Source: Candidatus Gastranaerophilales bacterium
GTDB taxonomy: Bacteria; Cyanobacteriota; Vampirovibrionia; Gastranaerophilales; Gastranaerophilaceae
Reading direction: 5' to 3'
DNA: 64,000 nucleotides
NCBI GenBank assembly: GCA_944325545.1
Contig: CALVAM010000010.1
Span: forward strand, 1-64,000
Of the stretch, positions 1 through 64,000 are shown piece after piece; positions within the stretch are counted from its first letter, which is position 1; each line of letters begins with the position of its first letter. The translations under genes and the position numbers were made by a program. Under the pieces are notes generated by a model. That model worked only from the letters and a program-made list of their open reading frames with translations, searched no databases and was not told where the DNA came from.

Positions 1-175
1 ATTACTTTATATAGGTGTTTATTTTGTTCCTACATTTTTATAAATAGGGAGAGTAAGCTCTATAATTATTGAAGTATACCCGCCGATAATAAATCGCCAG
101 CAGGAAACGGATTAATTAAGGCACTCACCCACCTGCGAGACATAGCAGGTAACAAAATCGCATCTATATAAAGTT
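1..175 (+). ncRNA. ssrS: Candidate 6S RNA (possibly 5'-truncated by the window edge)
   Basis: No ORF lies here, but the sequence folds into a long rod. Bases 8-17 pair with 161-170 (ten pairs, one G-U), and 21-28 pair with 151-158 (eight pairs). The apical arm is built from 48-58 with 120-130 (GGG and GAGT against ACTC and CCC). A small hairpin, ACCTGC 131-136 with GCAGGT 145-150, sits on the 3' side of the central bubble, exactly where known 6S RNAs have one. The CACCCACCT-hairpin-AGGT-AACA and GCATCT segments also resemble the 3' half of proteobacterial 6S RNA. A terminator follows at 187-218. 6S RNA mimics an open promoter and sequesters the housekeeping RNA polymerase. The identification rests on structure and partial motif similarity only; another structured small RNA is possible. 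Confidence 0.6.
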
Positions 176-186
176 CTTTTAAAACG

Positions 187-218
187 AAAAAGGTATAGCT
201 ATGAGCTATACCTTTTTT
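187..218. terminator. Bidirectional intrinsic terminator
   Basis: A perfect hairpin, AAAAAGGTATAGCT / AGCTATACCTTTTT, with a 3-nt loop is flanked by A and T runs, so it works in both directions. It ends the candidate 6S RNA on the plus strand and the pilin gene at 235-1917 on the minus strand. Confidence 0.85.
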
Positions 219-234
219 ATCGTTAATTTAAAAA

Positions 235-1917
235 CTAATCTTTTTTAGAAGTGTTCTTTTCTAATTTCTCTATCCTTTTTACAAGTTCTTGATTTACTTC
301 AATAATTTCTTTATTTTGAGCTTTTAAATCATTAATTTCATATTGTTGATTTTCAATAGTTGATTTCATTTCAGTAACATCTTTTACGAGATTGTTAACT
401 TTTTCTATGATAGAAGTTATTTTTAAATCAAGTTCTTTTACCGCATTTATTACAGCATAGAACATATCTTCCATACGGATTCTTAAATATCCGTCTTCTC
501 CTTTTGTAACCGCATCAGGGAATACTTTTTGTAAATCTTGTGCTATTACACCGACATGTGGAATTTTCTCTTCATCTTTTTTAAATGTATAATGGAAGAA
601 ATCAAGTTTTTTTAATTCTTCTAAACCTGCTATATATTTTTCACCTACATTCTTCAAGCGACGATCTGAATATTCAAACTCAGCATCGCTATCTAATCTA
701 TATAAATCATCGTTATTACCATCGTGCTCACATATGCGTGACAGAACACGTTTACCACCACTTACTCTAAAATTTATGTATACATTTGATCGGTATTTTT
801 TGTCAATTGTTTTATCAACCCCTAAATATGTAGAACCGCCAACTACTAAATTCCCAGGGATATAAACAGTTGCAGCAGAATTACCCAATACTACTTGATT
901 TGAAGCTGTTGTTGTTGCTGCATAACCAATTGCTGTAGAACTAGCGTGTGTTGCAGTTGAATTATGTCCGAATGCAGATGAAGAAGCACCCGATGCAACT
1001 GCAATACGACCAACAGCAGATGAAGAAACACCTGTTGCAGTTGAATAATAACCTAGTGCAGTTGAATAATCATTTGATGCCATTGAAGAATAACCCAATG
1101 CATTTGAATACTTAGCTTTTGCCATTGATCCATAACCAAGAGCTGTTGAATATTGTCCTGTGGCATCAGAATCATAACCCAATGCAGTTGAATAAGATGC
1201 TGATGCAGTTGAATCATAACCCAATGCAGTTGAATATTGCCCTGTCGCCGTCGACCAAGTTCCCAAAGCTGTTGCGTATATTGCCTCTGCATGAGCAGTA
1301 TCACCATAAGCTGTTGCACATTGTGCAGATGCAACTGATCTAACTCCTGTTGCTGTTGAAAATTCTCCAGTTGCACTTGCTTCTCCACCTATTGCTGTTG
1401 AATCTGATATAGTAGCATTTGCTTTTCTTCCGACTGCAGTTGCTTGTACACCATTTATTTCTACTTCATTTCCAATTGCAACAGACTTTGTTGTTGAGGC
1501 TCCTATTGTTTGCCCCATTCCAAACATTACAGATCCGCTTGGAATATTGACATTTGAAATACCTATAGCTGAATCATCAGTACTTGTTCCTGGATTAGCG
1601 GTAATTCCTAAAGAACTTGAATTATTACTATTCCCAAATCTAATATGAGACCAATCTTGAGCTCCTGCGATATATAATTTAGATTGTTTTGCATCTTCTG
1701 GAACTTTGCTAGCCCCAATTAAAACTTGTCCATTCTTTGATAAATAACCGATACTATTTCTATCTCCTGTAAACACCCAAGGGCTGTCTCCAGTTCCTGC
1801 CCCACGTGTCATTTTTTTTGTTATCATTGGGGCGGTCGCTGCTGCTATTATTGATATTATCAATAATACTATCATCATTTCCATTAATGAAAAGCCATAC
1901 TTTATCTTTTTTAACAT
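235..1917 (-). CDS. Type IV prepilin with YadA-like repeat head and S74 chaperone domain
   Basis: This 560-residue protein joins three modules. Residues 1-35 are a class III prepilin signal: MLKKIKYG, then F9 and E13 (E at +5 after the cleavage site), then a hydrophobic helix, as processed by prepilin peptidase. Residues 145-345 hold fifteen exact 14-residue repeats, with A-x-G recurring at 147, 161, 175 and so on to 343, like the left-handed head of trimeric autotransporters such as YadA. Residues 417-500 match the Peptidase_S74 intramolecular chaperone, with the Ser417-Asp-x-x-Leu-Lys422 dyad and GVIAQDLQ. A coiled coil ends the protein. S74 domains fold phage tail spikes as trimers and then cut themselves off before the serine. 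I infer a pilus-displayed trimeric adhesin. The start has a good GAGGAAG ribosome site and an extended -10 promoter upstream. Confidence 0.9.
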   Translation of the reverse strand: MLKKIKYGFSLMEMMIVLLIISIIAAATAPMITKKMTRGAGTGDSPWVFTGDRNSIGYLSKNGQVLIGASKVPEDAKQSKLYIAGAQDWSHIRFGNSNNSSSLGITANPGTSTDDSAIGISNVNIPSGSVMFGMGQTIGASTTKSVAIGNEVEINGVQATAVGRKANATISDSTAIGGEASATGEFSTATGVRSVASAQCATAYGDTAHAEAIYATALGTWSTATGQYSTALGYDSTASASYSTALGYDSDATGQYSTALGYGSMAKAKYSNALGYSSMASNDYSTALGYYSTATGVSSSAVGRIAVASGASSSAFGHNSTATHASSTAIGYAATTTASNQVVLGNSAATVYIPGNLVVGGSTYLGVDKTIDKKYRSNVYINFRVSGGKRVLSRICEHDGNNDDLYRLDSDAEFEYSDRRLKNVGEKYIAGLEELKKLDFFHYTFKKDEEKIPHVGVIAQDLQKVFPDAVTKGEDGYLRIRMEDMFYAVINAVKELDLKITSIIEKVNNLVKDVTEMKSTIENQQYEINDLKAQNKEIIEVNQELVKRIEKLEKNTSKKD

Positions 1918-1958
1918 AAAACTTCCTCTATTAACTTATTTAACTTTTTTATGAAACC

Positions 1959-1967
1959 ATTATAACA
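1959..1967 (-). promoter_or_regulatory. Extended -10 promoter of the pilin-like gene
   Basis: Read on the minus strand the sequence is TGT-TATAAT, a perfect extended -10 element about 42 bp before the start codon. No convincing -35 element is seen. The predicted leader of about 35 nt carries the GAGGAAG ribosome site. Confidence 0.6.
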
Positions 1968-2050
1968 TAAGATATTACTAAATACACTACAAAAAAAGAA
2001 AACTCCTTATATTTTTATTTCATCCTTTATTTAACATTAGCCCTTTAATG

Positions 2051-2377
2051 TTATCCCTCCCATTTTTTAGGATCAAATTTTAAATCATTAACTTTCATTT
2101 TTAAGCTCTTCAAATATGGTTCAAATTTTTTCAACAAAATAATTTTATACAAAGATAATTCTTGAGCTACTACAGGATTTTTACAAGCTATAACCATAAC
2201 ATAGCCAGGTAACATTGAATAAGGCTTTGATTTCCCTCTAAATTTTTCAGGTAAAATTTTATCCCAAAAATTATATAAATTAGTTTTTGTAATAGCTTTT
2301 TTTAAATGCGGATTATCCATCATAGAATTTATGACGGTATCAACTCCTTCAAAATCTGTATAGAGAATTTTTTTCAT
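2051..2377 (-). CDS. DUF721/DciA-like protein
   Basis: This 108-residue protein has the DUF721 pattern: an FWDKILPEKF helix, then LPGYVMVIACKNPVVAQEL, then a leucine-rich helix and KVNDLKFDP. The short KH-like domain of this family occurs in DciA, the loader or partner of the replicative helicase DnaB in bacteria that lack DnaC and DnaI. Family assignment is fair; the DciA role is inferred. The start at 2377 lies only 19 bp from the divergent nrnA start at 2397, and no clear Shine-Dalgarno precedes it. A minus-strand TATAGT about 8 nt upstream would give a very short or absent leader. Confidence 0.75.
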   Translation of the reverse strand: MKKILYTDFEGVDTVINSMMDNPHLKKAITKTNLYNFWDKILPEKFRGKSKPYSMLPGYVMVIACKNPVVAQELSLYKIILLKKFEPYLKSLKMKVNDLKFDPKKWEG

Positions 2378-2381
2378 TTTA

Positions 2382-2396
2382 TGGTACTATATTGTA
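2382..2396 (+). promoter_or_regulatory. Extended -10 promoter predicting a leaderless nrnA mRNA
   Basis: TG at 2382-2383, one base, then TACTAT at 2385-2390, then six bases, then the nrnA ATG at 2397. Transcription starting about seven bases after the -10 would begin at the A of the start codon. No ribosome binding site is present. Confidence 0.6.
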
Positions 2397-3344
2397 ATGA
2401 ATTGTAATTTAGATAATATCATAAAATCTTCAAAAAAAATATTATTATTAACACATATGAATCCTGATGGAGATACACTTGGTTCTATGTGTGCTCTCTA
2501 TAAAATGATTTATAATCGTTTTAAGAAAAAAGCTGATATGAACGTCGTATCAAATATCCCTTACAATTATAAATTCTTGCCTAATATTGATTTAGCCCAA
2601 AGATATTTTGATAAATCACTTGTTTATGATTTAGTTATAACTCTTGATGTTGCGGCTATAGATAGAGTTATGGATTCTAAAATATTTTTTGACAAAGCAA
2701 AATGTACAATTAATATTGATCATCACAAAACCAATCCAAAATTTGGTGATTACCAAATTATTGAACCAAATGCAAGTTCTTGTGGTGAAGTTTTGTTCAA
2801 TTATTTTAAAGCAAACAATTGGGAGCTGGATAAAGAAATTGCAATATCTTTATATACTGCAATAATGACTGATACAGGAAATTTTAGATTTGAAAATACT
2901 TCATCTAATACTTTGAGGGCGGCTGCTGACTTAATTGATGTTGGAGTAAATCCTAATTCTATTTATAAACAATGTTATGAAACAAAGACAAAGAATTTTG
3001 TTTTGTTCCAAAACTATTGTGTAAATAAGGCTGTTTTTTCTGATGATAGTAAAATTGCGTATACAACTGTTTATAAAAAAGATTTAGAAAAATTTTCAGC
3101 AGGGGATGATTATACTGATGGAATTGCAGAAACTTTAAGAGCAATAGAAACAACGGAAGTATCTTTTGTTTTAAAAGAAGTAGAGGCAAAGCTTACGAAA
3201 ATATCTATGCGAAGTAAAAAAACAGATGTTGCAGCCATTTGTTCAAAATTTGGTGGCGGCGGGCATACTTTTGCTGCAGGATGCACTATAAAAGCAAATA
3301 TTAAAGATAGTATTAAAAAGATTTTAGATGAAATTAATTTATGA
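2397..3344 (+). CDS. nrnA: DHH/DHHA1 phosphoesterase, NrnA-like oligoribonuclease / pAp phosphatase
   Basis: This 315-residue protein has the DHH family layout. Motif I is THMNPDGDTLGS near residues 19-30, then a TLDVA aspartate motif, the diagnostic NIDHHKTN near residue 104, and a C-terminal DHHA1 domain with GGGGHTFAAGC near residue 290. NrnA enzymes degrade 2-5 nt RNAs and dephosphorylate 3'-phosphoadenosine 5'-phosphate, using two Mn ions. The length is normal and all metal-binding residues are present. The short N-terminus before motif I matches the family, so the ATG at 2397 is right even though it has no Shine-Dalgarno. The gene heads a run with the next two genes, overlapping the following one by ATGA. 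Confidence 0.9.
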   Translation: MNCNLDNIIKSSKKILLLTHMNPDGDTLGSMCALYKMIYNRFKKKADMNVVSNIPYNYKFLPNIDLAQRYFDKSLVYDLVITLDVAAIDRVMDSKIFFDKAKCTINIDHHKTNPKFGDYQIIEPNASSCGEVLFNYFKANNWELDKEIAISLYTAIMTDTGNFRFENTSSNTLRAAADLIDVGVNPNSIYKQCYETKTKNFVLFQNYCVNKAVFSDDSKIAYTTVYKKDLEKFSAGDDYTDGIAETLRAIETTEVSFVLKEVEAKLTKISMRSKKTDVAAICSKFGGGGHTFAAGCTIKANIKDSIKKILDEINL

Positions 3345-4225
3345 AGAAATATAGATTTAAAACACTTAGAAATATAATTAATTCTGTAGTCGAGCATGAT
3401 TTTTTTGGCATGGCTGCCGAAATGGGATTTATGCTTTGTATAGGAATTTGTCCGTTATTTCTATTTTTAACAGCTCTCTTCGGTTATATTGGAAAACAGT
3501 ATTTTATGCAACCAATATTTATTTTTATGCAGAATATCATGCCGCATGATGTTTTTTATGTTGTAAATACTGTATTAAATGAAGTTTTTTTCTTTAAAAA
3601 AGGCGGGCTTGTTGCAATTCTGGGTTTCTGTATTACATTGTTTTTATCAACTAATACTATGGCAATTGTGGCAAAAGGATTGAATAGAGCTTATAAAGTA
3701 AAAGAAACTCGTAACTTTTTCTATTCCAGGTTATTAGCATTAATTATGGTCTTTGTTAATACATTAGTACTTTTTTTAAGTATTACAACGATTGTTTTTG
3801 GAAAAGTTATTACAAAATTTTTGGTTGCATATTTAGGTACAACTCAACATTCAGCTGATATTATGTTATTTATCCGTTGGCCTGTTGCATTTTTAACGCT
3901 TTTTATAATGGCATATTTAAGTTATTATATATTGCCGGATTTAAGTGGAAATGAAAAATTACGTAGACATAGTGCATTCCCCGGGTCATTATTCTTCTGT
4001 ATTTCTTGGCTTTTAGGTTCCTGGCTATTTTCTATTTATATAAATAATTTACATACATATAACTTTGTATATGGTACAATTGCTGGGTTTGCAGTGATGA
4101 TGATGTGGTTATATTATACTTCGATCTTAATTTTAATTGGCGGAGAAATTAATTCTCAATTATATAATAAATTAGAGCGTTATCAAGAAATAAAACAAAT
4201 ACGGAATTCTAAAAATAATGATTGA
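3341..4225 (+). CDS. YihY/BrkB (UPF0761) family inner-membrane protein
   Basis: This 294-residue protein has about six hydrophobic segments and the family's typical features: an early MAAEMGFMLCIGICPLFLF segment, a central region with LNRAYKVKETRNFF, and a final helix with YGTIAGFAVMMMWLYY followed by GGEINSQL. This family was once mislabelled as RNase BN; it is an integral membrane protein and its substrate is unknown. The start overlaps the nrnA stop (ATGA), so translation is probably coupled. Confidence 0.9.
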   Translation: MKKYRFKTLRNIINSVVEHDFFGMAAEMGFMLCIGICPLFLFLTALFGYIGKQYFMQPIFIFMQNIMPHDVFYVVNTVLNEVFFFKKGGLVAILGFCITLFLSTNTMAIVAKGLNRAYKVKETRNFFYSRLLALIMVFVNTLVLFLSITTIVFGKVITKFLVAYLGTTQHSADIMLFIRWPVAFLTLFIMAYLSYYILPDLSGNEKLRRHSAFPGSLFFCISWLLGSWLFSIYINNLHTYNFVYGTIAGFAVMMMWLYYTSILILIGGEINSQLYNKLERYQEIKQIRNSKNND

Positions 4226-4784
4226 AAGATATAAAAAATACTTGGAATTCATTGATAAATCTTTATCTAAAATGTTTAAATCACAAGCTCCTTTTATTAA
4301 ATGCAAAAAAGGTTGTGCCTATTGTTGTAAAGAAGGAGAATATCCTATTTCAGAATTGGAATATGTTTATCTAATGTTATATTATAATGAGCTGGAAGAA
4401 AATATTAAAGATCAAATCAATGAAAAAATTAGTAAACTGGTAAGAAATTCCAGAACAAAAATGTATGAATGTCCTTTTTTAATAAATAATACTTGTATGG
4501 TTTATCCTGCAAGAGCTATTATATGCAGAACTTTTGGACTGATTTCTTATGATAGTAATAATAAGAAGAGAATTCCTTTTTGTGTTAATATTGGATTAAA
4601 TTACTCGGATGTTTTTGATTATAATGAACATAAAGTTATTAAAAATGCTAATGATGGCACTGAACCTTTGGCTTTTAATGTTAATAGAACATTCTTGAGA
4701 GGAAATAAATTTGAAAAAGAGTTTAATTTATTTTTTGGTGAAGATAAACCTTTAATAGAGTGGCTAAAAGAAGAATTTAAATAA
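4218..4784 (+). CDS. YkgJ family cysteine-cluster protein
   Basis: This 188-residue protein carries the YkgJ/UPF0153 cysteine signature: CKKGCAYCC near residues 29-37, CPFLINNTC near 92-100, and a following YPARAIICRTFG. The cluster is thought to bind Zn or Fe-S; no reaction is established. It overlaps the YihY-like gene by 8 bp and ends one base before the convergent gene at 4786, with no terminator between them. Confidence 0.85.
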   Translation: MIERYKKYLEFIDKSLSKMFKSQAPFIKCKKGCAYCCKEGEYPISELEYVYLMLYYNELEENIKDQINEKISKLVRNSRTKMYECPFLINNTCMVYPARAIICRTFGLISYDSNNKKRIPFCVNIGLNYSDVFDYNEHKVIKNANDGTEPLAFNVNRTFLRGNKFEKEFNLFFGEDKPLIEWLKEEFK

Positions 4785-4785
4785 T

Positions 4786-5031
4786 TTATTTTACTAGAGA
4801 TGATACAAATCTGATTGAATCATCTGCTAATTCTTTGAAGAAATCTCTTGTAATTTTTGATAACGGGCGATTATCAATTTTGTCAAAAATTGCATAAATA
4901 GGATCTCCACCATTATTAAATCTCATTTGTCTATCTTGCTTATTCAAATAATATTTATGAAAACTTTCCGGAATTTCTATTGTTCCTATTGGTTTTTTAT
5001 TTCTTTCTATTGCATCGTATGTTGTTGTCAT
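4786..5031 (-). CDS. Small protein of unknown function (81 aa)
   Basis: I do not recognise this protein. It is soluble, with a charged N-terminus, a central YYLNKQDRQMRFNNGGDPIYAIFD segment (quoted only to locate it, residues about 27-50), and a helical C-terminus. It is preceded by a fair AAGAGAGTAAGTAAA ribosome site. It stands alone, convergent with the YkgJ gene and divergent from ispF; the 184 bp between it and ispF hold only AT-rich promoter-like DNA. The absence of a family match leaves its role open, but the ribosome site and clean ORF support a real gene. Confidence 0.6.
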   Translation of the reverse strand: MTTTYDAIERNKKPIGTIEIPESFHKYYLNKQDRQMRFNNGGDPIYAIFDKIDNRPLSKITRDFFKELADDSIRFVSSLVK

Positions 5032-5215
5032 TTTACTTACTCTCTTTTAATATCTCTTACATATATATAAAGTATATCGCAATAAAAAAATTGCTTTTTT
5101 AAAGTTTTTTATTAAGAAATATTAAGATTCATACAAAATAAACAATTTTCGTTATTAAGTATTTATAATGTGGTAGTATAAGTATATAGGAAGTTATCAG
5201 AAGGGAGTCTTGTAT

Positions 5216-5707
5216 ATGGCAGAACAAAAATATAGAATAGGCTTAGGGTACGATATACATAAGTTAGTAGAAGGAAGAAAGCTTATAGTCGGCGGTTTAG
5301 AAATCCCTTACGAAAAAGGTCTTTTAGGACATTCAGATGCTGATGTTTTAGTACATGCCATAATTGATAGTTTATTAGGTGCTTTAGCCATGGATGATAT
5401 TGGGACTTTATTTCCAGATACTGATGATAGATTTAAAGATGCAGATAGTTTAGTGTTATTAAAGAATGTTTATGATTTAGTTCAGGCAGAGGGGTATTGG
5501 ATTAATAATATTGATGCGAATATTATTGCACAGGCTCCTAAAATGATGCCATATATACCAAAAATGAAAGAAATACTTGCTCCATTATTAGGACTTTCGA
5601 AAACAGACATATCTATAAAAGCTAAAACTAAAGAGCAATTGGATGCTGTTGGAGAGAAACTTGCAATTGAAGCACAGGTTATTGTTATGTTGGAAAGAAT
5701 TAATTAG
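5216..5707 (+). CDS. ispF: 2-C-methyl-D-erythritol 2,4-cyclodiphosphate synthase
   Basis: IspF closes CDP-ME 2-phosphate to the cyclic diphosphate in the MEP isoprenoid pathway. The 163-residue product shows GLGYDIHKL (metal-binding Asp and His), GLLGHSDADVLVHAIIDSLLGA, and DIGTLFPDTD, and has the usual length. I chose ATG 5216 over the in-frame TTG at 5210, because the AAGGGAG ribosome site at 5202-5207 lies 8 bp before the ATG but only 2 bp before the TTG. A TATAAT at 5164-5169 may be the -10. A bidirectional terminator follows. Confidence 0.95.
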   Translation: MAEQKYRIGLGYDIHKLVEGRKLIVGGLEIPYEKGLLGHSDADVLVHAIIDSLLGALAMDDIGTLFPDTDDRFKDADSLVLLKNVYDLVQAEGYWINNIDANIIAQAPKMMPYIPKMKEILAPLLGLSKTDISIKAKTKEQLDAVGEKLAIEAQVIVMLERIN

Positions 5708-5712
5708 TAACA

Positions 5713-5741
5713 AAAAAGCTTGGAAATTATCCAAGCTTTTT
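5713..5741. terminator. Bidirectional terminator between ispF and fabZ
   Basis: AAAAAGCTTGGA at 5713-5724 pairs perfectly with TCCAAGCTTTTT at 5730-5741 around a 5-nt loop. Both flanks carry A/T runs. It serves the two converging genes ispF and fabZ. Confidence 0.9.
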
Positions 5742-5758
5742 GTATATAATGAAATTAA

Positions 5759-6199
5759 TTATTTCAAAGCAACAGTCATATCAGCTTCTATGCAAACTTT
5801 TCCATCTACATATCCAACACCGTGGCTTTTACAAATAGGGCCTTTGACCTTAACAAGTTCCACAACCATATCAAATCTATCGCCCGGACGAACAATGTTT
5901 TTAAATCTTACATTATCAACCCCTGCATAAAGCGTCAATTTTCCTTTATATTCAGGTAACATCATCAAAATTGGAGCAGAACATTGGGCTAAAGCTTCCA
6001 ATTGTAAAACTCCAGGCATCACAGGATTCCCAGGGAAATGACCTTGGAAAAATTCTTCGTTCATAGTTAAATTTTTATATCCTTTTGCATATTTACCAGG
6101 TACACATTCTGTAATCCGATCAACTAATAAAAAAGGATATCTATGAGGTAACATTTCCATTATTTGCATAGTGTCTAAAGTGATTATTTCATCTGTCAT
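5759..6199 (-). CDS. fabZ: 3-hydroxyacyl-ACP dehydratase FabZ
   Basis: FabZ dehydrates beta-hydroxyacyl-ACP in fatty acid elongation. The 146-residue hot-dog-fold protein shows MLPHRYPFLLVDRI with the catalytic His, and GHFPGNPVMPGVLQLEALAQ with the catalytic Glu. It is the last gene of a seven-gene minus-strand run, 14 bp after lpxC. The neighbouring lpxC and fabZ compete for hydroxyacyl-ACP-derived flux, and their pairing is common in diderms and cyanobacteria. Here they are separate genes, not the fused LpxC-FabZ of Bacteroidetes. Confidence 0.95.
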   Translation of the reverse strand: MTDEIITLDTMQIMEMLPHRYPFLLVDRITECVPGKYAKGYKNLTMNEEFFQGHFPGNPVMPGVLQLEALAQCSAPILMMLPEYKGKLTLYAGVDNVRFKNIVRPGDRFDMVVELVKVKGPICKSHGVGYVDGKVCIEADMTVALK

Positions 6200-6213
6200 A
6201 ATAAATATTCTCC

Positions 6214-7050
6214 TTATATTTTTACAAGTTTATTTTTTAGTATTTGAGCAACTTTTGTATGTACAGTATGTCCGGCTTCTTTAACGAGAATTTGAGCTTT
6301 TAAGTTCAAAGGAGAAACGCCTGTTAAATACAAATCTCCTATTAAATCTAAAATTTTATGTTTTATAGGCTCGTGTTCTGAGCGTAATTCTGTTGTGTAA
6401 CCAATATCTTTTAGACCAACTGTGTTATCTATAGTTACACCTTTTGCAAATCCTAGCATCTGATATTTTTTTAAATCTTTATAAAAACCAAAAGTTCTCG
6501 CTTCTATAATTTCTTGTAAATTATTATTATCCATCGTAACCCAACGCCTAGTTAAATCTGGATGATCATAATTTACACCATAAGTTATACGAAGTTCTTT
6601 ATCTGGAAGAATTACAAGACTTGTCTTACCATTAAGATAATAGACAGGTTCTGAAACAGTATATAAATCCTTATTTACATCTTCAATCCCTGCTTTATTA
6701 AATAAGTCTACCCAAACTTTCGAACTACCATCAAAAATAGGCATTTCTACTTCTGAAAGATAAACATCAATAGAATCTATTCCACAAATTGCACACGCTG
6801 CAATAAAATGCTCACAAAGCATAACTTTATATTTATAGTCTCCCAATAAAGTTCTATGTTCTTTACTGCATAAAGTTACGCAATGATCTGTAGAATATAA
6901 ATTTTCAATACATACATTGAAAGGTATATCAGAACCTTTTGAATAAATTCTGATATTACCACCTCTGGAAGGCTTTATTAGTACCTCGCAATTGTGGTTT
7001 TTCATTAATCCTCTACCGGATGTTTTAATTTCGGTTTTAATAGTACCCAT
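6214..7050 (-). CDS. lpxC: UDP-3-O-acyl-N-acetylglucosamine deacetylase LpxC
   Basis: LpxC performs the committed, zinc-dependent step of lipid A synthesis. The 278-residue product shows CEHFIAACAICGID with the first zinc His, a downstream EMPIFDGSS segment, KHKILDLIGDL with the second His and the Asp, and a final AGHTVH with the catalytic His. It is slightly shorter than the E. coli enzyme (about 305). Its ATG shares a base with the lpxD stop (TAATG), so the two are translationally coupled. Its presence shows that the organism makes a lipid A outer membrane. Confidence 0.93.
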   Translation of the reverse strand: MGTIKTEIKTSGRGLMKNHNCEVLIKPSRGGNIRIYSKGSDIPFNVCIENLYSTDHCVTLCSKEHRTLLGDYKYKVMLCEHFIAACAICGIDSIDVYLSEVEMPIFDGSSKVWVDLFNKAGIEDVNKDLYTVSEPVYYLNGKTSLVILPDKELRITYGVNYDHPDLTRRWVTMDNNNLQEIIEARTFGFYKDLKKYQMLGFAKGVTIDNTVGLKDIGYTTELRSEHEPIKHKILDLIGDLYLTGVSPLNLKAQILVKEAGHTVHTKVAQILKNKLVKI

Positions 7051-8144
7051 TAATTTTCAGAAGCTCCTTCTTCAAAAGATTTTAAAAGTGGCTCGTATTT
7101 TTTGAATTTAGCTATTAAATCTCCTGCATCTTTCATAATTTTTAGTTGTTTTATAAATTCTTTTCTAGGAACAGCAGGAGCACCTACAACAATTGATTTT
7201 TCAGGGAAGCTTTTTGTTACACCGGCCTGTGCTGCAATAATTGTATCATCTCCAATGCTGATATGATCAGCTAAGCCTGCTTGACCAGCTATTACAACTC
7301 GATCTCCAATTACACAACTACCTGCAATTCCCACTTGTGAGACTATCATACAACCTTTACCGATACGACAATTATGACCTATCATAACTAGATCATCAAT
7401 TTTTGTATTGTCACCGATAATAGTATTTTCTATAGTGCCTCTATCTATTGCTGTATTTGCACCAATCTCAACATTATTTCCGATTTCAACGGAACCAATA
7501 GAAGGTATTTTGAATATTACTTGTTCAATATTATTTTCTTTAATTTCGCCATCTTTTCTTGCTTGTTCAATATTGTTAGGGTTTTCAGTAACGAAGCTAA
7601 ACCCATCGGCGCCAAGTGAAACGCCATGATGTAAAATAACTTTATTTCCGACTTTTACTCTGTCACCTACACATACTGCTGGATGAAAGAAACAATCAGT
7701 ACCTATATTAGCACCGTTTCCAATATAGCAATTTGCTAAAATTTTAGAATTATCACCTATTTGAGCATTTTCTCCAATTACAACATTTGGTCCCAAAGAA
7801 ACATTTTGTCCAATTTTTGCTGAAGGATGAACCGTTGCACTAGGATGAATTCCTGAATTGACGTGTGGGTCTTCATAAAACATTGTAATTAATTTCATCA
7901 TTGCTAAACGAGGTCTTTCAACTTCAATTGTTGATAATCCTTCAATATTCACTCCGAGTGGTACTAATGCTGCGGAAGCTTTGGATTTTGATAAATTAGA
8001 AATTTCTTCTTCACTTAAAGCTAGAGCAAGAGTATTTTCATCAGCAATAAGTGGAGGAGCTATCTTTGTTATTGCTATGTCTTTTGCTTTTGTAAGCATT
8101 CCACCCGCAACTTGCGCAATCTGTTCCAATGTAAAAGTTTTCAT
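7050..8144 (-). CDS. lpxD: UDP-3-O-acylglucosamine N-acyltransferase LpxD
   Basis: LpxD adds the second hydroxyacyl chain to the lipid A precursor. The 364-residue product has an N-terminal uridine-binding domain (residues 1-100) and then a left-handed beta-helix of hexapeptide repeats (about 105-310), for example IGENAQIGDNSKI and IGNNVEIGANTAIDRG. Active-site histidines lie in the VILHHGVSLGADGF and VMIGHNCRIG segments. The length is normal. A strong AAGGAGTGTATT ribosome site precedes the ATG. It lies 11 bp after rfaE2. Confidence 0.95.
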   Translation of the reverse strand: MKTFTLEQIAQVAGGMLTKAKDIAITKIAPPLIADENTLALALSEEEISNLSKSKASAALVPLGVNIEGLSTIEVERPRLAMMKLITMFYEDPHVNSGIHPSATVHPSAKIGQNVSLGPNVVIGENAQIGDNSKILANCYIGNGANIGTDCFFHPAVCVGDRVKVGNKVILHHGVSLGADGFSFVTENPNNIEQARKDGEIKENNIEQVIFKIPSIGSVEIGNNVEIGANTAIDRGTIENTIIGDNTKIDDLVMIGHNCRIGKGCMIVSQVGIAGSCVIGDRVVIAGQAGLADHISIGDDTIIAAQAGVTKSFPEKSIVVGAPAVPRKEFIKQLKIMKDAGDLIAKFKKYEPLLKSFEEGASEN

Positions 8145-8155
8145 AATACACTCCT

Positions 8156-8626
8156 TTATTTATCTAAACATTTTTTTATTACATTTGTTGTAGACTTTCC
8201 TTCTACAAAATCTATAAATTTTACTTTAATATTATTTTTTAAAACGATCTCTTTTTCCGGAAGAGTTTCTAAAGTATAATCCGCTCCTTTTGTATAAAAA
8301 TCTGGCTTCAATTTCTCTAATAAAGCTCCAGGAGATTTTTCTTCAAATATTACCACATAATCTACGCAACTTAAAGCACATAATATTTCTGCTCTATCCA
8401 ATTCATTATTTATTGGTCTATCAGGTCCTTTTATAGATTTTACCGAAGTGTCAGAATTTAACATTACAATAGAATAATCTGCTAACGCTTTTGTTTTCTG
8501 CAGATATCTAACATGACCAATATGAAGAATGTCAAAACAACCATTTGTTGCAACAAATGTTTTACCTAGTTTTTGCTGATGCTTAACAATTGATTGTATT
8601 TCGTTTTGAGATACTAATTTACCCAA
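8156..8626 (-). CDS. rfaE2: D-glycero-beta-D-manno-heptose 1-phosphate adenylyltransferase
   Basis: This 156-residue nucleotidyltransferase matches the C-terminal half of HldE. The HxGH motif is in NGCFDILHIGHVRYLQ, with SDTSVKSIKGPDRPIN and KPDFYTKGADY following. It activates heptose 1-phosphate for the LPS inner core. The kinase half (RfaE1) is not in the window. The start is TTG at 8626, with AAGGAGATAAG nine bases upstream; no ATG is nearby in frame. It sits inside the lipid A run. Confidence 0.9.
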   Translation of the reverse strand: MGKLVSQNEIQSIVKHQQKLGKTFVATNGCFDILHIGHVRYLQKTKALADYSIVMLNSDTSVKSIKGPDRPINNELDRAEILCALSCVDYVVIFEEKSPGALLEKLKPDFYTKGADYTLETLPEKEIVLKNNIKVKFIDFVEGKSTTNVIKKCLDK

Positions 8627-8632
8627 GATAAC

Positions 8633-8848
8633 TTATCTCCTTTTCATTTTGTCAATGGAAATTTGTATTTTATTCTTAATAGATTGAAAAATATCTTGAT
8701 ATTCTATGTTGTTATAATTTTTTTCTAAAGGCTTTTCTTTAGGTAAAATATTACTACTTATTTTTGATAAAGCTTTTTCTGATTTTTTAATTTTTTTCTC
8801 AGTAGGTTTTATTTTTATATTTTTAGCACTAATATTCAATATTTTCAT
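8633..8848 (-). CDS. Lysine-rich small protein of unknown function (71 aa)
   Basis: This is an unrecognised, very basic 71-residue protein with about 20 lysines and one predicted coiled stretch. It has no membrane segment. The gene fits snugly between asd (1 bp) and rfaE2 (6 bp) with an upstream GGGG-type ribosome site, so it is probably translated. It may be a lineage-specific accessory protein; nothing in its sequence suggests an enzyme. Confidence 0.55.
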   Translation of the reverse strand: MKILNISAKNIKIKPTEKKIKKSEKALSKISSNILPKEKPLEKNYNNIEYQDIFQSIKNKIQISIDKMKRR

Positions 8849-8849
8849 A

Positions 8850-9866
8850 TTAAAATAACCCCATTTCTATAACTCTTTTACAAATTCTAACAGTATTTAA
8901 AGCTGCTCCAATCCTCAAATTATCAGCAACACACCATAAAGAAATTCCGTTTTTGAACGCTAAATTTTTTCTGACACGACCCACAAAAACCGGATTTACT
9001 CCATTAGCATCTCTAGTTGTTGGATATTCAAATTTATCCGGATTATCAATCACCTTAACTCCATATGCACTTGATAAAATTTCTCTAGTTTCATCAGGAG
9101 AAATATCTTTCTCAAATTCGATATCAACAGCTTCACTATGTCCATTAAAAACAGGAACTCTTGCCGCAGTACAAGAAATTAAAGTATCTTCTCCTAAATG
9201 CAAAATTTTTCTGGTTTCATTTACAACTTTCATCTCTTCTTTTGTATATCCATTTTCACAAAATACATCAATTTGAGGAATTACGTTAAATGAAATTGGT
9301 TTTTTAAAACATTTATTTTCAAAAGATTTTCCTTCTAAATTAGCAACAGTATCTTCTCTTAATTCATTTATTGCAGCAAGACCAGCACCTGAAACAGCCT
9401 GATAAGTAGAAACAATCAATCTTTTAATACCATATTCTTTTAATGGTTCTAAAACTAACATTAATTGAGATGTTGAACAATTAGGGTTAGCAATAATACC
9501 TTTATGAAATTTTAGGTCGTCATCATTTACACCTGCTATTACAAGAGGAACGTCTTTTTCCATACGAAAGGCAGATGAATTATCTATTATAACTCCGCCA
9601 CGTTTAACAATTTCCGGTGCAAATTTCTGACTTGTTGAACCACCGGCTGAAGCCATAACTATATCTATATTATCAAAGATTTCCGGTGTAGCTTCCTCAA
9701 CGGTATATTCTTTTCCTTTAAAAGTAATTTTTGATCCTGCACTTTTAGAACTTGATAAGAATTTAATGCTTTCAAATTCAACGTTTAATTCTTCAGTAAT
9801 TTTTGTAATTTCTCTTCCAACAACACCTGTTGCTCCTAAAATAGCTATTCTTGGTTTTTTCATCAT
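8850..9866 (-). CDS. asd: Aspartate-semialdehyde dehydrogenase
   Basis: Asd reduces aspartyl phosphate to aspartate semialdehyde for lysine/DAP, threonine and methionine. The 338-residue protein has the NADP-binding GATGVVGRE at the N-terminus, the catalytic cysteine in NPNCSTSQL, and the substrate-binding RVPVFNGHSEAV. The length is normal. A GGAGAAATG ribosome site precedes the start. It is 8 bp from dapB, so two sequential steps of DAP synthesis are cotranscribed. Confidence 0.95.
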   Translation of the reverse strand: MMKKPRIAILGATGVVGREITKITEELNVEFESIKFLSSSKSAGSKITFKGKEYTVEEATPEIFDNIDIVMASAGGSTSQKFAPEIVKRGGVIIDNSSAFRMEKDVPLVIAGVNDDDLKFHKGIIANPNCSTSQLMLVLEPLKEYGIKRLIVSTYQAVSGAGLAAINELREDTVANLEGKSFENKCFKKPISFNVIPQIDVFCENGYTKEEMKVVNETRKILHLGEDTLISCTAARVPVFNGHSEAVDIEFEKDISPDETREILSSAYGVKVIDNPDKFEYPTTRDANGVNPVFVGRVRKNLAFKNGISLWCVADNLRIGAALNTVRICKRVIEMGLF

Positions 9867-9874
9867 TTCTCCTT

Positions 9875-10621
9875 TTAAAGAATATTTTCTAAACCGTATA
9901 CAAAAGTTTTGTTATTAATAATATATCTAACTGCTCTTATAACACCATCCATGTAACATTCTCTATTCATAGAATCATGCCTAATGGTTAAAATTTGACC
10001 GCTCGCACCTAGTATTACTTCCTGAGAAGCAATATATCCTGGCATTCTTACAGAATGTATATGAATATTATTATAGGATGTGGCTCCTCTAGCTCCTTTT
10101 ATAGTTTCAATTTCAGTACAATTTCCAGTTGTAAAATTAGTATTTTCACTAGCCATCATTAAAGCTGTTTTTACAGCCGTTCCTGACGGAGCATCTTTTT
10201 TTTGATTATGATGTAATTCTATTATTTCAGCATTATTGAAATATTTTGCTGCAATTTGAGCAAATTTCATCATAAGTACAGCACCTGTTGAAAAATTTGG
10301 AGCTATCAGGCATCCTAATTTTTTTTCTCCGGATAGTGTTTTTAATACTTCTATTTCATCATCACTTAATCCGGTTGTTCCGATAACAATGTTTATACCA
10401 TTATTCAGACAAAACAAAGCATTTTCATATATTGACTTAGGCTGTGTAAAATCAATTAAAACATCTATTTTAACAGTTTCACTCGCATCTTTAATAGAAA
10501 CAAATTCGCCATTAAAAATATCAATTTTTGCAACAAGAGTAAGGTCCTTAGTGGCTTTTAAAGCTTTTACAACTTCTTGTCCCATTTTCCCATTAGCACC
10601 ACAGACAGCTATATTAACCAT
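9875..10621 (-). CDS. dapB: 4-hydroxy-tetrahydrodipicolinate reductase
   Basis: DapB makes tetrahydrodipicolinate in DAP/lysine synthesis. The 248-residue protein has the nucleotide-binding AVCGANGKMGQE at the N-terminus, and ELHHNQKKDAPSGTA with the catalytic His and Lys. An upstream in-frame extension to 10717 exists, but the start at 10621 is preceded by a strong GGGGAGGA ribosome site and gives the normal family N-terminus. First gene of the seven-gene minus-strand operon that ends with fabZ. Confidence 0.95.
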   Translation of the reverse strand: MVNIAVCGANGKMGQEVVKALKATKDLTLVAKIDIFNGEFVSIKDASETVKIDVLIDFTQPKSIYENALFCLNNGINIVIGTTGLSDDEIEVLKTLSGEKKLGCLIAPNFSTGAVLMMKFAQIAAKYFNNAEIIELHHNQKKDAPSGTAVKTALMMASENTNFTTGNCTEIETIKGARGATSYNNIHIHSVRMPGYIASQEVILGASGQILTIRHDSMNRECYMDGVIRAVRYIINNKTFVYGLENIL

Positions 10622-10643
10622 ATTATTCCTCCCCTCTGTTGTA

Positions 10644-10672
10644 ATTATACTATAAATATAAATTATTGTTAT
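10644..10672 (-). promoter_or_regulatory. Promoter of the dapB-fabZ operon
   Basis: On the minus strand ATAACA (10672-10667), a 17-bp spacer and a perfect TATAAT (10649-10644) precede the start codon by 22 bp. The predicted leader is about 16 nt and holds the GGGGAGGA ribosome site. No lysine riboswitch is seen. Confidence 0.6.
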
Positions 10673-10757
10673 AAGAGTTGTAAATGATAAGATATTAAAT
10701 TTTGTAACAATATGCATAAAGTATGTTATAGATATATAAAATGTGGAATGGTAGAAA

Positions 10758-10835
10758 TATAATCTCTTTTCTTTATTTTCTCCTCCACTCCTTTATCTAA
10801 CGTGAGTTAATGCCGCAACAGATTGCGGCTTTTTG
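10758..10835 (+). ncRNA. Candidate small RNA with CU-rich anti-Shine-Dalgarno seed
   Basis: A perfect TATAAT at 10758-10763 predicts a start near 10770, and a strong hairpin terminator (GCCGCAA 10812-10818 with TTGCGGC 10823-10829, then TTTTTG) ends the transcript near 10835. The roughly 65-nt RNA has no ORF. Its unpaired 5' half contains TTTTCTCCTCCACTCC (10776-10791), complementary to the A/G-rich ribosome sites used across this window. It lies between dapB and a sigma-28 gene. No -35 is clear. The coordinates include the -10. Confidence 0.45.
10812..10834 (+). terminator. Intrinsic terminator of the candidate small RNA
   Basis: GCCGCAA and TTGCGGC form a perfect 7-bp stem with a CAGA loop, followed by five T. 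It faces the plus strand, and no annotated plus-strand gene lies upstream, which is the main reason to propose a small RNA. Confidence 0.8.
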
Positions 10836-10954
10836 TTTTATAAGGAAATGTTGTTGATTTTGAAATTATATTGTTTTGTATCGATTTAAACGTGTTTAAT
10901 TAAAATAGAAAAAAGTGAAAATGTAAATTTTTGTAAATTTTTTTTATAAAAAGC

Positions 10955-10981
10955 TAAAGTTAGAAAAAAAAATGCCGATAT
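10955..10981 (+). promoter_or_regulatory. Sigma-28 (FliA-type) promoter
   Basis: TAAAGTTA at 10955-10962, an 11-bp spacer and GCCGATAT at 10974-10981 match the flagellar consensus TAAAGTTT-N11-GCCGATAA at 14 of 16 positions. It lies 44 bp before the start of the gene at 11026. FliA promoters drive late flagellar genes. Confidence 0.85.
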
Positions 10982-11025
10982 ACAGAGTATAGAACAAAAG
11001 GAAAAGGAAAAAAGGAGACAGCATT

Positions 11026-12510
11026 ATGGGTATGTCAGCATCACAAGCAAGGTTATTAAGTCTACAAGCTAGACAATCAAATCTTGAATATCAAGGTCAA
11101 CAAATTAACCAAGAAAGAAGTGTGTTATCACAACAATGTACAGCTTTATATAACAGTTTATTGGCTATGTCTGTGCCAACACCTCCTTCTACATCTGATT
11201 ATACAACAATTGAGTATTCAGGTACTGATGGAGCTACAACTTTTACTTTAGGCACAGTAAAGCCTTCTGGAGATTTATATAACGTAGAAATTCAACAAAG
11301 TGCCACAGGTGCTGCAATAACAGCTAACTATGGATCTTCTGTTGTTGGTAAAGCAGGTCAAGATATTACTGTTAATCCTGTTCAGCCAAGTTCTGTTCAA
11401 GGAACAGGCGTTTACGAGGTAAAAAATAGTGAACCTTATCAAGAAGGTGATTTTTATGTTGATAATACAGAAATTTCTGGCGATACTTTAGTTAATAGTC
11501 AAGAAGATGTTTCTAATTATATGGAACGAGTTGCTGATGGCTATGTGCCGGTTGAAAAATTTGAAGCTGGTAAAACTTATGTTAAAAAGACTAGTAAAGA
11601 AGATTATGATGCCGCAGAAGATAAGTCAAAATTCAGTCATTTAAGAGAAAAACCTGAAGAGGTTACTTTGAAAATAAAATCTTCTGACTTAGGTAATTAT
11701 TATGTTAGAACATCATCTGGGGATGTTGCGGCTTTATATGAAGGTTCTCCTTATGTTGTAGCAAATGATGACGGAACATATTCATTAAAGTCTTTGGAAG
11801 GTATTGAATATTTTCAACAAGCAAAAGGCGGTTCAACAACCATTACAAATCCAAATGCAGGTGATACTACTGTAGCTGGTCAAACAGTGTATGATTTTAA
11901 TGAAGCATCTAAAATGGAAGAATTTTCATCATTTGATTGGGAAAAATACAGAGAAGCTATTAGAAATTCATATGGTTCAAGTGATGAAAGTATTACAGAA
12001 GATGATTTTTATGTATTTATGACAACAACTGATACAGGTACAAAGACATTACAATTTGCATTAAAATCTGATGTTGATAGTCCTGATGGATTTGCAGAAA
12101 CTTTTTCTTACACTCCAAATGGTAAATATACAACATCAACTCCAACAGATAAGTGTCAATTAGAGTTTGATTCACAAGGTAGAATTACTAAGATTGGTAT
12201 TCCAACAATTGATGCTACATCAGGAGAAGTTATTTCATACAGATATATTGATTTAATAGCAGAAAAAGTTACAGATGATGCAGCTTATCAAGATGCTTAT
12301 AATAAATATGAATATGCTCAATATGAGTATGATAAAAAACAACAAGAAATTAATGCCAAAACTTCTATTATTCAACAAGAAGATAGAAATTTAGAATTAA
12401 AATTACAAAGACTTGATAATGAAAGAACGCAGATTACAACAGAAATAGAAGCTGTAGATAAAGTAATTAATGATAATATTGAATCCAGTTATAAGACATT
12501 TTCAGGTTAA
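11026..12510 (+). CDS. Sigma-28-controlled protein of unknown function, MGMxASQxRLL family
   Basis: I recognise no known family in this 494-residue protein. It has no signal peptide. The N-terminus (1-50) is a Gln-rich amphipathic helix beginning MGMSASQARLL, the centre (50-410) is Ser/Thr/Gly-rich and beta-like, and the last 65 residues are a coiled coil ending in KTFSG. Both ends match the 482-residue protein encoded at 27801-29249. The helix-variable core-helix layout is that of flagellins and other axial export substrates, and a sigma-28 promoter lies upstream with a strong AAAAGGAGACAG ribosome site. I infer a flagellum-exported or flagellum-associated protein. A GC-rich terminator follows, suggesting high expression as a single gene. 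Confidence 0.85.
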   Translation: MGMSASQARLLSLQARQSNLEYQGQQINQERSVLSQQCTALYNSLLAMSVPTPPSTSDYTTIEYSGTDGATTFTLGTVKPSGDLYNVEIQQSATGAAITANYGSSVVGKAGQDITVNPVQPSSVQGTGVYEVKNSEPYQEGDFYVDNTEISGDTLVNSQEDVSNYMERVADGYVPVEKFEAGKTYVKKTSKEDYDAAEDKSKFSHLREKPEEVTLKIKSSDLGNYYVRTSSGDVAALYEGSPYVVANDDGTYSLKSLEGIEYFQQAKGGSTTITNPNAGDTTVAGQTVYDFNEASKMEEFSSFDWEKYREAIRNSYGSSDESITEDDFYVFMTTTDTGTKTLQFALKSDVDSPDGFAETFSYTPNGKYTTSTPTDKCQLEFDSQGRITKIGIPTIDATSGEVISYRYIDLIAEKVTDDAAYQDAYNKYEYAQYEYDKKQQEINAKTSIIQQEDRNLELKLQRLDNERTQITTEIEAVDKVINDNIESSYKTFSG

Positions 12511-12551
12511 TACAATCTTTCTATTTAATATTTTATTCTGGTCGAATATGA

Positions 12552-12585
12552 ATCGAGAGCCCCGACGAGGGGCTCTCGATTTTTT
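12552..12585 (+). terminator. Strong intrinsic terminator
   Basis: ATCGAGAGCCCC (12552-12563) pairs perfectly with GGGGCTCTCGAT (12569-12580) around a 5-nt loop, followed by TTTTT. It ends the 11026-12510 gene. Confidence 0.93.
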
Positions 12586-12590
12586 ATCTG

Positions 12591-12599
12591 TGATATAAT
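12591..12599 (+). promoter_or_regulatory. Extended -10 promoter of rph
   Basis: TGA-TATAAT is a perfect extended -10 element just after the preceding terminator, 23 bp before the rph start. The predicted leader is about 17 nt and carries GGAGG. Confidence 0.6.
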
Positions 12600-12622
12600 T
12601 ATTTTATTGTATGGAGGTTTAT

Positions 12623-13318
12623 ATGAGAGTAGATGGAAGAAAAAATAACGAATTAAGAAATATATGTTTTACTCATAATTTTACAAAGCATGCTTTGGGT
12701 TCTATATTGGTTGAATTTGGTGAAACAAAGGTTATTGTTACTGCTTCTGTAGATTTAAAGAAGCCAAAGTGGATGGATGAGAATGATAATAGAGGTTGGG
12801 TAACTGCTGAATATTCTTTACTTCCTGCGTCTACAAATACTCGTTGTAAAAGGGAAAGAGAAAAAGTTTCAGGAAGGACTCAAGAAATTCAAAGATTAAT
12901 TGGACGTTCTTTGAGAGCTTGTGTAGATTTAGAAAAAATGTCTGGAATGACTATTACAATTGATGCTGATGTTATTCAGGCTGATGGTGGTACAAGGACT
13001 GCAAGTATATGTGGGGGGTATCTTGCTTTAAGAGATGCGTTTGAAAAGCTTATAAAATCAGGTGAGTTAAAAGAAAATCCTATAATTGAACCTGTGGCTG
13101 CTATTTCAATAGGAATAGTTGATGGGGAAATTAAACTTGATTTAAATTATGAAGAAGATTCTCATGCTCAGGTAGATTCAAATGTTATTTTAACTAAAAG
13201 TGGTAAAATAGTAGATTTTCAAACTACTTCAGAAGGTGAACCTTATGAGTTTGATAAAATGATTGAAATATTTAAAATAGCAAAAACTGGTATTGAACAA
13301 ATAATATCTTTGTATTGA
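12623..13318 (+). CDS. rph: Ribonuclease PH
   Basis: RNase PH is a phosphate-dependent 3'-exonuclease that trims tRNA and rRNA ends. The 231-residue protein shows MRVDGRKNNELR, SGRTQEIQRLIGRSLRA with phosphate-binding arginines, and QADGGTRTASICGG. An in-frame ATG at 12611 overlaps the GGAGG ribosome site that serves ATG 12623, so the later start is correct and fits the family N-terminus. Confidence 0.95.
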   Translation: MRVDGRKNNELRNICFTHNFTKHALGSILVEFGETKVIVTASVDLKKPKWMDENDNRGWVTAEYSLLPASTNTRCKREREKVSGRTQEIQRLIGRSLRACVDLEKMSGMTITIDADVIQADGGTRTASICGGYLALRDAFEKLIKSGELKENPIIEPVAAISIGIVDGEIKLDLNYEEDSHAQVDSNVILTKSGKIVDFQTTSEGEPYEFDKMIEIFKIAKTGIEQIISLY

Positions 13319-13372
13319 CGGAGGGTTATTTTGTTTGTAAACTGGTAAGTATGATGTGTGGAGAGGTTTTAT

Positions 13373-14746
13373 ATGGCAGAAAATGAGTTAAAGAGGTTTA
13401 CGACAGCTAAGTTTTTAAGTTTTGCTCTTGGTTTTTTTGGTTTACAGTTTGCGTGGCAAATGAGGATAATTTTGTCAGGTCCTGTAACTGAAGACTTGGG
13501 AGCATCACCTTTTATATTTGGTTTGATTTGGTTGGCGGGACCTTTTACCGGCATGGTTGTTCAACCTCTTATTGGCGCTTTGAGTGATAAAACTACTTCT
13601 ATTTTTGGTAGAAGAAGACCTTATTTACTTGGAGGTGCATTACTTTCTGCGATTGCTCTTTGGGCATTACCGAATTCCGAATATATTACAAACTGTTTGG
13701 GGGCTTTAATACATCTTCATCTTCCTGATTGGTCTGCATTGTTGTTTGCGGCTGCTATGATTTGGATTTTGGATGCTTGTGTTAATATTGCTCAAGGTCC
13801 TTATAGAGCATTAGTTCCTGATGTGGTACCTCAAGAACAACATTCAATTGCAAATTCTTATATTAGTTTGGCTATTGGTTTAGGTTCTGTTGTAGCTGCA
13901 GGAACAGCTCCATTTTTAAAATGGGCATTTAATTATCAGATGTCTATTAATGCACAGTTTATAATGGCTGCATTAGCATTTTCTCTTGGCATGTTATGGA
14001 CTTGTATTGTGATTAAAGAAAAAAGATTTTTGCCTAGACAAGATGAAAATCAAGAAAAATTTGATTTTATTAAGTCTTTAAGAGATTTCTTCGCTTTATC
14101 ACCTGAAGTTGGTAAAATTTGTTGGATGCAATTTTTTACTTGGATAGGTAATATGTGTATGATGATTTATTTTACACAATATTGTGTTCATACAGTTTTT
14201 GGCGTCCCTGATTTGTCTGAAGTTTCTGAAATTGTTAAGGCAAGTTATGATTCTGCAGTTCTTGCTGGTACTAATTTTTCATCTATTTGTTTTGCAATAT
14301 TTAATTTAGTTTGTTTTATTGTGGCTATACCTATTGGAATACTTTCAGTAAAATTTGGAAACAAAAAAGTTCATATTATTTCAATGTTATCAATGGCTCT
14401 TGCGTTCTTAGGAATGGCCTTTTTTACAAATGTTAAAATTGTTGCTATTTTAATGGCTATATCAGGTATTGGTTGGGCTAGTATTTGTGCTTTACCTTTT
14501 GCTATGTTATCTCAGTATATAAAACCCGGAACCGAAGGTTCTGTTATGGGAATTTTTAATATATTTATAGCTGGACCTCAAGTTTTTGTTTGTACTTTGG
14601 TTTCTTGGATAATAAATAGGTGTGATTTTAAGGTTATTGGTGGCGTGAATTATCATTGGGAATACACTTTTTTAATTGGAGCTTTGTGCCTTGTTGTTGC
14701 TGCTTTAATTGCTTCTAGAGTAAGAGATAAATCTGAGGTTTTATAA
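13373..14746 (+). CDS. MFS transporter, SLC45/sucrose-cation symporter type
   Basis: This 457-residue protein has about twelve membrane helices. The N-terminal region (GFFGLQFAWQM, then GLIWLAGPFTGMVVQPLIGALSD, then FGRRRPYLLGG) matches the glycoside-pentoside-hexuronide and SLC45-like carriers that move disaccharides with protons or cations. The substrate cannot be told. The start is ATG 13373, six bases after GGAGAGG; an in-frame GTG at 13358 lies before that site. It shares a base with the next start (TAATG), and probably forms an operon with rph and the radical SAM gene. Confidence 0.85.
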   Translation: MAENELKRFTTAKFLSFALGFFGLQFAWQMRIILSGPVTEDLGASPFIFGLIWLAGPFTGMVVQPLIGALSDKTTSIFGRRRPYLLGGALLSAIALWALPNSEYITNCLGALIHLHLPDWSALLFAAAMIWILDACVNIAQGPYRALVPDVVPQEQHSIANSYISLAIGLGSVVAAGTAPFLKWAFNYQMSINAQFIMAALAFSLGMLWTCIVIKEKRFLPRQDENQEKFDFIKSLRDFFALSPEVGKICWMQFFTWIGNMCMMIYFTQYCVHTVFGVPDLSEVSEIVKASYDSAVLAGTNFSSICFAIFNLVCFIVAIPIGILSVKFGNKKVHIISMLSMALAFLGMAFFTNVKIVAILMAISGIGWASICALPFAMLSQYIKPGTEGSVMGIFNIFIAGPQVFVCTLVSWIINRCDFKVIGGVNYHWEYTFLIGALCLVVAALIASRVRDKSEVL

Positions 14747-16155
14747 TGAATGAAACTACCAAGGTCAAAGGAAAGGTATTATTAATTTACCCTCCGTCTC
14801 CGGTGTTAAATAGAGAGGATAGATGTCAGCAACCTACAAAGGAATTATTAGTTATACCTCCCTTGCCACCTACTGATTTGATGTATTTAGCATCTATTTC
14901 TGAAAATTGCGGTTATGAAGCTATGATAAGAGATTATAGTCAAGGAGGAGATTTAATTTCTGATTTAAAAAGTTTTAAACCGGATTTTTTGGTTGCAAAT
15001 ATTGCTACTCCAACTTTTAAGTCTGATATAGACGCCTTAAAATTAGCTAAAGAAATTTTGCCTAATGTTACGATAATAGTAAAAGGAGCATCTTTTTTAA
15101 CATATAATACTAATGCGATTTATGAAAATTCTTTTATTGATTATGTGATAATTGGAGAGGCGGAACTTACTTTAAAGGATATATTGGAGGGTGTTCCTAA
15201 TAATGAAATTTTAGGGATTTGTTATAGAGAAAATTTTCAGCCTGTAAAAACAGAGAAAAGGCCTTTTATTGAAAATCTTGATATATTACCGTTTCCTGCA
15301 AGACATTTGGTTGATAATTCAAAGTATATAAGACCTGACAATGGTAAAATTCAAGCTGTTGTTAAGGTTTCCAGAGGGTGTCCTTATCATTGTTTTTTCT
15401 GTCTTGCAACTCCTGTTAGCGGTGCAAAAGTAAGAGTGCGTTCCGCTGAAAATATTATTGCGGAATTAAGGGAATGTGTTGAAAAATATAATATCAGAAA
15501 TTTTCTTTTTTGGTCTGATATTTTTAATTTTGATAGAGAATGGACTATAGATTTATGTAAGAAAATTATTGATAGTGGTTTAAAAATTACTTGGTCTTCT
15601 AATACAAGAGCCAATACAATAGATGATGAGATGGCAAAATTTATGTATAAAGCAGGTTGTCGTCTTGTGAGTATTGGAGTCGAAAGTGGTTCTCAAGCTA
15701 TGCTTAATAATATAGGTAAAAAGTTAAGTTTAGATGAAATCAGAAGTACTGTTAAAATTTTGAAGAAAAATAAGATAAAAATTTATAATTATTTTGTAAT
15801 TGGTCTTCCTTGGGAAACTGAGGAAACTGTAGAAGAAACTATAAAATTTGCAATAGAGTTGGATAGTAATTTTGTTAGTTTTTATACAGCGACTCCTCTT
15901 CCAGGGACTAAATACTTCGCTTATGCAATGTTAAATAAATTAGTTGATGGGAATATGGATTTTACAAAGGCTTATTTTGAGCCGGTTGTAAAATCTCATA
16001 CTTTAACAAAAGAAAGAATTTTTGAGTTGCACAAACAAGCGGTAAGAAGATTTTACTTAAGACCTAAATTTATTATAAAGACTTTATTATCATTGAGAAG
16101 TTTTGCCGAGTTTAAAAATTATTTCATAGCTGGGCTTAATTTACTTCGTCATTAG
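14746..16155 (+). CDS. B12-binding-type radical SAM protein
   Basis: This 469-residue protein has an N-terminal Rossmann-like, B12-binding-type domain (residues 5-150; YPPSPV, then PPTDLMYLASISENCGYEA) followed by a radical SAM barrel with the CxxxCxxC cluster in RGCPYHCFFC. The B12 lower-ligand DxHxxG motif is not seen, so cobalamin binding is uncertain. Relatives include BchE, hopanoid and other methyltransferase or cyclase enzymes; the substrate is unknown. Its last 15 bp overlap the end of the convergent gene at 16141. Confidence 0.85.
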   Translation: MNETTKVKGKVLLIYPPSPVLNREDRCQQPTKELLVIPPLPPTDLMYLASISENCGYEAMIRDYSQGGDLISDLKSFKPDFLVANIATPTFKSDIDALKLAKEILPNVTIIVKGASFLTYNTNAIYENSFIDYVIIGEAELTLKDILEGVPNNEILGICYRENFQPVKTEKRPFIENLDILPFPARHLVDNSKYIRPDNGKIQAVVKVSRGCPYHCFFCLATPVSGAKVRVRSAENIIAELRECVEKYNIRNFLFWSDIFNFDREWTIDLCKKIIDSGLKITWSSNTRANTIDDEMAKFMYKAGCRLVSIGVESGSQAMLNNIGKKLSLDEIRSTVKILKKNKIKIYNYFVIGLPWETEETVEETIKFAIELDSNFVSFYTATPLPGTKYFAYAMLNKLVDGNMDFTKAYFEPVVKSHTLTKERIFELHKQAVRRFYLRPKFIIKTLLSLRSFAEFKNYFIAGLNLLRH

Positions 16156-17370
16156 ACCTGGTTCGGCATCAGAGCCTGTTATTTTCTTTCTTAATATAAA
16201 AGTAATTTTAGGAAGTGTTACAGCAAGGAGAAAGCTGCTAATGCCAACGTTTGCTAAAATGTTTGCAGATTTAACTTTTAAAGCTTTTTGGGCGAATTTT
16301 TCAATGCCACCGCTTTGTTTTGCTTGTTTGGCAAATTTTTCTATTTCTTCTTGAAATTTTGAAATTTTATTTTCATCTATAAACTCTCTTGGATCTCTAA
16401 TTCTGTTTTTTAAATATTTGACTCCTGTATATTTTTCACAAAGTTTCGAAAATTTTGAATTAGGATTTTTGTCTAAAAATTCTATAATATTATCTTTTGG
16501 CATTTTAAGAGTGTTATTTTTTATGTTTTCTATAAATTCTTTATCATTTAATAGCATTGGATCTAAATTGACATTAGTTTTGAACAATTTATTTGATAAA
16601 TTATCTAATCCTTTAGCTATCCAAATAGGGGCTACAAAATTTAAAAACATCATCATACTCATTTTAAAAGCCATTTCTATTTTTTCGAACTTGTTTCTTG
16701 CGGTCCCAACTCTACCAACTGTTAGCCCCCCATCAGTAATTGCCATTTTATTTACAGTAGACATATTTGCTAAAGTAGAGGTTATTCCCTTAAAAGCCGG
16801 GGTTGTATTTTCAGTTTTTAAGTCTATTGATTTTTGTATTATATTTACCCCCTCTTTAGAGTTTTCTTGGCGTTTTCTTATTTTATCAGTAAGTGCAAAA
16901 TTCATTTTAGGTAGAAAATATCCCATTAAAGTAACCGGAATTGATGTTGAAAGAATAAATTTTCCTGCAAGCAGTTTTTGGTAAGTTGATTTATTATTAA
17001 GCACTTTTTCCATTTCTTTGACTTCATTTGGGGCTAAATTTTTGAATTTTTTAATATTGTATTTTAGGCCCTGATTAGAAGTTTCTTTTAATAAGCTGGA
17101 GTTAACTTTTGGGCTATAGCCCATTTTTTTTATACCCCAATTGCAAATTTTTTCCATTGCAGGAATTCCACCAAGCCAAATAATAGAGGTTCCATACTCA
17201 TCAATTAATCTTTCTCTTGTAGCATTATATGCCATTTGCTTTGAATCTTTTAAGTTTTGATTATAAGTCATTGCGACTTTTGATGGAACTTCTATTCCGC
17301 AGTCACGAACAATTAACGGATAAATGCTACTGTTGTTTCCTATTGCTGATATTATATTTACTAATGACAT
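16141..17370 (-). CDS. Membrane-associated protein of unknown function (409 aa)
   Basis: I recognise no family. The protein has several hydrophobic stretches (about residues 55-75, 138-158, 228-250 and 378-395), and charged, helical segments between them, with TTPAFKGIT near residue 195. A strong AAAAAGGAGAAAATTT ribosome site precedes the ATG. A long leader with a hairpin lies upstream. It stands alone, and its 3' end overlaps that of the radical SAM gene by 15 bp. It is probably lineage-specific. Confidence 0.75.
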   Translation of the reverse strand: MSLVNIISAIGNNSSIYPLIVRDCGIEVPSKVAMTYNQNLKDSKQMAYNATRERLIDEYGTSIIWLGGIPAMEKICNWGIKKMGYSPKVNSSLLKETSNQGLKYNIKKFKNLAPNEVKEMEKVLNNKSTYQKLLAGKFILSTSIPVTLMGYFLPKMNFALTDKIRKRQENSKEGVNIIQKSIDLKTENTTPAFKGITSTLANMSTVNKMAITDGGLTVGRVGTARNKFEKIEMAFKMSMMMFLNFVAPIWIAKGLDNLSNKLFKTNVNLDPMLLNDKEFIENIKNNTLKMPKDNIIEFLDKNPNSKFSKLCEKYTGVKYLKNRIRDPREFIDENKISKFQEEIEKFAKQAKQSGGIEKFAQKALKVKSANILANVGISSFLLAVTLPKITFILRKKITGSDAEPGLMTK

Positions 17371-17418
17371 TTAAATTTTCTCCTTTTTCGAACTCTTTAC
17401 ATTCTCTCATTTTAATAT

Positions 17419-17488
17419 CCCGAAAGAGCCGAGGGGTAAAGGAGTTTATTTAGTGGAGAGAAGACACAAGACTCCAAGCCCTTTCGGG
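17419..17488 (-). other. Structured 5' leader element upstream of the 16141-17370 gene
   Basis: CCCGAAAG at 17419-17426 pairs with CTTTCGGG at 17481-17488, and GGAGT at 17441-17445 pairs with ACTCC at 17471-17475 inside it, with a GAGGGG/purine-rich internal region. The element lies 48 bp before the start of the minus-strand gene. It matches no riboswitch that I know. It could be a leader regulator or a small RNA. The rest of 17371-17572 shows only AT-rich DNA with a possible minus-strand TATAAT at 17550-17545. Confidence 0.4.
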
Positions 17489-17572
17489 TTTATATGAGTA
17501 TGATGATGTCTTTTAACTAAATATGTCATAATCAGTCCTTTTTTATTATATTATCATGGAGTAATTATTTGT

Positions 17573-17606
17573 AAAGTGCGATATCGTATATACGATATCG
17601 CACTTT
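17573..17606. terminator. Perfect 34-nt palindrome, probable terminator
   Basis: The 17-nt half AAAGTGCGATATCGTAT is followed directly by its exact reverse complement, just past the stop of the GH13 gene. Only short T runs flank it, so termination is likely but not certain; a protein-binding site is the alternative. Confidence 0.65.
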
Positions 17607-17621
17607 TGGTTATAAATTATT

Positions 17622-19877
17622 TTAAATTTTCTTTAAAATAACAATGCTATTAGGTGCCATTGAAAGATGTTGATTAAGATTTGTTATATCATTTCTTCCT
17701 TTATTTGTAAGGTTTCCTCCACCATATTTAGCATCATCACTATTAAAAATTTCTTCCCAAGTACTATTTTGTGGAAAACCATAGTATTCATAAGTTTTAT
17801 TGTGGAAGCCTGTTCCAAAATTTTTAAGTACTAAAACCTCTTCATCATTAAATTTTAATTGATGTATATGAACATTATGTGTATTATCTTTATAAGTACT
17901 TATAATATCACCTTTAGAAATCGCAGGATTTGTATCTAATAATTTTTTTAAATCTTTATTGTATTCTAACATCTGTAATGATGCGTTTTTGAAGTATCCT
18001 TCATACTTGATTCTGCCAACGATACAATCTGGACGTGCTGTTTCTTCAAGAGTGTCATAACCTTTTTCTTTAATTCTTGCATTTTTAAAATCGTCAGATT
18101 CTTGTCGAACTTTTCTTTCCCCAGTAAATTCCCTAAAGAATTTAAAATGTGATAAATCTCCTGATTCATCTCCTTGAAAATACATTTTAGGGCCGGGAGT
18201 TGTCATGAAAGTTCCTTGAGCTAATTTTTGTTTAGCAAGTGCTGTTTTAAAGGTATTAATTAAATGTTCTTTTGAAATATAAGTTCTAATGCCACAGTCA
18301 TTTAATTTTTGTCTTAGTTGTTCGTCATTAAGTTTTTCAAAATCTTCTGAAACAATTAATTCAGCAAGCCTTTGAGAACTTTGTGCAGCATTTTGTCCTT
18401 TTTCACAATCACCATATCCATCAACGTTGAAAAATAAACCAAGATTTTTTGATAATATTTTTGATATAAGTCTTGTCCCGTCATTATTACCTATATTATC
18501 GTGGCTCATAACATATTTAACTCTATGTAATGAATTTTTTAAATCATTATCAAGGTCATTCATAACTTTTGGATTTATATCAAGAACTGCATCTTGTAAA
18601 GTTTCAATGTATTTAAAATCCCATTCACTGTCAAATCCAATTTCTTGCGGATAGGTATGCCATCTTTGATTTGCAATGTCATCAACGCTTTCATCAATCT
18701 TTCTTAATTCCATTTCATGCGTAATATTATATCTGCTTATATCAGTTACATTTTTTTTGTTATTTCTTCCATCTTCTGCTATTAGAAAAACTTCTGGAGC
18801 GTGTTCATTTACTTCGCCTACAATTTGCTTTAGAAGATAATCAGAATGACAGTGTTGTGTCATATCTAACCTTAGGCCATCAACTTTGAATTCTTTAGCC
18901 CACCAAAGAGCTGCATTTGCCATATAATCCCTAACATACTTATTGTTAAGTCCTTCGTAATTAAATGCACTACCCCAAGAAGTGTGTCCTGCTTCATATG
19001 GTCCGGTTTTTCCTAAATAATTTCCATCTGGACCAATATGGTTTGGAACCATATCCATTATGACATTTAAACCTTTCCCGTGTGCATAGTCTATTAATTC
19101 TTTTAGTTCTTTTGCTGAACCTAAGTTTTTATTTACCGCAAATTTGTCTACACCATCATATCCCCATTGTTTTGAATATGTACCTTCTACCGGCATTATT
19201 TCAATAGCATTGGCTATTTTGTCATTTGCTATTTTATCAATCATTGTGTATGCATTTTTGAAATCGCCTTCTTTAGATATTGTTGGAATGTTTATTTCTG
19301 AAATAACTAAATTTTCTAAACCTCTGAACTTTTCATCAGGTTTTCTTGTTATTCTTCTTGGATCTTTGCCTTCTAGCCAGTTAGTATTTTTCCATTCATA
19401 ATTATCGTGATTATAAATTTCACTCCAACCATGAATATCGTCTTGTTTTTTTGAGTAAGGATCTTTAACTGTATTAATGTTATTATTTTTATCAACTACA
19501 ACAAATCTATATGAAGTTCCAGCTTTAGCATCTATATTGTTAGCTTCATAAACACCTTCTCCATTATGGTTCATTGGATAAATTTTAGAATCTTCATTAA
19601 TTGCTTGAGCAGTAATAACACCAGAAACAGCAGTTGCTATTTTTACTGCTCTATCATGGATATTGCCAAATTTTTTGCTAATATTACTTGCAACTTCTAC
19701 AAATACTGCTTTTGCATCCGGAAATGAAAATAGTTTAAAATTAGTTTTACCTGTTTTTTCAATATAATTTGCACCCCAGCTAACATGTTCTGACCAATTT
19801 CTTTGAAAATTAGGTCTTGTATTGTTTTGCTTTTTTGAATTGTTTAAATTTAATGTCTCTACTCTTTGAATTCTCAT
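17622..19877 (-). CDS. GH13 alpha-amylase-family enzyme, glucan-branching/trehalohydrolase-like
   Basis: This 751-residue enzyme has an N-terminal beta-sandwich (residues 30-150), then a GH13 barrel with all four signature regions: VIMDMVPNHIG, GLRLDMTQH with the nucleophile Asp, VFLIAEDGR with the acid/base Glu, and MSHDNIGN. It therefore should cleave or transfer alpha-glucosidic bonds, perhaps in glycogen metabolism. The exact specificity (GlgB, TreZ or other) cannot be decided. There is no signal peptide, so it is cytoplasmic. An upstream GTG at 19886 is in frame, but a TGTGTGTG tract there lies too near the AAGAAAG site, so I prefer ATG 19877. Confidence 0.85.
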   Translation of the reverse strand: MRIQRVETLNLNNSKKQNNTRPNFQRNWSEHVSWGANYIEKTGKTNFKLFSFPDAKAVFVEVASNISKKFGNIHDRAVKIATAVSGVITAQAINEDSKIYPMNHNGEGVYEANNIDAKAGTSYRFVVVDKNNNINTVKDPYSKKQDDIHGWSEIYNHDNYEWKNTNWLEGKDPRRITRKPDEKFRGLENLVISEINIPTISKEGDFKNAYTMIDKIANDKIANAIEIMPVEGTYSKQWGYDGVDKFAVNKNLGSAKELKELIDYAHGKGLNVIMDMVPNHIGPDGNYLGKTGPYEAGHTSWGSAFNYEGLNNKYVRDYMANAALWWAKEFKVDGLRLDMTQHCHSDYLLKQIVGEVNEHAPEVFLIAEDGRNNKKNVTDISRYNITHEMELRKIDESVDDIANQRWHTYPQEIGFDSEWDFKYIETLQDAVLDINPKVMNDLDNDLKNSLHRVKYVMSHDNIGNNDGTRLISKILSKNLGLFFNVDGYGDCEKGQNAAQSSQRLAELIVSEDFEKLNDEQLRQKLNDCGIRTYISKEHLINTFKTALAKQKLAQGTFMTTPGPKMYFQGDESGDLSHFKFFREFTGERKVRQESDDFKNARIKEKGYDTLEETARPDCIVGRIKYEGYFKNASLQMLEYNKDLKKLLDTNPAISKGDIISTYKDNTHNVHIHQLKFNDEEVLVLKNFGTGFHNKTYEYYGFPQNSTWEEIFNSDDAKYGGGNLTNKGRNDITNLNQHLSMAPNSIVILKKI

Positions 19878-19917
19878 TTTACACACACACTTTCTTTTTA
19901 TACTTATATTATCCTAG

Positions 19918-20811
19918 CTATTCTTCTTGTTTATATCCAAATTTTTTCAGGATATTATCTTTTTTTCTCCAATCTTTCTCTACTTTTACTTCAAGCGATA
20001 AAAATACTTTTTTTTCTGTAATTTCTTCTAATTCTATTCTAGCTTGAGTTCCAATTAATTTTAAAAGATTACCTCCTTTTCCTATTAGAATACCTTTTTG
20101 GCTTTTTTGTTCACAATAAATTGTTGCATATATTTTATCTATATCTTCATTTTCTTCATACTTCTCTATTTTTATTGCTACAGAATGCGGAATTTCATCT
20201 TGTGTATTTAGTAAAATCTTCTCTCTTATAATTTCTTCTGTAACGGATCTCATACTTTCTTCAGTTACAATATCATCAGGATATAATTTTTCTCCTTCTG
20301 GTAATTTTTTTAAGATATTTGAAATTAATGTATCTTTATTTCTACCAGTTTTTGCAGAAATTCGAACAAGCGGAATATTTTTATTAAAAAGTGTTTTATA
20401 ACTTATTAAATTTTCTTCTATTTTCTGCGGATTTTTAATTTTATCTAACTTGTTCATTACTAATATTACAGGGGTTTCTGTTTTATTTAAAATATTTTCA
20501 ACAATCCACTTATCACCTTTTCCAGCTGGTTCTGTTCCATCCACAAGAAATAATATTAAATCTGCATCAGGAACTGCGACTTTTACTTCATCAAGTAAAA
20601 ATTCACCAAGCTTATTAAGCGGGCGATGTATCCCAGGCGTGTCGACAAATATTATTTGTCCATTTTCGTCTGTTAATATTCCCTTAATTCTTTTTCTCGT
20701 AGTCTGAGCCTTATCTGTTGTTATGACTATCTTTTGACCTAAAATCTGATTCAAAAGAGTAGACTTTCCAACATTAGGACGACCTAATATTGTAACAAAT
20801 CCACACTTCAT
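19918..20811 (-). CDS. era: GTPase Era
   Basis: Era is a ribosome-assembly GTPase that binds the 3' end of 16S rRNA. The 297-residue protein has G1 GRPNVGKST, the Era-type AQTTRKRIKG switch, G3 DTPGIHRP, G4 NKLDK, G5 SAKTG, and a C-terminal KH domain with GKGGNLLKLIG. Length is normal. The ATG has no Shine-Dalgarno but sits six bases after an extended -10 element. Confidence 0.95.
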   Translation of the reverse strand: MKCGFVTILGRPNVGKSTLLNQILGQKIVITTDKAQTTRKRIKGILTDENGQIIFVDTPGIHRPLNKLGEFLLDEVKVAVPDADLILFLVDGTEPAGKGDKWIVENILNKTETPVILVMNKLDKIKNPQKIEENLISYKTLFNKNIPLVRISAKTGRNKDTLISNILKKLPEGEKLYPDDIVTEESMRSVTEEIIREKILLNTQDEIPHSVAIKIEKYEENEDIDKIYATIYCEQKSQKGILIGKGGNLLKLIGTQARIELEEITEKKVFLSLEVKVEKDWRKKDNILKKFGYKQEE

Positions 20812-20826
20812 ATTTCTAGTATATCA
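20812..20826 (-). promoter_or_regulatory. Extended -10 promoter predicting leaderless era mRNA
   Basis: On the minus strand TGA-TATACT is followed by six bases (AGAAAT) and the era ATG. The predicted transcription start coincides with the start codon. Confidence 0.6.
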
Positions 20827-20929
20827 GAAACATATAAAAGTAAATATAGTTTACATTTCTTAATAATATATCAATTTTGGATTTTAATATGACTTTTTAT
20901 AGATATAGGATATTAAAAAAGGGATATTT

Positions 20930-22747
20930 ATGGTCGATTTTATGAACATACAATTGCCTGCCGGTATGGTAGGCACATATAACGGAAATTTTGGAAATCC
21001 CTGGGGAGGATTATCATCATCATCTTCTTCTACAAGTTCTTCAACATTGAATGAAAGTTATGAAGATTATAAAAAACGTCTTGAAAAAGAACGTGCAGAA
21101 AAGACAAAGGCTCAAAAAGCATCATTAGAAGCCATTCAATTAGAAAAAGATAAAGACGAGGTTAAAAAAACTCTAGGTTTGGATACAAGTATAAAAAATC
21201 TAGAAAACACAAAACGTGATATTCAAAATAATATTGATAAAAAAACTGGTGAAAGCTCTGTTGTTGCAAAACGAACAAAAGATGATGGCTTTTGGACAAA
21301 AGCCGGACGTTGGCTTTCTAATGCAGGAACTGCAGTTGTAAATATTGGTAAAGGTCTTGTCGGGATAGAAAAAGACGGTTCTTGGAATTGGAAAAAGGGG
21401 CTTACAAATGCAGCAATCACAGTAGGTGCTATAGGTGCTAGTTTTATTCCTGTAATTGGTCCTGTAATTGGATATGGAATGCTTGCTGGTGGAGCTGTTT
21501 TGGGTACTATTGGTGTAGCTAAAGGTGTTTCTGAGTTAAAGAATGCTAAAACAGACCTTGAAAAAGATAAAGCTCAACAGGATATTTGTACAAATGCACT
21601 TGTTGCTGGGTTGTCAGTATTTGGTTTAAGAGGTCTTGGAAGTGGATTAAGAACAGGAGCTACTGTATCATCTTCAACTCCTGGTGTTACAATGGCTAAA
21701 GCTAGTTCTGCGGCATCAAGAACAGGTATGGTAGGTAAAACTATAGAAGCAGCTTCAAACTTTGGACGAGATATAACTGTAAATGCTTGGAGAGCAACAT
21801 CTAATGCAGTAAGAGCAGATCTTGCAGCTGTTAATGCTGCTGGTGGCGGAGTTTCAGGAGCTTCTAAAGTTTGGTGGCAAAGAGTAAGTAATGGGGTTAA
21901 GAATTTTAATAACTTTAAACATAAATATGATGAAAAAATTAAGAATATGGAAGCTAAAATTCAAAAAGATATGGATGCAATTGATGCTGAATTGCGAGTA
22001 ATACCTTCTTCTGAAAAAAATAAGTTTGCTTTATTAAGGGAACAAAAATGTATATTAAATCAAAATAGAATGGAATTAAGAAAATTAAGTAATATAAAAT
22101 CAAAAGCTGATTTTGATAAACTACTTACTGAAAATTCTTCTACAAGAATGATTGATAGAATGAAAGGATATTCTCAAGATGCAGCAGGTAATTATAAAAT
22201 AGGACAAGGAAGTATTAGTCAAGCAGAATACAAAACATTTATGGATAGTATGTTAAAGACTCAAAAAGCTTATCAAAAGGGAATGAATGAGATTGTAAAT
22301 TTGAAAACAGCTTCAATGAGAACATTAGCGAAAGATCCTACAATGAATGCAACAGCTTTAAATGAATATGTTCCGAATGCAACTCAATCTTGGTCAATGT
22401 GGAAACCTTCTACTTATGGAAAGAATAAATATCAAATTGCAATCGGTGGTGATAATCCAGGATATGGTATGAGATTAATGAAAGCAACTTTGAAACGTCC
22501 TGAATTATATGCTGTAGCATATGCTAATCAAATGATTGTGCCACAGTATTCAACTCCATTTTTCTTTGGACAAGAATTCTCTAAAGAAGAAGTAAAAGAT
22601 CAATTAGCTGCTATAGAAGAGAACTTAACTTCTTATCAAGAAGTTGAAAAAGCCATTAATAATGCTAAAACAAAAGAAGAATTAGCACAAATAGTTGCAC
22701 AATTGTCTGCACAAGAAGAAAAACAGAATGAAGTAGCTACAGCATAG
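20930..22747 (+). CDS. Large protein of unknown function with glycine-zipper hydrophobic segment
   Basis: I do not recognise this 605-residue protein. It begins with a glycine-rich stretch and a serine run (residues 28-40), then a charged coiled coil (42-100), a hydrophobic glycine-zipper region (about 160-202: GAIGASFIPVIGPVIG, then GGAVLGTIG), a second hydrophobic Gly/Leu patch near 225, long helical regions, and an acidic Gln-rich C-terminus. There is no signal peptide. Such glycine-zipper plus coiled-coil layouts occur in pore-forming and translocator proteins, but no homology is claimed. An AAAGGGA ribosome site precedes ATG 20930. Its stop abuts the stop of the convergent U32 gene with no gap. 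Confidence 0.8.
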   Translation: MVDFMNIQLPAGMVGTYNGNFGNPWGGLSSSSSSTSSSTLNESYEDYKKRLEKERAEKTKAQKASLEAIQLEKDKDEVKKTLGLDTSIKNLENTKRDIQNNIDKKTGESSVVAKRTKDDGFWTKAGRWLSNAGTAVVNIGKGLVGIEKDGSWNWKKGLTNAAITVGAIGASFIPVIGPVIGYGMLAGGAVLGTIGVAKGVSELKNAKTDLEKDKAQQDICTNALVAGLSVFGLRGLGSGLRTGATVSSSTPGVTMAKASSAASRTGMVGKTIEAASNFGRDITVNAWRATSNAVRADLAAVNAAGGGVSGASKVWWQRVSNGVKNFNNFKHKYDEKIKNMEAKIQKDMDAIDAELRVIPSSEKNKFALLREQKCILNQNRMELRKLSNIKSKADFDKLLTENSSTRMIDRMKGYSQDAAGNYKIGQGSISQAEYKTFMDSMLKTQKAYQKGMNEIVNLKTASMRTLAKDPTMNATALNEYVPNATQSWSMWKPSTYGKNKYQIAIGGDNPGYGMRLMKATLKRPELYAVAYANQMIVPQYSTPFFFGQEFSKEEVKDQLAAIEENLTSYQEVEKAINNAKTKEELAQIVAQLSAQEEKQNEVATA

Positions 22748-24505
22748 TTATTTTGTAGGGGATAAAATTACCATTTCACAATTCTTGCAATCAAATTTAA
22801 GCGGGAATTTTATTCCTTTTTCATCAACTAAAACTAGCTCTTGAGGAGTTTTGCAAATTCCGAGAGCATATTTTATGCAATGCTTGGTTCGCATAATTTC
22901 CACTTGGCGATTTGGTCTTGTTTTTTCAAAAGCAGGTTCTAAAATTTTACAATTACATTGATTATAAAAATTTTGAGCATCTTTATTATAAACATTGCCC
23001 CTATAATCAAGCTCTTTTTTATAAAAATCCGTGTATTTCCGCTCTTTTTGGACTTCTTTAGGATAATTAAGAAGTCTTTTTTGCATAAGTTTTTCAAATA
23101 AATTGCGTCTTAATTTATTTATTTCGCTTACAGGCATGAAAGGTATTTCTGAATTTATTTCAATATTTTCTATATAGAAATCACTATCACCAGTTTTAGA
23201 GAATTGTTTTATGAAAGTTTCTTTCATTTTCTCAGGATTTTTTGCAATTTCATTTAATTCTATTTTTTCTACAATAGAAATATTATTTTCATCAATAAGT
23301 TCAATTTGTCCATTTTGAACAGTTATATTTACCCCAATTTGTCTTTTTAGGGGTAAATCAATTTTTTTTTCGAAATCGACGTCATTGTTTCTAAATATCT
23401 TATCTCCAATATTTATTTTTACTTGTTTATTTGGATATATTCTATCATCTTCTACTTTATTTACTAAGAAGCCATTATCTCCAAAAACAAGACCATCTTG
23501 AGGGTGAAGATCTTTATCGGTATTTATTCTTATATAGTTATTTTTTACTTCGATGACTTTGCCTAAATATTCTCCTTGAGATTTAGGAGATGTAAAATTG
23601 AAACATTCTTTTCTTTTTTCAAGAAAATAATCCGTAAATCCTCTATTAAAACTCTTTTCAGGGTTTGGCTCAAATGGGTAAATAGATTTTCCTGATGATA
23701 TTTTTTTAGAATACTTATCAAGCTCTTTTCTATAAAAAGCAACTATGTTTTTAACATAGTTTATATCTTTTAATCTGCCTTCTATTTTGAAAGAAAATAC
23801 TCCATTATTAAGCATTGTTTTTATATGCTTAGAAGCATTAAAATCTTTAAGTGATAATGCATAGATATTTTTTGCAAGAATTTTTCCTAAAGTAGTTTCA
23901 ACAGTATATTTTTTTCTGCAAGGTTGGGCACATTCTCCTCTATTTGCGGAGCGTCCTCCGATAAATTCGCTTAAATAACATTGTCCGCTATAAGAAACAC
24001 ATAATGCACCATGAACAAATGCTTCTAACTCTAAATTAGGGCATCTTTCGTGAATTTTTTTTATCTTTTCTAAAGATAATTCTCTTGCAAGAACAACTCT
24101 TGAAACTCCAATTTTATTGAAGAATTCAAATTTTTCAATATCTCGATTGTCGCATTGAGTACTCATATGTATAGGAATATTTATTTTTTTATCTATACAT
24201 TTTTTTAATAATCCCATATCTTGAATTATTATTGCATCAACTCCTATATTATCAAGATTTTTTATTAAATCAAAAGCTTCTTTTAATTCTTTATCATCAA
24301 GTATTGTATTTATTGTAATGAAAACTTTAGCCCAAAATTTATGAGCATAATTTACAACTTCTTTAATATCATTTAAAGAATTGGAAGCATTTTTTCTTGC
24401 CCCAAAAGAATTTGCTCCAATATATACAGCGTCAGCCCCAGCATCAATTGCAGCTATTGCAGTTTCTTTGTTTTTAGCAGGTGCAAGAAGTTCTGATCTA
24501 ATCAT
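22748..24505 (-). CDS. U32 family protein, RlhA-like (23S rRNA hydroxylation)
   Basis: This 585-residue protein has the U32 barrel (ELLAPAKNKETAIAAIDAGADAVYIG) and the cysteine-rich cluster site HGALCVSYSGQCYLSEF, then GECAQPCR, followed by an extra C-terminal domain ending with cysteines. Long U32 proteins of this kind include RlhA, which hydroxylates C2501 of 23S rRNA using prephenate and an Fe-S cluster. The peptidase label of the family is historical. Function is inferred from length and domain order. It overlaps the TPR gene by 8 bp and is the last gene of the ffh run. A second, shorter U32 gene is at 47136. Confidence 0.8.
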   Translation of the reverse strand: MIRSELLAPAKNKETAIAAIDAGADAVYIGANSFGARKNASNSLNDIKEVVNYAHKFWAKVFITINTILDDKELKEAFDLIKNLDNIGVDAIIIQDMGLLKKCIDKKINIPIHMSTQCDNRDIEKFEFFNKIGVSRVVLARELSLEKIKKIHERCPNLELEAFVHGALCVSYSGQCYLSEFIGGRSANRGECAQPCRKKYTVETTLGKILAKNIYALSLKDFNASKHIKTMLNNGVFSFKIEGRLKDINYVKNIVAFYRKELDKYSKKISSGKSIYPFEPNPEKSFNRGFTDYFLEKRKECFNFTSPKSQGEYLGKVIEVKNNYIRINTDKDLHPQDGLVFGDNGFLVNKVEDDRIYPNKQVKINIGDKIFRNNDVDFEKKIDLPLKRQIGVNITVQNGQIELIDENNISIVEKIELNEIAKNPEKMKETFIKQFSKTGDSDFYIENIEINSEIPFMPVSEINKLRRNLFEKLMQKRLLNYPKEVQKERKYTDFYKKELDYRGNVYNKDAQNFYNQCNCKILEPAFEKTRPNRQVEIMRTKHCIKYALGICKTPQELVLVDEKGIKFPLKFDCKNCEMVILSPTK

Positions 24506-25787
24506 TACATTTACCGCATTTTAAAAGTTTTGAAAAGAACGATAAGAAGTTTCCTTCATTTTCTGATTTTTCTTTGTATGTGTCATAATTTTCTTTAACA
24601 AAACTGCTTCTAGGATCAATTGTTTTAAGTCTTTCTATATAATCAAAAGCACCTCTATTATCCCCAATTGATTCTCTAAATTCTGCTAATTTTTGTAGTG
24701 CTGTTTTATTATTAGGTTCAACATCAAGTAATTTTTCATAAAATTCGGAAGCTTTAGTTTTGTCACCTTCTGTTTCTAATAAAACAGCAATTGTTTCTAT
24801 TAAATCTGCATCTGAATCATTAAACCGATAGGCTGTCATATATTCATTTAAGGCAACATCTTTTTCACCTCTTAAAATATTGTATTTACCCCAATTTATG
24901 TGTTCGTTAAATGAGTCATTTTGTTTTTCATAAATTAAAGCTCTCATTTGATATATTAATGGAGAATTTTTATCAAATTTCGCAAAATCATCAATTGCTT
25001 TGAATGCTTCATTAAACATATCTTTTTGAAAATAATATTGAGCTAATAGAGAATAAAAAACTTTTTCTTTTTCGAAGACTGTTTTGTTTTTCATTAAAAG
25101 CTCATAACCTTCTTCATTTTTATCCATATCAAATAAAGCTCTTGCTTTTGTTAAATCGCTTTTTGTTATTTCAAAAGCTTTTTGGGGTTGAGAATTTCTA
25201 ATATAGTATCCAGCAAGAATCTCATCAAATTCATCAGTGTTTCTTTCTTTTTTCCCTCTTTCAAGAATTTGAATGGCTGAAACTAATCCTTCTGTTTTTT
25301 CATACAATTCTGCAAGTTTTAAAAATATTATAGAATTTTTTTCATCATAATCTGATATTTTTAAATATTCATCTATTGCTTCATTTAATTTTCCTTGACC
25401 TTCACAAAGTCCTGCATATAGATATCTCGCAGGTAAAGCTTCTTCAGCATCTTTAGCGTGGTCTATTGCTTTTTTATAATCATTTTTAGCATGGCTCATT
25501 TGTTGTTGAAGGGCGTGCAAATTACCTCTTAAAAGGTAATATTTAAATCTGTCTTCATTAGCAAAGATATCAATAAGTTGTTCATGAGCTAAAATATTAG
25601 GAGGATCAAGTTCTAAAATTTTTGCGTAGTAAGTTTTAGCGTCATCTTTTTTTTCAAGGATAAGTGCTAAATGCCCAAGCTTAGTTAATAAGTCAATACT
25701 ATCTTGTTTCTTTTCAAATAATTTTTTATATTCGGCATAAGCTTCTTCATATTTTTCTTCTTGTTCTAGTTGTTCTGCTAAAGTCAT
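24498..25787 (-). CDS. Tetratricopeptide-repeat protein
   Basis: This 429-residue soluble protein is a string of TPR-like helical pairs from residue 1 to about 400 (for example EKYEEAYAEYKKLFE and NKTALQKLAEFRESIGDNRGA). It ends with a short Cys-containing tail, CGKCND. It has no signal peptide. TPRs mediate protein contacts; the partner is unknown. It lies between pth (9 bp) and a U32 gene (8-bp overlap), so cotranscription with the translation genes is likely. Confidence 0.85.
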   Translation of the reverse strand: MTLAEQLEQEEKYEEAYAEYKKLFEKKQDSIDLLTKLGHLALILEKKDDAKTYYAKILELDPPNILAHEQLIDIFANEDRFKYYLLRGNLHALQQQMSHAKNDYKKAIDHAKDAEEALPARYLYAGLCEGQGKLNEAIDEYLKISDYDEKNSIIFLKLAELYEKTEGLVSAIQILERGKKERNTDEFDEILAGYYIRNSQPQKAFEITKSDLTKARALFDMDKNEEGYELLMKNKTVFEKEKVFYSLLAQYYFQKDMFNEAFKAIDDFAKFDKNSPLIYQMRALIYEKQNDSFNEHINWGKYNILRGEKDVALNEYMTAYRFNDSDADLIETIAVLLETEGDKTKASEFYEKLLDVEPNNKTALQKLAEFRESIGDNRGAFDYIERLKTIDPRSSFVKENYDTYKEKSENEGNFLSFFSKLLKCGKCND

Positions 25788-25796
25788 ATATTTCTC

Positions 25797-26354
25797 CTAA
25801 TTAAATTTGTTTTGAGCAATGGCTATACCTTCTTTAAAATAGCAATCAATAGCTTCTTTCGCTTTAGAAATTGTTGTTTTTAAAATTTCTAATTCTTCTT
25901 TTGAAAAATTTTGTAACACAAAGACTTCTGAAGGTATATTAGGCTGTGGACCAATACCTATTTTTAATCGGGCAATATTGTTGGTCCCTAAGTGTTTGAT
26001 TATGGATTTTATACCGTTATGCCCGCCATCAGAGCCATTTGCTCTAAATCTTATTTTACCTAATTCTAATGAAAGATCATCATATACTATTAAAATATCT
26101 TCTATAGCGATTTTGTAATAGTCCATAACAGCTCTGACAGCTTCTCCTGAGAGGTTCATAAATGTAGTCGGTTTAATGAATAGGAAGTCATTGTAACCAT
26201 CTCTTAAATTTGTCATAAGACTTTTTAAGCGTGTATTTTCTCTAAAATTAAGGTTAGAATTAAGAGCAATGCTATCTACTAACATAAAACCAACATTATG
26301 CCTTGTAAAAACGTATTTGTCTCCAATATTCCCTAATCCGACTATTAATTTCAT
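25797..26354 (-). CDS. pth: Peptidyl-tRNA hydrolase
   Basis: Pth recycles peptidyl-tRNAs that drop off ribosomes. The 185-residue protein has the signature GLGNIGDKYVFTRHNVGF with the catalytic His, the aspartate in YDDLSLELGKIR, and GGHNGIKS. The family's GLGNPG is GLGNIG here, a mild change. One base separates it from ffh. Confidence 0.95.
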   Translation of the reverse strand: MKLIVGLGNIGDKYVFTRHNVGFMLVDSIALNSNLNFRENTRLKSLMTNLRDGYNDFLFIKPTTFMNLSGEAVRAVMDYYKIAIEDILIVYDDLSLELGKIRFRANGSDGGHNGIKSIIKHLGTNNIARLKIGIGPQPNIPSEVFVLQNFSKEELEILKTTISKAKEAIDCYFKEGIAIAQNKFN

Positions 26355-26355
26355 T

Positions 26356-27747
26356 TTATTTAAATCGCCTCATGTTTTTCATCATCTGATGGGCTGTTAA
26401 TTTCGCACCTGCAGCACCCATTTTTCCCATTAAACTGCCCATATTCTTTTTAACGTCTGAAAAACCTTTCATAACTTGTCGCATTTGTTCAAATTGGTTT
26501 ATAAACATATTTACATCATGTAAAGGTATTCCAGAACCTTGTGCAATTCGTTTTTTTCTTGAAGAATTCATAAGTTCCGGTTTTTCTCTTTCTTCAGGTG
26601 TCATACTTTGAATAAATACTTCAATACGCTTGAATTGTTTTTCTCCTTCATGAGAGATTTTTTGTCTGTCATCTTTAGACATTTTTATCCCAGGAATCAT
26701 TCCCAGTAATTGATCCATTGAGCCAAACATTTTCATTTGAGATTGCATTTTAAGAAAATCATTGTAAGAAAATTCTGCCTTTGCCATCTTTTTTTCCATT
26801 TCTTTGGCAGTTTTTTCATCAAAAACTTCTTGAGCTCTTTCAACAAGAGAAACTATATCTCCCATTCCTAAAATTCTGGTTGCCATTCTTTCAGGATAAA
26901 AATCTTCAAGAGCATTTAATTTTTCTCCTGTACCAGTAAGTTTTATAGGTTTTTCTGTACAGTAAACAACACTTAAAGCAGCACCGCCTCTTGAATCTCC
27001 ATCAAGTTTCGTTAAAACTAAACCTGTAATATCAAGTTGTGCATTAAAGTTTTCTGCTACATTGACGGCTTCTTGTCCTGTCATTGAATCAATTACAAGA
27101 AGTTTTTCACTGGGGTGAAATATTCTATCAATTAAAAGTAGCTCTGCCATCATTTCTGTATCAATCTGCAAACGACCTGCCGTATCAAGAATTAGGGTAT
27201 TAAATCCTTTTTCTTTGGCATAATTTATGGCATTTTCTATTATAGATTGAACATCTTTAGAATTTTCTTCTGAATAAACTTCGACTTCAATTTGTTCTCC
27301 AAGAGTCTTTAATTGTGTTATAGCTGCAGGGCGATAAACGTCACAGGCTACGAGTAGCGGGTTGCGTTTTTCTTTTTTTAATTTTACTGCTAATTTTGCA
27401 GAAGATGTTGTTTTTCCACTACCTTGTAATCCAAGCATCATTATTAAATTGGGATGACCTGAAAAATCTAAAGGTTTTACTTCTTTGCCCAATAGTTCAA
27501 TAAGTTCGTCGTGTACAATTTTTACCAGTTGTTGAGAAGGGTTTACACCATGTAATACATTCTCACCTTCAGCTTTGTCTTTTATATTAGAAATAAAAGC
27601 TTTAACAACTCTTAAGTTAACATCTGCTTCTAAAAGAGCTCTTCTGATTTCTCTAAGAGCATCTTGCATATTATCTTGTGTAAGCTCTTTTTGTCCTGCA
27701 GTTTTAGCTATAATATCTTGTAATCTATCTGATAGTGAATCAAACAT
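26356..27747 (-). CDS. ffh: Signal recognition particle protein Ffh
   Basis: Ffh is the GTPase that binds signal peptides and 4.5S RNA for membrane targeting. The 463-residue protein has an N domain, a G domain with GLQGSGKTT, DTAGRL and TKLDGDSRGGA, and a C-terminal Met-rich M domain. An AGGGGA ribosome site precedes the ATG. It heads the ffh-pth-TPR-U32 run. The SRP RNA gene is not seen in the window. Confidence 0.96.
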   Translation of the reverse strand: MFDSLSDRLQDIIAKTAGQKELTQDNMQDALREIRRALLEADVNLRVVKAFISNIKDKAEGENVLHGVNPSQQLVKIVHDELIELLGKEVKPLDFSGHPNLIMMLGLQGSGKTTSSAKLAVKLKKEKRNPLLVACDVYRPAAITQLKTLGEQIEVEVYSEENSKDVQSIIENAINYAKEKGFNTLILDTAGRLQIDTEMMAELLLIDRIFHPSEKLLVIDSMTGQEAVNVAENFNAQLDITGLVLTKLDGDSRGGAALSVVYCTEKPIKLTGTGEKLNALEDFYPERMATRILGMGDIVSLVERAQEVFDEKTAKEMEKKMAKAEFSYNDFLKMQSQMKMFGSMDQLLGMIPGIKMSKDDRQKISHEGEKQFKRIEVFIQSMTPEEREKPELMNSSRKKRIAQGSGIPLHDVNMFINQFEQMRQVMKGFSDVKKNMGSLMGKMGAAGAKLTAHQMMKNMRRFK

Positions 27748-27800
27748 TAATTATTCCCCTGTATATCCGATACAAGGTTAAGGATAACATAAAAATAAAA

Positions 27801-29249
27801 TTATGAGAATATGCTAAAAGTTCTCTCAACGTTATCATTTCTTACAGATTCAATACCTTTAATCATTTCATTAATAGCAGATTGTTCTGTTTCCAAATCT
27901 TGCATTCTAGTATCAATGCGACTTTCTTTTTCATTGATAATACTTTTTTGGTATTCGTATTCTGCTAGAGCTTCATTAGCTGCATCAGAATCATTTACAG
28001 ATATTAAATAATCAAAGTTTGAGGCTATTGAACTGTCGTATTCATAAATTGTCTTACCATCTTCGTCAGTATCTGTATTTACAGTCGTTATGAAATATTG
28101 GTTGTTTTGTAGCATTTGGTTTAAATAATCATTGTCTGATATTTGGTTATTGTATTCCCATCCGTTTTCAGCAATAGCATTAAAAATGCGATCATAGAAT
28201 GCTACTTCTGTAGCATTTGCCGCGGTAAAGACTTGATTGTTATTATCTAGTGCAGTTTGGTACTCTTCTTGTGCAGCACTATATTCGCTTTGCCAAGCAG
28301 GATATTTATTATTTTGCCAATCTAAGTATGTAGAAGAATCTTTATCTCTCCAGGCATATTCCATTGTTCCTCTTTCGTTTTCTTGAACACTGCCGCCTGC
28401 TTCTTCGTATTTACCAAGGATTAATTCCAAAGCTTTTGATACATCTAAATTATAACTTGAATCTTTTAATCTGAGCGGACTGGAATCACTTTCTAGCAGA
28501 TCTTTTGATTTTTCTGAATTGGAGCCTATGTTTACAGAATATTCATCATAAAAAGCACTGCAAGCTGAATTAAATGCTTCTTGGTCATTCTCTGATAAAA
28601 CATTTCCCATGTTTGTTTTTAATTCATTTATAAAAGAACTAAAACTAGATGCAGCACTTGTACTATCTCCTAAATTAAGAGTTCCCCCTTGGGAAATATT
28701 TATTCCGGAAATAGTTCCTGCGTTTGCTAAGAAGCTGCTTGCACTATCATAATTGACAGGTTCTTCTGGTTCTGTCCCTACTAAGTTATTTAAATTTGTA
28801 GTTGCATTTTCTAAAGCTTCACTAGTTTCATTTGCTTTTTCAATTTCCTCTGCTGTGATATTTGGACATAAACTTGCAAGAATTTCTGTTCTTACGGATT
28901 CATAGTCCCCACCAGCTGCTCCATTTGCTGAAATCATTTCTGCATACTTTTTATAAGTGCTGTCAATCATTACAGCTCCATTTGTGTTTGTTAATAAATA
29001 CGGAGTATTATTGTTTGTACTATTAGGTTTCATTAAAGTGTTATAACTTAAGTCAACATAATTAGCTCCGGAATTAGTTGTCCATTTGAAAACTTTTGAG
29101 CTTAAAGCGTTTTGATAATCTTTTGTAACACCTTTCATTTCTCTGGTTAATGACATTTTTTCAGCAGATAAGCTTTGTAGTTGCCTGCCGATATCATTTT
29201 TTCGGCCAGTCAACTGTAAAAGTCTAACTTGTGATGCTGCCATTCCCAT
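27801..29249 (-). CDS. Second MGMxASQxRLL family protein of unknown function
   Basis: This 482-residue protein resembles the one at 11026-12510 at both ends only. The N-terminus starts MGMAASQVRLLQL with a helical Gln/Lys-rich stretch, and the C-terminus is a coiled coil beginning AEYEYQK and ending ERTFSIFS. The core (60-410) is Ser/Asn-rich and acidic and does not align. No signal peptide or membrane helix is present. A sigma-28-like promoter lies upstream, and an AAAGGAAAG ribosome site precedes the start. I infer the same role as its relative: a flagellar-regulon export substrate or axial component. No terminator is visible before ffh, 53 bp downstream. Confidence 0.85.
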   Translation of the reverse strand: MGMAASQVRLLQLTGRKNDIGRQLQSLSAEKMSLTREMKGVTKDYQNALSSKVFKWTTNSGANYVDLSYNTLMKPNSTNNNTPYLLTNTNGAVMIDSTYKKYAEMISANGAAGGDYESVRTEILASLCPNITAEEIEKANETSEALENATTNLNNLVGTEPEEPVNYDSASSFLANAGTISGINISQGGTLNLGDSTSAASSFSSFINELKTNMGNVLSENDQEAFNSACSAFYDEYSVNIGSNSEKSKDLLESDSSPLRLKDSSYNLDVSKALELILGKYEEAGGSVQENERGTMEYAWRDKDSSTYLDWQNNKYPAWQSEYSAAQEEYQTALDNNNQVFTAANATEVAFYDRIFNAIAENGWEYNNQISDNDYLNQMLQNNQYFITTVNTDTDEDGKTIYEYDSSIASNFDYLISVNDSDAANEALAEYEYQKSIINEKESRIDTRMQDLETEQSAINEMIKGIESVRNDNVERTFSIFS

Positions 29250-29286
29250 TGTTCTGCTTTCCTTTATAAGTTTCCCTTTAATATGT

Positions 29287-29314
29287 TTTACGGCTTTTTT
29301 TATGTAAAACTTTA
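29287..29314 (-). promoter_or_regulatory. Sigma-28-like promoter
   Basis: On the minus strand TAAAGTTT (29314-29307), a 12-bp spacer and GCCGTAAA (29294-29287) resemble the FliA consensus, with a spacer one base longer than optimal. It lies 37 bp before the start of the second MGMxASQxRLL gene. Confidence 0.6.
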
Positions 29315-29351
29315 ATTAATGAATTAAATTGTTACAAAATTTAACAAAAAT

Positions 29352-29387
29352 AAAAAGCTACTCGAACCTAATTCCGAGCAGCTTTTT
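29352..29387 (-). terminator. Terminator of trxA
   Basis: AAAAAGCTACTCG pairs with CGAGCAGCTTTTT (one mismatch) around a 10-nt loop, with A/T flanks. It is just past the trxA stop on the minus strand and would work in either direction. Confidence 0.8.
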
Positions 29388-29405
29388 ATTTAATTTCTTT
29401 TTTTA

Positions 29406-29723
29406 TTAAAGATGTTTTTCAATATTTGTTATTATTGATGATTTAGGCATTAAGCCTACCATTCTTTCAACTACGGTTCCATTTTTAAATACAAGCAATG
29501 TAGGAAGACCACTAACTTGGTATTCCTGTGCAGCTTGAATGTTTTCATCTGTGTTTATTTTAGTAAATTTTACTTTATCTGATAATTCAGCTTCAACTTC
29601 TTCTAATATAGGAGCTAATTTCCTACAAGGACCGCACCAATCTGCATAAAAATCTACAATTGTTAATTGGTTATTGTTTATTACTTCTTCATTGAAATTT
29701 GATGAATTGATATGTTTTACCAT
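29406..29723 (-). CDS. trxA: Thioredoxin
   Basis: This 105-residue protein has the classic redox site in ADWCGPCRKLAP, the cis-proline segment SGLPTLLVFKNG and normal length. It reduces cytoplasmic disulfides. An AAGGAGAGTAATAAA ribosome site precedes the ATG, and a terminator follows, so it is monocistronic. Confidence 0.96.
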   Translation of the reverse strand: MVKHINSSNFNEEVINNNQLTIVDFYADWCGPCRKLAPILEEVEAELSDKVKFTKINTDENIQAAQEYQVSGLPTLLVFKNGTVVERMVGLMPKSSIITNIEKHL

Positions 29724-29828
29724 TTTATTACTCTCCTTATAAAAATTTTGTAATTCAATATTACCATATATTCTTTATTTATGCTATTATTCTGTAAGAG
29801 GGGTCTATTTAATAAAAAGGACAATATA

Positions 29829-30749
29829 ATGCCGAGAAAAAAAGAAATAGAAATAGTATTAGATACGGAAACTACAGGTTTAGATTATACTAGAGAAAGA
29901 ATTATTGAATTTGCAGCGGTAAGATTAGAAAATGGGAAAATTAAAGATGAGTTTCAAACATTGATTAATCCTCATCAGCATATTAGAAAATCCAGTATAG
30001 CGATTCATGGAATAACTCAAGATATGGTAGAAGATGCCCCTTCTGAAGAAGAAGTTTTACCTAAAATTTTAGATTTTATTGGTGATTATCCTATAGTGGC
30101 TCATAATGTAATTTTTGATTATTCTTTTTTGAATGAAGCAAAATTGAGAGTTATGGGTGAAAAGTTGGAAAATCCTCGTATTGATTCTCAGGCTATGTTT
30201 AAAGAAATAGCTCCGGATCTTGAATCTCACGGTTTGGAAGCTTTAACTCATCGCTTTAATGTTGAATTAAATAATCATCATAGAGCTATGGCTGATACTA
30301 TGGGATTAGCTCTTGCTTATCCGAAATTGAAAAAGTTGTATTTACAAAGGCTTGATTGGCAAAAGAAGCAATTAGACAATGTAGATTATTTGTTTGACAG
30401 ATATTTGAGAATTCAGCAAAGTATTGCTACAATGCAAGCAGAATTACAAGATTTAAAATCTGTTTTTAAGTTGCATTTTGAATTAGGTGGGGAACCTTTA
30501 GTTGCTGAAACAGGTGAGATGATGATTTATCAGTCAAAGCAATCTTTTGGGTATGATTTAGCTGATATAAAGAATGTTTTGGAAGATATCGGAGCTTTGG
30601 AAAAAGCTGTTAAAGTTAATAATGGATTTGTTGACAGACTTTGTAACGGTTTGAGTTTGTCTGAGGAATATAAGCAAATAATTAAAGATGCTCGTCAAGA
30701 ACTTTCTGAAACTCGTAATATTCAAGTTATAAAGCCATGCAAGCAATAA
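29829..30749 (+). CDS. DnaQ-type 3'-5' exonuclease domain protein
   Basis: This 306-residue protein has all three DEDDh motifs: LDTETTGLD, HNVIFDYSFL, and NNHHRAMADTMG. It is the fold of the DNA polymerase III epsilon subunit or the exonuclease of PolC. A C-terminal region of about 125 residues, helical and of unknown role, follows. The in-frame ORF extends upstream to 29781, but ATG 29829 follows an AAAGGACA ribosome site and begins the conserved domain. It overlaps the next gene by 13 bp. Proofreading or RNA/DNA trimming cannot be told apart here. Confidence 0.88.
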   Translation: MPRKKEIEIVLDTETTGLDYTRERIIEFAAVRLENGKIKDEFQTLINPHQHIRKSSIAIHGITQDMVEDAPSEEEVLPKILDFIGDYPIVAHNVIFDYSFLNEAKLRVMGEKLENPRIDSQAMFKEIAPDLESHGLEALTHRFNVELNNHHRAMADTMGLALAYPKLKKLYLQRLDWQKKQLDNVDYLFDRYLRIQQSIATMQAELQDLKSVFKLHFELGGEPLVAETGEMMIYQSKQSFGYDLADIKNVLEDIGALEKAVKVNNGFVDRLCNGLSLSEEYKQIIKDARQELSETRNIQVIKPCKQ

Positions 30750-32116
30750 ATTTAAAAGATATACCTCAAGAATTGATTGTTAAGGTTGAAAAGCTCTCAA
30801 ATCTCGGCTTTGGTATTGTTAAAATCAATGGGTATGTTATTTTTGTTGAAAATGCTTGTCCCGATGATGAATTAAAAATAAAAATTATTAAAAAAAATAA
30901 GAATTTTGCTAATGCAGAAATCGTTGAAATAATTACTCCATCTGCTTATCGTATAAAACCTTTATGTCCTATGCAAAAGGTTTGTGGTTCTTGTCAAATA
31001 CAATTTATTGATTATCAATATCAATTAAAATTAAAAAAAGATATTGTAGCCGATACTATGAAAAGTATTTATGGGTATGATATAGAAGTGAGAGATGTTG
31101 TTCCAAGCCCCAAAGAATGGGGATATAGGCATAAAATACAATATCCAATTAGTGAAACTAAGAATTCTAAGAGAATTATTGCAGGGTATTATAAACCAGC
31201 AACACATGAGCTTGTTAATATTAAGTATTGTCCAATTCAACCTGAATATTGTGATAAGATTATTGATTTTATCAGAATAAAAGCTCAGGAAATTGGAATA
31301 TCAGGTTATAACGAAAAATCTCATAGCGGAGTTTTAAGACATGTTGTTATAAGGACTTCAGAATTTTCTCTTAAAAATCTTGTTGTATTGGTTATAAATG
31401 ATAGTTTTGCTAATGAAAAAATTAAGAGTTTAGCACAAAAAATTTATTCAGAATTAGAAAATATTTCAGGTGTTTGTGTAAATTATAATTCTAAGAAAAC
31501 TAATTTAATTTTGGGTGAAAACACGGAATTAATTGTTGGAGAGGATTTTGTTGAAGAAAAACTTTGTGATAGAGTTTTTAAAATAGGTGCTAAGACTTTT
31601 TTTCAGGTAAATCCATCCAGTGCAAATAATATTTTTAATTATGTAAAGGATTATATTAAAAATAATTTTGAAAAACCTACAATTCTTGATGCCTATGCAG
31701 GGATTGCAACATTTGGTATTTGTCTTAGTGATGTTGCTAAAAAAATAACTTCAGTTGAGCAGGTAAGAGAATCTATTGATTATGCAAAAAGAATTGTAGG
31801 AGAAAATGGTATAAAAAATATAGACTTATACTGCCAAGATGCTGCAAAGTTTTTTGAAAAAGAATTGAATAATAATTCTTCTAAATATGATATTGCAGTA
31901 ATTGATCCTCCAAGAAAAGGCTGTACTAAAGAATCCATTGATTATTTGCTTAAGCTTACTAAAAAAATGATTATATATGTATCTTGTAATCCTGCAACAC
32001 TCGCAAGAGATTTGAAAATTTTTAAAGAGAATGGTTGTAAAATTGATTTTGTTCAGCCTTTTGATATGTTTCCGCATACTTATCATATTGAAAATGTTGT
32101 TTTAATAAATTTATAA
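30737..32116 (+). CDS. rlmD: RlmD-type 23S rRNA (uracil-C5) methyltransferase
   Basis: This 459-residue RumA/TrmA-family enzyme has an N-terminal TRAM domain, Fe-S cysteines in CPMQKVCGSCQIQ, the SAM-binding LDAYAGIATFG, the IDPPRKGC motif, and the catalytic Cys in YVSCNPATLARD. It methylates uracil C5 in 23S rRNA or tRNA with SAM. Assignment to RlmD rather than another paralogue is tentative. Its start lies inside the exonuclease gene. Confidence 0.88.
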   Translation: MQAINLKDIPQELIVKVEKLSNLGFGIVKINGYVIFVENACPDDELKIKIIKKNKNFANAEIVEIITPSAYRIKPLCPMQKVCGSCQIQFIDYQYQLKLKKDIVADTMKSIYGYDIEVRDVVPSPKEWGYRHKIQYPISETKNSKRIIAGYYKPATHELVNIKYCPIQPEYCDKIIDFIRIKAQEIGISGYNEKSHSGVLRHVVIRTSEFSLKNLVVLVINDSFANEKIKSLAQKIYSELENISGVCVNYNSKKTNLILGENTELIVGEDFVEEKLCDRVFKIGAKTFFQVNPSSANNIFNYVKDYIKNNFEKPTILDAYAGIATFGICLSDVAKKITSVEQVRESIDYAKRIVGENGIKNIDLYCQDAAKFFEKELNNNSSKYDIAVIDPPRKGCTKESIDYLLKLTKKMIIYVSCNPATLARDLKIFKENGCKIDFVQPFDMFPHTYHIENVVLINL

Positions 32117-32266
32117 GCAATGTAGAAAATTTTAATTGTAACGAAATAGTAATAAATAATTGAATAATAAGTATATAAGAGTTATACTTGAAGTAGATAT
32201 GTGTACTAATCCTAAGGATATGTAGTTAGTATGTCGAAGTATATAGAAGAGTTACAAACATATAGG

Positions 32267-32299
32267 GTCTCAACTCCTTTGCCTGCTTGGGTTTTGAGT
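32267..32299 (+). other. Hairpin upstream of the flagellin gene
   Basis: CTCAA near 32269 can pair with TTGAG near 32294 around a CU-rich loop. The 279 bp between rlmD and the flagellin gene otherwise hold AT-rich DNA, an 11-G run, and a short imperfect repeat around 32211-32230 (CTAATCCTAAGGAT). No ORF is seen. Confidence 0.25.
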
Positions 32300-32303
32300 A
32301 GTC

Positions 32304-32314
32304 GGGGGGGGGGG
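32304..32314. repeat. Homopolymeric G11 tract
   Basis: Eleven consecutive G occur in a very AT-rich region, 22 bp before the flagellin -35 box and 82 bp before the start codon. Tracts of this length are prone to slipped-strand mispairing, and in promoters they act as phase-variation switches. It could also be a sequencing error spot. Confidence 0.8.
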
Positions 32315-32336
32315 TAATACTCTATCTATAAGTTTT

Positions 32337-32365
32337 TTGACAGTTTTAAATAGTAAAAAAAGAAT
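32337..32365 (+). promoter_or_regulatory. Sigma-70-type promoter of the flagellin gene
   Basis: TTGACA (32337-32342), 17 bp and AAGAAT (32360-32365) lie 30 bp before the start. No FliA box is seen, unlike the two MGMxASQxRLL genes. Confidence 0.5.
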
Positions 32366-32395
32366 CATCTTGCTTTTAGAAAGTGGGGTGATTTA

Positions 32396-34135
32396 GTGGC
32401 GTTAACAATCAACACAAATCTTTCCAGTATAATAGCTCAATCATCATTAAAGAGTTCTACATATTCTTTAAATCAAGCAATTGAGAGAATGAGTACTGGT
32501 TTTAAAATAAATCATGCAAAAGACAACGCTGCGGGGTATTCTATAAAAACAAATTTATTGACAAAAATAAATGCCTATAGTGTGGCAGAAGAGAATGCAA
32601 GCTTAGGATTAGAAATGGTATTGACTGCATCAAGCTCATTGTCTATGATGTCAGATTTAACATCTCGTTTAAGAAGTTTAGCAGAACAAGCACATAATGG
32701 CACGTATGGTGCAGATTCTATGAATGCTATTGATTTAGAGGCTCAGTCTATAATAACAGAATTATATAGAATAAAGGAAACCGCTTCATATAATGGTATA
32801 AAATTGTTTAACGATTTTAATAATACTGTTCCGACTTTTGCTGACGGTAGTCAATTAGTACCAAATGCTCAAGGATTTTTGAAAGATATAGCAGTGAAAG
32901 ATACTAGTACAATGGACAAGTTATCTGATGTAGATCCTAATATTGAATTAACAGGAGGAACATATTCAATATCAACAGAAGCGGAGTTGGTGAAATTAGC
33001 TCAAATGGCAAATGCAGGTAAAATAACAGGTAGTTGTGAGTTTGTTTTAGCAAACGATATTGATATAAGTAATTATTGTAAATCAAACCTTGATTCTAAT
33101 GGAGAAGGAGGCTGGAAACCGATAAGTTTATATAATAATTTTATTTTTGATGGAAATGGGCATACTATATTGGGTTTGTATATAAATAAACCTTCTGCAA
33201 ATAATCAAGCTTTGTTTGTTGGCATGGGAAATATAAAAAATTTAGGATTAGTCGAGCCTAGTATTATTGGAAATATTTCCGTAGGAGCATTGTCTGGAAC
33301 TAGTTGGATAAGTTTTGAAAATTGTTATGTTTCTGGGGGGAGGGTGAAAGGGATAAGTTTTGTGGGTGGTTTGGCATCTAATTTGGATAGTGTATTGGTG
33401 AATAGTTGTTATACATCTTGTTCTGTTATTGGAGAAGTTGATGTTGGAGGTATCAGTGGTGGTGGTAAAATATCAACCATAATTAATAGTTATACAAATG
33501 GAGATGTTTCTGGGAATATTAATGTTGGAGGGATTATAGGAGGTGTTGATAAAAATTTTGTTTGTGGAATTCAAAAAAGTGCTGTTTATGGTGTTGTTTG
33601 TGGGCAAAGTAAATCAGGTATTTTTGTAGGAAATATGAATGGTAGTATTTCGAATTGTTTTTATAATGTAAATGTGAATAAAGATTATGGAATAGTTGGT
33701 GAGAATTCACCAACTACAAAGATAACAAATGTTTTGGGTATAAATTTTGGTGCAAAAATTGGATTACAAGTTGGTATAGATTCTTCTTCTAATAGTCAAA
33801 TAAGTTTTGAGGCTTGGTTTGCTTTAGATAGTTTAGATAGATTGAAGAGTAATAGTATGTCAGATGAGAATGTTTTTAGGTACATAGATAATATTCTTAC
33901 ACAGATAAATGAGAAGCAGACCGAATATGGGACAGTACAAAATAGATTAGAAAGTGTTTTAGAGCAGATATCAATATCATACGAGAATTTATTATCAACT
34001 CATTCTACAATAAGTGATGCCGATATTGCGGAGGAAAGTAGCGAATATATAAGGAATCAGATATTGCAGCAGGCAAGTGCTACATTATTATCAACAGCTA
34101 ACCAAAACCCAAGTATAGCATTACAGTTGTTGTAG
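32396..34135 (+). CDS. Flagellin with a GLUG-like beta-helix insert
   Basis: This 579-residue flagellin begins MALTINTNLSSI. Residues 1-145 form the conserved D0/D1 helices (RMSTGFKINHAKDNAAGY and SLAEQAHNGTYG), and about 490-579 the C-terminal D1/D0 helices (DADIAEESSEYIRNQIL, ending in ALQLL). The middle, about 170-470, is not a normal flagellin D2/D3 domain but a run of GLUG-like units such as GGWKPI, NGHTILGL, NVGGIIGG and VGGISGG, expected to fold as a right-handed beta-helix. It is exported through the flagellar channel and polymerises. The start is GTG 32396 after GTGGGGTGAT. No chaperone or hook gene lies nearby. Confidence 0.9.
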   Translation: MALTINTNLSSIIAQSSLKSSTYSLNQAIERMSTGFKINHAKDNAAGYSIKTNLLTKINAYSVAEENASLGLEMVLTASSSLSMMSDLTSRLRSLAEQAHNGTYGADSMNAIDLEAQSIITELYRIKETASYNGIKLFNDFNNTVPTFADGSQLVPNAQGFLKDIAVKDTSTMDKLSDVDPNIELTGGTYSISTEAELVKLAQMANAGKITGSCEFVLANDIDISNYCKSNLDSNGEGGWKPISLYNNFIFDGNGHTILGLYINKPSANNQALFVGMGNIKNLGLVEPSIIGNISVGALSGTSWISFENCYVSGGRVKGISFVGGLASNLDSVLVNSCYTSCSVIGEVDVGGISGGGKISTIINSYTNGDVSGNINVGGIIGGVDKNFVCGIQKSAVYGVVCGQSKSGIFVGNMNGSISNCFYNVNVNKDYGIVGENSPTTKITNVLGINFGAKIGLQVGIDSSSNSQISFEAWFALDSLDRLKSNSMSDENVFRYIDNILTQINEKQTEYGTVQNRLESVLEQISISYENLLSTHSTISDADIAEESSEYIRNQILQQASATLLSTANQNPSIALQLL

Positions 34136-34164
34136 GTTAGTGACTAGTGAATAGTGAATAGAGC

Positions 34165-34383
34165 AAGTAGGGTGCAATTCTTTGCACCCTACTTACTTAC
34201 TTTTATGGGGGGCATTTCACACCTTCCCCAATGGGGGAAGGTTGGGATGGGGAGTTGTTTAAGAGTAGAAGAGGATAAGTTTAGAAGGAGTTTTGTGTTT
34301 TCCCCTCCCCTAGAGGGAGGGGGTAGGGGGTGGGGTTTGAAAAAGGTGAAGCATAGTAAGGTGCAAAAAATTGCACCCTACCC
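34165..34383. repeat. GC-rich composite of nested hairpins, non-coding
   Basis: Two copies of a palindrome bound this 219-bp stretch: AAGTAGGGTGCAA/TTGCACCCTACTT at 34165-34194 (13-bp perfect stem) and GGTGCAA/TTGCACC at 34360-34377. Between them are CCTTCCCC/GGGGAAGG at 34222-34241 and CCCCTCCC/GGGAGGGG at 34302-34322, both perfect 8-bp stems. GC content is far above that of its surroundings. It looks like an intergenic repeat unit or non-autonomous mobile element and may also terminate flagellin transcription. It contains no real gene. Confidence 0.7.
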
Positions 34384-34384
34384 A

Positions 34385-35020
34385 CTATAAACTTAGATAT
34401 TTTTCTAGCAAAGATATCATTTCTTTTTTTGTGAGATTTGGCAAAATTTCTTTTATACAAGTAATACCTTCTATTTTTTCGTTGAATAAATTCTCTAAAA
34501 GCTCTTTATTATAATCATATAAGATAGAGCCGTGTTGTAAGATATATCCATTTTTTCGACATTGAGCGGATCCTATAAGTTTTTTCCCTTTATAGCATAC
34601 ATCTGCTCCTGTTGAAATTAACATACAATAATCAAAATTTGTGGAAATTTTTTTATTTTCTCCAAAGTCCAAATTTATCCCTAAATCTTTAAAAAAATCT
34701 ATAAAAATTCTTGAAAGATATTTATAGGATTCTACAACGCTTTCTCCATTAGGAATGAGATCTATTGGAGTGACTATACAATACGTTATTTCATTATCAT
34801 GTAATAGCGCTCTTCCGCCTGTTAATCTTCTTACTACGTTGATATCAGTAGGCATAGAAAACTCTTTTTGATTTCTTCCAAGAGAAACGCACATAGGCTT
34901 CCAGCCATATAAACGAATTAAAATATCGTTAGAATTATTTTTTATCGAGTTTTCAAGAATATCAGAATCTATTTTCATATTCTCAAAGCCTGAATTTATA
35001 CTATAGCCTAAATATTTCAT
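34385..35020 (-). CDS. Lipoate/octanoate transfer protein (LplA/LipM family)
   Basis: This 211-residue protein has the family motifs RRLTGGRALLHDNEITY and GKKLIGSAQ, then LQHGSILYD. A cysteine in FDYCMLISTGADV aligns with the catalytic Cys of LipM octanoyltransferases. It would attach octanoyl or lipoyl groups to carrier domains. It is somewhat shorter than LipM (about 280), lacking part of the C-terminus, so LplA-type or salvage activity is also possible. Its ATG overlaps the dGTPase stop (ATGA). Confidence 0.8.
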   Translation of the reverse strand: MKYLGYSINSGFENMKIDSDILENSIKNNSNDILIRLYGWKPMCVSLGRNQKEFSMPTDINVVRRLTGGRALLHDNEITYCIVTPIDLIPNGESVVESYKYLSRIFIDFFKDLGINLDFGENKKISTNFDYCMLISTGADVCYKGKKLIGSAQCRKNGYILQHGSILYDYNKELLENLFNEKIEGITCIKEILPNLTKKEMISLLEKYLSL

Positions 35021-36048
35021 TCTCTTTCACGAGCTTTCTTTAATAGTGCATCGTCACTCGTTCTATCTGCTAAAGGCATTGGAATAAATAAATCTTTGTA
35101 TCTTCTTATTGCATATTGATCCGTCATTCCTGAAATGTAATCTGTTACAATTTGAGGAATTTCTTCTTTTGGATAATAATTCTCAAGCATTTCTGTATAA
35201 TATTCAAATAGGGATTTTATTATATTTCTTGATTTTTTTTCCTCTGCTTTTGCAATAGGATCTAAATATACATTATCAAACATCCAAGTTCTTAATTTCG
35301 TAACATAGAACCAACCTTCTTCTGACATAGAAACTTTTGGATTGTCTTTTGAATTTTGTATTACATCGGAAATCATTTTCCCTAATCTTGTTGACTGGTT
35401 AGAAGTGAAATATTTCATACAGTCCTCAGGAAGGTCTTTTTCACTAATAATGCCTGCTCTTATTGAGTCTTCAATGTCGTGATTGATGTATGCAATTTTA
35501 TCCGCATATTGAACTACTTGTCCTTCAGGAGTTTTTGGTTTGTATCCCCAAGTGTGCGTAAGGATTCCTTCGACAGTTTCTTTGCATAAATTCATGTCTT
35601 CGATAACTTCTACGACTCTTACACTTTGTAGATTATGATGAAATCCATTCGGTAATAACTCATCTAATATTCCCTCTCCACAGTGACCAAAAGGCGTATG
35701 CCCCAAATCGTGTCCTAAAGAAATTGCTTCAACTAAATCTTCATTAAGCTTTAAGGCTCTTGCCATTGTTCTTGCAATTTGAGAAACTTCTAAGGTATGA
35801 GTTAATCTGGTTCTAAAATGGTCATTATATGGTGATAAAAAAACTTGAGTTTTATGTTTTAATCTTCTAAATGATTTTGAATGAAGTATTTTATCTCTAT
35901 CTCTTTGAAATTCTGTTCTTATTTCAAATTCTTCATTACGTTTTCTTTTTCTACCTTTCGAATTAAGACATTTAGTTGCGTATGGACTTAAATTTTCTAG
36001 TTCTTTATGTTCTAATTCTTCTTTTATTGTATTAAATGTAGTCTTCAT
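35017..36048 (-). CDS. dgt: dGTP triphosphohydrolase-like HD protein
   Basis: This 343-residue HD-domain phosphohydrolase shows FRRLKHKTQVFLSPYNDHFRTRLTHTLE (a longer stretch, quoted as FRRLKHKTQVF and RTRLTHTLEV), the metal-binding SLGHDLGHTPFGHCGE, and a later DKIAYINHDIED. It hydrolyses dNTPs to deoxynucleosides and triphosphate. The ATG at 36048 lies exactly six bases after a TATAAT with no ribosome site, so I prefer it to the in-frame ATG at 36063, which overlaps the -10. Confidence 0.88.
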   Translation of the reverse strand: MKTTFNTIKEELEHKELENLSPYATKCLNSKGRKRKRNEEFEIRTEFQRDRDKILHSKSFRRLKHKTQVFLSPYNDHFRTRLTHTLEVSQIARTMARALKLNEDLVEAISLGHDLGHTPFGHCGEGILDELLPNGFHHNLQSVRVVEVIEDMNLCKETVEGILTHTWGYKPKTPEGQVVQYADKIAYINHDIEDSIRAGIISEKDLPEDCMKYFTSNQSTRLGKMISDVIQNSKDNPKVSMSEEGWFYVTKLRTWMFDNVYLDPIAKAEEKKSRNIIKSLFEYYTEMLENYYPKEEIPQIVTDYISGMTDQYAIRRYKDLFIPMPLADRTSDDALLKKARERE

Positions 36049-36060
36049 AACAAAATTATA
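36049..36060 (-). promoter_or_regulatory. -10 element predicting leaderless dgt mRNA
   Basis: A perfect minus-strand TATAAT (36060-36055) precedes the dgt start by six bases, TTTGTT. The extended TG is absent one base off the usual spacing. Transcription should begin at the start codon. Confidence 0.5.
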
Positions 36061-36091
36061 CATAAAATATTTGTTTTTGAATAGTTTTGGA

Positions 36092-36120
36092 TTGTTTTTT
36101 TCTTATAAATAGGGTATTAT
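36092..36120 (+). promoter_or_regulatory. Promoter of the mgtC-TPR pair
   Basis: TTGTTT, a 17-bp spacer and TATTAT precede the mgtC start by 28 bp. The predicted 22-nt leader contains AAGAGGAGCTGG, a fair ribosome site. Confidence 0.5.
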
Positions 36121-36148
36121 GAAAGAATAGTAAGAGGAGCTGGAGTAG

Positions 36149-36868
36149 ATGGAAACTTTTTTTAATGCAGAGTTTATAATTAGATTGTTTATGGCTGTTG
36201 CTATGGGGTTTTTGCTCGGTTTAGAAAGAGAATTGACTAATAAGTATGCAGGATTAAGAACTCATATTTTGGTTTGTTTAGGGGCTTGTATATTTACTTT
36301 ACTTTCAATTTATGGTTTCCCAACATTTGCTCAAGGTGATAACATAATTGTTGATAATGCTACAGGTATAAGAGATACTTCTCGTGTTGCAGCTCAAATT
36401 GTTACGGGTATTGGTTTTATTGGTGCGGGGACTGTGTTGAGAAATGGACCGATGGTTTTTGGGTTAACTACTGCTGCTACTTTGTGGATTGCTGCAAGTA
36501 TTGGTATGGCTTGCGGTGCTGGGATGTTTGGTATTGCAGTTATTGCTACTGTTTTAAGTGTGGCAGTACTTACTCTTATTAGAATTTTTGAAAGACAGTT
36601 TTTACCTTCAAGTGGTAAACAAATTAGACGTTTTAAGATAGTTATTTATTGTGATAATGATGATGTAAAGAAAATATATGATTTTTTAACGTCTAAAGTT
36701 GATACTATGTTGGATTTTTCTACAAAAAAACTTATTGAAAATAATGAAAAATCTAAAATATCATCTATTTTTAATTTGAATAATAAAAAGGCTGTTAAAG
36801 ATTTGTATAATAAACTTAATAATCTTGCGAAATTAGATTCTATAACATTACAGGAAATTAATGAGTAA
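36149..36868 (+). CDS. mgtC: MgtC/SapB family membrane protein
   Basis: This 239-residue protein has four or five N-terminal membrane helices with the family signature GFLLGLERELTNKYAGLRTHIL and GIGFIGAGTVLRNG, then a soluble C-terminal domain of about 85 residues. MgtC proteins inhibit F-ATPase and are linked to magnesium homeostasis in pathogens; the true function in this lineage is unknown. It overlaps the next gene by 8 bp. Confidence 0.9.
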   Translation: METFFNAEFIIRLFMAVAMGFLLGLERELTNKYAGLRTHILVCLGACIFTLLSIYGFPTFAQGDNIIVDNATGIRDTSRVAAQIVTGIGFIGAGTVLRNGPMVFGLTTAATLWIAASIGMACGAGMFGIAVIATVLSVAVLTLIRIFERQFLPSSGKQIRRFKIVIYCDNDDVKKIYDFLTSKVDTMLDFSTKKLIENNEKSKISSIFNLNNKKAVKDLYNKLNNLAKLDSITLQEINE

Positions 36869-38174
36869 AGTTGTTTTAAAAAAATCTAAATCAAAAATTA
36901 TTTTAGAATATTTTCGGACGGTTGCGATTTCATTTTGTGTTGCCCTCTTTTTTACTGTTTTATTAGCATTTCATGCTCGAAGTGAGATGATTAAAAATTT
37001 GTATTTAAGTGCGGAAGAACAAAATAAACTTGATAAGCAAGTAGCAATGAAATTAGTTCAAGAAGCTGATTTTACAAAAGATTTAAATCGTAAAAAATAT
37101 ACTATATGCATGCAGGTAGGTAATATTTATGAGATGGCAGGGCAATATAAAAATGCAGAATATGCTTATAGGGTAGCTTTAACTAAAACTAAATCTTCAA
37201 ATTATATGCCGTATTATGCTTTAATTAGAGTTTTAGTTTCTCAAGAAAAATTTATTGAAGCAGAAAATATTATTAAATCAATACAAGATTTAAAATCTTC
37301 TAAATTAGTAAAATTTAAAACACGTTCGTATATAATTATTGGTGATAAATATTATTCGATTGGAAAATTTTTAAGTGCTGCTAAAAATTATGAAAGAGCT
37401 AATTATTATTATAATAGATTTAAAATAAAAGATAAATTTGTAGAAGAATCAATAAAAGCTCGTATAGTAAATGCTTATGTTCAAGCAGCTGATGTTATGG
37501 TAAAAAATAATTTATGTAAAGATGCGGTTATATTTATTGAAAAAGCTAAACAATATGCTCCTGATGATTTTGAAATTCAGTATAAATTGGCGATTTTGTA
37601 TTCTGATTTAGATCCCGTAAAATCTTTAAAATATTTTGAGCCTTTATTAGAAAAACAGCCACAAAATGTTGATTATAGTATTTATAATAAAGCTCTTATG
37701 AAAGCTGCTAATATTTCTGATTTGGAAGGTGATTATACTTTGGCTAAATTATATAGATATAAAATATATTCTACAGATGTTTTTGTGAATAGAAAAGTTG
37801 TTTATAAAAATGATATAGAAACTATCGTGACAGCATTTAATGTAAAGAAACTTTGGTTTAAATATAAACTTAATGCTAAATATAAATTTAAAAATGTTTC
37901 AAACAGTGATGTGCAAAAACTTTATGCAGAATTTGTATTACGTCAAAATGATAAGGAACTCGAAATTGTTAAGAAAAACTGTGCCTCTAAAGTCAGACCG
38001 TTTTTATCGAATGGCGGTGAAACTTTAGAAATTCCTGTTGTTTTTGGCAAAAATATTTTTACAAAAAAAGAGTTAGAACAATATTATATTGATATTTATT
38101 TATATAAAGATGAAAAATATAAAACTCATGTCTTTACGATGAAAGTTCCTGTTAAAAGTTTTAAATTACAATAA
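36861..38174 (+). CDS. Membrane-anchored TPR protein of unknown function
   Basis: This 437-residue protein has a membrane anchor near residues 14-36 (FCVALFFTVLLAF), then a TPR-like helical array from about 55 to 300 (for example QYKNAEYAYRVALTK and GDYTLAKLYRYKIY), and a beta-rich C-terminal domain (340-437). The topology suggests a periplasmic scaffold. It is coupled to mgtC by an 8-bp overlap, and its stop is one base from the convergent TonB-like gene. Confidence 0.75.
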   Translation: MSKVVLKKSKSKIILEYFRTVAISFCVALFFTVLLAFHARSEMIKNLYLSAEEQNKLDKQVAMKLVQEADFTKDLNRKKYTICMQVGNIYEMAGQYKNAEYAYRVALTKTKSSNYMPYYALIRVLVSQEKFIEAENIIKSIQDLKSSKLVKFKTRSYIIIGDKYYSIGKFLSAAKNYERANYYYNRFKIKDKFVEESIKARIVNAYVQAADVMVKNNLCKDAVIFIEKAKQYAPDDFEIQYKLAILYSDLDPVKSLKYFEPLLEKQPQNVDYSIYNKALMKAANISDLEGDYTLAKLYRYKIYSTDVFVNRKVVYKNDIETIVTAFNVKKLWFKYKLNAKYKFKNVSNSDVQKLYAEFVLRQNDKELEIVKKNCASKVRPFLSNGGETLEIPVVFGKNIFTKKELEQYYIDIYLYKDEKYKTHVFTMKVPVKSFKLQ

Positions 38175-38175
38175 T

Positions 38176-38517
38176 TTATTTAATATATCTTAATTCAACC
38201 TGTGTATTAACACTTTCTGATGGGTATTTGTCAGGGAGCGGTTTATATGGGCTTCCACTTTTAACAGCATTTAAAACAGAAGCATTAGCTTTTTCGTTTG
38301 TTGAATTTACAATTGTCGGTTCTGTTATTTCGCCATTTTTTTTGACTCTAAATTGAACTGTAACTTCATAATTACTTTCTGCTTGATAAGGTGTCCAATT
38401 CTTATGAACTGCATTTGGTAAATAGTTAAAATATTGGTTTAAATTCTCAAACGGACTTTCTTCTGCTATTACGGGTAATATTAAACTTAAACACAATATT
38501 GTAAATAATTTTTTCAT
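38176..38517 (-). CDS. Secreted TonB C-terminal-domain-like protein
   Basis: This 113-residue protein has a signal peptide (MKKLFTILCLSLILPVIAEE) followed by a domain like the TonB C-terminus: YEVTVQFRVKKNGEITEPTIVNS, then a helix and a final beta-strand. It lacks the membrane anchor and proline linker of TonB, so it acts in the periplasm. Its job is unknown. GAGGCG before the ATG is a weak ribosome site. Confidence 0.7.
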   Translation of the reverse strand: MKKLFTILCLSLILPVIAEESPFENLNQYFNYLPNAVHKNWTPYQAESNYEVTVQFRVKKNGEITEPTIVNSTNEKANASVLNAVKSGSPYKPLPDKYPSESVNTQVELRYIK

Positions 38518-38527
38518 TTTAGACGCC

Positions 38528-39652
38528 TCATCTTATGTATATTCTCGGTAGACGAACTTTTAATCTGCAAGTAAGTTCATAGTTAATAGTATTTAATATA
38601 TTTGCCCAAAAATCAAGGGGTAAATCTTTGTTATCTAACAGAGTTATTACATCTCCAATATTAGCATCGGTATCAGTAACATCAAACATCATTTGATCCA
38701 TTGTAATATTTCCGATTTGTTTTATTTTTTTGTTATTTAAAAATCCATAAATTTTATTAGAAAGACCTCTAGAAACTCCATCTGCATATCCTATAGGTAT
38801 GGTTGCTACTTTTGTTGGTTTTTTTGCAATAAATTTGTGACAATAACTAACTCCTTCTCCTGTTTTGACTTCGTGAATATTGGTTATTCGCCCTTTTAGC
38901 CCAAGTATTTGTTTAAGTTCCGGACGATTTTGAGAGCAGGATGGTAAATCTGGATATAAACCATATAATGAAATGCCCACTCTTACCATATTTGATGTGA
39001 TATCATAAGCAAATGTCGCTGCTGTGTTTTGAATATGTAATAGTAAACCTTTAGTATTAATATTTAAAATTACGTTATTCCAACGTTCAATTTGTTTTTG
39101 TGTTTCTGTTTCTTCTTCTGCAGAAGCTAAATGTGTGAAAATACCTCTTAAGTCTAAATATTTATTTAATGATTGAACTTTTTGTATGAATTCAACTGCG
39201 TTTTCAGAACGAACTCCTATTCTGTTCATACCTGTATCAATTTTTATATGAACTTTAGGACGAATGCCAGTTCTTTCAAAAACTTGTTTACAAGCTTCTA
39301 TATGTTCATCATTGAATACAGAAAAAGCAATATTATTCTGTGTTGCAGATTCTATTGCCCAAAGAGGTATTGCCCCTACTACTAATATTGGTGCTTTTAT
39401 TTTAGCATTTCTTAAATCCAGTCCTTCATCAACAGAAGAAACTCCAAAAGCATCGACTCCTGATGCTAACATTGTTTTTGCAAGCATGCAGGCACCATGT
39501 CCGTATGCATCAGCTTTTACTATTGCCATAAATTTTTTGTCGTCGGGTATAAATTTTTTTATTTCAGTGATATTTTTTGCTAAAGAATCTAAATTAATTT
39601 CTACCCAGGCATCTTTGTGTATGTTTATATTTGATTGTCTTATGTTTTTCAT
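38528..39652 (-). CDS. alr: Alanine racemase
   Basis: This 374-residue PLP enzyme converts L- to D-alanine for peptidoglycan. The PLP lysine is in AIVKADAYGHGA, and the catalytic tyrosine segment is GVSYCHKFIA with IPIGYADGVSRG following. The length is normal. One base separates it from miaB, indicating cotranscription. Confidence 0.95.
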   Translation of the reverse strand: MKNIRQSNINIHKDAWVEINLDSLAKNITEIKKFIPDDKKFMAIVKADAYGHGACMLAKTMLASGVDAFGVSSVDEGLDLRNAKIKAPILVVGAIPLWAIESATQNNIAFSVFNDEHIEACKQVFERTGIRPKVHIKIDTGMNRIGVRSENAVEFIQKVQSLNKYLDLRGIFTHLASAEEETETQKQIERWNNVILNINTKGLLLHIQNTAATFAYDITSNMVRVGISLYGLYPDLPSCSQNRPELKQILGLKGRITNIHEVKTGEGVSYCHKFIAKKPTKVATIPIGYADGVSRGLSNKIYGFLNNKKIKQIGNITMDQMMFDVTDTDANIGDVITLLDNKDLPLDFWANILNTINYELTCRLKVRLPRIYIR

Positions 39653-39653
39653 T

Positions 39654-41012
39654 TTATATCAGCTCACCATTCAAATACCAAGTTCTGGCTTTTGTAATTT
39701 TTACATTTACAAACTCTCCGGTAATATCTTTTTCATATGGAATATGAACTATTTTGTTATTTCTGGTTCTACCGGAAATAATGCTTTTACCATTATGGAT
39801 TTCGTGTTTTTCAACCAAAACTTCCATTTCTTTTCCCACAAATTTTTGATTTGATTTTAAGCAACATTCTCTGTTATGTTCGTTTAATCTTGCTAAGCGT
39901 TCTGTTTTAATATCTTCATCTATATAATCATCAATCCATTTTGCTGCGACAGTTTTTTCTCTTGGAGAATATGCTGCGGTATTTGAATAATCAAGCTCTA
40001 ATTCACTCATAGCTTTAAGCATATTTTGGAATTGTTCTTCCGTTTCGCCAGGAAATCCTGCTATGAAATCACTGGTTATTGTTACATCAGGAATCCTGCT
40101 TCTAATATGATCGCAAATCTTTTTATATGTTGCATAATCATATTTTCTATTCATTCTTTTTAATACGTAATCATCTCCATGTTGCATTGGAATATGGAAA
40201 TATTCGCAAACCTTATCCAATTCTATTACTGTATCAATTAATTCATCTGTTATATCTGTAGGATAAGAGGTTACAAATCTTATTCTGAATTTTCCTTCGA
40301 TTGAATTTATTTTTCTTAATAACCACGCTAAATTAATAATATTACCATTTTCATCTTTAGTATATCCATAAGGATTGTCTTCTGTTTTTTCGCAAAGCCA
40401 TTTGCCGTAACTATCAACATTTTGTCCTAGTAATGTTATTTCTTTAAAGCCTTCATTTAAAGCTTTTTTTACTTCTTTTAAAATAAGTTCAGGGTTTCTG
40501 GAACGTTCTCGTCCTCTTGTATATGGAACTATACAATATGAACAAAAGTTATTGCAGCCTTCCATTATTGGTATCCAAGCATTTACTGATTTAACTCTGT
40601 TTATTTTTATATCGCTTTCTTCATAAGGAACTTCGTCTACCGATACTATTCTTTCTCCATTTTCAATTTTTTTGATTAGTTCAGGTAGTTCATAAAGTCT
40701 TTGTGTTCCAAGTACTAAATCTACATAAGGAGCTCTTCTGAATAATTCTTTGCCTTTTTGTTGTGCAACACAACCGGCAAATATTATTTTTAAGTTAGGA
40801 TTAGTTTTTTTCCATTTACCCCAAACACCGATTGCACTGTATGCTTTATCTTCTGAAAGTTGTCGTACTGAACAGGTATTTATTATTAATAAATCTGCGT
40901 CTTTTGGGTTTTCAGTTTGTTCATAATCAAAATGTTCTAACATCCCAAACATTCTTTCTGCATCAGATTTATTCATTTGACAACCCATTGTCTCTATATA
41001 AACTTTTTTCAT
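39654..41012 (-). CDS. miaB: tRNA-2-methylthio-N6-dimethylallyladenosine synthase MiaB
   Basis: MiaB adds the methylthio group to i6A37 of tRNA. The 452-residue protein has the UPF0004 domain (GCQMNKSDAERM with CSVR and GCVAQQ), the radical SAM cluster CNNFCSYC, and a C-terminal TRAM domain. All six cluster cysteines are present. A GAGG ribosome site precedes the ATG. Confidence 0.95.
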   Translation of the reverse strand: MKKVYIETMGCQMNKSDAERMFGMLEHFDYEQTENPKDADLLIINTCSVRQLSEDKAYSAIGVWGKWKKTNPNLKIIFAGCVAQQKGKELFRRAPYVDLVLGTQRLYELPELIKKIENGERIVSVDEVPYEESDIKINRVKSVNAWIPIMEGCNNFCSYCIVPYTRGRERSRNPELILKEVKKALNEGFKEITLLGQNVDSYGKWLCEKTEDNPYGYTKDENGNIINLAWLLRKINSIEGKFRIRFVTSYPTDITDELIDTVIELDKVCEYFHIPMQHGDDYVLKRMNRKYDYATYKKICDHIRSRIPDVTITSDFIAGFPGETEEQFQNMLKAMSELELDYSNTAAYSPREKTVAAKWIDDYIDEDIKTERLARLNEHNRECCLKSNQKFVGKEMEVLVEKHEIHNGKSIISGRTRNNKIVHIPYEKDITGEFVNVKITKARTWYLNGELI

Positions 41013-41065
41013 AACTACCTCTATAATATTAAATCTGTATTTATATTCTATTACAAATATGTTTA

Positions 41066-42742
41066 TTAGTAATTTAAGAATAGTTCTTTCTTTAGAAGTT
41101 GTTCTATTTTTGTGGAAATAGGGTTTGTTTGTTGTTTGTAAATTTTATTTAAAGTATCTTTTCTTGTTTTTAGTAAAATATCTTTTTTATCTATTAGGAT
41201 TTTTTTTATTAAGATTTCTAAATCTCTGTTATTTTCAACTATATAAATACCTTTTATTAAAATTTTTCCTAATTTATTCAATTTTAAATTATTTTTTCTT
41301 TTTAAAAATATAATAGGGTGTAATGTCGGATAATATTCTGTAATTAAGCTTGGAGAATCTGTTATTAATAAGTCTGAAAATTTAAAGTTGTTTATGTAAT
41401 CTCCTTTAAGTTCTATTTTGGCATTTTTAAGATTTTTCCATTCATTTATATAATTTTCGAATTCTGTTTTATTAAGAAATCCTGTATTTATGCATATATT
41501 TTTTAATTCAGGATCAGGTTTAAATATAAAATGGAAATTTGAATGCTTTTTTGCAAGATTTAAAAAATAAGTGTAGTTGTCTTTAAATGTTGATAAGCAA
41601 TCTCCTTCATTATTTATTGAAGAATGAGGAGCCCAAATGATTTTATAATTGGTATTTTCTTCTGTATTTGATTCTGGTGTTGTTAAATAATTATCAAATT
41701 TTGGGTTTTCTATTAAATTGATTACATCTTTATATTTTAAATTAAGTTGGGTTTCATAAAATTTTTTATTTTCTTTATAATTTATGAAAAGCTTCCATAA
41801 GGAAGAGTAAAATGTTTTTAAAATTTTGTTATTTATGTTCTTTTGTTTAAATAGGCAAGTTTCTTCTATGTTCATTATAGTTAAAGCATATTCGCTTACT
41901 TTTAGTGGATGGTTATTTCCTTGAATATATTTAGAATTTTGATAAAAAACAATGTCCGGTTCAAATGTTTTTAAATCTAAATTTTGACTATTTTTGTAAT
42001 CGTATCCGTCAATAGCTTCTATATTAATTTTTTTTAAGAAACGGATAATTTCGCCTTGATTAAATTCAATTCGGTTTTTTGTAATTATTGGATATATTAC
42101 TACTGGTAAAACTTCAAATTTTTCGTTTCTTTTAAGTTCTTTATATAAACTTGTATAGCACCATTTAGTGGATTCTTCGCATATAAATTGGACTTTTATT
42201 TTTTCTTTTTGTGAAATTTTTTTTATTAATTTTAAATAATTAGTTTTGGCTTTTATTTCATTGTTTGTGCAAAATAGAGAATATTTTACAGTTTTTAAAA
42301 TGTTTTTTGAATTAATAAAATAGTCTAATAAAGATTGAAATTTTAATAAAGAATTTTCCCAAGCATTAAAGTCTTTTATTGCAAAAGGTTCAATTTTTGT
42401 TTTTATTCCAAGAGTTGTTTTTAGGTATTTTTTTACAAGATTTGGATTTGGTGCTGTTATTAGGATTAAATCACATTTTGTTTTATTTATTTCAGAAGGT
42501 TTTATGCAACGATAACCTTTATAAATGTCTTGAGGGTGTTTTTCATAACGTATATCTGAAATTCCGATGATATTTAATATTTTTTTTAAACGGTAAGAAT
42601 CAACAAGAGCATCAAAAAAACTTCCGTTTGAGTATAATATTATTCTTTTATCTTTGTATATTTTTTTTAGGTAAGTAATTTTTTTCAAATTTTCTTTTTG
42701 AGAAAAAAATTCCCTCCAGTAAAAATATTCGTTATTAAACAT
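41066..42742 (-). CDS. CDP-glycerol glycerophosphotransferase-like protein
   Basis: This 558-residue protein resembles the TagB/TagF superfamily in its C-terminal half: IIWAPHSSIN near residue 370, FHFIFKPDPELK, and FSDLLITDSPSLITEY (a longer motif shortened). Such enzymes add polyol-phosphate or sugar units to surface polymers. The N-terminal half (1-200) looks like a Rossmann domain of unknown role. Very Lys/Asn/Ile-rich. The ORF opens at a TTG (42757), but ATG 42742 follows GAGG at a normal distance. No neighbouring polymer genes are present. Confidence 0.65.
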   Translation of the reverse strand: MFNNEYFYWREFFSQKENLKKITYLKKIYKDKRIILYSNGSFFDALVDSYRLKKILNIIGISDIRYEKHPQDIYKGYRCIKPSEINKTKCDLILITAPNPNLVKKYLKTTLGIKTKIEPFAIKDFNAWENSLLKFQSLLDYFINSKNILKTVKYSLFCTNNEIKAKTNYLKLIKKISQKEKIKVQFICEESTKWCYTSLYKELKRNEKFEVLPVVIYPIITKNRIEFNQGEIIRFLKKINIEAIDGYDYKNSQNLDLKTFEPDIVFYQNSKYIQGNNHPLKVSEYALTIMNIEETCLFKQKNINNKILKTFYSSLWKLFINYKENKKFYETQLNLKYKDVINLIENPKFDNYLTTPESNTEENTNYKIIWAPHSSINNEGDCLSTFKDNYTYFLNLAKKHSNFHFIFKPDPELKNICINTGFLNKTEFENYINEWKNLKNAKIELKGDYINNFKFSDLLITDSPSLITEYYPTLHPIIFLKRKNNLKLNKLGKILIKGIYIVENNRDLEILIKKILIDKKDILLKTRKDTLNKIYKQQTNPISTKIEQLLKKELFLNY

Positions 42743-42841
42743 TAAAAAAGACCTCAATAGAAGAATGTTAGCACATTATAAAGATTTCCGCAAATTTTTT
42801 GTATAGAAAATTAATAAATTTTAAACTAAAAACTCTTTCCA

Positions 42842-42850
42842 TGGTATTAT
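42842..42850 (+). promoter_or_regulatory. Extended -10 promoter of pgi
   Basis: TGG-TATTAT lies 27 bp before the pgi start codon. The predicted leader of about 21 nt carries AAAAGGAGA. Confidence 0.5.
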
Positions 42851-42877
42851 TTAATTACGAAGAAAAGGAGACGTTTT

Positions 42878-44176
42878 ATGTTAACAAAAAGTTCAGCTTT
42901 AAAAACTTCTTTTGCAGGAGTTGATTTTTCAAAGTATTCATCAAAAACTTCAGAATTTGTGAAAGAGTTTTCTTCTAGAGCAAATAAAGAAGGTAAATTC
43001 TTAAATTGGGTAAATTTACCACAAGAACAATTAAAAAGACTTGATGATATTTATGCTTTAGCTGATAAGTTGAAAGCTCAAACCGGTGTAAATAAATTAA
43101 GTGTTATGGGTATTGGTGGTTCAAAACATACTGTTGAACATATGTTAGGTATCAATGGACTTAATATAAATTCTGATTTAATTTATTTTTATTCTGATGT
43201 AGATTCAATTAGTTTCAATAGATTTTTAACTAAGTTGGGAAATGATGTTTTATCATCAAACTATATGATTGCATCAAAATCTGGTTCTACATTCGAAACT
43301 AAAGACGGTTTTTTAAGAATTCAAAAAATGCTTGAAGATGCATATATCGCAAAAGGACAATCAGAAGAAGAAGCTAAAAAATCTGCAGCAAAACACTTTA
43401 TTGCTGTTACTGACGGTAATGCAGAAAAAAGTGAATTAAGAAGAACATCTATTTCTGATGGATGGTTAGGCGATTTATTTATCCATGATGATGTAGGTGG
43501 TCGTTTTTCTGCTTTTGATGATCACGCTTTATTTACATTAGCATTTGCAGGTATGAAAAAAGATGATATGGCAGCAATGCTTAAATCTGCTCAAGAAATT
43601 TCTGAGTTATCTTTATCAGATGATTTAGAGTTAAATGATGCTTTAAAAGAAGGTATTTTCTGGGCTGATGCAAAATTGAACGGAATAGAAGCTTCTGTTC
43701 ATCAATATATGGGTGCTATGTTTGAAAATACTGTTTATTGGCATGCACAAATGCAAAATGAGTCTGTAAAAGATACTTTAAAACAAGTTGCAAAAGTTCC
43801 TGATGCTATGCACCATAGTGCTGAAGCTCATTTTAATCCTGCTAATAAATTGGTATTTGCTTTAACAGTTCCAGTTGACAATGGTGTTTGTGCTTCTAAC
43901 GCAAAAGCTTATATTGAAGCTTTAACAAAATCTTATGTAGCATCTGGTGCTTTCTTTATTGAAAATGTTGAAACAAATTCTTTAGGTTTGACTCCTGAGG
44001 CTGCTGGTGCGGTTACTCAATTGAGAGCTTATGCTACTGTATATCAAGAAATTGTTGAAGCTATTATGCAAAATAAAGAATTACCTGAAGTTTTAGACAG
44101 TGTGTTACAACCTCACGTTGAATTCTATAAAAAGAATTTAAAAGGTGGAGTTGTTGTTCCTGGTAGAATTGGATAG
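42878..44176 (+). CDS. pgi: Glucose-6-phosphate isomerase
   Basis: Pgi interconverts glucose 6-phosphate and fructose 6-phosphate. The 432-residue protein is of the shorter bacterial type and shows MGIGGSKHTVEHML, SKSGSTFETKDG (phosphate binding), a catalytic HHSAEAHFNPANKL region, and a C-terminal Lys/Gln helix. The first 20 residues, including LKTSFAGVDF, are extra compared with typical enzymes. Strong AAAAGGAG ribosome site. A terminator follows. Confidence 0.92.
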   Translation: MLTKSSALKTSFAGVDFSKYSSKTSEFVKEFSSRANKEGKFLNWVNLPQEQLKRLDDIYALADKLKAQTGVNKLSVMGIGGSKHTVEHMLGINGLNINSDLIYFYSDVDSISFNRFLTKLGNDVLSSNYMIASKSGSTFETKDGFLRIQKMLEDAYIAKGQSEEEAKKSAAKHFIAVTDGNAEKSELRRTSISDGWLGDLFIHDDVGGRFSAFDDHALFTLAFAGMKKDDMAAMLKSAQEISELSLSDDLELNDALKEGIFWADAKLNGIEASVHQYMGAMFENTVYWHAQMQNESVKDTLKQVAKVPDAMHHSAEAHFNPANKLVFALTVPVDNGVCASNAKAYIEALTKSYVASGAFFIENVETNSLGLTPEAAGAVTQLRAYATVYQEIVEAIMQNKELPEVLDSVLQPHVEFYKKNLKGGVVVPGRIG

Positions 44177-44199
44177 TTTTTTCTAGAATTTTAAATTTG

Positions 44200-44232
44200 A
44201 AAAGAGTTGCTTTTATAGTAACTCTTTTCTTT
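44200..44232 (+). terminator. Terminator of pgi
   Basis: AAAAGAGTT (44200-44208) pairs with AACTCTTTT (44220-44228), followed by CTTTT. It lies inside the upstream ORF extension of the next gene, which argues that the extension is not translated. Confidence 0.65.
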
Positions 44233-44247
44233 TGTTATAATATTATT
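44233..44247 (+). promoter_or_regulatory. Extended -10 promoter predicting a leaderless acetyltransferase mRNA
   Basis: TGT-TATAAT (44233-44241), then exactly six bases, then the in-frame GTG start at 44248. The element overlaps the tail of the pgi terminator. No ribosome site is present. Confidence 0.6.
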
Positions 44248-44811
44248 GTGTTTAAATTAGTATATTCAGAAAATTACAAATTTGTTTATTGTGATATGGT
44301 AAATCAGTTTCCTGTAGCGGAGCTAAAGTCTTATCAGGATTTTGTAGATAAGTTTTCGAGAGATTATTGTTTATATGAATTTTATGATAATGAGTTTTTG
44401 GTAGGATATGTTGTATTATTCATAGATTCTGATTATATTTTTATTGATTATATTGCTATATTTAAAGAATTTCATTCTAAAGGTTATGGAACAAAAATTT
44501 TAAAAACTCTTAAAGATATGTTTATGTTAGATAAGAAGGGGTGTTTTTTAGAGGTGGAAAAAGTTGATGTAAATTTTCCAAATACAATAAAAAGAGTGAA
44601 TTTTTATAAAAATAATGGAGCAGTTTGTTTAAATATTAATTATCTTTATCCAAATAGAGATGGTTGCTTGCCAATGGATTTATATTTTATTCCTTATAAT
44701 CAACAATTACCGAAATTATCAGATATAAAAGTTTTTGTTAAAAATTTATTTAATAAAGTTCATTTTGATATAGAACATAAAGAGGAAGTTTTTAATAAAA
44801 TTTTTGGTTAA
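44248..44811 (+). CDS. GNAT-family acetyltransferase
   Basis: This 187-residue protein has GNAT core features: VGYVVLFIDSDYIFIDYIAI (strands 4-5, shortened), the acetyl-CoA loop FHSKGYGTKILKTL, and KRVNFYKNNGAV near the end. The substrate is unknown. The longer ORF opens at TTG 44197, but that stretch is the pgi terminator. GTG 44248, six bases after an extended -10, is the probable leaderless start and gives a normal GNAT length. Confidence 0.75.
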   Translation: MFKLVYSENYKFVYCDMVNQFPVAELKSYQDFVDKFSRDYCLYEFYDNEFLVGYVVLFIDSDYIFIDYIAIFKEFHSKGYGTKILKTLKDMFMLDKKGCFLEVEKVDVNFPNTIKRVNFYKNNGAVCLNINYLYPNRDGCLPMDLYFIPYNQQLPKLSDIKVFVKNLFNKVHFDIEHKEEVFNKIFG

Positions 44812-44853
44812 AATATTTATAAAGTGTGGTATTAATATTTTAGAGGTGTTTAT

Positions 44854-46209
44854 ATGAGATATTTGTGGCTTTATGTTGTTGCTATAATTGCTTCTTTAGG
44901 TGGCTTATTATCTGGTTATGATACTGGTGTAATATCAGGAGCTTTATTATTTATTAATGAAACTTGGGTATTACCTGATACTTTGCAAGGATTCCTTGTT
45001 AGTTCTGTTTTAATAGGTGCTGTAATTGGGGCTGCAACAAACGGAGTGTTAGCTGATATTTTTGGAAGAAAAAAAATTATTTTGGCGACTGCTATAATTT
45101 TTATTCTAGGTTCAATTTTATGTGCCTTTGCTCCGAATGTTTATATTCTTATTTTATCACGAATCTTCGTAGGTTTTGCTGTAGGAATAGTAAATTTTGT
45201 AGTACCTCTATATTTATCAGAAATTTCTCCTAAAGCTCTAAGAGGAACTTTAGTTTCTTTATATCAATGGGCTATTACAGCTGGTATTTTATTTTCATAT
45301 TTTATAAATGCTATTTTTGCTCAAGCTGTTTATAGTTGGAGATGGATGCTTTTTGCAGGAGTGCTTCCTGGCCTGATTTTATTTATTGGTATGTGTTTTA
45401 TGAAAGATACTCCAAGATGGTTAGTTTCGAAAAATAGAGAAGATGAAGCCAAACTTGTTTTTAACAAAATAGAGCCGGATTTAGATTCTCAAATTGAAAT
45501 TAATGAAATAAAATCCACGTTACAAGCTGAACAAAAAGATGTTCGTTTTAGATTCAAAAAATGGATGATAATGCCTTTTGTAGTTGGTATTGGTATTATG
45601 TTTGCTCAAATTTGTACCGGTATAAATACGATTATTTACTATGCTCCGACGATTTTTAAAACTGCAGGTTTTGATAGTAATTTAACTGCTATTTATGCAA
45701 CAACAGGAATTGGTATTGTAAATTTTGTCATGACTATTGTTGCAGTCTTTTTTACTGATAAAATTGGTAGAAAACCTTTGTTATATTTTGGCCTTACAGG
45801 GGTTATGTTAAGTTTGTTTGCTTTGAGTGCATCTTTTGCTTTTGCAGACGTCTTGGGTAATAATTTGAAATGGCTTGCTGTGGGAAGTTTAGTCACTTAT
45901 ATAATTTGTTTTGCAATGAGTCTTGGACCAATTGGTTGGATTTTGGTTTCAGAGGTTTTCCCTTTGAAAATAAGAGGAATTGCTATGAGTATTTGTACTG
46001 TTTCAAATTTTGCCTTTAATTTCTTTGTTGTTGCAAGTTTTCCTATTTTATTACATAGAATACGAGGGGCTTGGACTTTTGCAATTTTTGGTATTGTTTC
46101 AATTTTGTGCATTATTTTTGTTTACTTTTTTGTCCCTGAGACGAAGGGGATTTCCTTGGAACAAATTGAATCTAATTGGAGAAAGAATATTTTACCTAGA
46201 AAATTTTAA
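44854..46209 (+). CDS. Sugar porter (MFS) transporter
   Basis: This 451-residue protein has twelve membrane helices and the sugar porter signatures: GYDTGVISGALLFI, DIFGRKKIILAT, the TPRWLVSKNREDEA loop after helix 6, and the final VPETKGISLEQIE. Relatives such as XylE and AraE import pentoses or hexoses with protons. It stands near pgi, which suits sugar uptake feeding glycolysis. A TTTTAGAGGTG ribosome site precedes the ATG. Confidence 0.92.
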   Translation: MRYLWLYVVAIIASLGGLLSGYDTGVISGALLFINETWVLPDTLQGFLVSSVLIGAVIGAATNGVLADIFGRKKIILATAIIFILGSILCAFAPNVYILILSRIFVGFAVGIVNFVVPLYLSEISPKALRGTLVSLYQWAITAGILFSYFINAIFAQAVYSWRWMLFAGVLPGLILFIGMCFMKDTPRWLVSKNREDEAKLVFNKIEPDLDSQIEINEIKSTLQAEQKDVRFRFKKWMIMPFVVGIGIMFAQICTGINTIIYYAPTIFKTAGFDSNLTAIYATTGIGIVNFVMTIVAVFFTDKIGRKPLLYFGLTGVMLSLFALSASFAFADVLGNNLKWLAVGSLVTYIICFAMSLGPIGWILVSEVFPLKIRGIAMSICTVSNFAFNFFVVASFPILLHRIRGAWTFAIFGIVSILCIIFVYFFVPETKGISLEQIESNWRKNILPRKF

Positions 46210-46258
46210 TATCCATATGACTAATTTTAAAATTTATTATTATGGAAATAATTAAAAT

Positions 46259-47113
46259 ATGAGAAATATTTTAATTGTTTTAGGGGTTCTGCTGTTAATT
46301 TTGATAGGTATTTCTTTTCATTATAAAACTCATTTTATAAAAGTTAAAGCTGAATTTAAAGAATTAGAACCTTTTCCCAAAAATTTGTCTGTTTATTATA
46401 AAGGGTTTAAGTTAGGTCATTCTACAAAAGTATATCCTTCAAAAGATTTTACCAAGACTTATGTAGATTTAGTTTTGAATATAAATGAATTGGCTTTACC
46501 TGATAATTCTGCAATAAAAATCAAGACAAAAAATAAAAATGATTATATAGAACTATTGTATCCTAAAGAGCCTTCTGTTAATTATTTGAAGAATGGTTCT
46601 ATTATAAAAGGTGAAGTTTCTTATAATTTATCTTCATATTTATCAGCACAAGCTGAAAATGGTGGCTTTGATGATTTACAAGATAATTTAAATACAACGA
46701 TTTCTGCTGCGGGTGATACTTTTAGTGCGTTGACAGATTTAATTAATACAAGTAATTCAATTTTAACTGATATTAAACCAGATATTAAAAAAAGTACCAG
46801 TAATTTAGTTGTTGCATCTGAAAATTTAGCTGATTTAACTCAGAAATTAAATAATTCTGCAAAAGCTGAATATGTGAATGATACATTTAAAAATATTAAA
46901 GATACATCTCAAAATATTGAAGAAATTACTGCTAATACTGCTAGTATTACAAAGAAGATTGATAATAAAACAGTGAATTTATTAGATTGTTTGATTAAAA
47001 ATATTAATAATGTAGTTTTAAATATTAATGAAATTGTTTGTGGAATAAAATCTACGTTATCAAAGAAATTTGGTGGTGTAAGATTATTTTTAGGTCAATC
47101 AGTACAAAAATAA
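46259..47113 (+). CDS. MlaD/MCE-domain lipid-transport protein
   Basis: This 284-residue protein has an N-terminal anchor (1-20), an MCE domain (25-115: VYYKGFKLGHSTKVY, then DNSAIKIKTK), and a long C-terminal helical stretch (130-284) as in MlaD/YrbD proteins. It would bind phospholipids in the periplasm and work with an MlaEF-type permease and ATPase, which are not in the window. The ATG has only a weak upstream site. Further support for an outer membrane. Confidence 0.85.
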   Translation: MRNILIVLGVLLLILIGISFHYKTHFIKVKAEFKELEPFPKNLSVYYKGFKLGHSTKVYPSKDFTKTYVDLVLNINELALPDNSAIKIKTKNKNDYIELLYPKEPSVNYLKNGSIIKGEVSYNLSSYLSAQAENGGFDDLQDNLNTTISAAGDTFSALTDLINTSNSILTDIKPDIKKSTSNLVVASENLADLTQKLNNSAKAEYVNDTFKNIKDTSQNIEEITANTASITKKIDNKTVNLLDCLIKNINNVVLNINEIVCGIKSTLSKKFGGVRLFLGQSVQK

Positions 47114-47120
47114 AAATTTG

Positions 47121-47135
47121 TGATAAAATTTTTGT
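47121..47135 (+). promoter_or_regulatory. Extended -10 promoter predicting a leaderless U32 mRNA
   Basis: TGA-TAAAAT (47121-47129), six bases (TTTTGT), then ATG 47136. No Shine-Dalgarno lies upstream, and the 22-bp gap after the MCE gene is just long enough to hold this element. Confidence 0.6.
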
Positions 47136-48404
47136 ATGATTAAACCGGAACTTTTAATGCCTGCTGGCAATATTGAAAAATTAAAATATGCAATAAAATA
47201 CGGTGCGGATGCTGTATATTTAGGTGTTGTGGATTTTAGCTTGAGAGCTATGAGAAAAGGTGAATTGATTACTTTAGATAACTTAAAATTCGCTATTCAA
47301 ACCGCTCAAGAAATGGGTGCTAAAGCTTATTTAACACTTAATATTTTTGCTTTTAATAATGATATAAAATTATTAGAAAATTGCATGGATAAAATTGTTG
47401 ACTCTAAACCGGATGCACTTATTATAAGTGATGTTGGTATTATGAGATTGGCAAAAAAATATATGCCAAATGTCGATATTCATGTAAGTACTCAAGCGAA
47501 TATTTTGAACTATGAGGCTGTAAGATTTTGGCAGGATATGGGTGCTACTCGTGCTATTTTAGCAAGGGAATTACCTATAAAAGATGTTGCAGAAATTAAG
47601 AAAAATGTCCCTGATATGGAATTGGAATGCTTTATTCACGGGGCACAGTGTGTTTCTTTTTCCGGTAGATGCTTGTTGAGTGATTATATGACTGATGGCG
47701 AAAGAAAAGCAAATTCAGGAAATTGTTCTCAACCTTGCAGATGGAGTTATAAGTTAGTAGAAGAGACAAGACCCGGTCAGTATTATGAAATTGAGGAAAA
47801 TGAAAAAGGTACTCATATATTAAGTACTAAAGATTTGTGCTTGGTTAAACATTTGAAAGAGATGATGGAAGCTGGTATTGATTCTTTTAAGGTTGAAGGT
47901 CGTACAAAGAGTTTGTATTATGTTTCTGCTGTTGCTAAAGCTTATCGAGAAGCTATAGATACTGTTTATCAAAATCCTGATTCTGATATGACAGAGTTTT
48001 ATAATGAATTATTGAAAGTAGGAAATAGAGGTTATACTACAGGTTTTTATTTAGGAGAGGGATATCCGAAAGACGGGTATAGTTATGATATTTCAAAAGG
48101 TCTAGCTGGGGCAGATTTTTTATGTGAATTTTGGGATTTTGATGGTGAGTATTATAAAATCAAAACTAAAAACAAGTTTCATAAATTTGAAGATATAGAA
48201 GTAATTTCTCCTAGTGAAAAGTTTATTACTCAATTAATTGAAATAAAAAACTTGAAGGGTGAAGAGTTAGAATTAGCAAATACTAATGATGAGTTATTGG
48301 TTAAATTGACAAAAGCTCCTAAGGATTATAAATTTGCATTAGCCAGAACTGTCGGGATTAAAGGTGAAAATAATGAAACTGTGTGTTGCTCTTGTGGGGA
48401 TTAA
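47136..48404 (+). CDS. U32 family protein, TrhP-like (tRNA hydroxylation)
   Basis: This 422-residue U32 protein has ELLMPAGNIEKLKYAIKYGADAVYLG at the N-terminus (quoted in part), the cluster region HGAQCVSFSGRCLLSDYM, GNCSQPCRWSY, and a C-terminal beta-barrel ending in CCSCGD. Its length and domain order fit TrhP/YegQ, which makes 5-hydroxyuridine at tRNA position 34 from prephenate. It is followed 3 bp later by a HAD phosphatase gene. Paralogous to the longer U32 protein at 22748, but probably with another RNA target. Confidence 0.85.
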   Translation: MIKPELLMPAGNIEKLKYAIKYGADAVYLGVVDFSLRAMRKGELITLDNLKFAIQTAQEMGAKAYLTLNIFAFNNDIKLLENCMDKIVDSKPDALIISDVGIMRLAKKYMPNVDIHVSTQANILNYEAVRFWQDMGATRAILARELPIKDVAEIKKNVPDMELECFIHGAQCVSFSGRCLLSDYMTDGERKANSGNCSQPCRWSYKLVEETRPGQYYEIEENEKGTHILSTKDLCLVKHLKEMMEAGIDSFKVEGRTKSLYYVSAVAKAYREAIDTVYQNPDSDMTEFYNELLKVGNRGYTTGFYLGEGYPKDGYSYDISKGLAGADFLCEFWDFDGEYYKIKTKNKFHKFEDIEVISPSEKFITQLIEIKNLKGEELELANTNDELLVKLTKAPKDYKFALARTVGIKGENNETVCCSCGD

Positions 48405-48407
48405 TAA

Positions 48408-48884
48408 ATGTTCTTAAAACCTGATTATAATTTGAATAATATATATGAAATAGATTTTAAAGAATTAAAAGATTTAGGTATAAAATGCTTGATGTTTGAT
48501 TTAGATAGTACTGTTATGGTGTCAAAATCTGCAAATTTTTTACCTGAGACTATTGAATGGTTTAGTACTTTTATAAGAGAGTTTCATGTGGCGATTATTT
48601 CTAATAATAAGGATGACAAATATATTGAGTATGCTTCTAGAATTTCTCCTTGTAAAGTTATAGGAAGAGCGAATAAGCCAAATCCCAAAATTATGAGAGA
48701 ATATATAGAAAGTATCGATATTAAGCCTCAAGAAGCTGTTATGATAGGTGATAGACCTCTTACTGATATATTGGCTGGAAAACTTTTGGGGTGTAAGACC
48801 ATTTTAGTAGGTTCAATAAACCCTAATGAAAATTTACCAACGAAGTTTGTTAGGGCTTTAGAAAGATCTACAATTAGGCGTTAA
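48408..48884 (+). CDS. YqeG family HAD phosphatase
   Basis: This 158-residue HAD IIIA protein has motif I FDLDSTVMVSK, motif II ISNNKDD, a lysine in RANKPNPK, and motif III IGDRPLTDILAG. It resembles YqeG and mitochondrial GEP4 phosphatidylglycerophosphate phosphatases. The substrate is inferred only. It is coupled to the upstream U32 gene. Confidence 0.88.
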   Translation: MFLKPDYNLNNIYEIDFKELKDLGIKCLMFDLDSTVMVSKSANFLPETIEWFSTFIREFHVAIISNNKDDKYIEYASRISPCKVIGRANKPNPKIMREYIESIDIKPQEAVMIGDRPLTDILAGKLLGCKTILVGSINPNENLPTKFVRALERSTIRR

Positions 48885-48892
48885 TTAAATTT

Positions 48893-49597
48893 TTATTTCC
48901 CAAAACGTCTGTTTCTATTGTTATATTCTACAATACATTCAGCTAGTTTTTCTTTATTGAATTCAGGCCAATATTCTTTTCTAACTATAAATTCAGAATA
49001 TGCAATTTGCCATAAAAGATAGTTTGATATTCTCATTTCACCGCCTGTTCTAATTAATAAATCAGGGTCAGGAATATCTTTTGTGTATAAATATTTTGAA
49101 ATTGTTTCTTCTGTTATGTCTGTTTTTTTATTTTTGATTATTTCTTTTACGGCATGGACGATTTCATCTCTGGAACCGTAATTGAAAGCTATTTGAAGAT
49201 GAACTCCAGTATTGTTTTTTGTTGTTTCTACTGCATTTGATAATATTTTTTGTAAGTTTTTACTTAGTTTAGTTGTATCACCAATAAATGAAATGATTAC
49301 ATTATTTTCATGCATTTCTTTAAGTTCATTTTTTAATGTTTGACCTAATAAATCCATTAAAAAATTTACTTCTTCTGGTTTTCTGTTCCAATTTTCTGTT
49401 GAAAAAGCGTATACTGTAAGGTATTTTATACCGAAATCATCACAAGCTCTCATTGTTGCTTTAAGTGAATCTACGCCTTTTTTATGCCCCATTGCAGATG
49501 GTAGATTTTTTTCTTTTGCCCATCTTCTGTTTCCGTCCATTATTATTGCTATGTGTTTTAAGTTACAATTTTTTACTATATCTTTAATATTTTCCAC
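48893..49597 (-). CDS. uppS: Isoprenyl transferase (undecaprenyl diphosphate synthase)
   Basis: UppS extends farnesyl diphosphate with isopentenyl units to the lipid carrier for peptidoglycan and LPS. The 234-residue protein has AIIMDGNRRWAKEK, YAFSTENWNRKPEE, and DLLIRTGGEMRISN. The start is GTG 49597 after AAGGAATTAAGAA. With ispF in this window it joins the MEP pathway to envelope building. It is the last of three minus-strand genes starting with the M16 homologue. Confidence 0.95.
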   Translation of the reverse strand: MENIKDIVKNCNLKHIAIIMDGNRRWAKEKNLPSAMGHKKGVDSLKATMRACDDFGIKYLTVYAFSTENWNRKPEEVNFLMDLLGQTLKNELKEMHENNVIISFIGDTTKLSKNLQKILSNAVETTKNNTGVHLQIAFNYGSRDEIVHAVKEIIKNKKTDITEETISKYLYTKDIPDPDLLIRTGGEMRISNYLLWQIAYSEFIVRKEYWPEFNKEKLAECIVEYNNRNRRFGK

Positions 49598-49609
49598 TTC
49601 TTAATTCCT

Positions 49610-50242
49610 TTAAATATCTACTTTAATTCCCTGAGGTAAATAATTTTCTAATAATTTAAAAATTTTAAAAACAGGTTCTTCTAATTTTTCTATTTCAATT
49701 TCTTCATCTAACTCTAATGTAATTGTCGGTATATTTTTTTCAATACCTGCCCAAGTTCCAAAACTTCCAGGAGTTGGGTAGCCTATAGATTTTTCTACAG
49801 GATAGTTTATAATTTGTGATATTTTTTCTGCAATATTTTCTGCTGGACCATCATAATTTACAACTTTATATGGAGCATGTAAAGTTAATATTATTTGGGG
49901 TTGAAATTCTTCAATCATTTCTATTAAAAATTTTGTTTCTAATTCACTGGCAGGAGCTTTGCCTCCATAAAAATCTCCTTTTTCTGAAAGAGTCCAGTTT
50001 TTTGTCGGGAAATTTCTATTTATGTCTACTCCATTTGAATTTACTCTTGTTTTATTATTTAAACCATCAGGATTTAGGTAAGGTATTAATAATAATTTAG
50101 TCTCTGGATTTTCATCAATATATTTTTCAATAAGATATTTACCCTGTGGTTCATCTCCGTGCATACATCCAATTATAAGAATCGGGGTGTAATTTTCATT
50201 TTTTAGTAAGTATAAGAAGTTCCCTTGAGCTGTTTTTACCAT
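49610..50242 (-). CDS. M14-family zinc carboxypeptidase, MpaA-like
   Basis: This 210-residue enzyme has the zinc HxxE in GCMHGDEPQG, substrate-binding Asn-Arg in VDINRNFP, the third zinc His in LTLHAPYK, and the catalytic Glu in ITLELDE. It matches MpaA-type murein peptide amidases, which remove DAP-containing ends from muropeptides. It has no signal peptide, so it would act on imported cell-wall fragments in the cytoplasm. Confidence 0.82.
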   Translation of the reverse strand: MVKTAQGNFLYLLKNENYTPILIIGCMHGDEPQGKYLIEKYIDENPETKLLLIPYLNPDGLNNKTRVNSNGVDINRNFPTKNWTLSEKGDFYGGKAPASELETKFLIEMIEEFQPQIILTLHAPYKVVNYDGPAENIAEKISQIINYPVEKSIGYPTPGSFGTWAGIEKNIPTITLELDEEIEIEKLEEPVFKIFKLLENYLPQGIKVDI

Positions 50243-50251
50243 AATAATTTC

Positions 50252-51448
50252 CTAAGGTTTTATTATTGCGATTATGTAATCTTCTGTGAAATATTTGTTT
50301 GCACAATCTTGTATTTGCTCAGGAGTAACTGATTTAATTTGCTCTATAATTGTTTTTTGATAATCAAAAGGTTTTCCCATAATAGAATAATATGCCATCA
50401 TGCCAGCTTGTTGAGAATTTGTTTCACTAATGAATTGTTGTTTTCCTATTAAATTATTTTTAGCGTTATTTAATTCTTCTATGGTTATTGGTATATTTTT
50501 AATCTTTTCAATTTCTTCTTTGAAACCTTGTATAGAAGTTTCGATATTAGAAGGTTCAGTTCCTATATAAATACTAAATACAGCAGATTTTAGATGTGTT
50601 TCATAAGCGGAACGAACTGTGTATGCTAATCCTTTTTTCTCTCTTAACTCTAAGAACAATCTTGAAGATAATCCGCTAGCTCCTAATATTACATTTAGAA
50701 GCATTATAACAGGATAGTCTTTGTGTCCGATTGTAGGAACTCGCCAGCCTTGCAAAATTTGAGCTTGGTTAGCATCTTCTTTTATTATTTCCACATACTC
50801 TTTTTTTATTTTACTAGGCTCTGGAATCAAACTTTCAACTTCTTTTGAAGAAGGAATGTTTGATAAATATTTTTCAGCTATTGAGTAATCAACATCACCT
50901 ACTATAGCTAATGATTTTTTGCTGTTATTTAATAAGTTTTTGTAAGAATTTATTACATTTTCTTTTTCTACGTTATCAATTTCTTCAAGAATTTTTGTGT
51001 ACGAATGTCCGTAGAAATGATTTTTATATATAGTTTTTGTAAATAAGTCGGAAACTTTCACTTTAGCAGAATCAAGTTCTGCAGTAAGTTCTCCTTTTAA
51101 TTTTTGTTTTTCTTTTTCAAATTCTTCAAAAGTTGGATTTAATATAATTTCGTTTAAAATAGATAATGCAAGTTCAAAGTCTTCATTAAGACAGATAAAT
51201 TTAAATTTTAGATAATCAGATTTCATTTCTGTATATAATTCTATTGCATTATTATCAAGTAAACTTGAAATTTCTTCTGCAGAGTGTTTTTTAGTTCCTT
51301 TCAAAAGAAGTCTATTCATCAATGAATATTCTCCAGAATTATTTTCAGGATTTTCGATTGAAAAATTTAATGTTAAACCGACTCTTGGTGTATTTTTATT
51401 TTGCTTAAAACAAGCTTTTATATTATTTTTTAATTCAAATTCTCTCAT
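50252..51448 (-). CDS. M16 peptidase homologue lacking the zinc site
   Basis: This 398-residue protein has the full M16B fold. Where active members have HxxEH it has YSLMNRLLLKGT (residues 41-52), so the zinc ligands are gone. The C-terminal substrate segment SSRLFLELREKKGLAYTVR, with its Arg and Tyr, is intact. Heterodimeric M16B peptidases pair one such subunit with a catalytic one; no partner is here. An in-frame TTG at 51454 is less likely than ATG 51448. The ATG has no ribosome site and lies six bases after TGA-TTAAAT, a weak leaderless-type promoter. Confidence 0.85.
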   Translation of the reverse strand: MREFELKNNIKACFKQNKNTPRVGLTLNFSIENPENNSGEYSLMNRLLLKGTKKHSAEEISSLLDNNAIELYTEMKSDYLKFKFICLNEDFELALSILNEIILNPTFEEFEKEKQKLKGELTAELDSAKVKVSDLFTKTIYKNHFYGHSYTKILEEIDNVEKENVINSYKNLLNNSKKSLAIVGDVDYSIAEKYLSNIPSSKEVESLIPEPSKIKKEYVEIIKEDANQAQILQGWRVPTIGHKDYPVIMLLNVILGASGLSSRLFLELREKKGLAYTVRSAYETHLKSAVFSIYIGTEPSNIETSIQGFKEEIEKIKNIPITIEELNNAKNNLIGKQQFISETNSQQAGMMAYYSIMGKPFDYQKTIIEQIKSVTPEQIQDCANKYFTEDYIIAIIKP

Positions 51449-51539
51449 ATTCAAATTTAATCATAAAAATAAACTAAAAAAAAGTATTTTTATTTTTGGT
51501 TTCAAATTGTAAATAAGTGTATAAAAATGTATTTATCTA

Positions 51540-51548
51540 TGATAGAAT
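51540..51548 (+). promoter_or_regulatory. Extended -10 promoter of the HerA-like gene
   Basis: TGA-TAGAAT lies 18 bp before the start codon. The predicted 12-nt leader has the AGAGGAAA ribosome site. Confidence 0.45.
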
Positions 51549-51566
51549 GTTTTTAGAGGAAATAGA

Positions 51567-54236
51567 ATGAAGATTTTAGAAGTAAGAGATGGTTTTATAA
51601 AATTTGAGGCAGAAGTTTATACACAGCTATCTTCTTTTATAAAAGTAGATGCTGTTGAAAAGTCTTACATAGCACAGGTTTTTAAATTAAAAAAATCAGG
51701 CGAAAAACCTATCGCTTATGCAAAGTTTCTATTTTTGTATGATATGGATATGGGGTTAAAGAATTATGATAAAACTTTACCTTCTATAGATTCTAGTATT
51801 TCAGCATTTGATTACAAAATTTTGTTAGACTCAATTAAGTATGATAATCCTGTTATTATTGGTAAAACTATAGATTCTGATTTGAATATAGTTGTTGATG
51901 AAAAGGTTTTTGATAAGAAACTTTTTATTAGTACTGATGATGATATAGCAAATAATATCTTTGTTAAGAATTTTGCAAAACAGTTTGAAAATATTGATAA
52001 GAAATTTGTTGTAATTGATACTTTAGGTATTGTAAAAGCAAAAAAATATGTTGCAGGCGTTGATTTTAAAATTCCTTTAGATAAGAATTCTTTGAATTTT
52101 ATGTATAGTGATTGTTTAAGTGATGCTACAAGTGATAGTAAAGCTTTAATTGTTGATATATTTAGAGATTTAGTAGAATATGCTAAAACTGTATCTTTTT
52201 TGCCTTTTGAAACTTTAAAAAATATTGTTGATGATATGGTGGATAAAGATCATGTCTTTAAATTGTTAGTTTTAAAAAATAAATTAGCTAAGTTTCATAA
52301 GTTAGGTTATTTTGCTAACAATGTTTCTGAAGTTCAGTATTTTGAAAATCTGTTGAATTCAAAATGTGTTATTATAGATTTGTCAAAATTGGATTTAAAT
52401 TTTCAAAACAGATACATTGAGTTTATATATGAAAAACTTGCTTTGTTAGAAAATGTACAAGTATTTTTTGAAATGTCTAATAATGTAAGTAAGAAAAGTT
52501 TAAAAGATGTTTTGTTTAATGAAAAAGTTGCTACAACTTTTATTTCTCATTCTAAATTTAAATATTTAAATGATATTAAAAATCTTTTTGATAATTTTAT
52601 AATAACTCCATCTTTTTCAAATAATCAAATTTTTGAGTTGTATGGAACTTTTTTAACTTCTATGCAAAAAAATATGTATCTTGTAGTTGGAGAAGGTACT
52701 AATTATATTCCGATAGTTTCTGCATTAAAGAATATTGATGAGGTAGTACCTATTGTTAAGTCTGAGGTATACGAACAAGAGAGTGAAATTCTTAGTCAAG
52801 TTTCTGAAAATGATTCTGCTGAAGATGTTTCTTTGACTGAAGTTGGAGACAATGAAAGTCAGACAGAAGTAGTTGAAGAAACTGCAGATGAACTTGCAGA
52901 TAATGATATTGTTGAACCGGAAGTGGTAGAAGAATTCAATGATTCCGAAGATTTGGAACAAAATACTTTGTCTGAAGAAGAAATTTTGTCTTCAATTGAA
53001 GAAAAATCGAATGAAGTTTTATCTCAAATTGCTCACGAGGCTGTTGAAAGTGAAAGTGTTAAGATTTTTGTGGATGATAGTATAGAAGAATCTTTTGAAA
53101 ATATGGATAATGAAGAGATTGATAATTTTCAAGAAGAGGCTTTAGAACAATTAACTGTTTCTGATAAAGAGGGCATTAACGCAGAAGAAGATGTTGAAAA
53201 TAATGACTTTAATACAGTTGTTCATGAAACGGAAGATCTTAAAGGTTTAGGCTCAGAAACACTAGATGGAGAGTTTGTTCAAGAAGACAGTGAATTAGGA
53301 GAATATTTAGATATTTCAGATGATAATATTTTGGAACAATCTTCAGATGAAAAATTATCACAACAAAATAATGATATAACTGAAGAAGACTTAGTTGATA
53401 GTGATTCTAAAATAAGTGAAGATCTTGAAGAAGGTTTATTATTAGAAAATGAAGATGAACTATTAAGACAAGATGAAGATTTAGGTGGAAGTGTTAGTAA
53501 TGTTGATGTTGTTGAATTTGATGGGGATTTAGATGTTGACATTAATGATAATTTGTTAGAAGTAAAAGATGCCGAAGATGTTAATGAAGAAGAAAAATTA
53601 GAAGAAGTATCGCAAGATTTTATACCATTAACTGAGCAAGTAGAAGATTATGGTGAAATCACTGAGTTGGATCCTGATAATATTGATGAAAATGATATCA
53701 TTGTTGATTTATCTGATGAAGAGCCTCCTTTATCTGAAAATATTGATGAGCAGATTGTAAGGGATGTTGATAAAGTTTTTACTACAAGAAAAGATAATGA
53801 TGAAATTTCTGATACAGATTTAGATTTTATTGACGAATTAAATAGTGATGATAATGAAATTTTGGAAGAAGTTTCTGGTGATGATACTTTGCTAGAAGAA
53901 ATAGGCCAGAATGATGAAGATGATAATGGAATATTAGAAGATATTCAAGAATATAAAGAAGAAAAGATAGACGAGTTACCGGAGGAAGAGGAAGTTTTAG
54001 AAACAAAGAATGCTTCAACGCCAATGGTTCCTATTTATAGTGCGGATATTCCTCAGGAAGATATGGTTGATAGTGATCCTATACAGCAAGGTGATTCAGT
54101 TACCCATGCAAAATACGGTTCTGGTGTTGTTGAAAAAATGATAAAATATGGTAATAAAACGCTTTATTCAATAAATTTTGATAATATAGGAAGACGTTTA
54201 TTAGATCCTACTTTGACTGAAATAAAGAAAAGTTAA
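51567..54236 (+). CDS. Degenerate HerA-like protein with acidic linker and UvrD-type tudor domain
   Basis: This 889-residue protein has three parts. Residues 1-390 resemble HerA/DUF87 ATPases in layout: an N-terminal barrel, then a RecA-like core ending with LVVGEGTNYIPIVSAL. The expected Walker A (near residue 115-130) is instead FISTDDDIANNIF, with no GKS/GKT, so it should not hydrolyse ATP. Residues 392-835 are almost wholly Asp/Glu-rich and disordered. Residues 838-889 (GDSVTHAKYGSGVVEK, then INFDNIGRRLLDP) match the tudor-like domain at the C-terminus of UvrD/PcrA helicases, which binds RNA polymerase. I infer a transcription- or DNA-associated scaffold; the HerA relation is a structural guess. 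Confidence 0.6.
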   Translation: MKILEVRDGFIKFEAEVYTQLSSFIKVDAVEKSYIAQVFKLKKSGEKPIAYAKFLFLYDMDMGLKNYDKTLPSIDSSISAFDYKILLDSIKYDNPVIIGKTIDSDLNIVVDEKVFDKKLFISTDDDIANNIFVKNFAKQFENIDKKFVVIDTLGIVKAKKYVAGVDFKIPLDKNSLNFMYSDCLSDATSDSKALIVDIFRDLVEYAKTVSFLPFETLKNIVDDMVDKDHVFKLLVLKNKLAKFHKLGYFANNVSEVQYFENLLNSKCVIIDLSKLDLNFQNRYIEFIYEKLALLENVQVFFEMSNNVSKKSLKDVLFNEKVATTFISHSKFKYLNDIKNLFDNFIITPSFSNNQIFELYGTFLTSMQKNMYLVVGEGTNYIPIVSALKNIDEVVPIVKSEVYEQESEILSQVSENDSAEDVSLTEVGDNESQTEVVEETADELADNDIVEPEVVEEFNDSEDLEQNTLSEEEILSSIEEKSNEVLSQIAHEAVESESVKIFVDDSIEESFENMDNEEIDNFQEEALEQLTVSDKEGINAEEDVENNDFNTVVHETEDLKGLGSETLDGEFVQEDSELGEYLDISDDNILEQSSDEKLSQQNNDITEEDLVDSDSKISEDLEEGLLLENEDELLRQDEDLGGSVSNVDVVEFDGDLDVDINDNLLEVKDAEDVNEEEKLEEVSQDFIPLTEQVEDYGEITELDPDNIDENDIIVDLSDEEPPLSENIDEQIVRDVDKVFTTRKDNDEISDTDLDFIDELNSDDNEILEEVSGDDTLLEEIGQNDEDDNGILEDIQEYKEEKIDELPEEEEVLETKNASTPMVPIYSADIPQEDMVDSDPIQQGDSVTHAKYGSGVVEKMIKYGNKTLYSINFDNIGRRLLDPTLTEIKKS

Positions 54237-54252
54237 AATTTTTTGAATATAC

Positions 54253-54281
54253 TTTACAAACGTTTTTGTTATTATTAAAAT
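54253..54281 (+). promoter_or_regulatory. Promoter of rpsT
   Basis: TTTACA, a 17-bp spacer and TAAAAT give a good sigma-70 promoter, with a start near 54288 and a leader of about 78 nt. A small hairpin, TCACT/AGTGA, at 54289-54305 lies at the 5' end of the leader and could serve S20 autoregulation; that is a guess. Confidence 0.6.
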
Positions 54282-54365
54282 GAATATGCTCACTATCCTC
54301 GAGTGATATGTAGATGTATTAGAGTCATTAACTAATATATTTACAACAATTGAAAGGAAGTAAAA

Positions 54366-54632
54366 ATGGCAAATATTAAGTCAGCAAAAAAAAGAGTTCT
54401 AATTGCAGAAGCAAACAGACAAAGAAACGTGGCATTTAAAACATCTATTAAAACAGCAGTAAAAAAAGCTTTAGCTTTAGCAACAGCTGAAAATAAAGAT
54501 GAGTTAAATTCTGCGATTTCTAAAGTTTATCAATTATGTGATAAAGCTGTTTCAAAAGGTATTTTACATAAAAATACTGCAGCAAGAAAGAAATCAAGAC
54601 TTGTTTTAGCTATTAAAAAATTAGCAAAATAA
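54366..54632 (+). CDS. rpsT: 30S ribosomal protein S20
   Basis: This 88-residue Lys/Ala-rich protein begins MANIKSAKKRVLIAEANRQRN and has the S20 three-helix layout, ending in KNTAARKKSRLVLAIKKL. It binds 16S rRNA early in 30S assembly. Strong AAAGGAAG ribosome site. Normal length, followed by a shared terminator with rarA. Confidence 0.96.
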   Translation: MANIKSAKKRVLIAEANRQRNVAFKTSIKTAVKKALALATAENKDELNSAISKVYQLCDKAVSKGILHKNTAARKKSRLVLAIKKLAK

Positions 54633-54645
54633 GCTAATTAAATTA

Positions 54646-54686
54646 AAGAAATTCGGCTTTTGTAATAAACAAAAGCCGAATTTCTT
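54646..54686. terminator. Bidirectional terminator between rpsT and rarA
   Basis: AAGAAATTCGGCTTTTG (54646-54662) pairs perfectly with CAAAAGCCGAATTTCTT (54670-54686). The right arm overlaps the rarA stop codon. T runs lie inside the stem in both directions. Confidence 0.9.
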
Positions 54687-55917
54687 ATTCTTCTAAATAT
54701 TTTTTTCCAACTAGTTCATCAGGAAGAAATTGTTGTTCTATATCAGGTGCATCGTGTGTATAAATATATCCTTCTCCAAAACCATATTTTTTTGCATCTT
54801 TATAGTGAGCATCTCTTAAATGTATAGGGGGCGGAAAATCTAAACCGGAATTTATATCACTTAAAGCTTTGTCAATTGCAATACAAGCTTTATTAGATTT
54901 TGGTGCTTTTGCAACATAGATTACTGCGTTTGCCAGAGGAATTCTACCTTCCGGTAAACCAATTAATTCAACAGCTTTGTAGGCATTTACAGCAATATTC
55001 ATAGCATTGGGATCAGCTATTCCTACATCTTCTGCTGCACATACAATTAATCTTCTTGCTATAAATCGAGGATCTTCTCCTGCTGCTATCATTTTGGCTA
55101 AGTAATAAATTGCGGCATTTGGATCTGAGCCACGTAAACTTTTTTGGAAGGCCGATGCACAATCATAATGCTCTTGGGTTGAATATCTTGTATTTCTTTT
55201 TTGAGTGATACTTTCCAGTATTTCTATATTTAAAAATCTTGAATCATTAGAAAAATTACTTGCGAAATATGAATTTTCTACTAAATTTAGAGCAGCTCTA
55301 GCATCACCTCTAGAATTATTAATAATGAATTTTATGACATCATTTTCATATTGTATTGGTTGATAGTTTTTTTCAAGATATTCAAATCCTTTGTTGATAA
55401 TTTTTTCCATACTGTAATCATTTATCGGATTAAGCCTTATAACTTGAACTCTTGATAAAAGTGCCGGTACTACTTGGAAAGAGGGGTTTTCTGTAGTAGA
55501 GCCGATTAAAAATATTGTTCCGTTTTCAACATGAGGTAGTAATGCGTCTTGTTGAGTTTTTGAATATCTATGAATTTCATCAATAAATAATATTGTTTTT
55601 TGTCCGCCTCTGAGAGCTTGTCTTGCTTGTTCAACTGTTTCTTTTATTTCTTTTATGCCGGAGGTTACTGCTGATAATTCAATAAATTGGGCATTAACTT
55701 TTGTTGCGATAAGTCTTGCAAGAGTTGTTTTTCCACATCCTGGAGTCCCCCATAGTATTAGAGAAAATAGACGTTGTGTTTTTAGAAGATTTAATAATGG
55801 AGAATTTGGTGCTACAACATTTGATTGTCCCAGAAAATCTTCTAAAGTTTTAGGTCTTAAAATCTCTGCCAAAGGCGTTTGTCTATTTATTTCTTCCAAT
55901 TGTGTAAATAAATTCAT
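54685..55917 (-). CDS. rarA: Replication-associated recombination protein A (RarA/MgsA)
   Basis: This 410-residue AAA+ protein has Walker A GTPGCGKTTLAR, Walker B ILFIDEIHRYSK, the sensor GSTTENPSFQ, the arginine finger region SRVQVIRLNP, and a C-terminal tetramer domain. RarA acts at stalled replication forks with SSB. Complete length. The start has no ribosome site and sits six bases after an extended -10. Confidence 0.95.
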   Translation of the reverse strand: MNLFTQLEEINRQTPLAEILRPKTLEDFLGQSNVVAPNSPLLNLLKTQRLFSLILWGTPGCGKTTLARLIATKVNAQFIELSAVTSGIKEIKETVEQARQALRGGQKTILFIDEIHRYSKTQQDALLPHVENGTIFLIGSTTENPSFQVVPALLSRVQVIRLNPINDYSMEKIINKGFEYLEKNYQPIQYENDVIKFIINNSRGDARAALNLVENSYFASNFSNDSRFLNIEILESITQKRNTRYSTQEHYDCASAFQKSLRGSDPNAAIYYLAKMIAAGEDPRFIARRLIVCAAEDVGIADPNAMNIAVNAYKAVELIGLPEGRIPLANAVIYVAKAPKSNKACIAIDKALSDINSGLDFPPPIHLRDAHYKDAKKYGFGEGYIYTHDAPDIEQQFLPDELVGKKYLEE

Positions 55918-55932
55918 AGCAATATATTATCA
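55918..55932 (-). promoter_or_regulatory. Extended -10 promoter predicting leaderless rarA mRNA
   Basis: On the minus strand TGA-TAATAT is followed by six bases (ATTGCT) and the rarA ATG. The start of transcription should coincide with the start codon. Confidence 0.6.
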
Positions 55933-55958
55933 TAAATTTATTAATTCAGATAAAAACA

Positions 55959-55989
55959 TCCTAAATATTCCAATTTTGAATACTTAGGA
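55959..55989 (-). terminator. Terminator after the rubredoxin gene
   Basis: TCCTAAATATTC (55959-55970) pairs with GAATACTTAGGA (55978-55989), one mismatch. On the minus strand TGTTTTTATC follows. It separates the eight-gene operon from the rarA promoter. Confidence 0.7.
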
Positions 55990-56013
55990 TATTTTTTTTA
56001 TTTTTCTTATTTT

Positions 56014-56172
56014 TTAGATAGCTTCAAACATTTCTTTACCAACTGAACATAGAGGGCAAACCCAATCAGCCGGTAAATCTTCAAAAGAAGTTCCTGCTGC
56101 TATATTATTATCAGCATCTCCTATTTCTGGATCATAAATATAGTGGCAAACTGTGCATTCATATTTTTGCAT
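56014..56172 (-). CDS. Rubredoxin
   Basis: This 52-residue protein has the two CxxC iron sites of rubredoxin: [14 protein letters not shown] near residues 6-9, and [12 protein letters not shown] near residues 39-42, with the typical aromatic and DLPADWVC segments. It carries one Fe(Cys)4 and passes electrons. The ATG follows AAGGAGAAAAATC. It lies 34 bp after the flavodiiron gene, its expected redox partner, and is the last gene of the operon. Confidence 0.95.
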
Positions 56173-56206
56173 GATTTTTCTCCTTATCTTCTACAATTTT
56201 ATTTAA

Positions 56207-57412
56207 CTATAAATTTAAAGATTTCGCAATTGTATTTACAACATTATCCATATCGGCTAATTGTTCTTCTTTTAGTGTTGATTTTATACAAATTGAATCA
56301 TCTAGGATTTCCGATCCTTTTAGTTTGTTTAACATTTCTTTTATTTGATTACCACAAGATGGAGCCCAACTTCCATTCTGTATAATTACATATTTTCTGT
56401 TTTGAAGATTGTGTGAAATTAATGAATGAAGGAATGTTTCCATTGATTCGAATATTCCAGCATTATAAGTTGTAGTTGCAAGAATTATGTGGGAGTTTTT
56501 AAATGCTTCTGATAATACAAAAGATGGGTGTGTCATTGAAACATCAAACATCTTTATGTTTTTTATTCCTTTATCTGCAAGCTTTGCACCTAAGATATTA
56601 ACTGCATTTTCTGTTCCTCCATATACAGAAGAATATGCTATTATAATGCCATTTTCTTCAGGGGTATATGAAGACCATTTATCATATTTTTCAATAAATA
56701 ATGAAATATTTTCTTTTATTAATAAACCGTGTAATGGACAAAGCATTTTTATATCAAGATCTGAAGCTTTTTTTAGAAGCATTTGAACTTGCATTCCATA
56801 TTTACCTACAATATTTGTATAATATCTTCTAGCTTCATCTAAGTAGTCACGTTTCCAATTTACTTCATTATCAAATAAATTACCGTTTATAGCACCAAAA
56901 GATCCAAATGCATCTGCTGAGAATAAAATTTTATCTTTTTTATCGTAAGTAACCATAACTTCCGGCCAATGTACCATTGGTGCCATTATAAATTGAAATT
57001 CGTGAGTTCCTGTTGATAATGTATCTCCTTCTTTTACGATTTGTACGATTGAATCAATATCAAAATTAAAGAATTGTTTTATCATACTAACTGTTTTTGC
57101 TGTACAGATAATTTTTATATTTTTGTGAGTTTTTACAACTTCTTCTAATAATGCACAATGGTCAGGTTCCATATGTTGTACTACCAAATAATCTAAACTT
57201 CTGCCATCAAGAGCTTTATTAAGATTTTCATAAAATTGTTCTGCACAAATTTTATCAACAGTATCGAATAATATTGTTTTCTCATCTTTTATTAAATATG
57301 AATTATAAGCCATACCATCTTTAACAGGGTAAGCACTTTCAAATAGATTAATTTTTCTATCTGAACATCCTAAATATATTAAATCTTCATTTATTTTTCT
57401 AATATTATACAT
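56207..57412 (-). CDS. Flavodiiron protein (rubredoxin:oxygen oxidoreductase)
   Basis: This 401-residue protein has an N-terminal metallo-beta-lactamase-like diiron domain (HMEPDH, HWPEVMVTY, SADAFGSFG, CPLHGLL) and a C-terminal flavodoxin domain (AYSSVYGGTENAV). Such proteins reduce O2 to water (or NO to N2O) with electrons from rubredoxin. The rubredoxin gene follows it directly, so the pair is an oxygen-scavenging unit in an anaerobe. Nine bp separate it from hpt. Confidence 0.93.
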   Translation of the reverse strand: MYNIRKINEDLIYLGCSDRKINLFESAYPVKDGMAYNSYLIKDEKTILFDTVDKICAEQFYENLNKALDGRSLDYLVVQHMEPDHCALLEEVVKTHKNIKIICTAKTVSMIKQFFNFDIDSIVQIVKEGDTLSTGTHEFQFIMAPMVHWPEVMVTYDKKDKILFSADAFGSFGAINGNLFDNEVNWKRDYLDEARRYYTNIVGKYGMQVQMLLKKASDLDIKMLCPLHGLLIKENISLFIEKYDKWSSYTPEENGIIIAYSSVYGGTENAVNILGAKLADKGIKNIKMFDVSMTHPSFVLSEAFKNSHIILATTTYNAGIFESMETFLHSLISHNLQNRKYVIIQNGSWAPSCGNQIKEMLNKLKGSEILDDSICIKSTLKEEQLADMDNVVNTIAKSLNL

Positions 57413-57421
57413 TTCATACTC

Positions 57422-57946
57422 CTATACATATCCAATATACGGTAAATTTCTATAAAATCCTTCATAATCGAGTCCGTATCCGACTAAAAATTTGTCATCA
57501 ACTTCAAAAGCATGATAATCAGGATCAATGTCAACTTCTCTTTTTATTTTTTTATCCAAAAGCGAACAAAATTTCAATGACTTTGTTTTGAAATTATGTT
57601 TTAAAAAATCTATTAAAAATTTTGCAGTATGACCTGTATCTATTATGTCTTCTATTATGAGAACATTTTTGTCGTTTAAGTCCGGAAGTGAAATATCAAC
57701 TGCATTAACTTTTCCTGTTGATGTAAAACCGGAACCATAGCTCGATAATCTTATGAATTCCATACACAAAGGCATTTTTAAGTGTTTTGATAAATCAACC
57801 ATAAACATAACAGAACCTTTTAGAACACATATTAGATATAATTCTTCATTTTTGTATTCTAAATTAATTTTTTCACCAAGATTTTTGATGGCATTTTGGA
57901 TTTCTTCTTTGGTAAATAATATTTTTAAATCATTTTCTGTAATCAT
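57422..57946 (-). CDS. hpt: Hypoxanthine phosphoribosyltransferase
   Basis: This 174-residue PRTase has the PRPP-binding NVLIIEDIIDTGHTAKFL and the flexible-loop LSSYGSG segment, and the C-terminal VGYGLDYEGFYRNLP. It salvages hypoxanthine and guanine. It sits next to tilS, as in many bacteria (tilS-hpt pairing). Confidence 0.95.
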   Translation of the reverse strand: MITENDLKILFTKEEIQNAIKNLGEKINLEYKNEELYLICVLKGSVMFMVDLSKHLKMPLCMEFIRLSSYGSGFTSTGKVNAVDISLPDLNDKNVLIIEDIIDTGHTAKFLIDFLKHNFKTKSLKFCSLLDKKIKREVDIDPDYHAFEVDDKFLVGYGLDYEGFYRNLPYIGYV

Positions 57947-57956
57947 ATATGAATCC

Positions 57957-59318
57957 TTAAATTATTTCTATTACGTGAGTGGGTTTTGTTTTAACTTTTA
58001 TTTTATTACTAATACCTACTCCTATAGCCCATAAAACTTCATTTTCATTATTACAAAGCAAGTATAAATCATCTCTGTTATGTCTTGAAACTCCTTTTGC
58101 ATTAAGGTATTTTTTTAGCTTCATAGAGCCTGTCATTCCCAAAGGTGTTATGATATCACCATCTTTTCGGTGCCGTAATATTAGTGGAAATTTTATGTTA
58201 CTGAAATCTACATATGCAAAATTAGATGTTGCTTCCGGAAATATAAAGATTTCTTTTTCAATATATGGTTTTATTATTAAAGTTTTATCACCAATTTTAT
58301 ATTCACCTTCTTTTTGAGAAATTGTAACTTTTTCATCTAGAATTTCTTTATGTATTGAAATTTTTGGTGGGATTGTTTCAATAATTTTGTCATCAGCATA
58401 GAGCCAAAGAGCTGTTGCTAATGATAGCGTACTTCCATTTCTTTGAGTTATGTTGTTTTCTATAAATTCATATACTTCATTAATTTTTTTGTAATCATAA
58501 TCTAAATCAAGGTTTTGGATAAATTCATGTAAAAATCTTTTTTTTATTGGTGTTGATAAATTTTTATATTCACTTGAGATTATTTTATCATTTTGGTATA
58601 TGTTTGGTCGAATTGTTTGTAAATATTCTTCTATTATTTCATTGTCACTTGATGCATTATAAGAAAGTATATTTAAAGCTTCTTTTACATTTTCATTTAT
58701 TTTTTCTAAACTTGGAATTACATTAAGACGTAAGTAATTTCTTTTATAATTTGTATTAGAGTTAGAAGAATCATTGTTGGGGGTCAAGTTATTAGTTTCA
58801 CAATAATTAACAATTTCAGCTCTGCTTGTTTTTAAAAGAGGCCTGTAAAAACAATCTCTATGTTCTGAAATTCCTTTTAGTCCTACAATTCCCGTTCCTT
58901 TTATAATTCTATATAAAACAGTTTCTGCATTATCATCTTTATTATGAGCAGTAAAAATTGCATCAGCATCAAATGCATCAAGAGTATCTTCAAAAAAATT
59001 GTATCTTGCAATTCTTGCATCATTTTCTGTTTTTTTTAAATTTGAAGGAGCCTGTTTGCAGTGAAATTCAAAACCTTTGCTCGTTGCAAAAATTTTACAA
59101 ATTTCTTGCTCTCTTAAAGATTCTTCACCTCTCCAATTATGGTTGAAATGAGCTGCTATGATTGTCATATCAAAAAGATTTTCTTTTTCTTTAATTTTTG
59201 ATAAAACATCTAGTAAGCACATAGAATCATATCCCCCAGAAAATCCAATTATAATGGTTTTATCTTCCAGATTGTATTTTTTTAAAAATTCAGTTACTTG
59301 ATTGTATATATTATTCAT
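57957..59318 (-). CDS. tilS: tRNA(Ile)-lysidine synthase
   Basis: TilS adds lysine to C34 of tRNA-Ile so it reads AUA. The 453-residue protein has the PP-loop ATPase motif IGFSGGYDSMCLL, the GTGIVGLKGI segment, and a C-terminal domain ending near KLKKYLNAKGVSRHNRD. Length is normal. The start is ATG 59318, 15 bp after the ClpN gene. Confidence 0.93.
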   Translation of the reverse strand: MNNIYNQVTEFLKKYNLEDKTIIIGFSGGYDSMCLLDVLSKIKEKENLFDMTIIAAHFNHNWRGEESLREQEICKIFATSKGFEFHCKQAPSNLKKTENDARIARYNFFEDTLDAFDADAIFTAHNKDDNAETVLYRIIKGTGIVGLKGISEHRDCFYRPLLKTSRAEIVNYCETNNLTPNNDSSNSNTNYKRNYLRLNVIPSLEKINENVKEALNILSYNASSDNEIIEEYLQTIRPNIYQNDKIISSEYKNLSTPIKKRFLHEFIQNLDLDYDYKKINEVYEFIENNITQRNGSTLSLATALWLYADDKIIETIPPKISIHKEILDEKVTISQKEGEYKIGDKTLIIKPYIEKEIFIFPEATSNFAYVDFSNIKFPLILRHRKDGDIITPLGMTGSMKLKKYLNAKGVSRHNRDDLYLLCNNENEVLWAIGVGISNKIKVKTKPTHVIEII

Positions 59319-59333
59319 CTTTTTCTCTAAATT

Positions 59334-60677
59334 TTATAAATTTTGAAGACCTTGAATCCCATGTTTAATTTCAACAGAATCAACGCCCAATTGATCTAAA
59401 GCTTTCATTGCTAGTGAATTTGGTTCATTTATTATAGCTAATAGTAAGTCTACAGCTTCAATTTTTTGTTTATTTGATTGTTTAGCCAGTAACCAAGCTT
59501 TTTCTAATATTTTTTTTGCCCTTGTTGTAAAAATTATTTCTTTATCAAAATACTCATTTCCATATCCTACAAGGTTTTCAACTACTAAACGAGCATCTTT
59601 CATTGTTATTTCAAGATTGTTTAAAACTTGATAAGCAACGCTTGTACCTTCTGCTAGTATTCCTAATAAGAACATTTCTGTGCCTACAACATTTCTTCCT
59701 ATTCTTCTTGCTTCTTCTTTAGCTAATCGCATTATTGTTAATGTTTCAGGCATTTGTTTTTCTATTGGTTTGAATATATCTTCTGCCAGTTTTTCTTTAT
59801 CAATATTCAAAGAACTTATGATATCATAAGCTAAACCTTTTTTTGTTTGCAATATGCTTAATACTACGTGTTCAGGTGTTATGACTGAAGAACCCAATTC
59901 TTTGGCTGTTTGTAGAGCAGAATTCATCATAAGGAAAGCATTGGGTGTAAAAATTATTTTTTTATCTTCGTATTCTGCTTGTCTTGATTTTTGTTCTGCT
60001 AATTTTTCCTCAAAATTTAACGCATTAAGCCCATGTTTATTTATTATTTTAACTAAATCAGTATCAACATTCTCAAGTATAGATGCCATAATTTGTTCAG
60101 TACCGAGTATTTCATACCCTGCTGTTGATAATTTTGCAACTGCACTGTCTAATACTCCGGCGAGAGCTTCCCCTTCGTATACTGATTCAAAACTGTTTTT
60201 ATTAGACTCTTCTTCTTCTATTTCTGGGTGTTCCAGCCTTTTTATTTTCCTTTGTACCAGTTTTGTTAAAATATCTCTTGCATTATAACTGTCAAATTTA
60301 AAAGAATTTAGTATTGTTTGTATATTTGAATTCTTATCTGTTATTACAGAAAGAAATATATGTTCAAAAAGTATATTTGTATTTCCGGATTTATTAGCTA
60401 AATCAAGTGTATGCTTTAAGATTTCTTTAAACAGATAGCTAAAAGGAATATTATCAATAGTTTTTGAAGTTTTTATTACATATTTGTTAATTTCTAAGTA
60501 CATTTTATCAAAGTCGATACCATACATTCTGAAAAGTTTTAATGATACGCCTTTCGCTTCTTTTACTAATGCTAAAAGTAAGTGTTCCGGCGTAACTTCA
60601 GAACATTTCATTTCTCTTGCCAGTCTTTGAGATTCGCTAACGACATTTATGGCTCTTTCTGTAAAACGTTCAAACAA
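59334..60677 (-). CDS. Clp N-terminal repeat protein without ATPase
   Basis: This 447-residue protein consists of repeated Clp N-domain helical units: one near residues 1-60 (FTERAINVVSESQRLA, TPEHLLLALVKE), further ones near 75-140, 175-230, 245-310 (NAFLMMNSALQTAKEL, ITPEHVVLSIL), 318-365 and 380-440. There is no AAA+ module, no Walker A, and no ClpP loop. ClpC and ClpB use a single such pair as the substrate/adaptor-binding domain. I infer a substrate-binding adaptor or a ClpC decoy. It lies between DUF1292 and tilS. Confidence 0.8.
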   Translation of the reverse strand: MFERFTERAINVVSESQRLAREMKCSEVTPEHLLLALVKEAKGVSLKLFRMYGIDFDKMYLEINKYVIKTSKTIDNIPFSYLFKEILKHTLDLANKSGNTNILFEHIFLSVITDKNSNIQTILNSFKFDSYNARDILTKLVQRKIKRLEHPEIEEEESNKNSFESVYEGEALAGVLDSAVAKLSTAGYEILGTEQIMASILENVDTDLVKIINKHGLNALNFEEKLAEQKSRQAEYEDKKIIFTPNAFLMMNSALQTAKELGSSVITPEHVVLSILQTKKGLAYDIISSLNIDKEKLAEDIFKPIEKQMPETLTIMRLAKEEARRIGRNVVGTEMFLLGILAEGTSVAYQVLNNLEITMKDARLVVENLVGYGNEYFDKEIIFTTRAKKILEKAWLLAKQSNKQKIEAVDLLLAIINEPNSLAMKALDQLGVDSVEIKHGIQGLQNL

Positions 60678-60679
60678 AT

Positions 60680-60955
60680 TTATTCTTCCTCTTCATCATC
60701 TAGTGATTCAATATATTCACAAACTTTTTGAAATTCAGCTTCATCTTCTATGTTTTTGAAATACCCGTCATCGTTTTCTTCGATATATTCCATTACGATA
60801 ACTTCGTTTTCATCATTATCTTCATTTTCTTCAATTGGCAGTAAAAGAGCGTATGTTTTTTCTTCAAAATCTATAATATCATAGATTTCACATTTTAAGA
60901 TTCCACCATCTTCGCCTAAAATTTCTACATAATTTTGTTCTAATTCTTCACTCAT
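60680..60955 (-). CDS. DUF1292 protein (YrzB-like)
   Basis: This 91-residue acidic protein has the DUF1292 pattern: EILGEDGG, then IYDIIDFEEKTYALLLP, then VIVMEYIEENDDGYF and a final helix. The function is unknown. Its position beside ruvX matches the yrzB-yrrK order of Firmicutes. Four bp separate it from ruvX. Confidence 0.85.
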   Translation of the reverse strand: MSEELEQNYVEILGEDGGILKCEIYDIIDFEEKTYALLLPIEENEDNDENEVIVMEYIEENDDGYFKNIEDEAEFQKVCEYIESLDDEEEE

Positions 60956-60959
60956 AATT

Positions 60960-61358
60960 TTATTTCCCTAAATATTGTTCCAGTATTATACAGGCACTTT
61001 CTATATCTACAAGACCTTTGTTTTTTCTGAAATCTATTTTTCTTGATTTTAAACGATTTTCTGCTTCTTCCGAAGTCAATCTTTCATCTTCTAATATTAT
61101 ATCAAAACCATGTAATTTTTGTGAAAAATTAATACAATCTTCTCCTTGGCTACCCAAAGAATCATCCATATTGTATGGAACTCCTACAACAATTTTTTCT
61201 ACACGATTCTCTTTTGCGATTTTATTAATTTCTTCAATGGCCTTGTCTTCCGGTGTTCTTGATATAAATGAATGTGGAATTGCTATGACTTGGAGATAAT
61301 CACTTAATGCAATACCTATTCTTTTTGTTCCTACATCAAGTGCCATAATTTTATGCAT
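60960..61358 (-). CDS. ruvX: Holliday junction resolvase-like RuvX (YqgF)
   Basis: This 132-residue RNase H-fold protein has MALDVGTKRIGIALSD, VGVPYNMDDSLGSQ, ILEDERLTSEEAE, and VDIESACIILEQYL, covering all four acidic motifs. YqgF is needed for 16S rRNA 5'-end maturation and was proposed as a resolvase. It overlaps the HEAT-like gene by 8 bp. Confidence 0.94.
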   Translation of the reverse strand: MHKIMALDVGTKRIGIALSDYLQVIAIPHSFISRTPEDKAIEEINKIAKENRVEKIVVGVPYNMDDSLGSQGEDCINFSQKLHGFDIILEDERLTSEEAENRLKSRKIDFRKNKGLVDIESACIILEQYLGK

Positions 61359-62946
61359 TGTCTACCCACCGTGCTTCTATTCCAGAAATAATCATATCTA
61401 ATTGTAATAATTTAAAATCTTCTGTTTTAGGTGCCATTTTTTTCTCAAAAATATTTGAAGCTTTTCTCTGATTTTTTAGGATATATCTTTTGCCAACATA
61501 GTATTCATAGATACTTTTTCTGATTATGTTAGTTAGGAATGCATAATTTGAACCTAATGAATACAGTACTTGAGCTAATTCTTTATCTCCTTTAATTAGC
61601 CTTAAGTAGGCTGCAATGTTAAATGTAACAAGTTTATATGCAAGTTCTTTAGCATTATAAATAAAGTCAAAATTATCTGCAATAAATTTATCTAAATCTA
61701 TGTCAAAATTATTTGATTTGTATTCATTAGATAATTTATCAATAAAAGTTTTAAATTCTTCTGACGTGATTTCATCGAAAAACCAATTTTGAACATAATT
61801 ATTAAGACAAAGTTTATCAATATCTTTTTGATTTAATTCTTTTTTTTCTAAGTTTATTTCAGGTTTTTCAGGAGTTAAATCGAGTAGAATGCTTTGCCAA
61901 CATATGTATTCATAAGGTATTGGTTCTTTGTTAATATAAGAATTTTCTTCTGCTTGATCTAAAAGATATTTAGCAATTTCTGGTTTTATTTCATATTTTT
62001 CGTTATAATTGTAAAACTTATCTACAATTTTTATGAAATCTCTTTCATTCATAGAGTTAAAACCAAATGAATCTAATATCCCATATCTTGGATTTATGAC
62101 AATAGCTAAAAATTGAAGAGTTTTGTTTTCTCTTATTCTTGAAAATATAATCGCTAAATTCCCGTGCCCATCAGGGAATGAAACATATGTTTTGTAAGGT
62201 TTAGATTCTTTAAGTATATTTTGATAAAATTCTTCTGTTTTATCAACTCTTATACCTGCCATTTTTAGTTCTGACAGTGCTTTATTGATTTTTTGTTGGA
62301 TATTTTCTTTTGCATATTTTTTTGCATTATTTAAAGCGTGATATGCCAGTTGAGATTTTGAGCGACCTAGTATTTCTAATGCAATTTTTCCAACTTCTGA
62401 ATCTATATAATATATAAATACCGGAATTAAAATGTTTGCTAAAGCATCATGTGAATAATCTTCTTCTAATGATTTAATTAAAAGAATTTTATCATCATCA
62501 CTTATAGCATTTAAAAAATCCATGAAATCTATTTGAGCTTCCGGATTCATTATAGCTGTATCTAGTAACTCTTTAGTTTCTTTATTTATTAATTCATTAA
62601 ATTGTTCGAAATATCCGCTTATTACTTCATAATCAATTTGATTGCCTAAGTCTTTAAGCATATTAAAAGCAATCATTTTTATATGGTCGTTATACTCAGG
62701 TGATTTTATAACATTCCAAAGCTCATCATTTAGAGTATCTTTGTCTATAAGCTCTGTTAGAAGCCAACATATTAACAATGATTTTTGCTCGTTAGCGTTT
62801 AAGAGTTCTTTTATTAGAATGTCTAAAACAGTTTTTTTGTCATCAATCAATTTTAAATCAGTAATTAAAGAAGAATTTGGTTGAACAGATGTTGAAAGAG
62901 CTGTTAAAGTTGCCAAAATTTCTGCTTTTATTTGAATTTTATTCAT
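61351..62946 (-). CDS. HEAT-repeat-like protein of unknown function
   Basis: I do not recognise a family for this 531-residue protein. Residues 1-230 look like HEAT/ARM-type helix pairs (LICWLLTELIDKDTLNDELW, shortened, and IKMIAFNMLKDLGN). The rest is mixed alpha/beta with many aromatic residues and VSFPDGHGNLAIIFSR near 265-280. It has no signal peptide. First gene of the eight-gene operon; a good promoter lies upstream. Confidence 0.7.
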   Translation of the reverse strand: MNKIQIKAEILATLTALSTSVQPNSSLITDLKLIDDKKTVLDILIKELLNANEQKSLLICWLLTELIDKDTLNDELWNVIKSPEYNDHIKMIAFNMLKDLGNQIDYEVISGYFEQFNELINKETKELLDTAIMNPEAQIDFMDFLNAISDDDKILLIKSLEEDYSHDALANILIPVFIYYIDSEVGKIALEILGRSKSQLAYHALNNAKKYAKENIQQKINKALSELKMAGIRVDKTEEFYQNILKESKPYKTYVSFPDGHGNLAIIFSRIRENKTLQFLAIVINPRYGILDSFGFNSMNERDFIKIVDKFYNYNEKYEIKPEIAKYLLDQAEENSYINKEPIPYEYICWQSILLDLTPEKPEINLEKKELNQKDIDKLCLNNYVQNWFFDEITSEEFKTFIDKLSNEYKSNNFDIDLDKFIADNFDFIYNAKELAYKLVTFNIAAYLRLIKGDKELAQVLYSLGSNYAFLTNIIRKSIYEYYVGKRYILKNQRKASNIFEKKMAPKTEDFKLLQLDMIISGIEARWVDNA

Positions 62947-62978
62947 AAGCTTACCTATTCCCCTCTTCTTTTCCTATA

Positions 62979-63007
62979 ATTTTACATTAAATTTATAACT
63001 TCTGCAA
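62979..63007 (-). promoter_or_regulatory. Promoter of the HEAT-ruvX-tilS-rubredoxin operon
   Basis: On the minus strand TTGCAG (63007-63002), a 17-bp spacer and TAAAAT (62984-62979) precede the start by 33 bp. GAGGGGAATAGG serves as the ribosome site. Confidence 0.65.
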
Positions 63008-63024
63008 CTTAATTAAAATTAGTT

Positions 63025-63864
63025 TTATAAAGCTTCAAGAGCTGCTATTTTCATAAGATTAACATCCGGAGATTTTCCTGTCCAGATTTCAATAGATCTT
63101 TGTGCTTGATAAATTAACATGTCTAAACCGCTAATAGTTTTTAATCCTCTTTTTTGTGCTTCTTGAATAAGTATTGTTTTTATTGGATTGTACACAATAT
63201 CATATATAACTGTATCGGAAGTTAGTTTATCTAGATCTTCTTTTTCAAGTGGCATTTGATCTGCCATAAAACCCTTCATTCCTATGGGTGTTGAATTTAC
63301 AATTATGGAACTATGTTCAAGGCTTCTAATGTTTTGAATTTGATAAACATTGAAAGTTATTTCTGGAAATTTTCCTCTGACATAATCTAGGGTTTGTTTT
63401 GAATTGATAATATTTCTTGTGTAAAAGTCAATTTCATTTACGCCGAGTTCAGCAAGCCCAACGACAGCAGCTCTTGCAGCTCCTCCTGTCCCTAATATAC
63501 TTGCGTTTCTATTTTTTAGATCTATTTCAGCGGGTATTGCAGTCTTAAAACCATAGATATCAGTATTGTAGCCATAAAATGTTTTATCATCATTAACTTT
63601 AACTGTATTTACACAGCCTGCGATGTTAGCATAATCATCAATATCATCTAAGAATAATGACATAGGAACTTTAAGAGGTATTGTAACGTTAAAACCGGAG
63701 TAATTGTTTGCTTTGATGTATTTTATTCTGTTAATAAGTTCCTCGGGAGGGGTTTCCATGATATCATAAACTCCTTCTAAACCTATACTTTTTAATCCTG
63801 CTTTTTGTATAACAGCAGAAATAGAATGACCTAAGGGATATCCGATAATACCTAATTTTAGCAT
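63025..63864 (-). CDS. aroE: Shikimate dehydrogenase
   Basis: AroE reduces 3-dehydroshikimate with NADPH. The 279-residue protein has GYPLGHSISAV, the catalytic lysine in NVTIPLKVP, GCVNTV, YNTDIYGF, the nucleotide-binding GTGGAARAAV, and NSTPIGM. Small variations (GCVNTV for GAVNTV, and SAVIQKA for the usual SPxxHN) are mild. A GAGAGGTG ribosome site precedes the ATG. The product feeds chorismate and prephenate, the substrate used by TrhP and RlhA. Confidence 0.94.
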   Translation of the reverse strand: MLKLGIIGYPLGHSISAVIQKAGLKSIGLEGVYDIMETPPEELINRIKYIKANNYSGFNVTIPLKVPMSLFLDDIDDYANIAGCVNTVKVNDDKTFYGYNTDIYGFKTAIPAEIDLKNRNASILGTGGAARAAVVGLAELGVNEIDFYTRNIINSKQTLDYVRGKFPEITFNVYQIQNIRSLEHSSIIVNSTPIGMKGFMADQMPLEKEDLDKLTSDTVIYDIVYNPIKTILIQEAQKRGLKTISGLDMLIYQAQRSIEIWTGKSPDVNLMKIAALEAL

Positions 63865-63909
63865 CCAGCACCTCTCACTTATTTTATTGAGTTTATTATA
63901 GCATAACTT

Positions 63910-64000
63910 TTAGTTAATATCTATAACGCTAACTCCGTCTCCGCCTTCAGAATCTTCTCCGGGACGGTATTTTGCTACATATGGGGAGGTTGATAAAAAA
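63910..64000 (-). CDS. mutS2: MutS2 C-terminal tail (partial, runs off the window)
   Basis: The minus-strand frame ending at 63910 encodes SPYVAKYRPGEDSEGGDGVS plus VIDIN and stop. This is the end of the Smr nuclease domain of MutS2 (PYV-x-x-[FY]R-x-GE-x-x-EGG-x-GV pattern). Only about 30 residues are in the window. MutS2 acts on ribosome collisions or suppresses recombination. It lies 45 bp upstream of aroE. Confidence 0.65.
   Translation of the reverse strand, partial: FLSTSPYVAKYRPGEDSEGGDGVSVIDIN

Follow-up and report, generated by a model that had tools for sequence, protein, structure and literature searches.

As described by Raynaud et al. (2021, PMC8179133), modular type IV pilins combine a class III prepilin signal with a module of non-pilin origin, and the combination of pilin and S74 domain is placed there among the 15 commonest of their architectures, with a suggested role as a peptidase. 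A precedent for self-cut S74 fibres on bacteria is given by the MAT proteins of Bdellovibrio (PMC10769870). The gene described here encodes in a single chain a prepilin helix, a YadA-type head, a variable tip and an S74 chaperone, and it comes from the Gastranaerophilales. These are common and poorly studied gut bacteria, and we know of no mode of attachment for them. Moreover, none of the papers searched links pilin-S74 proteins with trimeric fibres or with Melainabacteria.

The gene is located in the window (the whole stretch of 64,000 nucleotides that was analysed), which is the start of contig C10 in a genome of 1.82 Mb and 37 contigs. It starts with ATG and both its start and stop codons are inside the contig, whose end is 235 bases away. 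A sequence-only reading of this DNA had proposed three parts, pilin, YadA head and S74, in one protein, and this architecture is directly observed, as all three domains score above the Pfam cut-offs: N_methyl at residues 6-28 (E 2.5e-6, 27.3 bits for a cut-off of 21.2), YadA_head in nine stretches (E 1.5e-28, above the gathering score) and Peptidase_S74 at residues 417-471 (E 5.9e-14, also above the gathering score). The residues that it had named for the prepilin signal (G8, F9 and E13) and for the Ser-Lys dyad of the S74 domain (Ser417 and Lys422, in an SDxxxK motif) are located where it had put them. The class III prepilin signal, which consists of a short basic leader, Gly or Ala at -1, an aromatic or hydrophobic residue at +1, Glu at +5 and a hydrophobic helix, is kept in relatives and is recognised by the NCBIfam model TIGR02532 (GFxxxE prepilin) above its cut-off as well as by Pfam. 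The fragment C-terminal of the predicted cut has a computed mass of 16.8 kDa.

The repeats of the YadA-type head had been called fifteen exact repeats; the spacing of the 15 is exactly 14 residues from 147 to 343, but their sequence is not exact, with A-x-G in 14 of them and VLG in the last. A chance origin of the 14-residue repeats was ruled out by 2000 shuffles, in which the longest run was at most four. No YadA C-terminal membrane anchor is present among the Pfam matches up to E 1 of the 560-residue protein, and its identification as a type V autotransporter was dropped on this account. The parts of the gene are given in Table 1.

Table 1. Parts of the pilin-S74 gene, with positions in the window and residues of the encoded protein
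Feature	Position	Strand	Residues	Basis
Whole gene, encoding pilin, YadA-type head, tip (variable) and S74 chaperone	235..1917	-	560 aa + stop	
Prepilin leader MLKKIKYG, predicted cut after G8	1894..1917	-	1-8	sequence, Pfam N_methyl, TIGR02532
Pilin N-terminal helix; Glu5 = E13; invariant P30	1807..1893	-	9-37	AF2, conservation
Gly/Ser-rich linker and small beta adaptor, conserved W47	1483..1806	-	38-145	alignment, low-confidence AF2 strands
Head of YadA type, a left-handed beta-roll of fifteen 14-residue repeats	883..1482	-	146-345	Pfam, AF2, VIA
Variable fibre tip; C-terminal end of predicted mature fibre	670..882	-	346-416	paired comparison
S74 chaperone/autoprotease core	478..669	-	417-480	Pfam, Foldseek, dN/dS
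Ser417 codon	667-669	-	417	
Lys422 codon	652-654	-	422	
Long helix at the C-terminus, probably a trimeric coiled coil	238..477	-	481-560	AF2, weak Pfam

The AF2 model (a monomer, run with an alignment of 63 rows) has a helix at residues 11-37, a confident beta-roll at 146-344 (pLDDT about 98), the S74 core and a second helix at 482-559, in which the Pfam matches to coiled coils are weak and below cut-off. Confidence is low in the tip and near the cut site (pLDDT 41-54), and the linker and adaptor have a pLDDT of 52-70. A classical globular domain of pilins was not recognised: the first helix is followed by strands of low confidence, and the adaptor was modelled within the whole chain. The head aligns with that of BpaC (7o23) with a VIA Z of 28.7, and other trimeric adhesin heads match as well. 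The S74 part matches MyRF ICA (7dc3) with a Foldseek probability of 1.00, and phage chaperones match it too.

The first alignment of relatives had relied on motif filters, and the residue counts were for this reason repeated on sequences chosen by HMM. Among these distinct proteins 140 of 141 retain the catalytic Ser (one has Cys), and the Asp and the Lys are present in 141/141 each; conservation of Ser and Lys in relatives had been set beforehand as a refutation test, which the S74 assignment has withstood. Position -1 of the prepilin cut is Gly or Ala in 139/139, the residues after which prepilin peptidases cleave (PMC10191384), while Glu is found at +5 in 140/140 and Pro22 in 141/141. The other refuting condition set beforehand, a pilin helix that is not processed, likewise finds no support, as far as sequence can show, in these conserved residues or in the presence of a prepilin peptidase gene. 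The conserved W of the adaptor is present in 61 of 63 relatives and the linker varies in length; a YadA head is recognised by Pfam in only 15 of the 63. In a 5'-truncated copy at L035:5725-6483 (reverse strand) the catalytic Ser is replaced by Cys (CDRRLK). Purifying selection is strong on both the S74 domain (median dN/dS 0.054) and the pilin helix (0.026); these values are rough, as many pairs are close to saturation at synonymous sites.

The part of the fibre that precedes the S74 domain is hypervariable. In 396 pairs of proteins at least 80% identical over the first 40 residues of S74 (selected on S74 alone and compared ungapped upstream), each of the positions -40 to -1 has an identity of 6-12%, about 9%, and the Ser one of 99%; since identity jumps at this residue, the hypervariable tip stops precisely where the cut is predicted. 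A BLAST comparison finds only 159 of 9591 pairs of tips alike. The paralogues L172 and L173 of one MAG are 100% identical in pilin and adaptor and 99% in S74, with 12% over the 60 C-terminal residues of the fibre, and both in this pair and in L032/L033 the similarity of the DNA resumes exactly where the Ser codon begins. The tips of phage S74 proteins also vary more than their S74 domains, with more numerous exceptions. The identity step is direct evidence of a module boundary only; in the reading that we prefer, Ser417 would mark the end of the mature fibre and the piece before it may be an exchangeable binding tip.

A search for pilin and S74 in one protein across the lineage, which had been proposed as a check, gave 157 S74 ORFs with a pilin versus four without it (complete ORFs of Gastranaerophilales, both ends scored by profile HMMs), and 28 further S74 ORFs are cut by contig ends. 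The architecture had been taken for a chimera; the fusion of domains is real, but it is not a one-off and belongs to a large lineage-wide family. The ORFs with pilin comprise 68 + 18 from the family, 62 from named genomes and all 9 S74 ORFs (9/9) of two further families within the order; these groups of genomes overlap partly because some MAGs sit in both collections, and 141 distinct proteins are left when identical ones are removed. The ORFs without pilin are two in the family and two in named genomes, and at least two of the four are damaged: in L058 the pilin is in another frame, in the next ORF upstream, across a frameshift at a run of ten G, and in L053 the 5' part is not readable. S74 is present in 72 of the 146 genomes of the family, with as many as 12 copies in one genome, and over 386 genomes of the phylum it is found mainly in Gastranaerophilales, with scattered other members having one divergent copy each. 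The scan of contigs of named genomes gave 80 loci, nearly all from Gastranaerophilales, Melainabacteria or MAGs of uncertain name. Three genomes (G020, G188 and G338) have 11 or 12 S74 copies each, some with the same or nearly the same scores, which suggests recent amplification.

The frame-broken pilin-S74 gene of L058 (5754-8803, reverse strand) is interrupted at the ten-G run within its adaptor, and its sister gene in L051 is intact, with GGGGGTGGG at the position of the run. Runs of 10-11 G are found in 9 of 142 pilin-S74 genes (L048, L209, L164, L046, L176, L082, L218, L084 and L204), 44-83 bases before the codon of the mature N-terminus, and their density in pilin-S74 genes is about 16 times that of the host loci overall. 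An in-frame open ATG lies upstream of the run in some of the nine and is absent in others. The pattern is as expected if these genes were turned on and off by slipped-strand switching. The window gene has no run of 10-11 G.

The host genome contains assembly machinery genes for a type IV pilin, namely one gene for a prepilin peptidase, one for a secretin and, adjoining the latter, one for a T2SSE/MshEN ATPase. It encodes ten N_methyl proteins, and the helix type of the other nine differs from that of the pilin-S74 protein. No pilus genes lie beside the gene at 235-1917. Genes near it named from sequence as lpxC/lpxD-like and fabZ-like (lipid A) are consistent with a two-membrane cell.

On these grounds the protein is probably a type IV pilin of the modular kind, in which the functional part is an adhesive fibre of three identical chains, anchored or displayed through the pilus machinery after the chaperone has cut itself off and uncovered a variable tip. 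Against this count the low AF2 confidence at the tip and cut site, the unrecognised pilin globular domain, the lack of pilus genes beside the gene and the small share of relatives with a YadA head recognised by Pfam. The N-terminal helix would insert in the inner membrane with the remainder of the chain in the periplasm, and the leader would be trimmed by the prepilin peptidase. The S74 domain and the coiled coil would then gather three chains and template the beta-roll head and the tip, after which the S74 domain would cut itself off before Ser417 and leave a stable trimeric fibre, residues 9-416 of each chain, with its tip exposed. We infer the trimer and the release of the chaperone from the known biology of S74 domains and YadA heads (PMC10769870) and from the sharp boundary at Ser417. 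The type IV pilus machinery would export the trimer, most likely to the tip of the pilus as for CofB, where the fibre could bind other cells or host surfaces; copies of the gene may swap their tips and retain the two ends, pilin and chaperone.

It is rather unlikely, although it is the best placed of the alternatives, that the same trimeric self-cleaved fibre is held in the inner membrane or along the shaft of the pilus rather than at its tip. The pilin part is the first helix only (11-37 in the AF2 model), which is sufficient for insertion in a membrane, and some minor pilins are distributed along the shaft (PMC10191384). However, the filament-assembly residue Glu5 is invariant (140/140) and would not be required by a plain anchor, and a C3 trimer suits the tip better than the shaft, with CofB as the precedent for the tip.

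Clusters of three different pilin-S74 genes (L039-L042, L055, L061, L062, L073, L074, L083, L213-L215 and L229) apparently arose more than once, and in L214 and L215 the trio is followed by a fourth pilin-like gene, of 494 aa and without S74. Such trios are found in several lineages, and within two genus groups the members of a trio tend toward separate orthologous groups, as the products of three adjacent genes might do if they formed one heterotrimer. We regard such a heterotrimer as improbable: fibre lengths within trios are unequal, differing by up to about 200 residues, so that one register would be hard to fit, and the genome of the window has a single pilin-S74 copy. A homotrimer is the arrangement preferred here.

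The pilin-S74 gene adjoins a DciA gene (2051-2377, reverse strand). A fixed genomic position in the genus was considered and dropped, because only 2 of 30 loci of the genus (L325-L354) have a pilin-S74 gene downstream of DciA and the others carry varied genes; its presence at this variable site is thus patchy. A hairpin suspected on inspection of the sequence at about 187-218 is not claimed, as the terminator scan did not call it. Although the head and the S74 part have matches among the PHROGs families of tail fibres, we reject an origin as a phage or prophage tail fibre with an incidental membrane helix as very improbable, since a pilin is found in 0 of 100 IMG/VR phage S74 ORFs, the neighbours are not a phage tail module (DciA and the lipid A genes here; housekeeping genes such as metK, valS and rpoB, named from sequence, beside sampled copies elsewhere) and the S74 tree separates pilin forms from phage forms, if weakly (67/78). 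There is equally little to be said for S74 as a general peptidase presented on pili, which is how PMC8179133 names the module (a predicted peptidase), as known S74 domains cut their own chain (PMC10769870) and the conservation boundary falls exactly at the self-cleavage Ser, as self-cutting would predict.

If the trimeric self-cleaved fibre is correct, a hypervariable tip set between a constant base and a constant chaperone that removes itself would make a receptor-binding repertoire like that of phages. An architecture listed as a peptidase pilin would be re-read as a trimeric fibre, and the fields of modular pilins and of S74 tail spikes would be joined by the pilin-S74 fibres. Tentatively, this may be a new way of displaying trimeric adhesins: a pilus-borne fibre with a self-removing chaperone and an exchangeable tip, kept as a repertoire of as many as 12 copies in one genome, with poly-G slippage close to the gene start as an on/off switch in some species. 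Whether a trimeric fibre rides on a type IV pilus becomes a testable question.

In comparison with the peptidase reading in PMC8179133, the protein is seen here as a trimeric fibre with a self-removed chaperone and a variable tip, and the canonical pilin globular module was not recognised in it; the present analysis adds its almost exclusive use by a single order, its reading as pilin, head and S74, the boundary of the tip and the context of machinery genes. The Bdellovibrio MAT proteins resemble it as non-phage bacterial trimeric fibres with a C-terminal S74 domain (SDxxxK), a conserved N-terminal part and many diverse tips per genome, whereas they have a cleavable signal peptide, a shared N-terminal beta domain of about 130 residues and surface attachment via a partner where the window protein has a prepilin signal and pilin helix (PMC10769870). 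The trimeric autotransporter adhesins YadA and BpaC have the same 14-residue beta-roll head; unlike them, the window protein is without the YadA membrane anchor, and the pilin replaces type V export. CofB and TcpB of type IVb pili are likewise minor pilins, with C-terminal beta domains that are trimeric at the pilus tip, but they are not known to have an S74 chaperone, self-cleavage or a YadA head. The S74 trimerising chaperone and its Ser-Lys dyad are shared with K1F endosialidase, the T5 tail fibre and MyRF. From MyRF we take the window protein to differ in that its anchored part is N-terminal and its released part is the chaperone, and unlike phage S74 tail spikes it is anchored via a pilin helix instead of a phage particle.

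What the first reader, a model, noticed from the sequence alone, without database searches (positions are those of the whole stretch)
27801..29249. Second member of the MGMxASQxRLL family: conserved ends, unrelated cores
The proteins at 11026 and 27801 share only their first 20-30 and last 60 residues (MGM[SA]ASQ[AV]RLL at the front; EYEYxK at the start of a coiled coil, ending in ...F-S). This is the architecture of flagellins and autotransported fibres, where the termini pack or signal export and the core is exposed and variable. Both have sigma-28-type promoters.
Basis: partly seen in the sequence, partly recalled or inferred. Interest (0 to 1): 0.75.

Follow-up and report, generated by a model that had tools for sequence, protein, structure and literature searches.

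The report
Flagellin-like secreted proteins with swappable middles
The two genes belong to a large, previously unnamed family of gut Gastranaerophilales proteins whose fixed ends pair into a flagellin-like stem around a highly variable middle, and they are probably exported by a second, flagellin-independent relative of the flagellar export machine that earlier papers appear to have read as a decaying flagellum.

Summary
Profiles of the two ends, trained only on public genomes, pick exactly the two window proteins out of 1107 six-frame ORFs (E 1e-12 to 1e-15; next best 0.08). The genome holds six full-length members, two contig-end halves and a coreless 110-aa member; all 241 sampled genomes of the order have the family, 1-20 hits each. 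Lengths run from 108 to 837 aa. Orthologues of the 27801 protein are 61-63% identical at the ends and 28% in the core, with one probable core swap. AlphaFold pairs the N- and C-terminal helices; for the 11026 protein most of the best structural neighbours are flagellin, FlgL and hook. Sigma-28-type promoters precede 67 of 147 members (5 of 735 shuffles). There is no sequence homology to flagellin.

What is new: every genome tested also carries a second, divergent, well-conserved export apparatus (FlhA, FlhB, FliP, FliI; FliE, FliF, FliH and FlgEFG-type genes where loci were read). Flagellin is absent from 12 of 13 tested genomes that have only this apparatus, yet all keep the family. Best reading: axial/surface substrates of a flagellum-derived, non-motility type III system. 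Export itself is inferred, not shown.

The parts
27801..29249 (-). Family member, 482 aa (type II subfamily)
   Evidence: ORF; held-out end profiles E 7e-15 (N) and 8e-16 (C); orthologues in the genus 36-73% identical
28848..29249 (-). Conserved N-terminal part, residues 1-134, with stem helix 2-49
   Evidence: 63% mean pairwise identity among 20 orthologues; helix in AF2 model
28230..28847 (-). Variable core, residues 135-340
   Evidence: 28% mean pairwise identity, indels, one probable core swap
27804..28229 (-). Conserved C-terminal part, residues 341-482, with stem helix 421-481
   Evidence: 61% mean pairwise identity; helix in AF2 model
29287..29314 (-). Sigma-28-type promoter TAAAGTTT-N12-GCCGTAAA
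   Evidence: score 14/16, shuffled maximum 13
11026..12510 (+). Family member, 494 aa (type I subfamily)
   Evidence: ORF; held-out end profiles E 7e-15 (N) and 7e-13 (C)
11029..11166 (+). N-terminal stem helix, residues 2-47
   Evidence: AF2 model, pLDDT 83-95
12277..12504 (+). C-terminal stem helix, residues 418-493
   Evidence: AF2 model, pLDDT mostly 82-96; superposes with the N helix on flagellin, FlgL and FlgE stems
10955..10981 (+). Sigma-28-type promoter TAAAGTTA-N11-GCCGATAT

Best explanation
The protein is one of a family of axial or surface subunits for a type III export apparatus. It has no Sec-type signal. It is proposed to leave the cell unfolded through a flagellar-type gate, after which the N- and C-terminal helices pair into a stem that docks on or polymerises with the structure outside the cell (as D0/D1 of hook, FlgL and flagellin do), and the unrelated cores face the gut environment. 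In flagellin-less Gastranaerophilales the only such gate found is a second, divergent apparatus (here 'class B': FlhA, FlhB, FliP and FliI in all tested genomes; FliQ, FliR, FliO, FliE, FliF, FliH, a FliN-domain ring protein and, in two genomes, FlgEFG-type, FliJ- and FliK-like proteins where loci were read). I propose that class B is the exporter and the family its external parts. Shown: the family, conserved ends, variable cores, promoters, co-presence, class B integrity, helix pairing in models. Inferred: export, which exporter, location, assembly, and what the cores bind.
For: Family in 241/241 genomes of the order. Canonical FlhA (class A) in only 91 of them by my count. FliP 20/20, FlhB 12/12, FliI 12/12; class-B-only genomes have exactly one copy of each, flagellated ones two; flagellin absent in 12 of 13 class-B-only genomes tested. 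FliP: A|B split support 1.000, identity within B 75%, within A 66%, between 42%, so B is not decaying. Sigma-28-type promoters in 67/147 members against 5/735 shuffles, also in members of a flagellin-less genome; a FliA/WhiG-like sigma gene lies beside class B flhB in all four loci read. Linkage: operon [large member - 272 aa - 90 aa - coreless member] near class B fliE-fliF-X-fliH-flhA in several genera; members next to fliN-like-fliOPQR (L225) and after flhB-sigma (L197). Structure: for the 11026 protein 16 of the top 17 neighbours are flagellar axial proteins (flagellin Z up to 8.7, rmsd 2-3 A over 105-117 residues; FlgL Z 8.2; hook 3a69 rmsd 0.9 A over 59 residues, termini on termini); for the 27801 protein flagellin Z 8.8 and FlgL Z 8.6.
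Against: No sequence homology to any axial protein. The Z values are at a level that a paired-helix arrangement can give by itself, and generic coiled coils rank among or above the flagellar hits for the 27801 protein. Linkage is not universal: absent in this genome, and of 80 public loci only 5 carry an export-type gene where roughly 2-3 are expected by chance. In flagellated genomes members also sit beside flagellin (L035, L184), so the ordinary flagellum could be the exporter there. Large operon-type members mostly lack the promoter. No secretion data exist.
Confidence: 0.58

Rival explanations
1. The members are accessory parts of the ordinary flagellum (cap, junction or decoration proteins) exported by the class A flagellar apparatus; class B is incidental.
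For: Sigma-28-type promoters; members beside flagellin genes in this genome and in L184; flagellin/FlgL/hook-like stems.
Against: The family is in all 241 genomes, of which about 150 show no class A FlhA, and in 12 tested genomes without flagellin, often with 7-15 members.
Confidence: 0.17
2. Class B is a leftover basal body of a lost flagellum kept for a minor role, and the family is an unrelated set of secreted or cytoplasmic coiled-coil proteins that merely shares a flagellar-type sigma factor.
For: Earlier papers read the partial gene sets as loss of motility (PMC4040986, PMC3787301); linkage between family and class B is patchy.
Against: Class B coexists with a complete flagellar set in flagellated genomes as a separate lineage, is at least as conserved as class A, and each of FlhA, FlhB, FliP and FliI is kept in every genome tested.
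Confidence: 0.15
3. The members are effectors or tip/translocon-like proteins delivered into or onto other cells by class B, in the manner of an injectisome, with the 272-aa hydrophobic partner as a membrane-inserting part.
For: Weak IpaD profile hit (E 8e-4) and IpaD rows in Foldseek; operon of a large variable protein with a conserved partner that has hydrophobic segments and small helical proteins.
Against: The IpaD hit is not reproduced with a core-only profile and Foldseek E-values are 0.25 or worse; no secretin or needle gene seen in the loci read; class B scores below all Sct cut-offs.
Confidence: 0.1

Closest known systems
Flagellin (FliC) and hook-junction proteins FlgL/FlgK
   Same: Conserved ends forming a paired-helix stem, hypervariable middle changed by recombination (flagellin: PMC7018530), sigma-28-type promoters.
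   Different: No Flagellin_N/C domain and no profile similarity; present in flagellin-less genomes; up to about 20 hits per genome.
Flagellar hook/rod proteins (FlgE/F/G)
   Same: Terminal helices of the 11026 model superpose on FlgE D0 (3a69, rmsd 0.9 A over 59 residues), with a beta-rich part next to the stem.
   Different: No FlgEFG sequence match; core folds differ between members.
Flagellin-less basal bodies of Buchnera (PMC8109811)
   Same: Export gate, rod and ring proteins kept without flagellin in a host-associated bacterium.
   Different: Class B coexists with a complete flagellar set in part of the order, is a separate deep lineage, and has candidate dedicated substrates.
Myxococcales-type early non-flagellar T3SS (PMC3459982)
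   Same: Type III export core without complete flagellum, once annotated as a relic.
   Different: Class B keeps FliE and a FlgEFG-type protein, lies in an order on the cyanobacterial line, and scores nearer to flagellar than to Sct models.

Membership tests
Flagellin (PF00669/PF00700) | Flagellin_N / Flagellin_C domain | tested here: not met
   No Pfam match; hhalign against three flagellins of this genome, probability 0.5%
Flagellin (PF00669/PF00700) | Conserved ends, hypervariable and exchangeable core | tested here: met
   Ends 61-63%, core 28%; L083 N end 84-87% identical to L088/L090 but core 26-28%, its core closer (44%) to L081/L082
Flagellin (PF00669/PF00700) | N- and C-terminal helices pair into a stem | tested here: met
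   Both AF2 models, superposing on flagellin and hook stems; models only
Flagellin (PF00669/PF00700) | Sigma-28-type promoter | tested here: met
   Both window genes; 67/147 members
Flagellin (PF00669/PF00700) | Export by a flagellar type III system and polymerisation | not testable with these tools
   Needs a secretion assay or microscopy
Autotransporter fibre | Sec signal peptide and C-terminal beta-barrel | tested here: not met
   No Pfam match; maximum 19-residue hydropathy 0.65 at residue 173; C end is a long helix
T3SS needle-tip protein (IpaD type) | Sequence or fold similarity to IpaD | tested here: inconclusive
   E 8e-4 with one profile, absent with the core-only profile; weak Foldseek rows
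Flagellum (for class B) | Export proteins above the flagellar equivalog cut-offs | tested here: not met
   FlhA 697<772, FliP 214.5<217.5, FlhB 335<349, FliR 154<169, FliF 111<130; FliE passes (57>30); class A FlhA and FliP of the same genome pass (854, 283)
Flagellum (for class B) | Flagellin in the genome | tested here: not met
   Absent in 12 of 13 class-B-only genomes
Flagellum (for class B) | Rod/hook-type protein (FlgEFG subfamily) | tested here: met
   TIGR03506 119.5 bits, cut-off 70.25, near class B flhB in G018; same gene in G001
Non-flagellar T3SS (Sct, for class B) | Export proteins above the Sct equivalog cut-offs | tested here: not met
   SctV 586<692, SctR 190<209, SctU 311<358, SctN 544<605
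Non-flagellar T3SS (Sct, for class B) | Secretin and needle subunit | not tested

The most novel reading that the evidence does not exclude
Gastranaerophilales carry an independent, order-wide conversion of the flagellum into a non-motility type III organelle, distinct from both flagella and Sct injectisomes, whose external fibre or tip is built from a large family of stem-conserved, core-swapping proteins that mediate contact in the animal gut.
Probability: 0.42. Interest if true: 0.88.

Novelty: new variant of a known kind. Interest (0 to 1): 0.74.

Why it matters
Gastranaerophilales are common, poorly studied gut bacteria on the cyanobacterial line. Papers describe their partial flagellar gene sets as loss of motility (PMC4040986, PMC3787301). 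If those genes are instead a separate, conserved export organelle with its own variable surface family, this adds another natural case of a flagellum turned into a non-motility machine (the question posed in PMC3459982) and gives a concrete candidate for how these bacteria touch their hosts or neighbours.

Tried and rejected
Pfam on the members gave only coiled-coil noise. PDB by sequence: nothing credible for the 11026 profile (best 0.16); for the 27801 profile only IpaD at 8e-4, not reproduced with the core-only profile, where VPS28 led at 0.02; kept as a weak lead. Foldseek on both models: no hit at E<=0.001. Profile homology to flagellin: none. Chance-helix explanation of the shared ends: rejected by the held-out profile test. 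Linkage to class B as a statistical test over 80 public loci: not significant. I first took the 346-aa gene between fliF and fliH for a FliG; no family matched it, so it is left unnamed. One FliP tree failed on a bad ORF filter and was redone. The class A count of 91/241 is a hand count from the table.

Full report
CHECK OF THE OBSERVATION. The ORF at 27801-29249 (-) is 482 aa and the one at 11026-12510 (+) 494 aa. BLASTP finds similarity only at the ends: residues 1-70 (31%, E 3e-6) and the last 63 (32%, E 2e-7). To exclude chance helices I built HMMs of the first 45 and last 60 residues from 70 members in public genomes and searched all 1107 six-frame ORFs of the window: exactly the two ORFs are found, at both ends (E 7e-15 and 7e-15; 8e-16 and 7e-13), and the next best are 0.47 and 0.08.

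THE FAMILY IN THE GENOME. The window lies in a 1.82-Mb genome in 37 contigs. Searches with either protein and with an N-terminal profile give six full-length members (two in the window; one each on contigs C8, C3, C23, C26), a C-terminal half at the start of C1 and an N-terminal half at the edge of C20, and a coreless 110-aa protein on C8 (E 8e-5). Two subfamilies are visible at the C end; their profiles align with hhalign probability 99.7, E 2e-25, over the last 70 columns. Members collected from fetched loci run from 108 to 837 aa.

THE FAMILY ELSEWHERE. The N-terminal profile hits all 241 genomes sampled from the order, 1-20 times each. In public genomes 531 relatives were confirmed; the 80 listed are named Candidatus Gastranaerophilales, Melainabacteria or cyanobacterium, or are bins with uninformative or probably wrong legacy names.

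CONSERVED ENDS, CHANGING CORES. Among the 27801 protein and 19 orthologues of its genus, residues 1-134 and 341-482 average 63% and 61% identity and the core 135-340 only 28%, with indels. One orthologue (L083) has an N end 84-87% and a C end 79-82% identical to L088/L090 but a core only 26-28% identical to theirs, while its core is closer (44%) to L081/L082, whose ends are more distant. Core replacement would give this pattern.

MODELS. AlphaFold2 gives the 27801 protein mean pLDDT 86.9 and pTM 0.58, helices 2-49 and 421-481, and a folded, mostly helical core. The 11026 protein has mean pLDDT 65.7 and pTM 0.41; its helices 2-47 and 418-493 are confident and its core is beta-rich and of low confidence. 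So the ends share a fold and the cores probably do not. In the structural comparison the two terminal helices superpose together on paired helices. For 11026, 16 of the first 17 rows are flagellar axial proteins: flagellin filaments (Z 8.7-6.9), FlgL (8.2, 6.9) and hook FlgE (3a69, Z 7.7, rmsd 0.9 A over 59 residues, model ends on FlgE ends). For 27801, flagellin (8.8) and FlgL (8.6) appear among many coiled-coil proteins. For helical proteins such Z values can reflect arrangement alone, so this shows likeness, not descent. Profile comparison with flagellins of this genome finds nothing, and Foldseek gives no hit at E<=0.001.

PROMOTERS. Both window genes carry sigma-28-type sites. Over all fetched loci 67 of 147 members score at least 13 of 16, against 5 of 735 shuffled upstream regions; the 25 of 971 'other' genes that do so include several members missed by the name pattern and loci that were fetched for the motif. 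The large operon-type members mostly lack it. Genome-wide with up to three mismatches the pattern is only moderately above its reversed control (57/57 against 39/44), but 12 sites have at most one mismatch.

A SECOND EXPORT APPARATUS. PF00771 finds two kinds of FlhA in the order: class A (about 850-890 bits; 91 of 241 genomes by my count) and class B (about 720-735 bits). In this genome class A is on C24 with fliPQR-flhB, and class B on C19 after fliE-fliF-X-fliH. FliP is present in 20/20 tested genomes, FlhB and FliI in 12/12; class-B-only genomes have one of each and flagellated ones two. Flagellin is absent in 12 of the 13 class-B-only genomes tested (the exception, G094, has one). Except for FliE, class B proteins fall below the NCBIfam equivalog cut-offs of both flagellar and Sct models, nearer to flagellar, while class A FlhA and FliP of the same genome pass the flagellar ones. 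Other class B loci hold a FliN-domain ring protein, FliO, FliQ and FliR. Beside flhB, in this genome and three flagellin-less ones, lies a FliA/WhiG-like sigma gene; in two of these genomes a FlgEFG-type protein (119 bits, cut-off 70), a FliK-like and a FliJ-like protein lie close by. FliP of class B is more conserved in the sample (75%) than class A (66%), and the A|B split has full support. This does not look like decay.

LINKING FAMILY AND APPARATUS. In genera g2, g4 and g8 (loci read) and g10 (coordinates only) a member heads an operon with a conserved 272-aa protein with hydrophobic segments, a 90-aa protein and the coreless member, within about 2-15 kb of class B fliE-flhA. Other members lie divergently next to fliN-like-fliOPQR (L225) and directly after flhB-sigma (L197). 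The genomes are related, the count over 80 public loci is not significant, and members also sit beside flagellin genes in flagellated genomes, so linkage alone does not decide the exporter; presence in flagellin-less genomes is the stronger argument.

PRIOR WORK. PMC3787301 noted that the single-scaffold genome MEL.A1 lacks filament, cap, junction and outer rings and suggested ongoing reduction; PMC4040986 called the partial sets non-functional and inferred repeated loss; PMC5877343 found a fuller flagellar set in a termite species. None of the passages I read distinguishes two systems, and searches of the held library for a type III system in this order found none. Most subscription papers and all preprint-server papers are outside that library. 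Flagellin hypervariable regions are described in PMC7018530 and flagellin-less basal bodies in PMC8109811; the exaptation of flagella in PMC3459982.

VERDICT. The finding is real, order-wide and under-described. I commit to axial/surface subunits of a type III apparatus, most likely class B, at 0.58. Export, assembly and the function of the cores are inference.

Noticed in passing
window 32396-34135 (+): Flagellin gene (Flagellin_N hit) whose long middle looks like GLUG-type glycine-rich repeats; one of nine flagellin hits in this genome.
   Followed up: no
L033:8246-9727 (G000 C15) and L208:791-2515: Proteins with only the C-terminal (cytoplasmic) part of FlhA behind other N-terminal domains; in L208 that domain resembles the unnamed 346-aa class B protein and the gene lies near a family member.
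   Followed up: partly
L034:7901-8758, L070:4584-5402: Operon partner of 272-285 aa, 61-69% identical across genera, glycine-rich with hydrophobic segments and a conserved helical-looking C end (NIETVCKMLDTQ); no family match.
   Followed up: partly
window 17622-19886; L037:1674-2831; L278:3934-8775; L079:8600-9091: Many proteins of this genome begin with a short extension holding a motif like NFKG/SFKA, including a branching-enzyme-like protein in the window; possibly a shared N-terminal signal.
   Followed up: no
L115, L116 (G000 C4:79026 and C4:81581): Two related large proteins with EF-hand-like loops behind near-perfect sigma-28-type promoters; possible further members of the same regulon.
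   Followed up: no
G000 C1 start (L006) and C20 edge (L009): Both contigs break inside a family member, which suggests that variable or repeated sequence disrupts assembly there.
   Followed up: no
L246:9216-9620, L247:7491-7859: Small protein with a signal-like N-terminus between fliQ and fliR of class B in several genomes; no Pfam match.
   Followed up: no

Follow-up and report, generated by a model that had tools for sequence, protein, structure and literature searches.

The flagellin gene examined here, in a window of 64,000 nucleotides from Candidatus Gastranaerophilales (non-photosynthetic Cyanobacteriota of the gut), encodes a protein whose predicted centre was confirmed, by structure modelling and profile comparison, as a right-handed beta-helix of the GLUG/M26-N type and not a flagellin D2/D3. 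We consider it rather probable that GLUG beta-helix flagellins of this kind and giant FliD caps make up a phase-variable set, which would present an adhesive or antigenic surface in the gut. The flagellin gene and its parts are as follows.

32396..34135, + strand: flagellin gene, 579 aa, GTG start (open reading frame with Flagellin_N and Flagellin_C matches)
32396..32818, + strand: N-terminal D0/D1, residues 1-141 (PF00669 at residues 5-141, E 1.6e-27)
32918..33760, + strand: predicted central right-handed beta-helix, residues ~175-455, GLUG/M26-N-like, before the D1 hairpin (AF2, VIA-align, and profile)
33764..33805, + strand: D1 beta-hairpin motif LQVGIDSSSNSQIS, residues 457-470, after the insert (by comparison with the compact paralogue C3 and solved flagellins)
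33881..34132, + strand: C-terminal D1/D0, residues 496-579 (PF00700, E 5.1e-18)

Both ends of the protein were intact, in agreement with the sequence-only reading, which had proposed a flagellin with conserved D0/D1 ends. Both Pfam domains were detected, and the ends (within residues 2-574) aligned with many solved flagellin filaments at Z of ~18-20 in VIA-align, D0 being of low confidence in the AF2 monomer model. The region 3' of the gene (34160-34390 of the window) contains GC-rich intergenic inverted repeats (CCTTCCCC...GGGGAAGG, CCCTCCCCTAGAGGGAGGGGG).

The centre spans about 290 residues and carries VGGxxG-type motifs at residues 296, 323, 350, and 377, with a period of exactly 27 residues. 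The AF2 model, built on a 52-sequence alignment (mean pLDDT 86), rendered residues 151-450 as a repetitive, all-beta structure, with pLDDT block means mostly of 88-98; folded with no alignment, the centre yielded a model of no use (pLDDT 40). Residues 175-476 of the model were aligned by VIA-align to 3n6z, the putative IgA1 protease BACOVA_03286 of Bacteroides ovatus (Z 28.9, rmsd 2.6, 253 residues, 26% identity), and four more IgA1-protease chains were matched at Z of 21.6-25.0. A Foldseek search with the whole chain was headed by flagellins, the match of the centre being seen only with the second aligner. A profile of six centres alone retrieved 3n6z (E 4.1e-25) as well as an IgA1 protease (E 1.2e-11). 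The earlier proposal of a GLUG-like beta-helix of the IgA-protease-like kind was thus borne out by a confident model, and the modelled centre showed no match to flagellin D2/D3, the fold to be expected had the proposal been wrong.

The claim of GLUG-type repeats as such held only in part. The VGGxxG motifs are present, and GLUG exceeded its curated cut-off in three paralogues (C7, C1_123, and C1_135) in the genome scan, C1_135 scoring 20.4 as a whole protein against a cut-off of 20.5; however, Pfam GLUG (PF07581) was not called on the window flagellin at E<=0.1, let alone at the curated cut-off, its motif being degenerate with a period of 27. Peptidase_M26_N matches were found in C1_135 and in the giant FliD of the same genome. 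No HExxH zinc motif was found in the 52 aligned proteins, the flagellins of this genome, or its giant FliD, and a protease function of the centre was therefore rejected as unlikely.

The predicted beta-helix is inserted before the LQVG hairpin of D1, away from the usual D2/D3 site, a point that goes beyond the earlier reading. In compact flagellins (C3, L145, and L154), the LQVG hairpin follows the NG motif after 12-13 residues, and a further 135-138 residues lead from it to the end. In all of the GLUG flagellins measured (48/48), the gap from the NG motif to the hairpin was 259-433 residues and that from the hairpin to the end only 119-130, indicating that all extra residues precede the hairpin and that none are inserted after it. 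The aligned N-terminal stretch of solved flagellins (e.g., 8cxm and 7sqd) crosses the LQVG hairpin to residue 153-162, followed by the outer domains, and the ordinary paralogues C5, C1_1, and C1_4 of the same genome have their extra residues after the hairpin. Since those of the GLUG flagellins precede it, the predicted beta-helix represents an insertion at another site and not a modified D2/D3.

The 1.82-Mb genome encodes eight flagellins and FlgL at scattered loci. Cataloguing of the paralogues' centres, which the sequence-only reading had suggested, revealed four long flagellins of the GLUG type (554-588 aa) and four ordinary ones. FlgI-, FlgL-, and FlgK-like proteins of the same genome were also read from its sequence, and some members of the order Gastranaerophilales have complete flagellar gene sets (PMC4040986). 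The aligned GLUG centres were 28-64% identical to the window copy; in D0/D1, dozens of columns were invariant, and this invariance was kept over 16 and 52 homologues.

A second, enlarged cap protein was found in the same genome, on contig C34.

L039:292-11237 (contig C34): FliD-like open frame of giant size (3,648 aa or more) with GLUG cassettes, filling nearly the whole 11,237-bp contig

This frame starts with FliD_N (E 8.9e-14) and contains 21 GLUG stretches and one Peptidase_M26_N match; it exits the contig, placing the C terminus beyond the contig end, so that the length is a minimum. Its cassettes were 48-65% identical in protein and 65-73% in DNA to the centre of the C7 flagellin. A FliD of normal size (578 aa) is also encoded in the genome. 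Complete giants with FliD_N, GLUG, and FliD_C occur in relatives, and the 61 FliD frames in the genus comprised 34 of normal size and 27 enlarged ones of 864-6,137 aa. Judged from these sequences, filament and cap carry the same cassettes of predicted beta-helix, which the earlier reading had not noted. No recent conversion tract between flagellin and FliD cassettes was found, the top DNA identity being ~73%, and recent gene conversion between them is unsupported.

A poly-G element was located upstream of the window flagellin gene.

32268..32345, + strand: conserved poly-G promoter-like element (model R1, E 1.3e-12; leave-own-genome-out model R2, E 7.7e-10)
32294..32299, + strand: TTGAGT, putative -35-like hexamer (-35 peak at offsets -10/-9; spacer to TAATAC of 15 bp with G11)
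32304..32314, + strand: G11 homopolymer, missed by the earlier reading
32315..32320, + strand: TAATAC, putative -10-like hexamer adjoining the 3' end of the G run (-10 match peak at offset 0)

The G11 is one of just three G/C runs that reach 9 or more in the 1.82-Mb genome, where ~0.1 would be expected from base composition alone, and each of the three precedes a GLUG flagellin. With an element model made from sequence alone, the strong hits in the genome were four in number (E 6e-14 to 7e-6), one before each GLUG flagellin and none elsewhere, the best remaining hit standing at 0.03; a model made without the own genome recovered three of the four sites and nothing else at E<=0.001. Among the fetched flagellins, a run of G8 or longer within 700 bp upstream preceded 27 of the 65 long flagellins and none of the 22 ordinary ones (p 9e-5), whereas 38 of the 65 long flagellins had no run within that distance; L141, the sole "short" flagellin with a run, is a GLUG flagellin truncated by a contig end. 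Besides its G8 element, C1_123 has another homopolymer 165 bp upstream (L034:6646-6657; C12 when read in the orientation of the gene), and in L124 the contig end shortly before a GLUG flagellin consists of 65 C (1-65), perhaps an assembly artefact.

At 27 loci, the match to TATAAT was highest immediately behind the run (offset 0, z 4.2) and that to TTGACA at offsets -10/-9 before it (z 2.3/3.2), and these fixed offsets suggest that the run makes up most of the promoter spacer. A long homopolymer, here G11, at a promoter-like element with this -10-like box is one of the marks of a contingency locus. The -10-like box directly after the run suggests slipped-strand phase variation of the promoters of GLUG flagellins. 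Run length ranged from G8 to G18 among loci of different species, and the deduced spacer would be 15 bp with G11 (about 14-15) and 17 bp with G13; the window allele might be off, because its predicted spacer of 14-15 bp is shorter than the usual 17. Translational phase variation by the poly-G run was ruled out, since no reading frame leads from the run to the start codon without meeting a stop. AAACCC-containing flanks were conserved outside the promoter boxes, and the folding signal for secondary structure in the element was not above that of shuffles. As for the sigma-70-like promoter claimed previously, a match does exist (TTGACA-N17-AAGAAT, 32337-32365, 10/12), but it constitutes weak evidence, because four such sites were found with 2.2 expected by chance. 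The poly-G element is a more telling promoter feature than this weak match. A sigma-28 pattern test yielded a single, doubtful match, which lies before C1_135, and none elsewhere.

The 30 element loci in relatives preceded 15 flagellins and four Pmp-like proteins, with eight at contig ends and three before nothing recognizable. The flagellins behind the element were of the GLUG type or were giant types with RTX-like repeats. The latter, in L178, L181, and L195, have repeat centres of the GNLDDTI and GKGNDTI kind, and the Pmp-like proteins, in L180, L183, L193, and L196, are secreted and carry GGAIYN...GTIGDITGDFIGNYA repeats. In other genomes of the genus, exact G9 runs occur at scattered places, none of the 30 examined lying upstream of a flagellin; a run by itself is thus no specific sign in relatives, and poly-G alone was rejected as a genus-wide flagellin mark. 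G-rich GGGGGTAAAT-like repeats not tied to flagellins were also observed in relatives (L218, L235, L237, and L239).

From the computed features (flagellin ends, beta-helix fold, insertion site, paralogues, sharing with FliD, and association of element and gene), we infer the following mechanism. The GLUG flagellin would be exported and polymerized via D0/D1, with the GLUG/M26-N beta-helix, in the loop before the D1 hairpin, replacing D2/D3 as the outer surface of the filament and projecting from each subunit. Polymerization would array thousands of copies along the filament, and the giant FliD would put many helices at the tip, so that filament and tip together would give the cell, in the animal gut, a surface that is adhesive or varies in its antigens. 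Slippage of strands in the G run would alter the -35/-10 spacer and raise or lower the output of each GLUG flagellin randomly and independently, and the cell population would carry mixed filament coats. The beta-helical surfaces of filaments and caps are probably adhesive or antigenic, and a role in surface interaction is supported by the promoter element being common also to Pmp-like proteins. In a broader and more tentative reading, to which we give slightly less than even weight, the flagellum of these non-photosynthetic gut Cyanobacteriota would be a switchable, multi-valent adhesive and antigenic display, composed of phase-variable beta-helical or RTX-like flagellins and giant FliD tips, with Pmp-like proteins co-regulated via the poly-G element.

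The same data can be read differently. The beta-helix may be a structural or shielding outer domain without a ligand, serving in drag, sheath-like stiffening, or protection from protease, phage, or antibody, with the variation of paralogues reflecting immune or phage evasion. Such a role agrees with PMC8931119, in which outer domains of filaments are described as often dispensable for motility and structurally diverse, and with centres that diverge far more than the ends; the element would suit antigenic switching just as well. The cassettes at the FliD tip and the element common to Pmp-like proteins fit adhesin-type biology at least equally but are compatible with shielding too, and we regard a purely shielding domain as unlikely, though deserving of serious weight. 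The adhesive or antigenic display is still the reading we prefer, and it also has to be weighed against two accounts of the genes themselves. The poly-G element could be a fixed regulator site or a site promoting recombination (e.g., G-quadruplex-assisted) that shuffles GLUG cassettes among flagellins and FliD, as long G runs adjoin multi-copy mosaic genes, the C7 flagellin and FliD cassettes are 65-73% identical in DNA, and the AAACCC-containing flanks are conserved beyond the promoter boxes. The lack of a recent conversion tract, together with a run length of 8-18 and -10/-35-like peaks at fixed offsets, as a promoter spacer predicts, makes this distinctly improbable. That the GLUG flagellin genes are decaying duplicates, divergent and no longer made or assembled, is very improbable: one relative's copy is frameshifted (L064/L138), but the D0/D1 residues are invariant, the frames are open in nearly all, and the family is kept across the genus. 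The former locus (L064:2105-3785, the same as the L138 locus) has its GLUG flagellin in two overlapping frames, a frameshift, error, or pseudogene.

Phase variation by poly-G/C in promoter spacers is known for surface-protein genes, as in Neisseria porA, where a G run lies between the promoter boxes. The element described here resembles it in that -35-like and -10-like boxes flank a G run before surface-protein genes, but the genes here are flagellin structural genes and their switching is putative. Homopolymeric tracts in Campylobacter phase-variable flagellar modification genes alter the flagellar surface, and there the tract is in a glycan-modifying gene, whereas here it is upstream of flagellin genes (PMC3068675). 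The closest precedent for the protein is flagellinolysin (FlaMP), a group of flagellins whose hypervariable region contains a metallopeptidase (PMC5595980). Both have ordinary flagellin ends and a whole foreign domain as the outer part of the filament; in contrast to flagellinolysin, the domain here is a predicted GLUG beta-helix without HExxH, lies before the D1 hairpin, is also found in the FliD cap, and is associated with a poly-G promoter element. BACOVA_03286 (3n6z) and the beta-helix of M26 IgA1 proteases (7uvk and 6xjb) belong with the centre in fold and in sequence family, but here the catalytic motif is absent and the module is on flagellin and FliD, not on a wall-anchored protein. 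No paper on a flagellin with GLUG, or with a beta-helix together with hypervariable and D2, was found in the openly licensed literature. Variation of flagellin outer domains is already known; here, one lineage has the same adhesin-like module on filament and cap, at an unusual insertion site and behind an apparent slippage switch. If true, the flagellum of an abundant, little-studied gut group would also be a variable organelle of attachment or antigenicity.

The closest related loci were found in Candidatus Gastranaerophilales and Melainabacteria MAGs, several of them bearing names of isolates from gut or rumen. In a survey of 38 genomes of the genus, flagellins were present in 38/38 and GLUG above the cut-off in 25/38. 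The fetched GLUG frames in the genus were flagellins or FliDs except for L045 (2139-5015), a GLUG-like protein of 958 aa that is neither, and confinement of GLUG to filament and cap across the genus was thereby ruled out. A protein search of the phylum identified GLUG flagellins close to that of the window (E<=1e-50) in at least 8 of 386 genomes, in three genera of one family, a lower bound because up to three candidates per genome were scored. One relative encodes a flagellin of 2,084 aa (L072:5609-11863) with at least eight GLUG stretches and one M26_N match.
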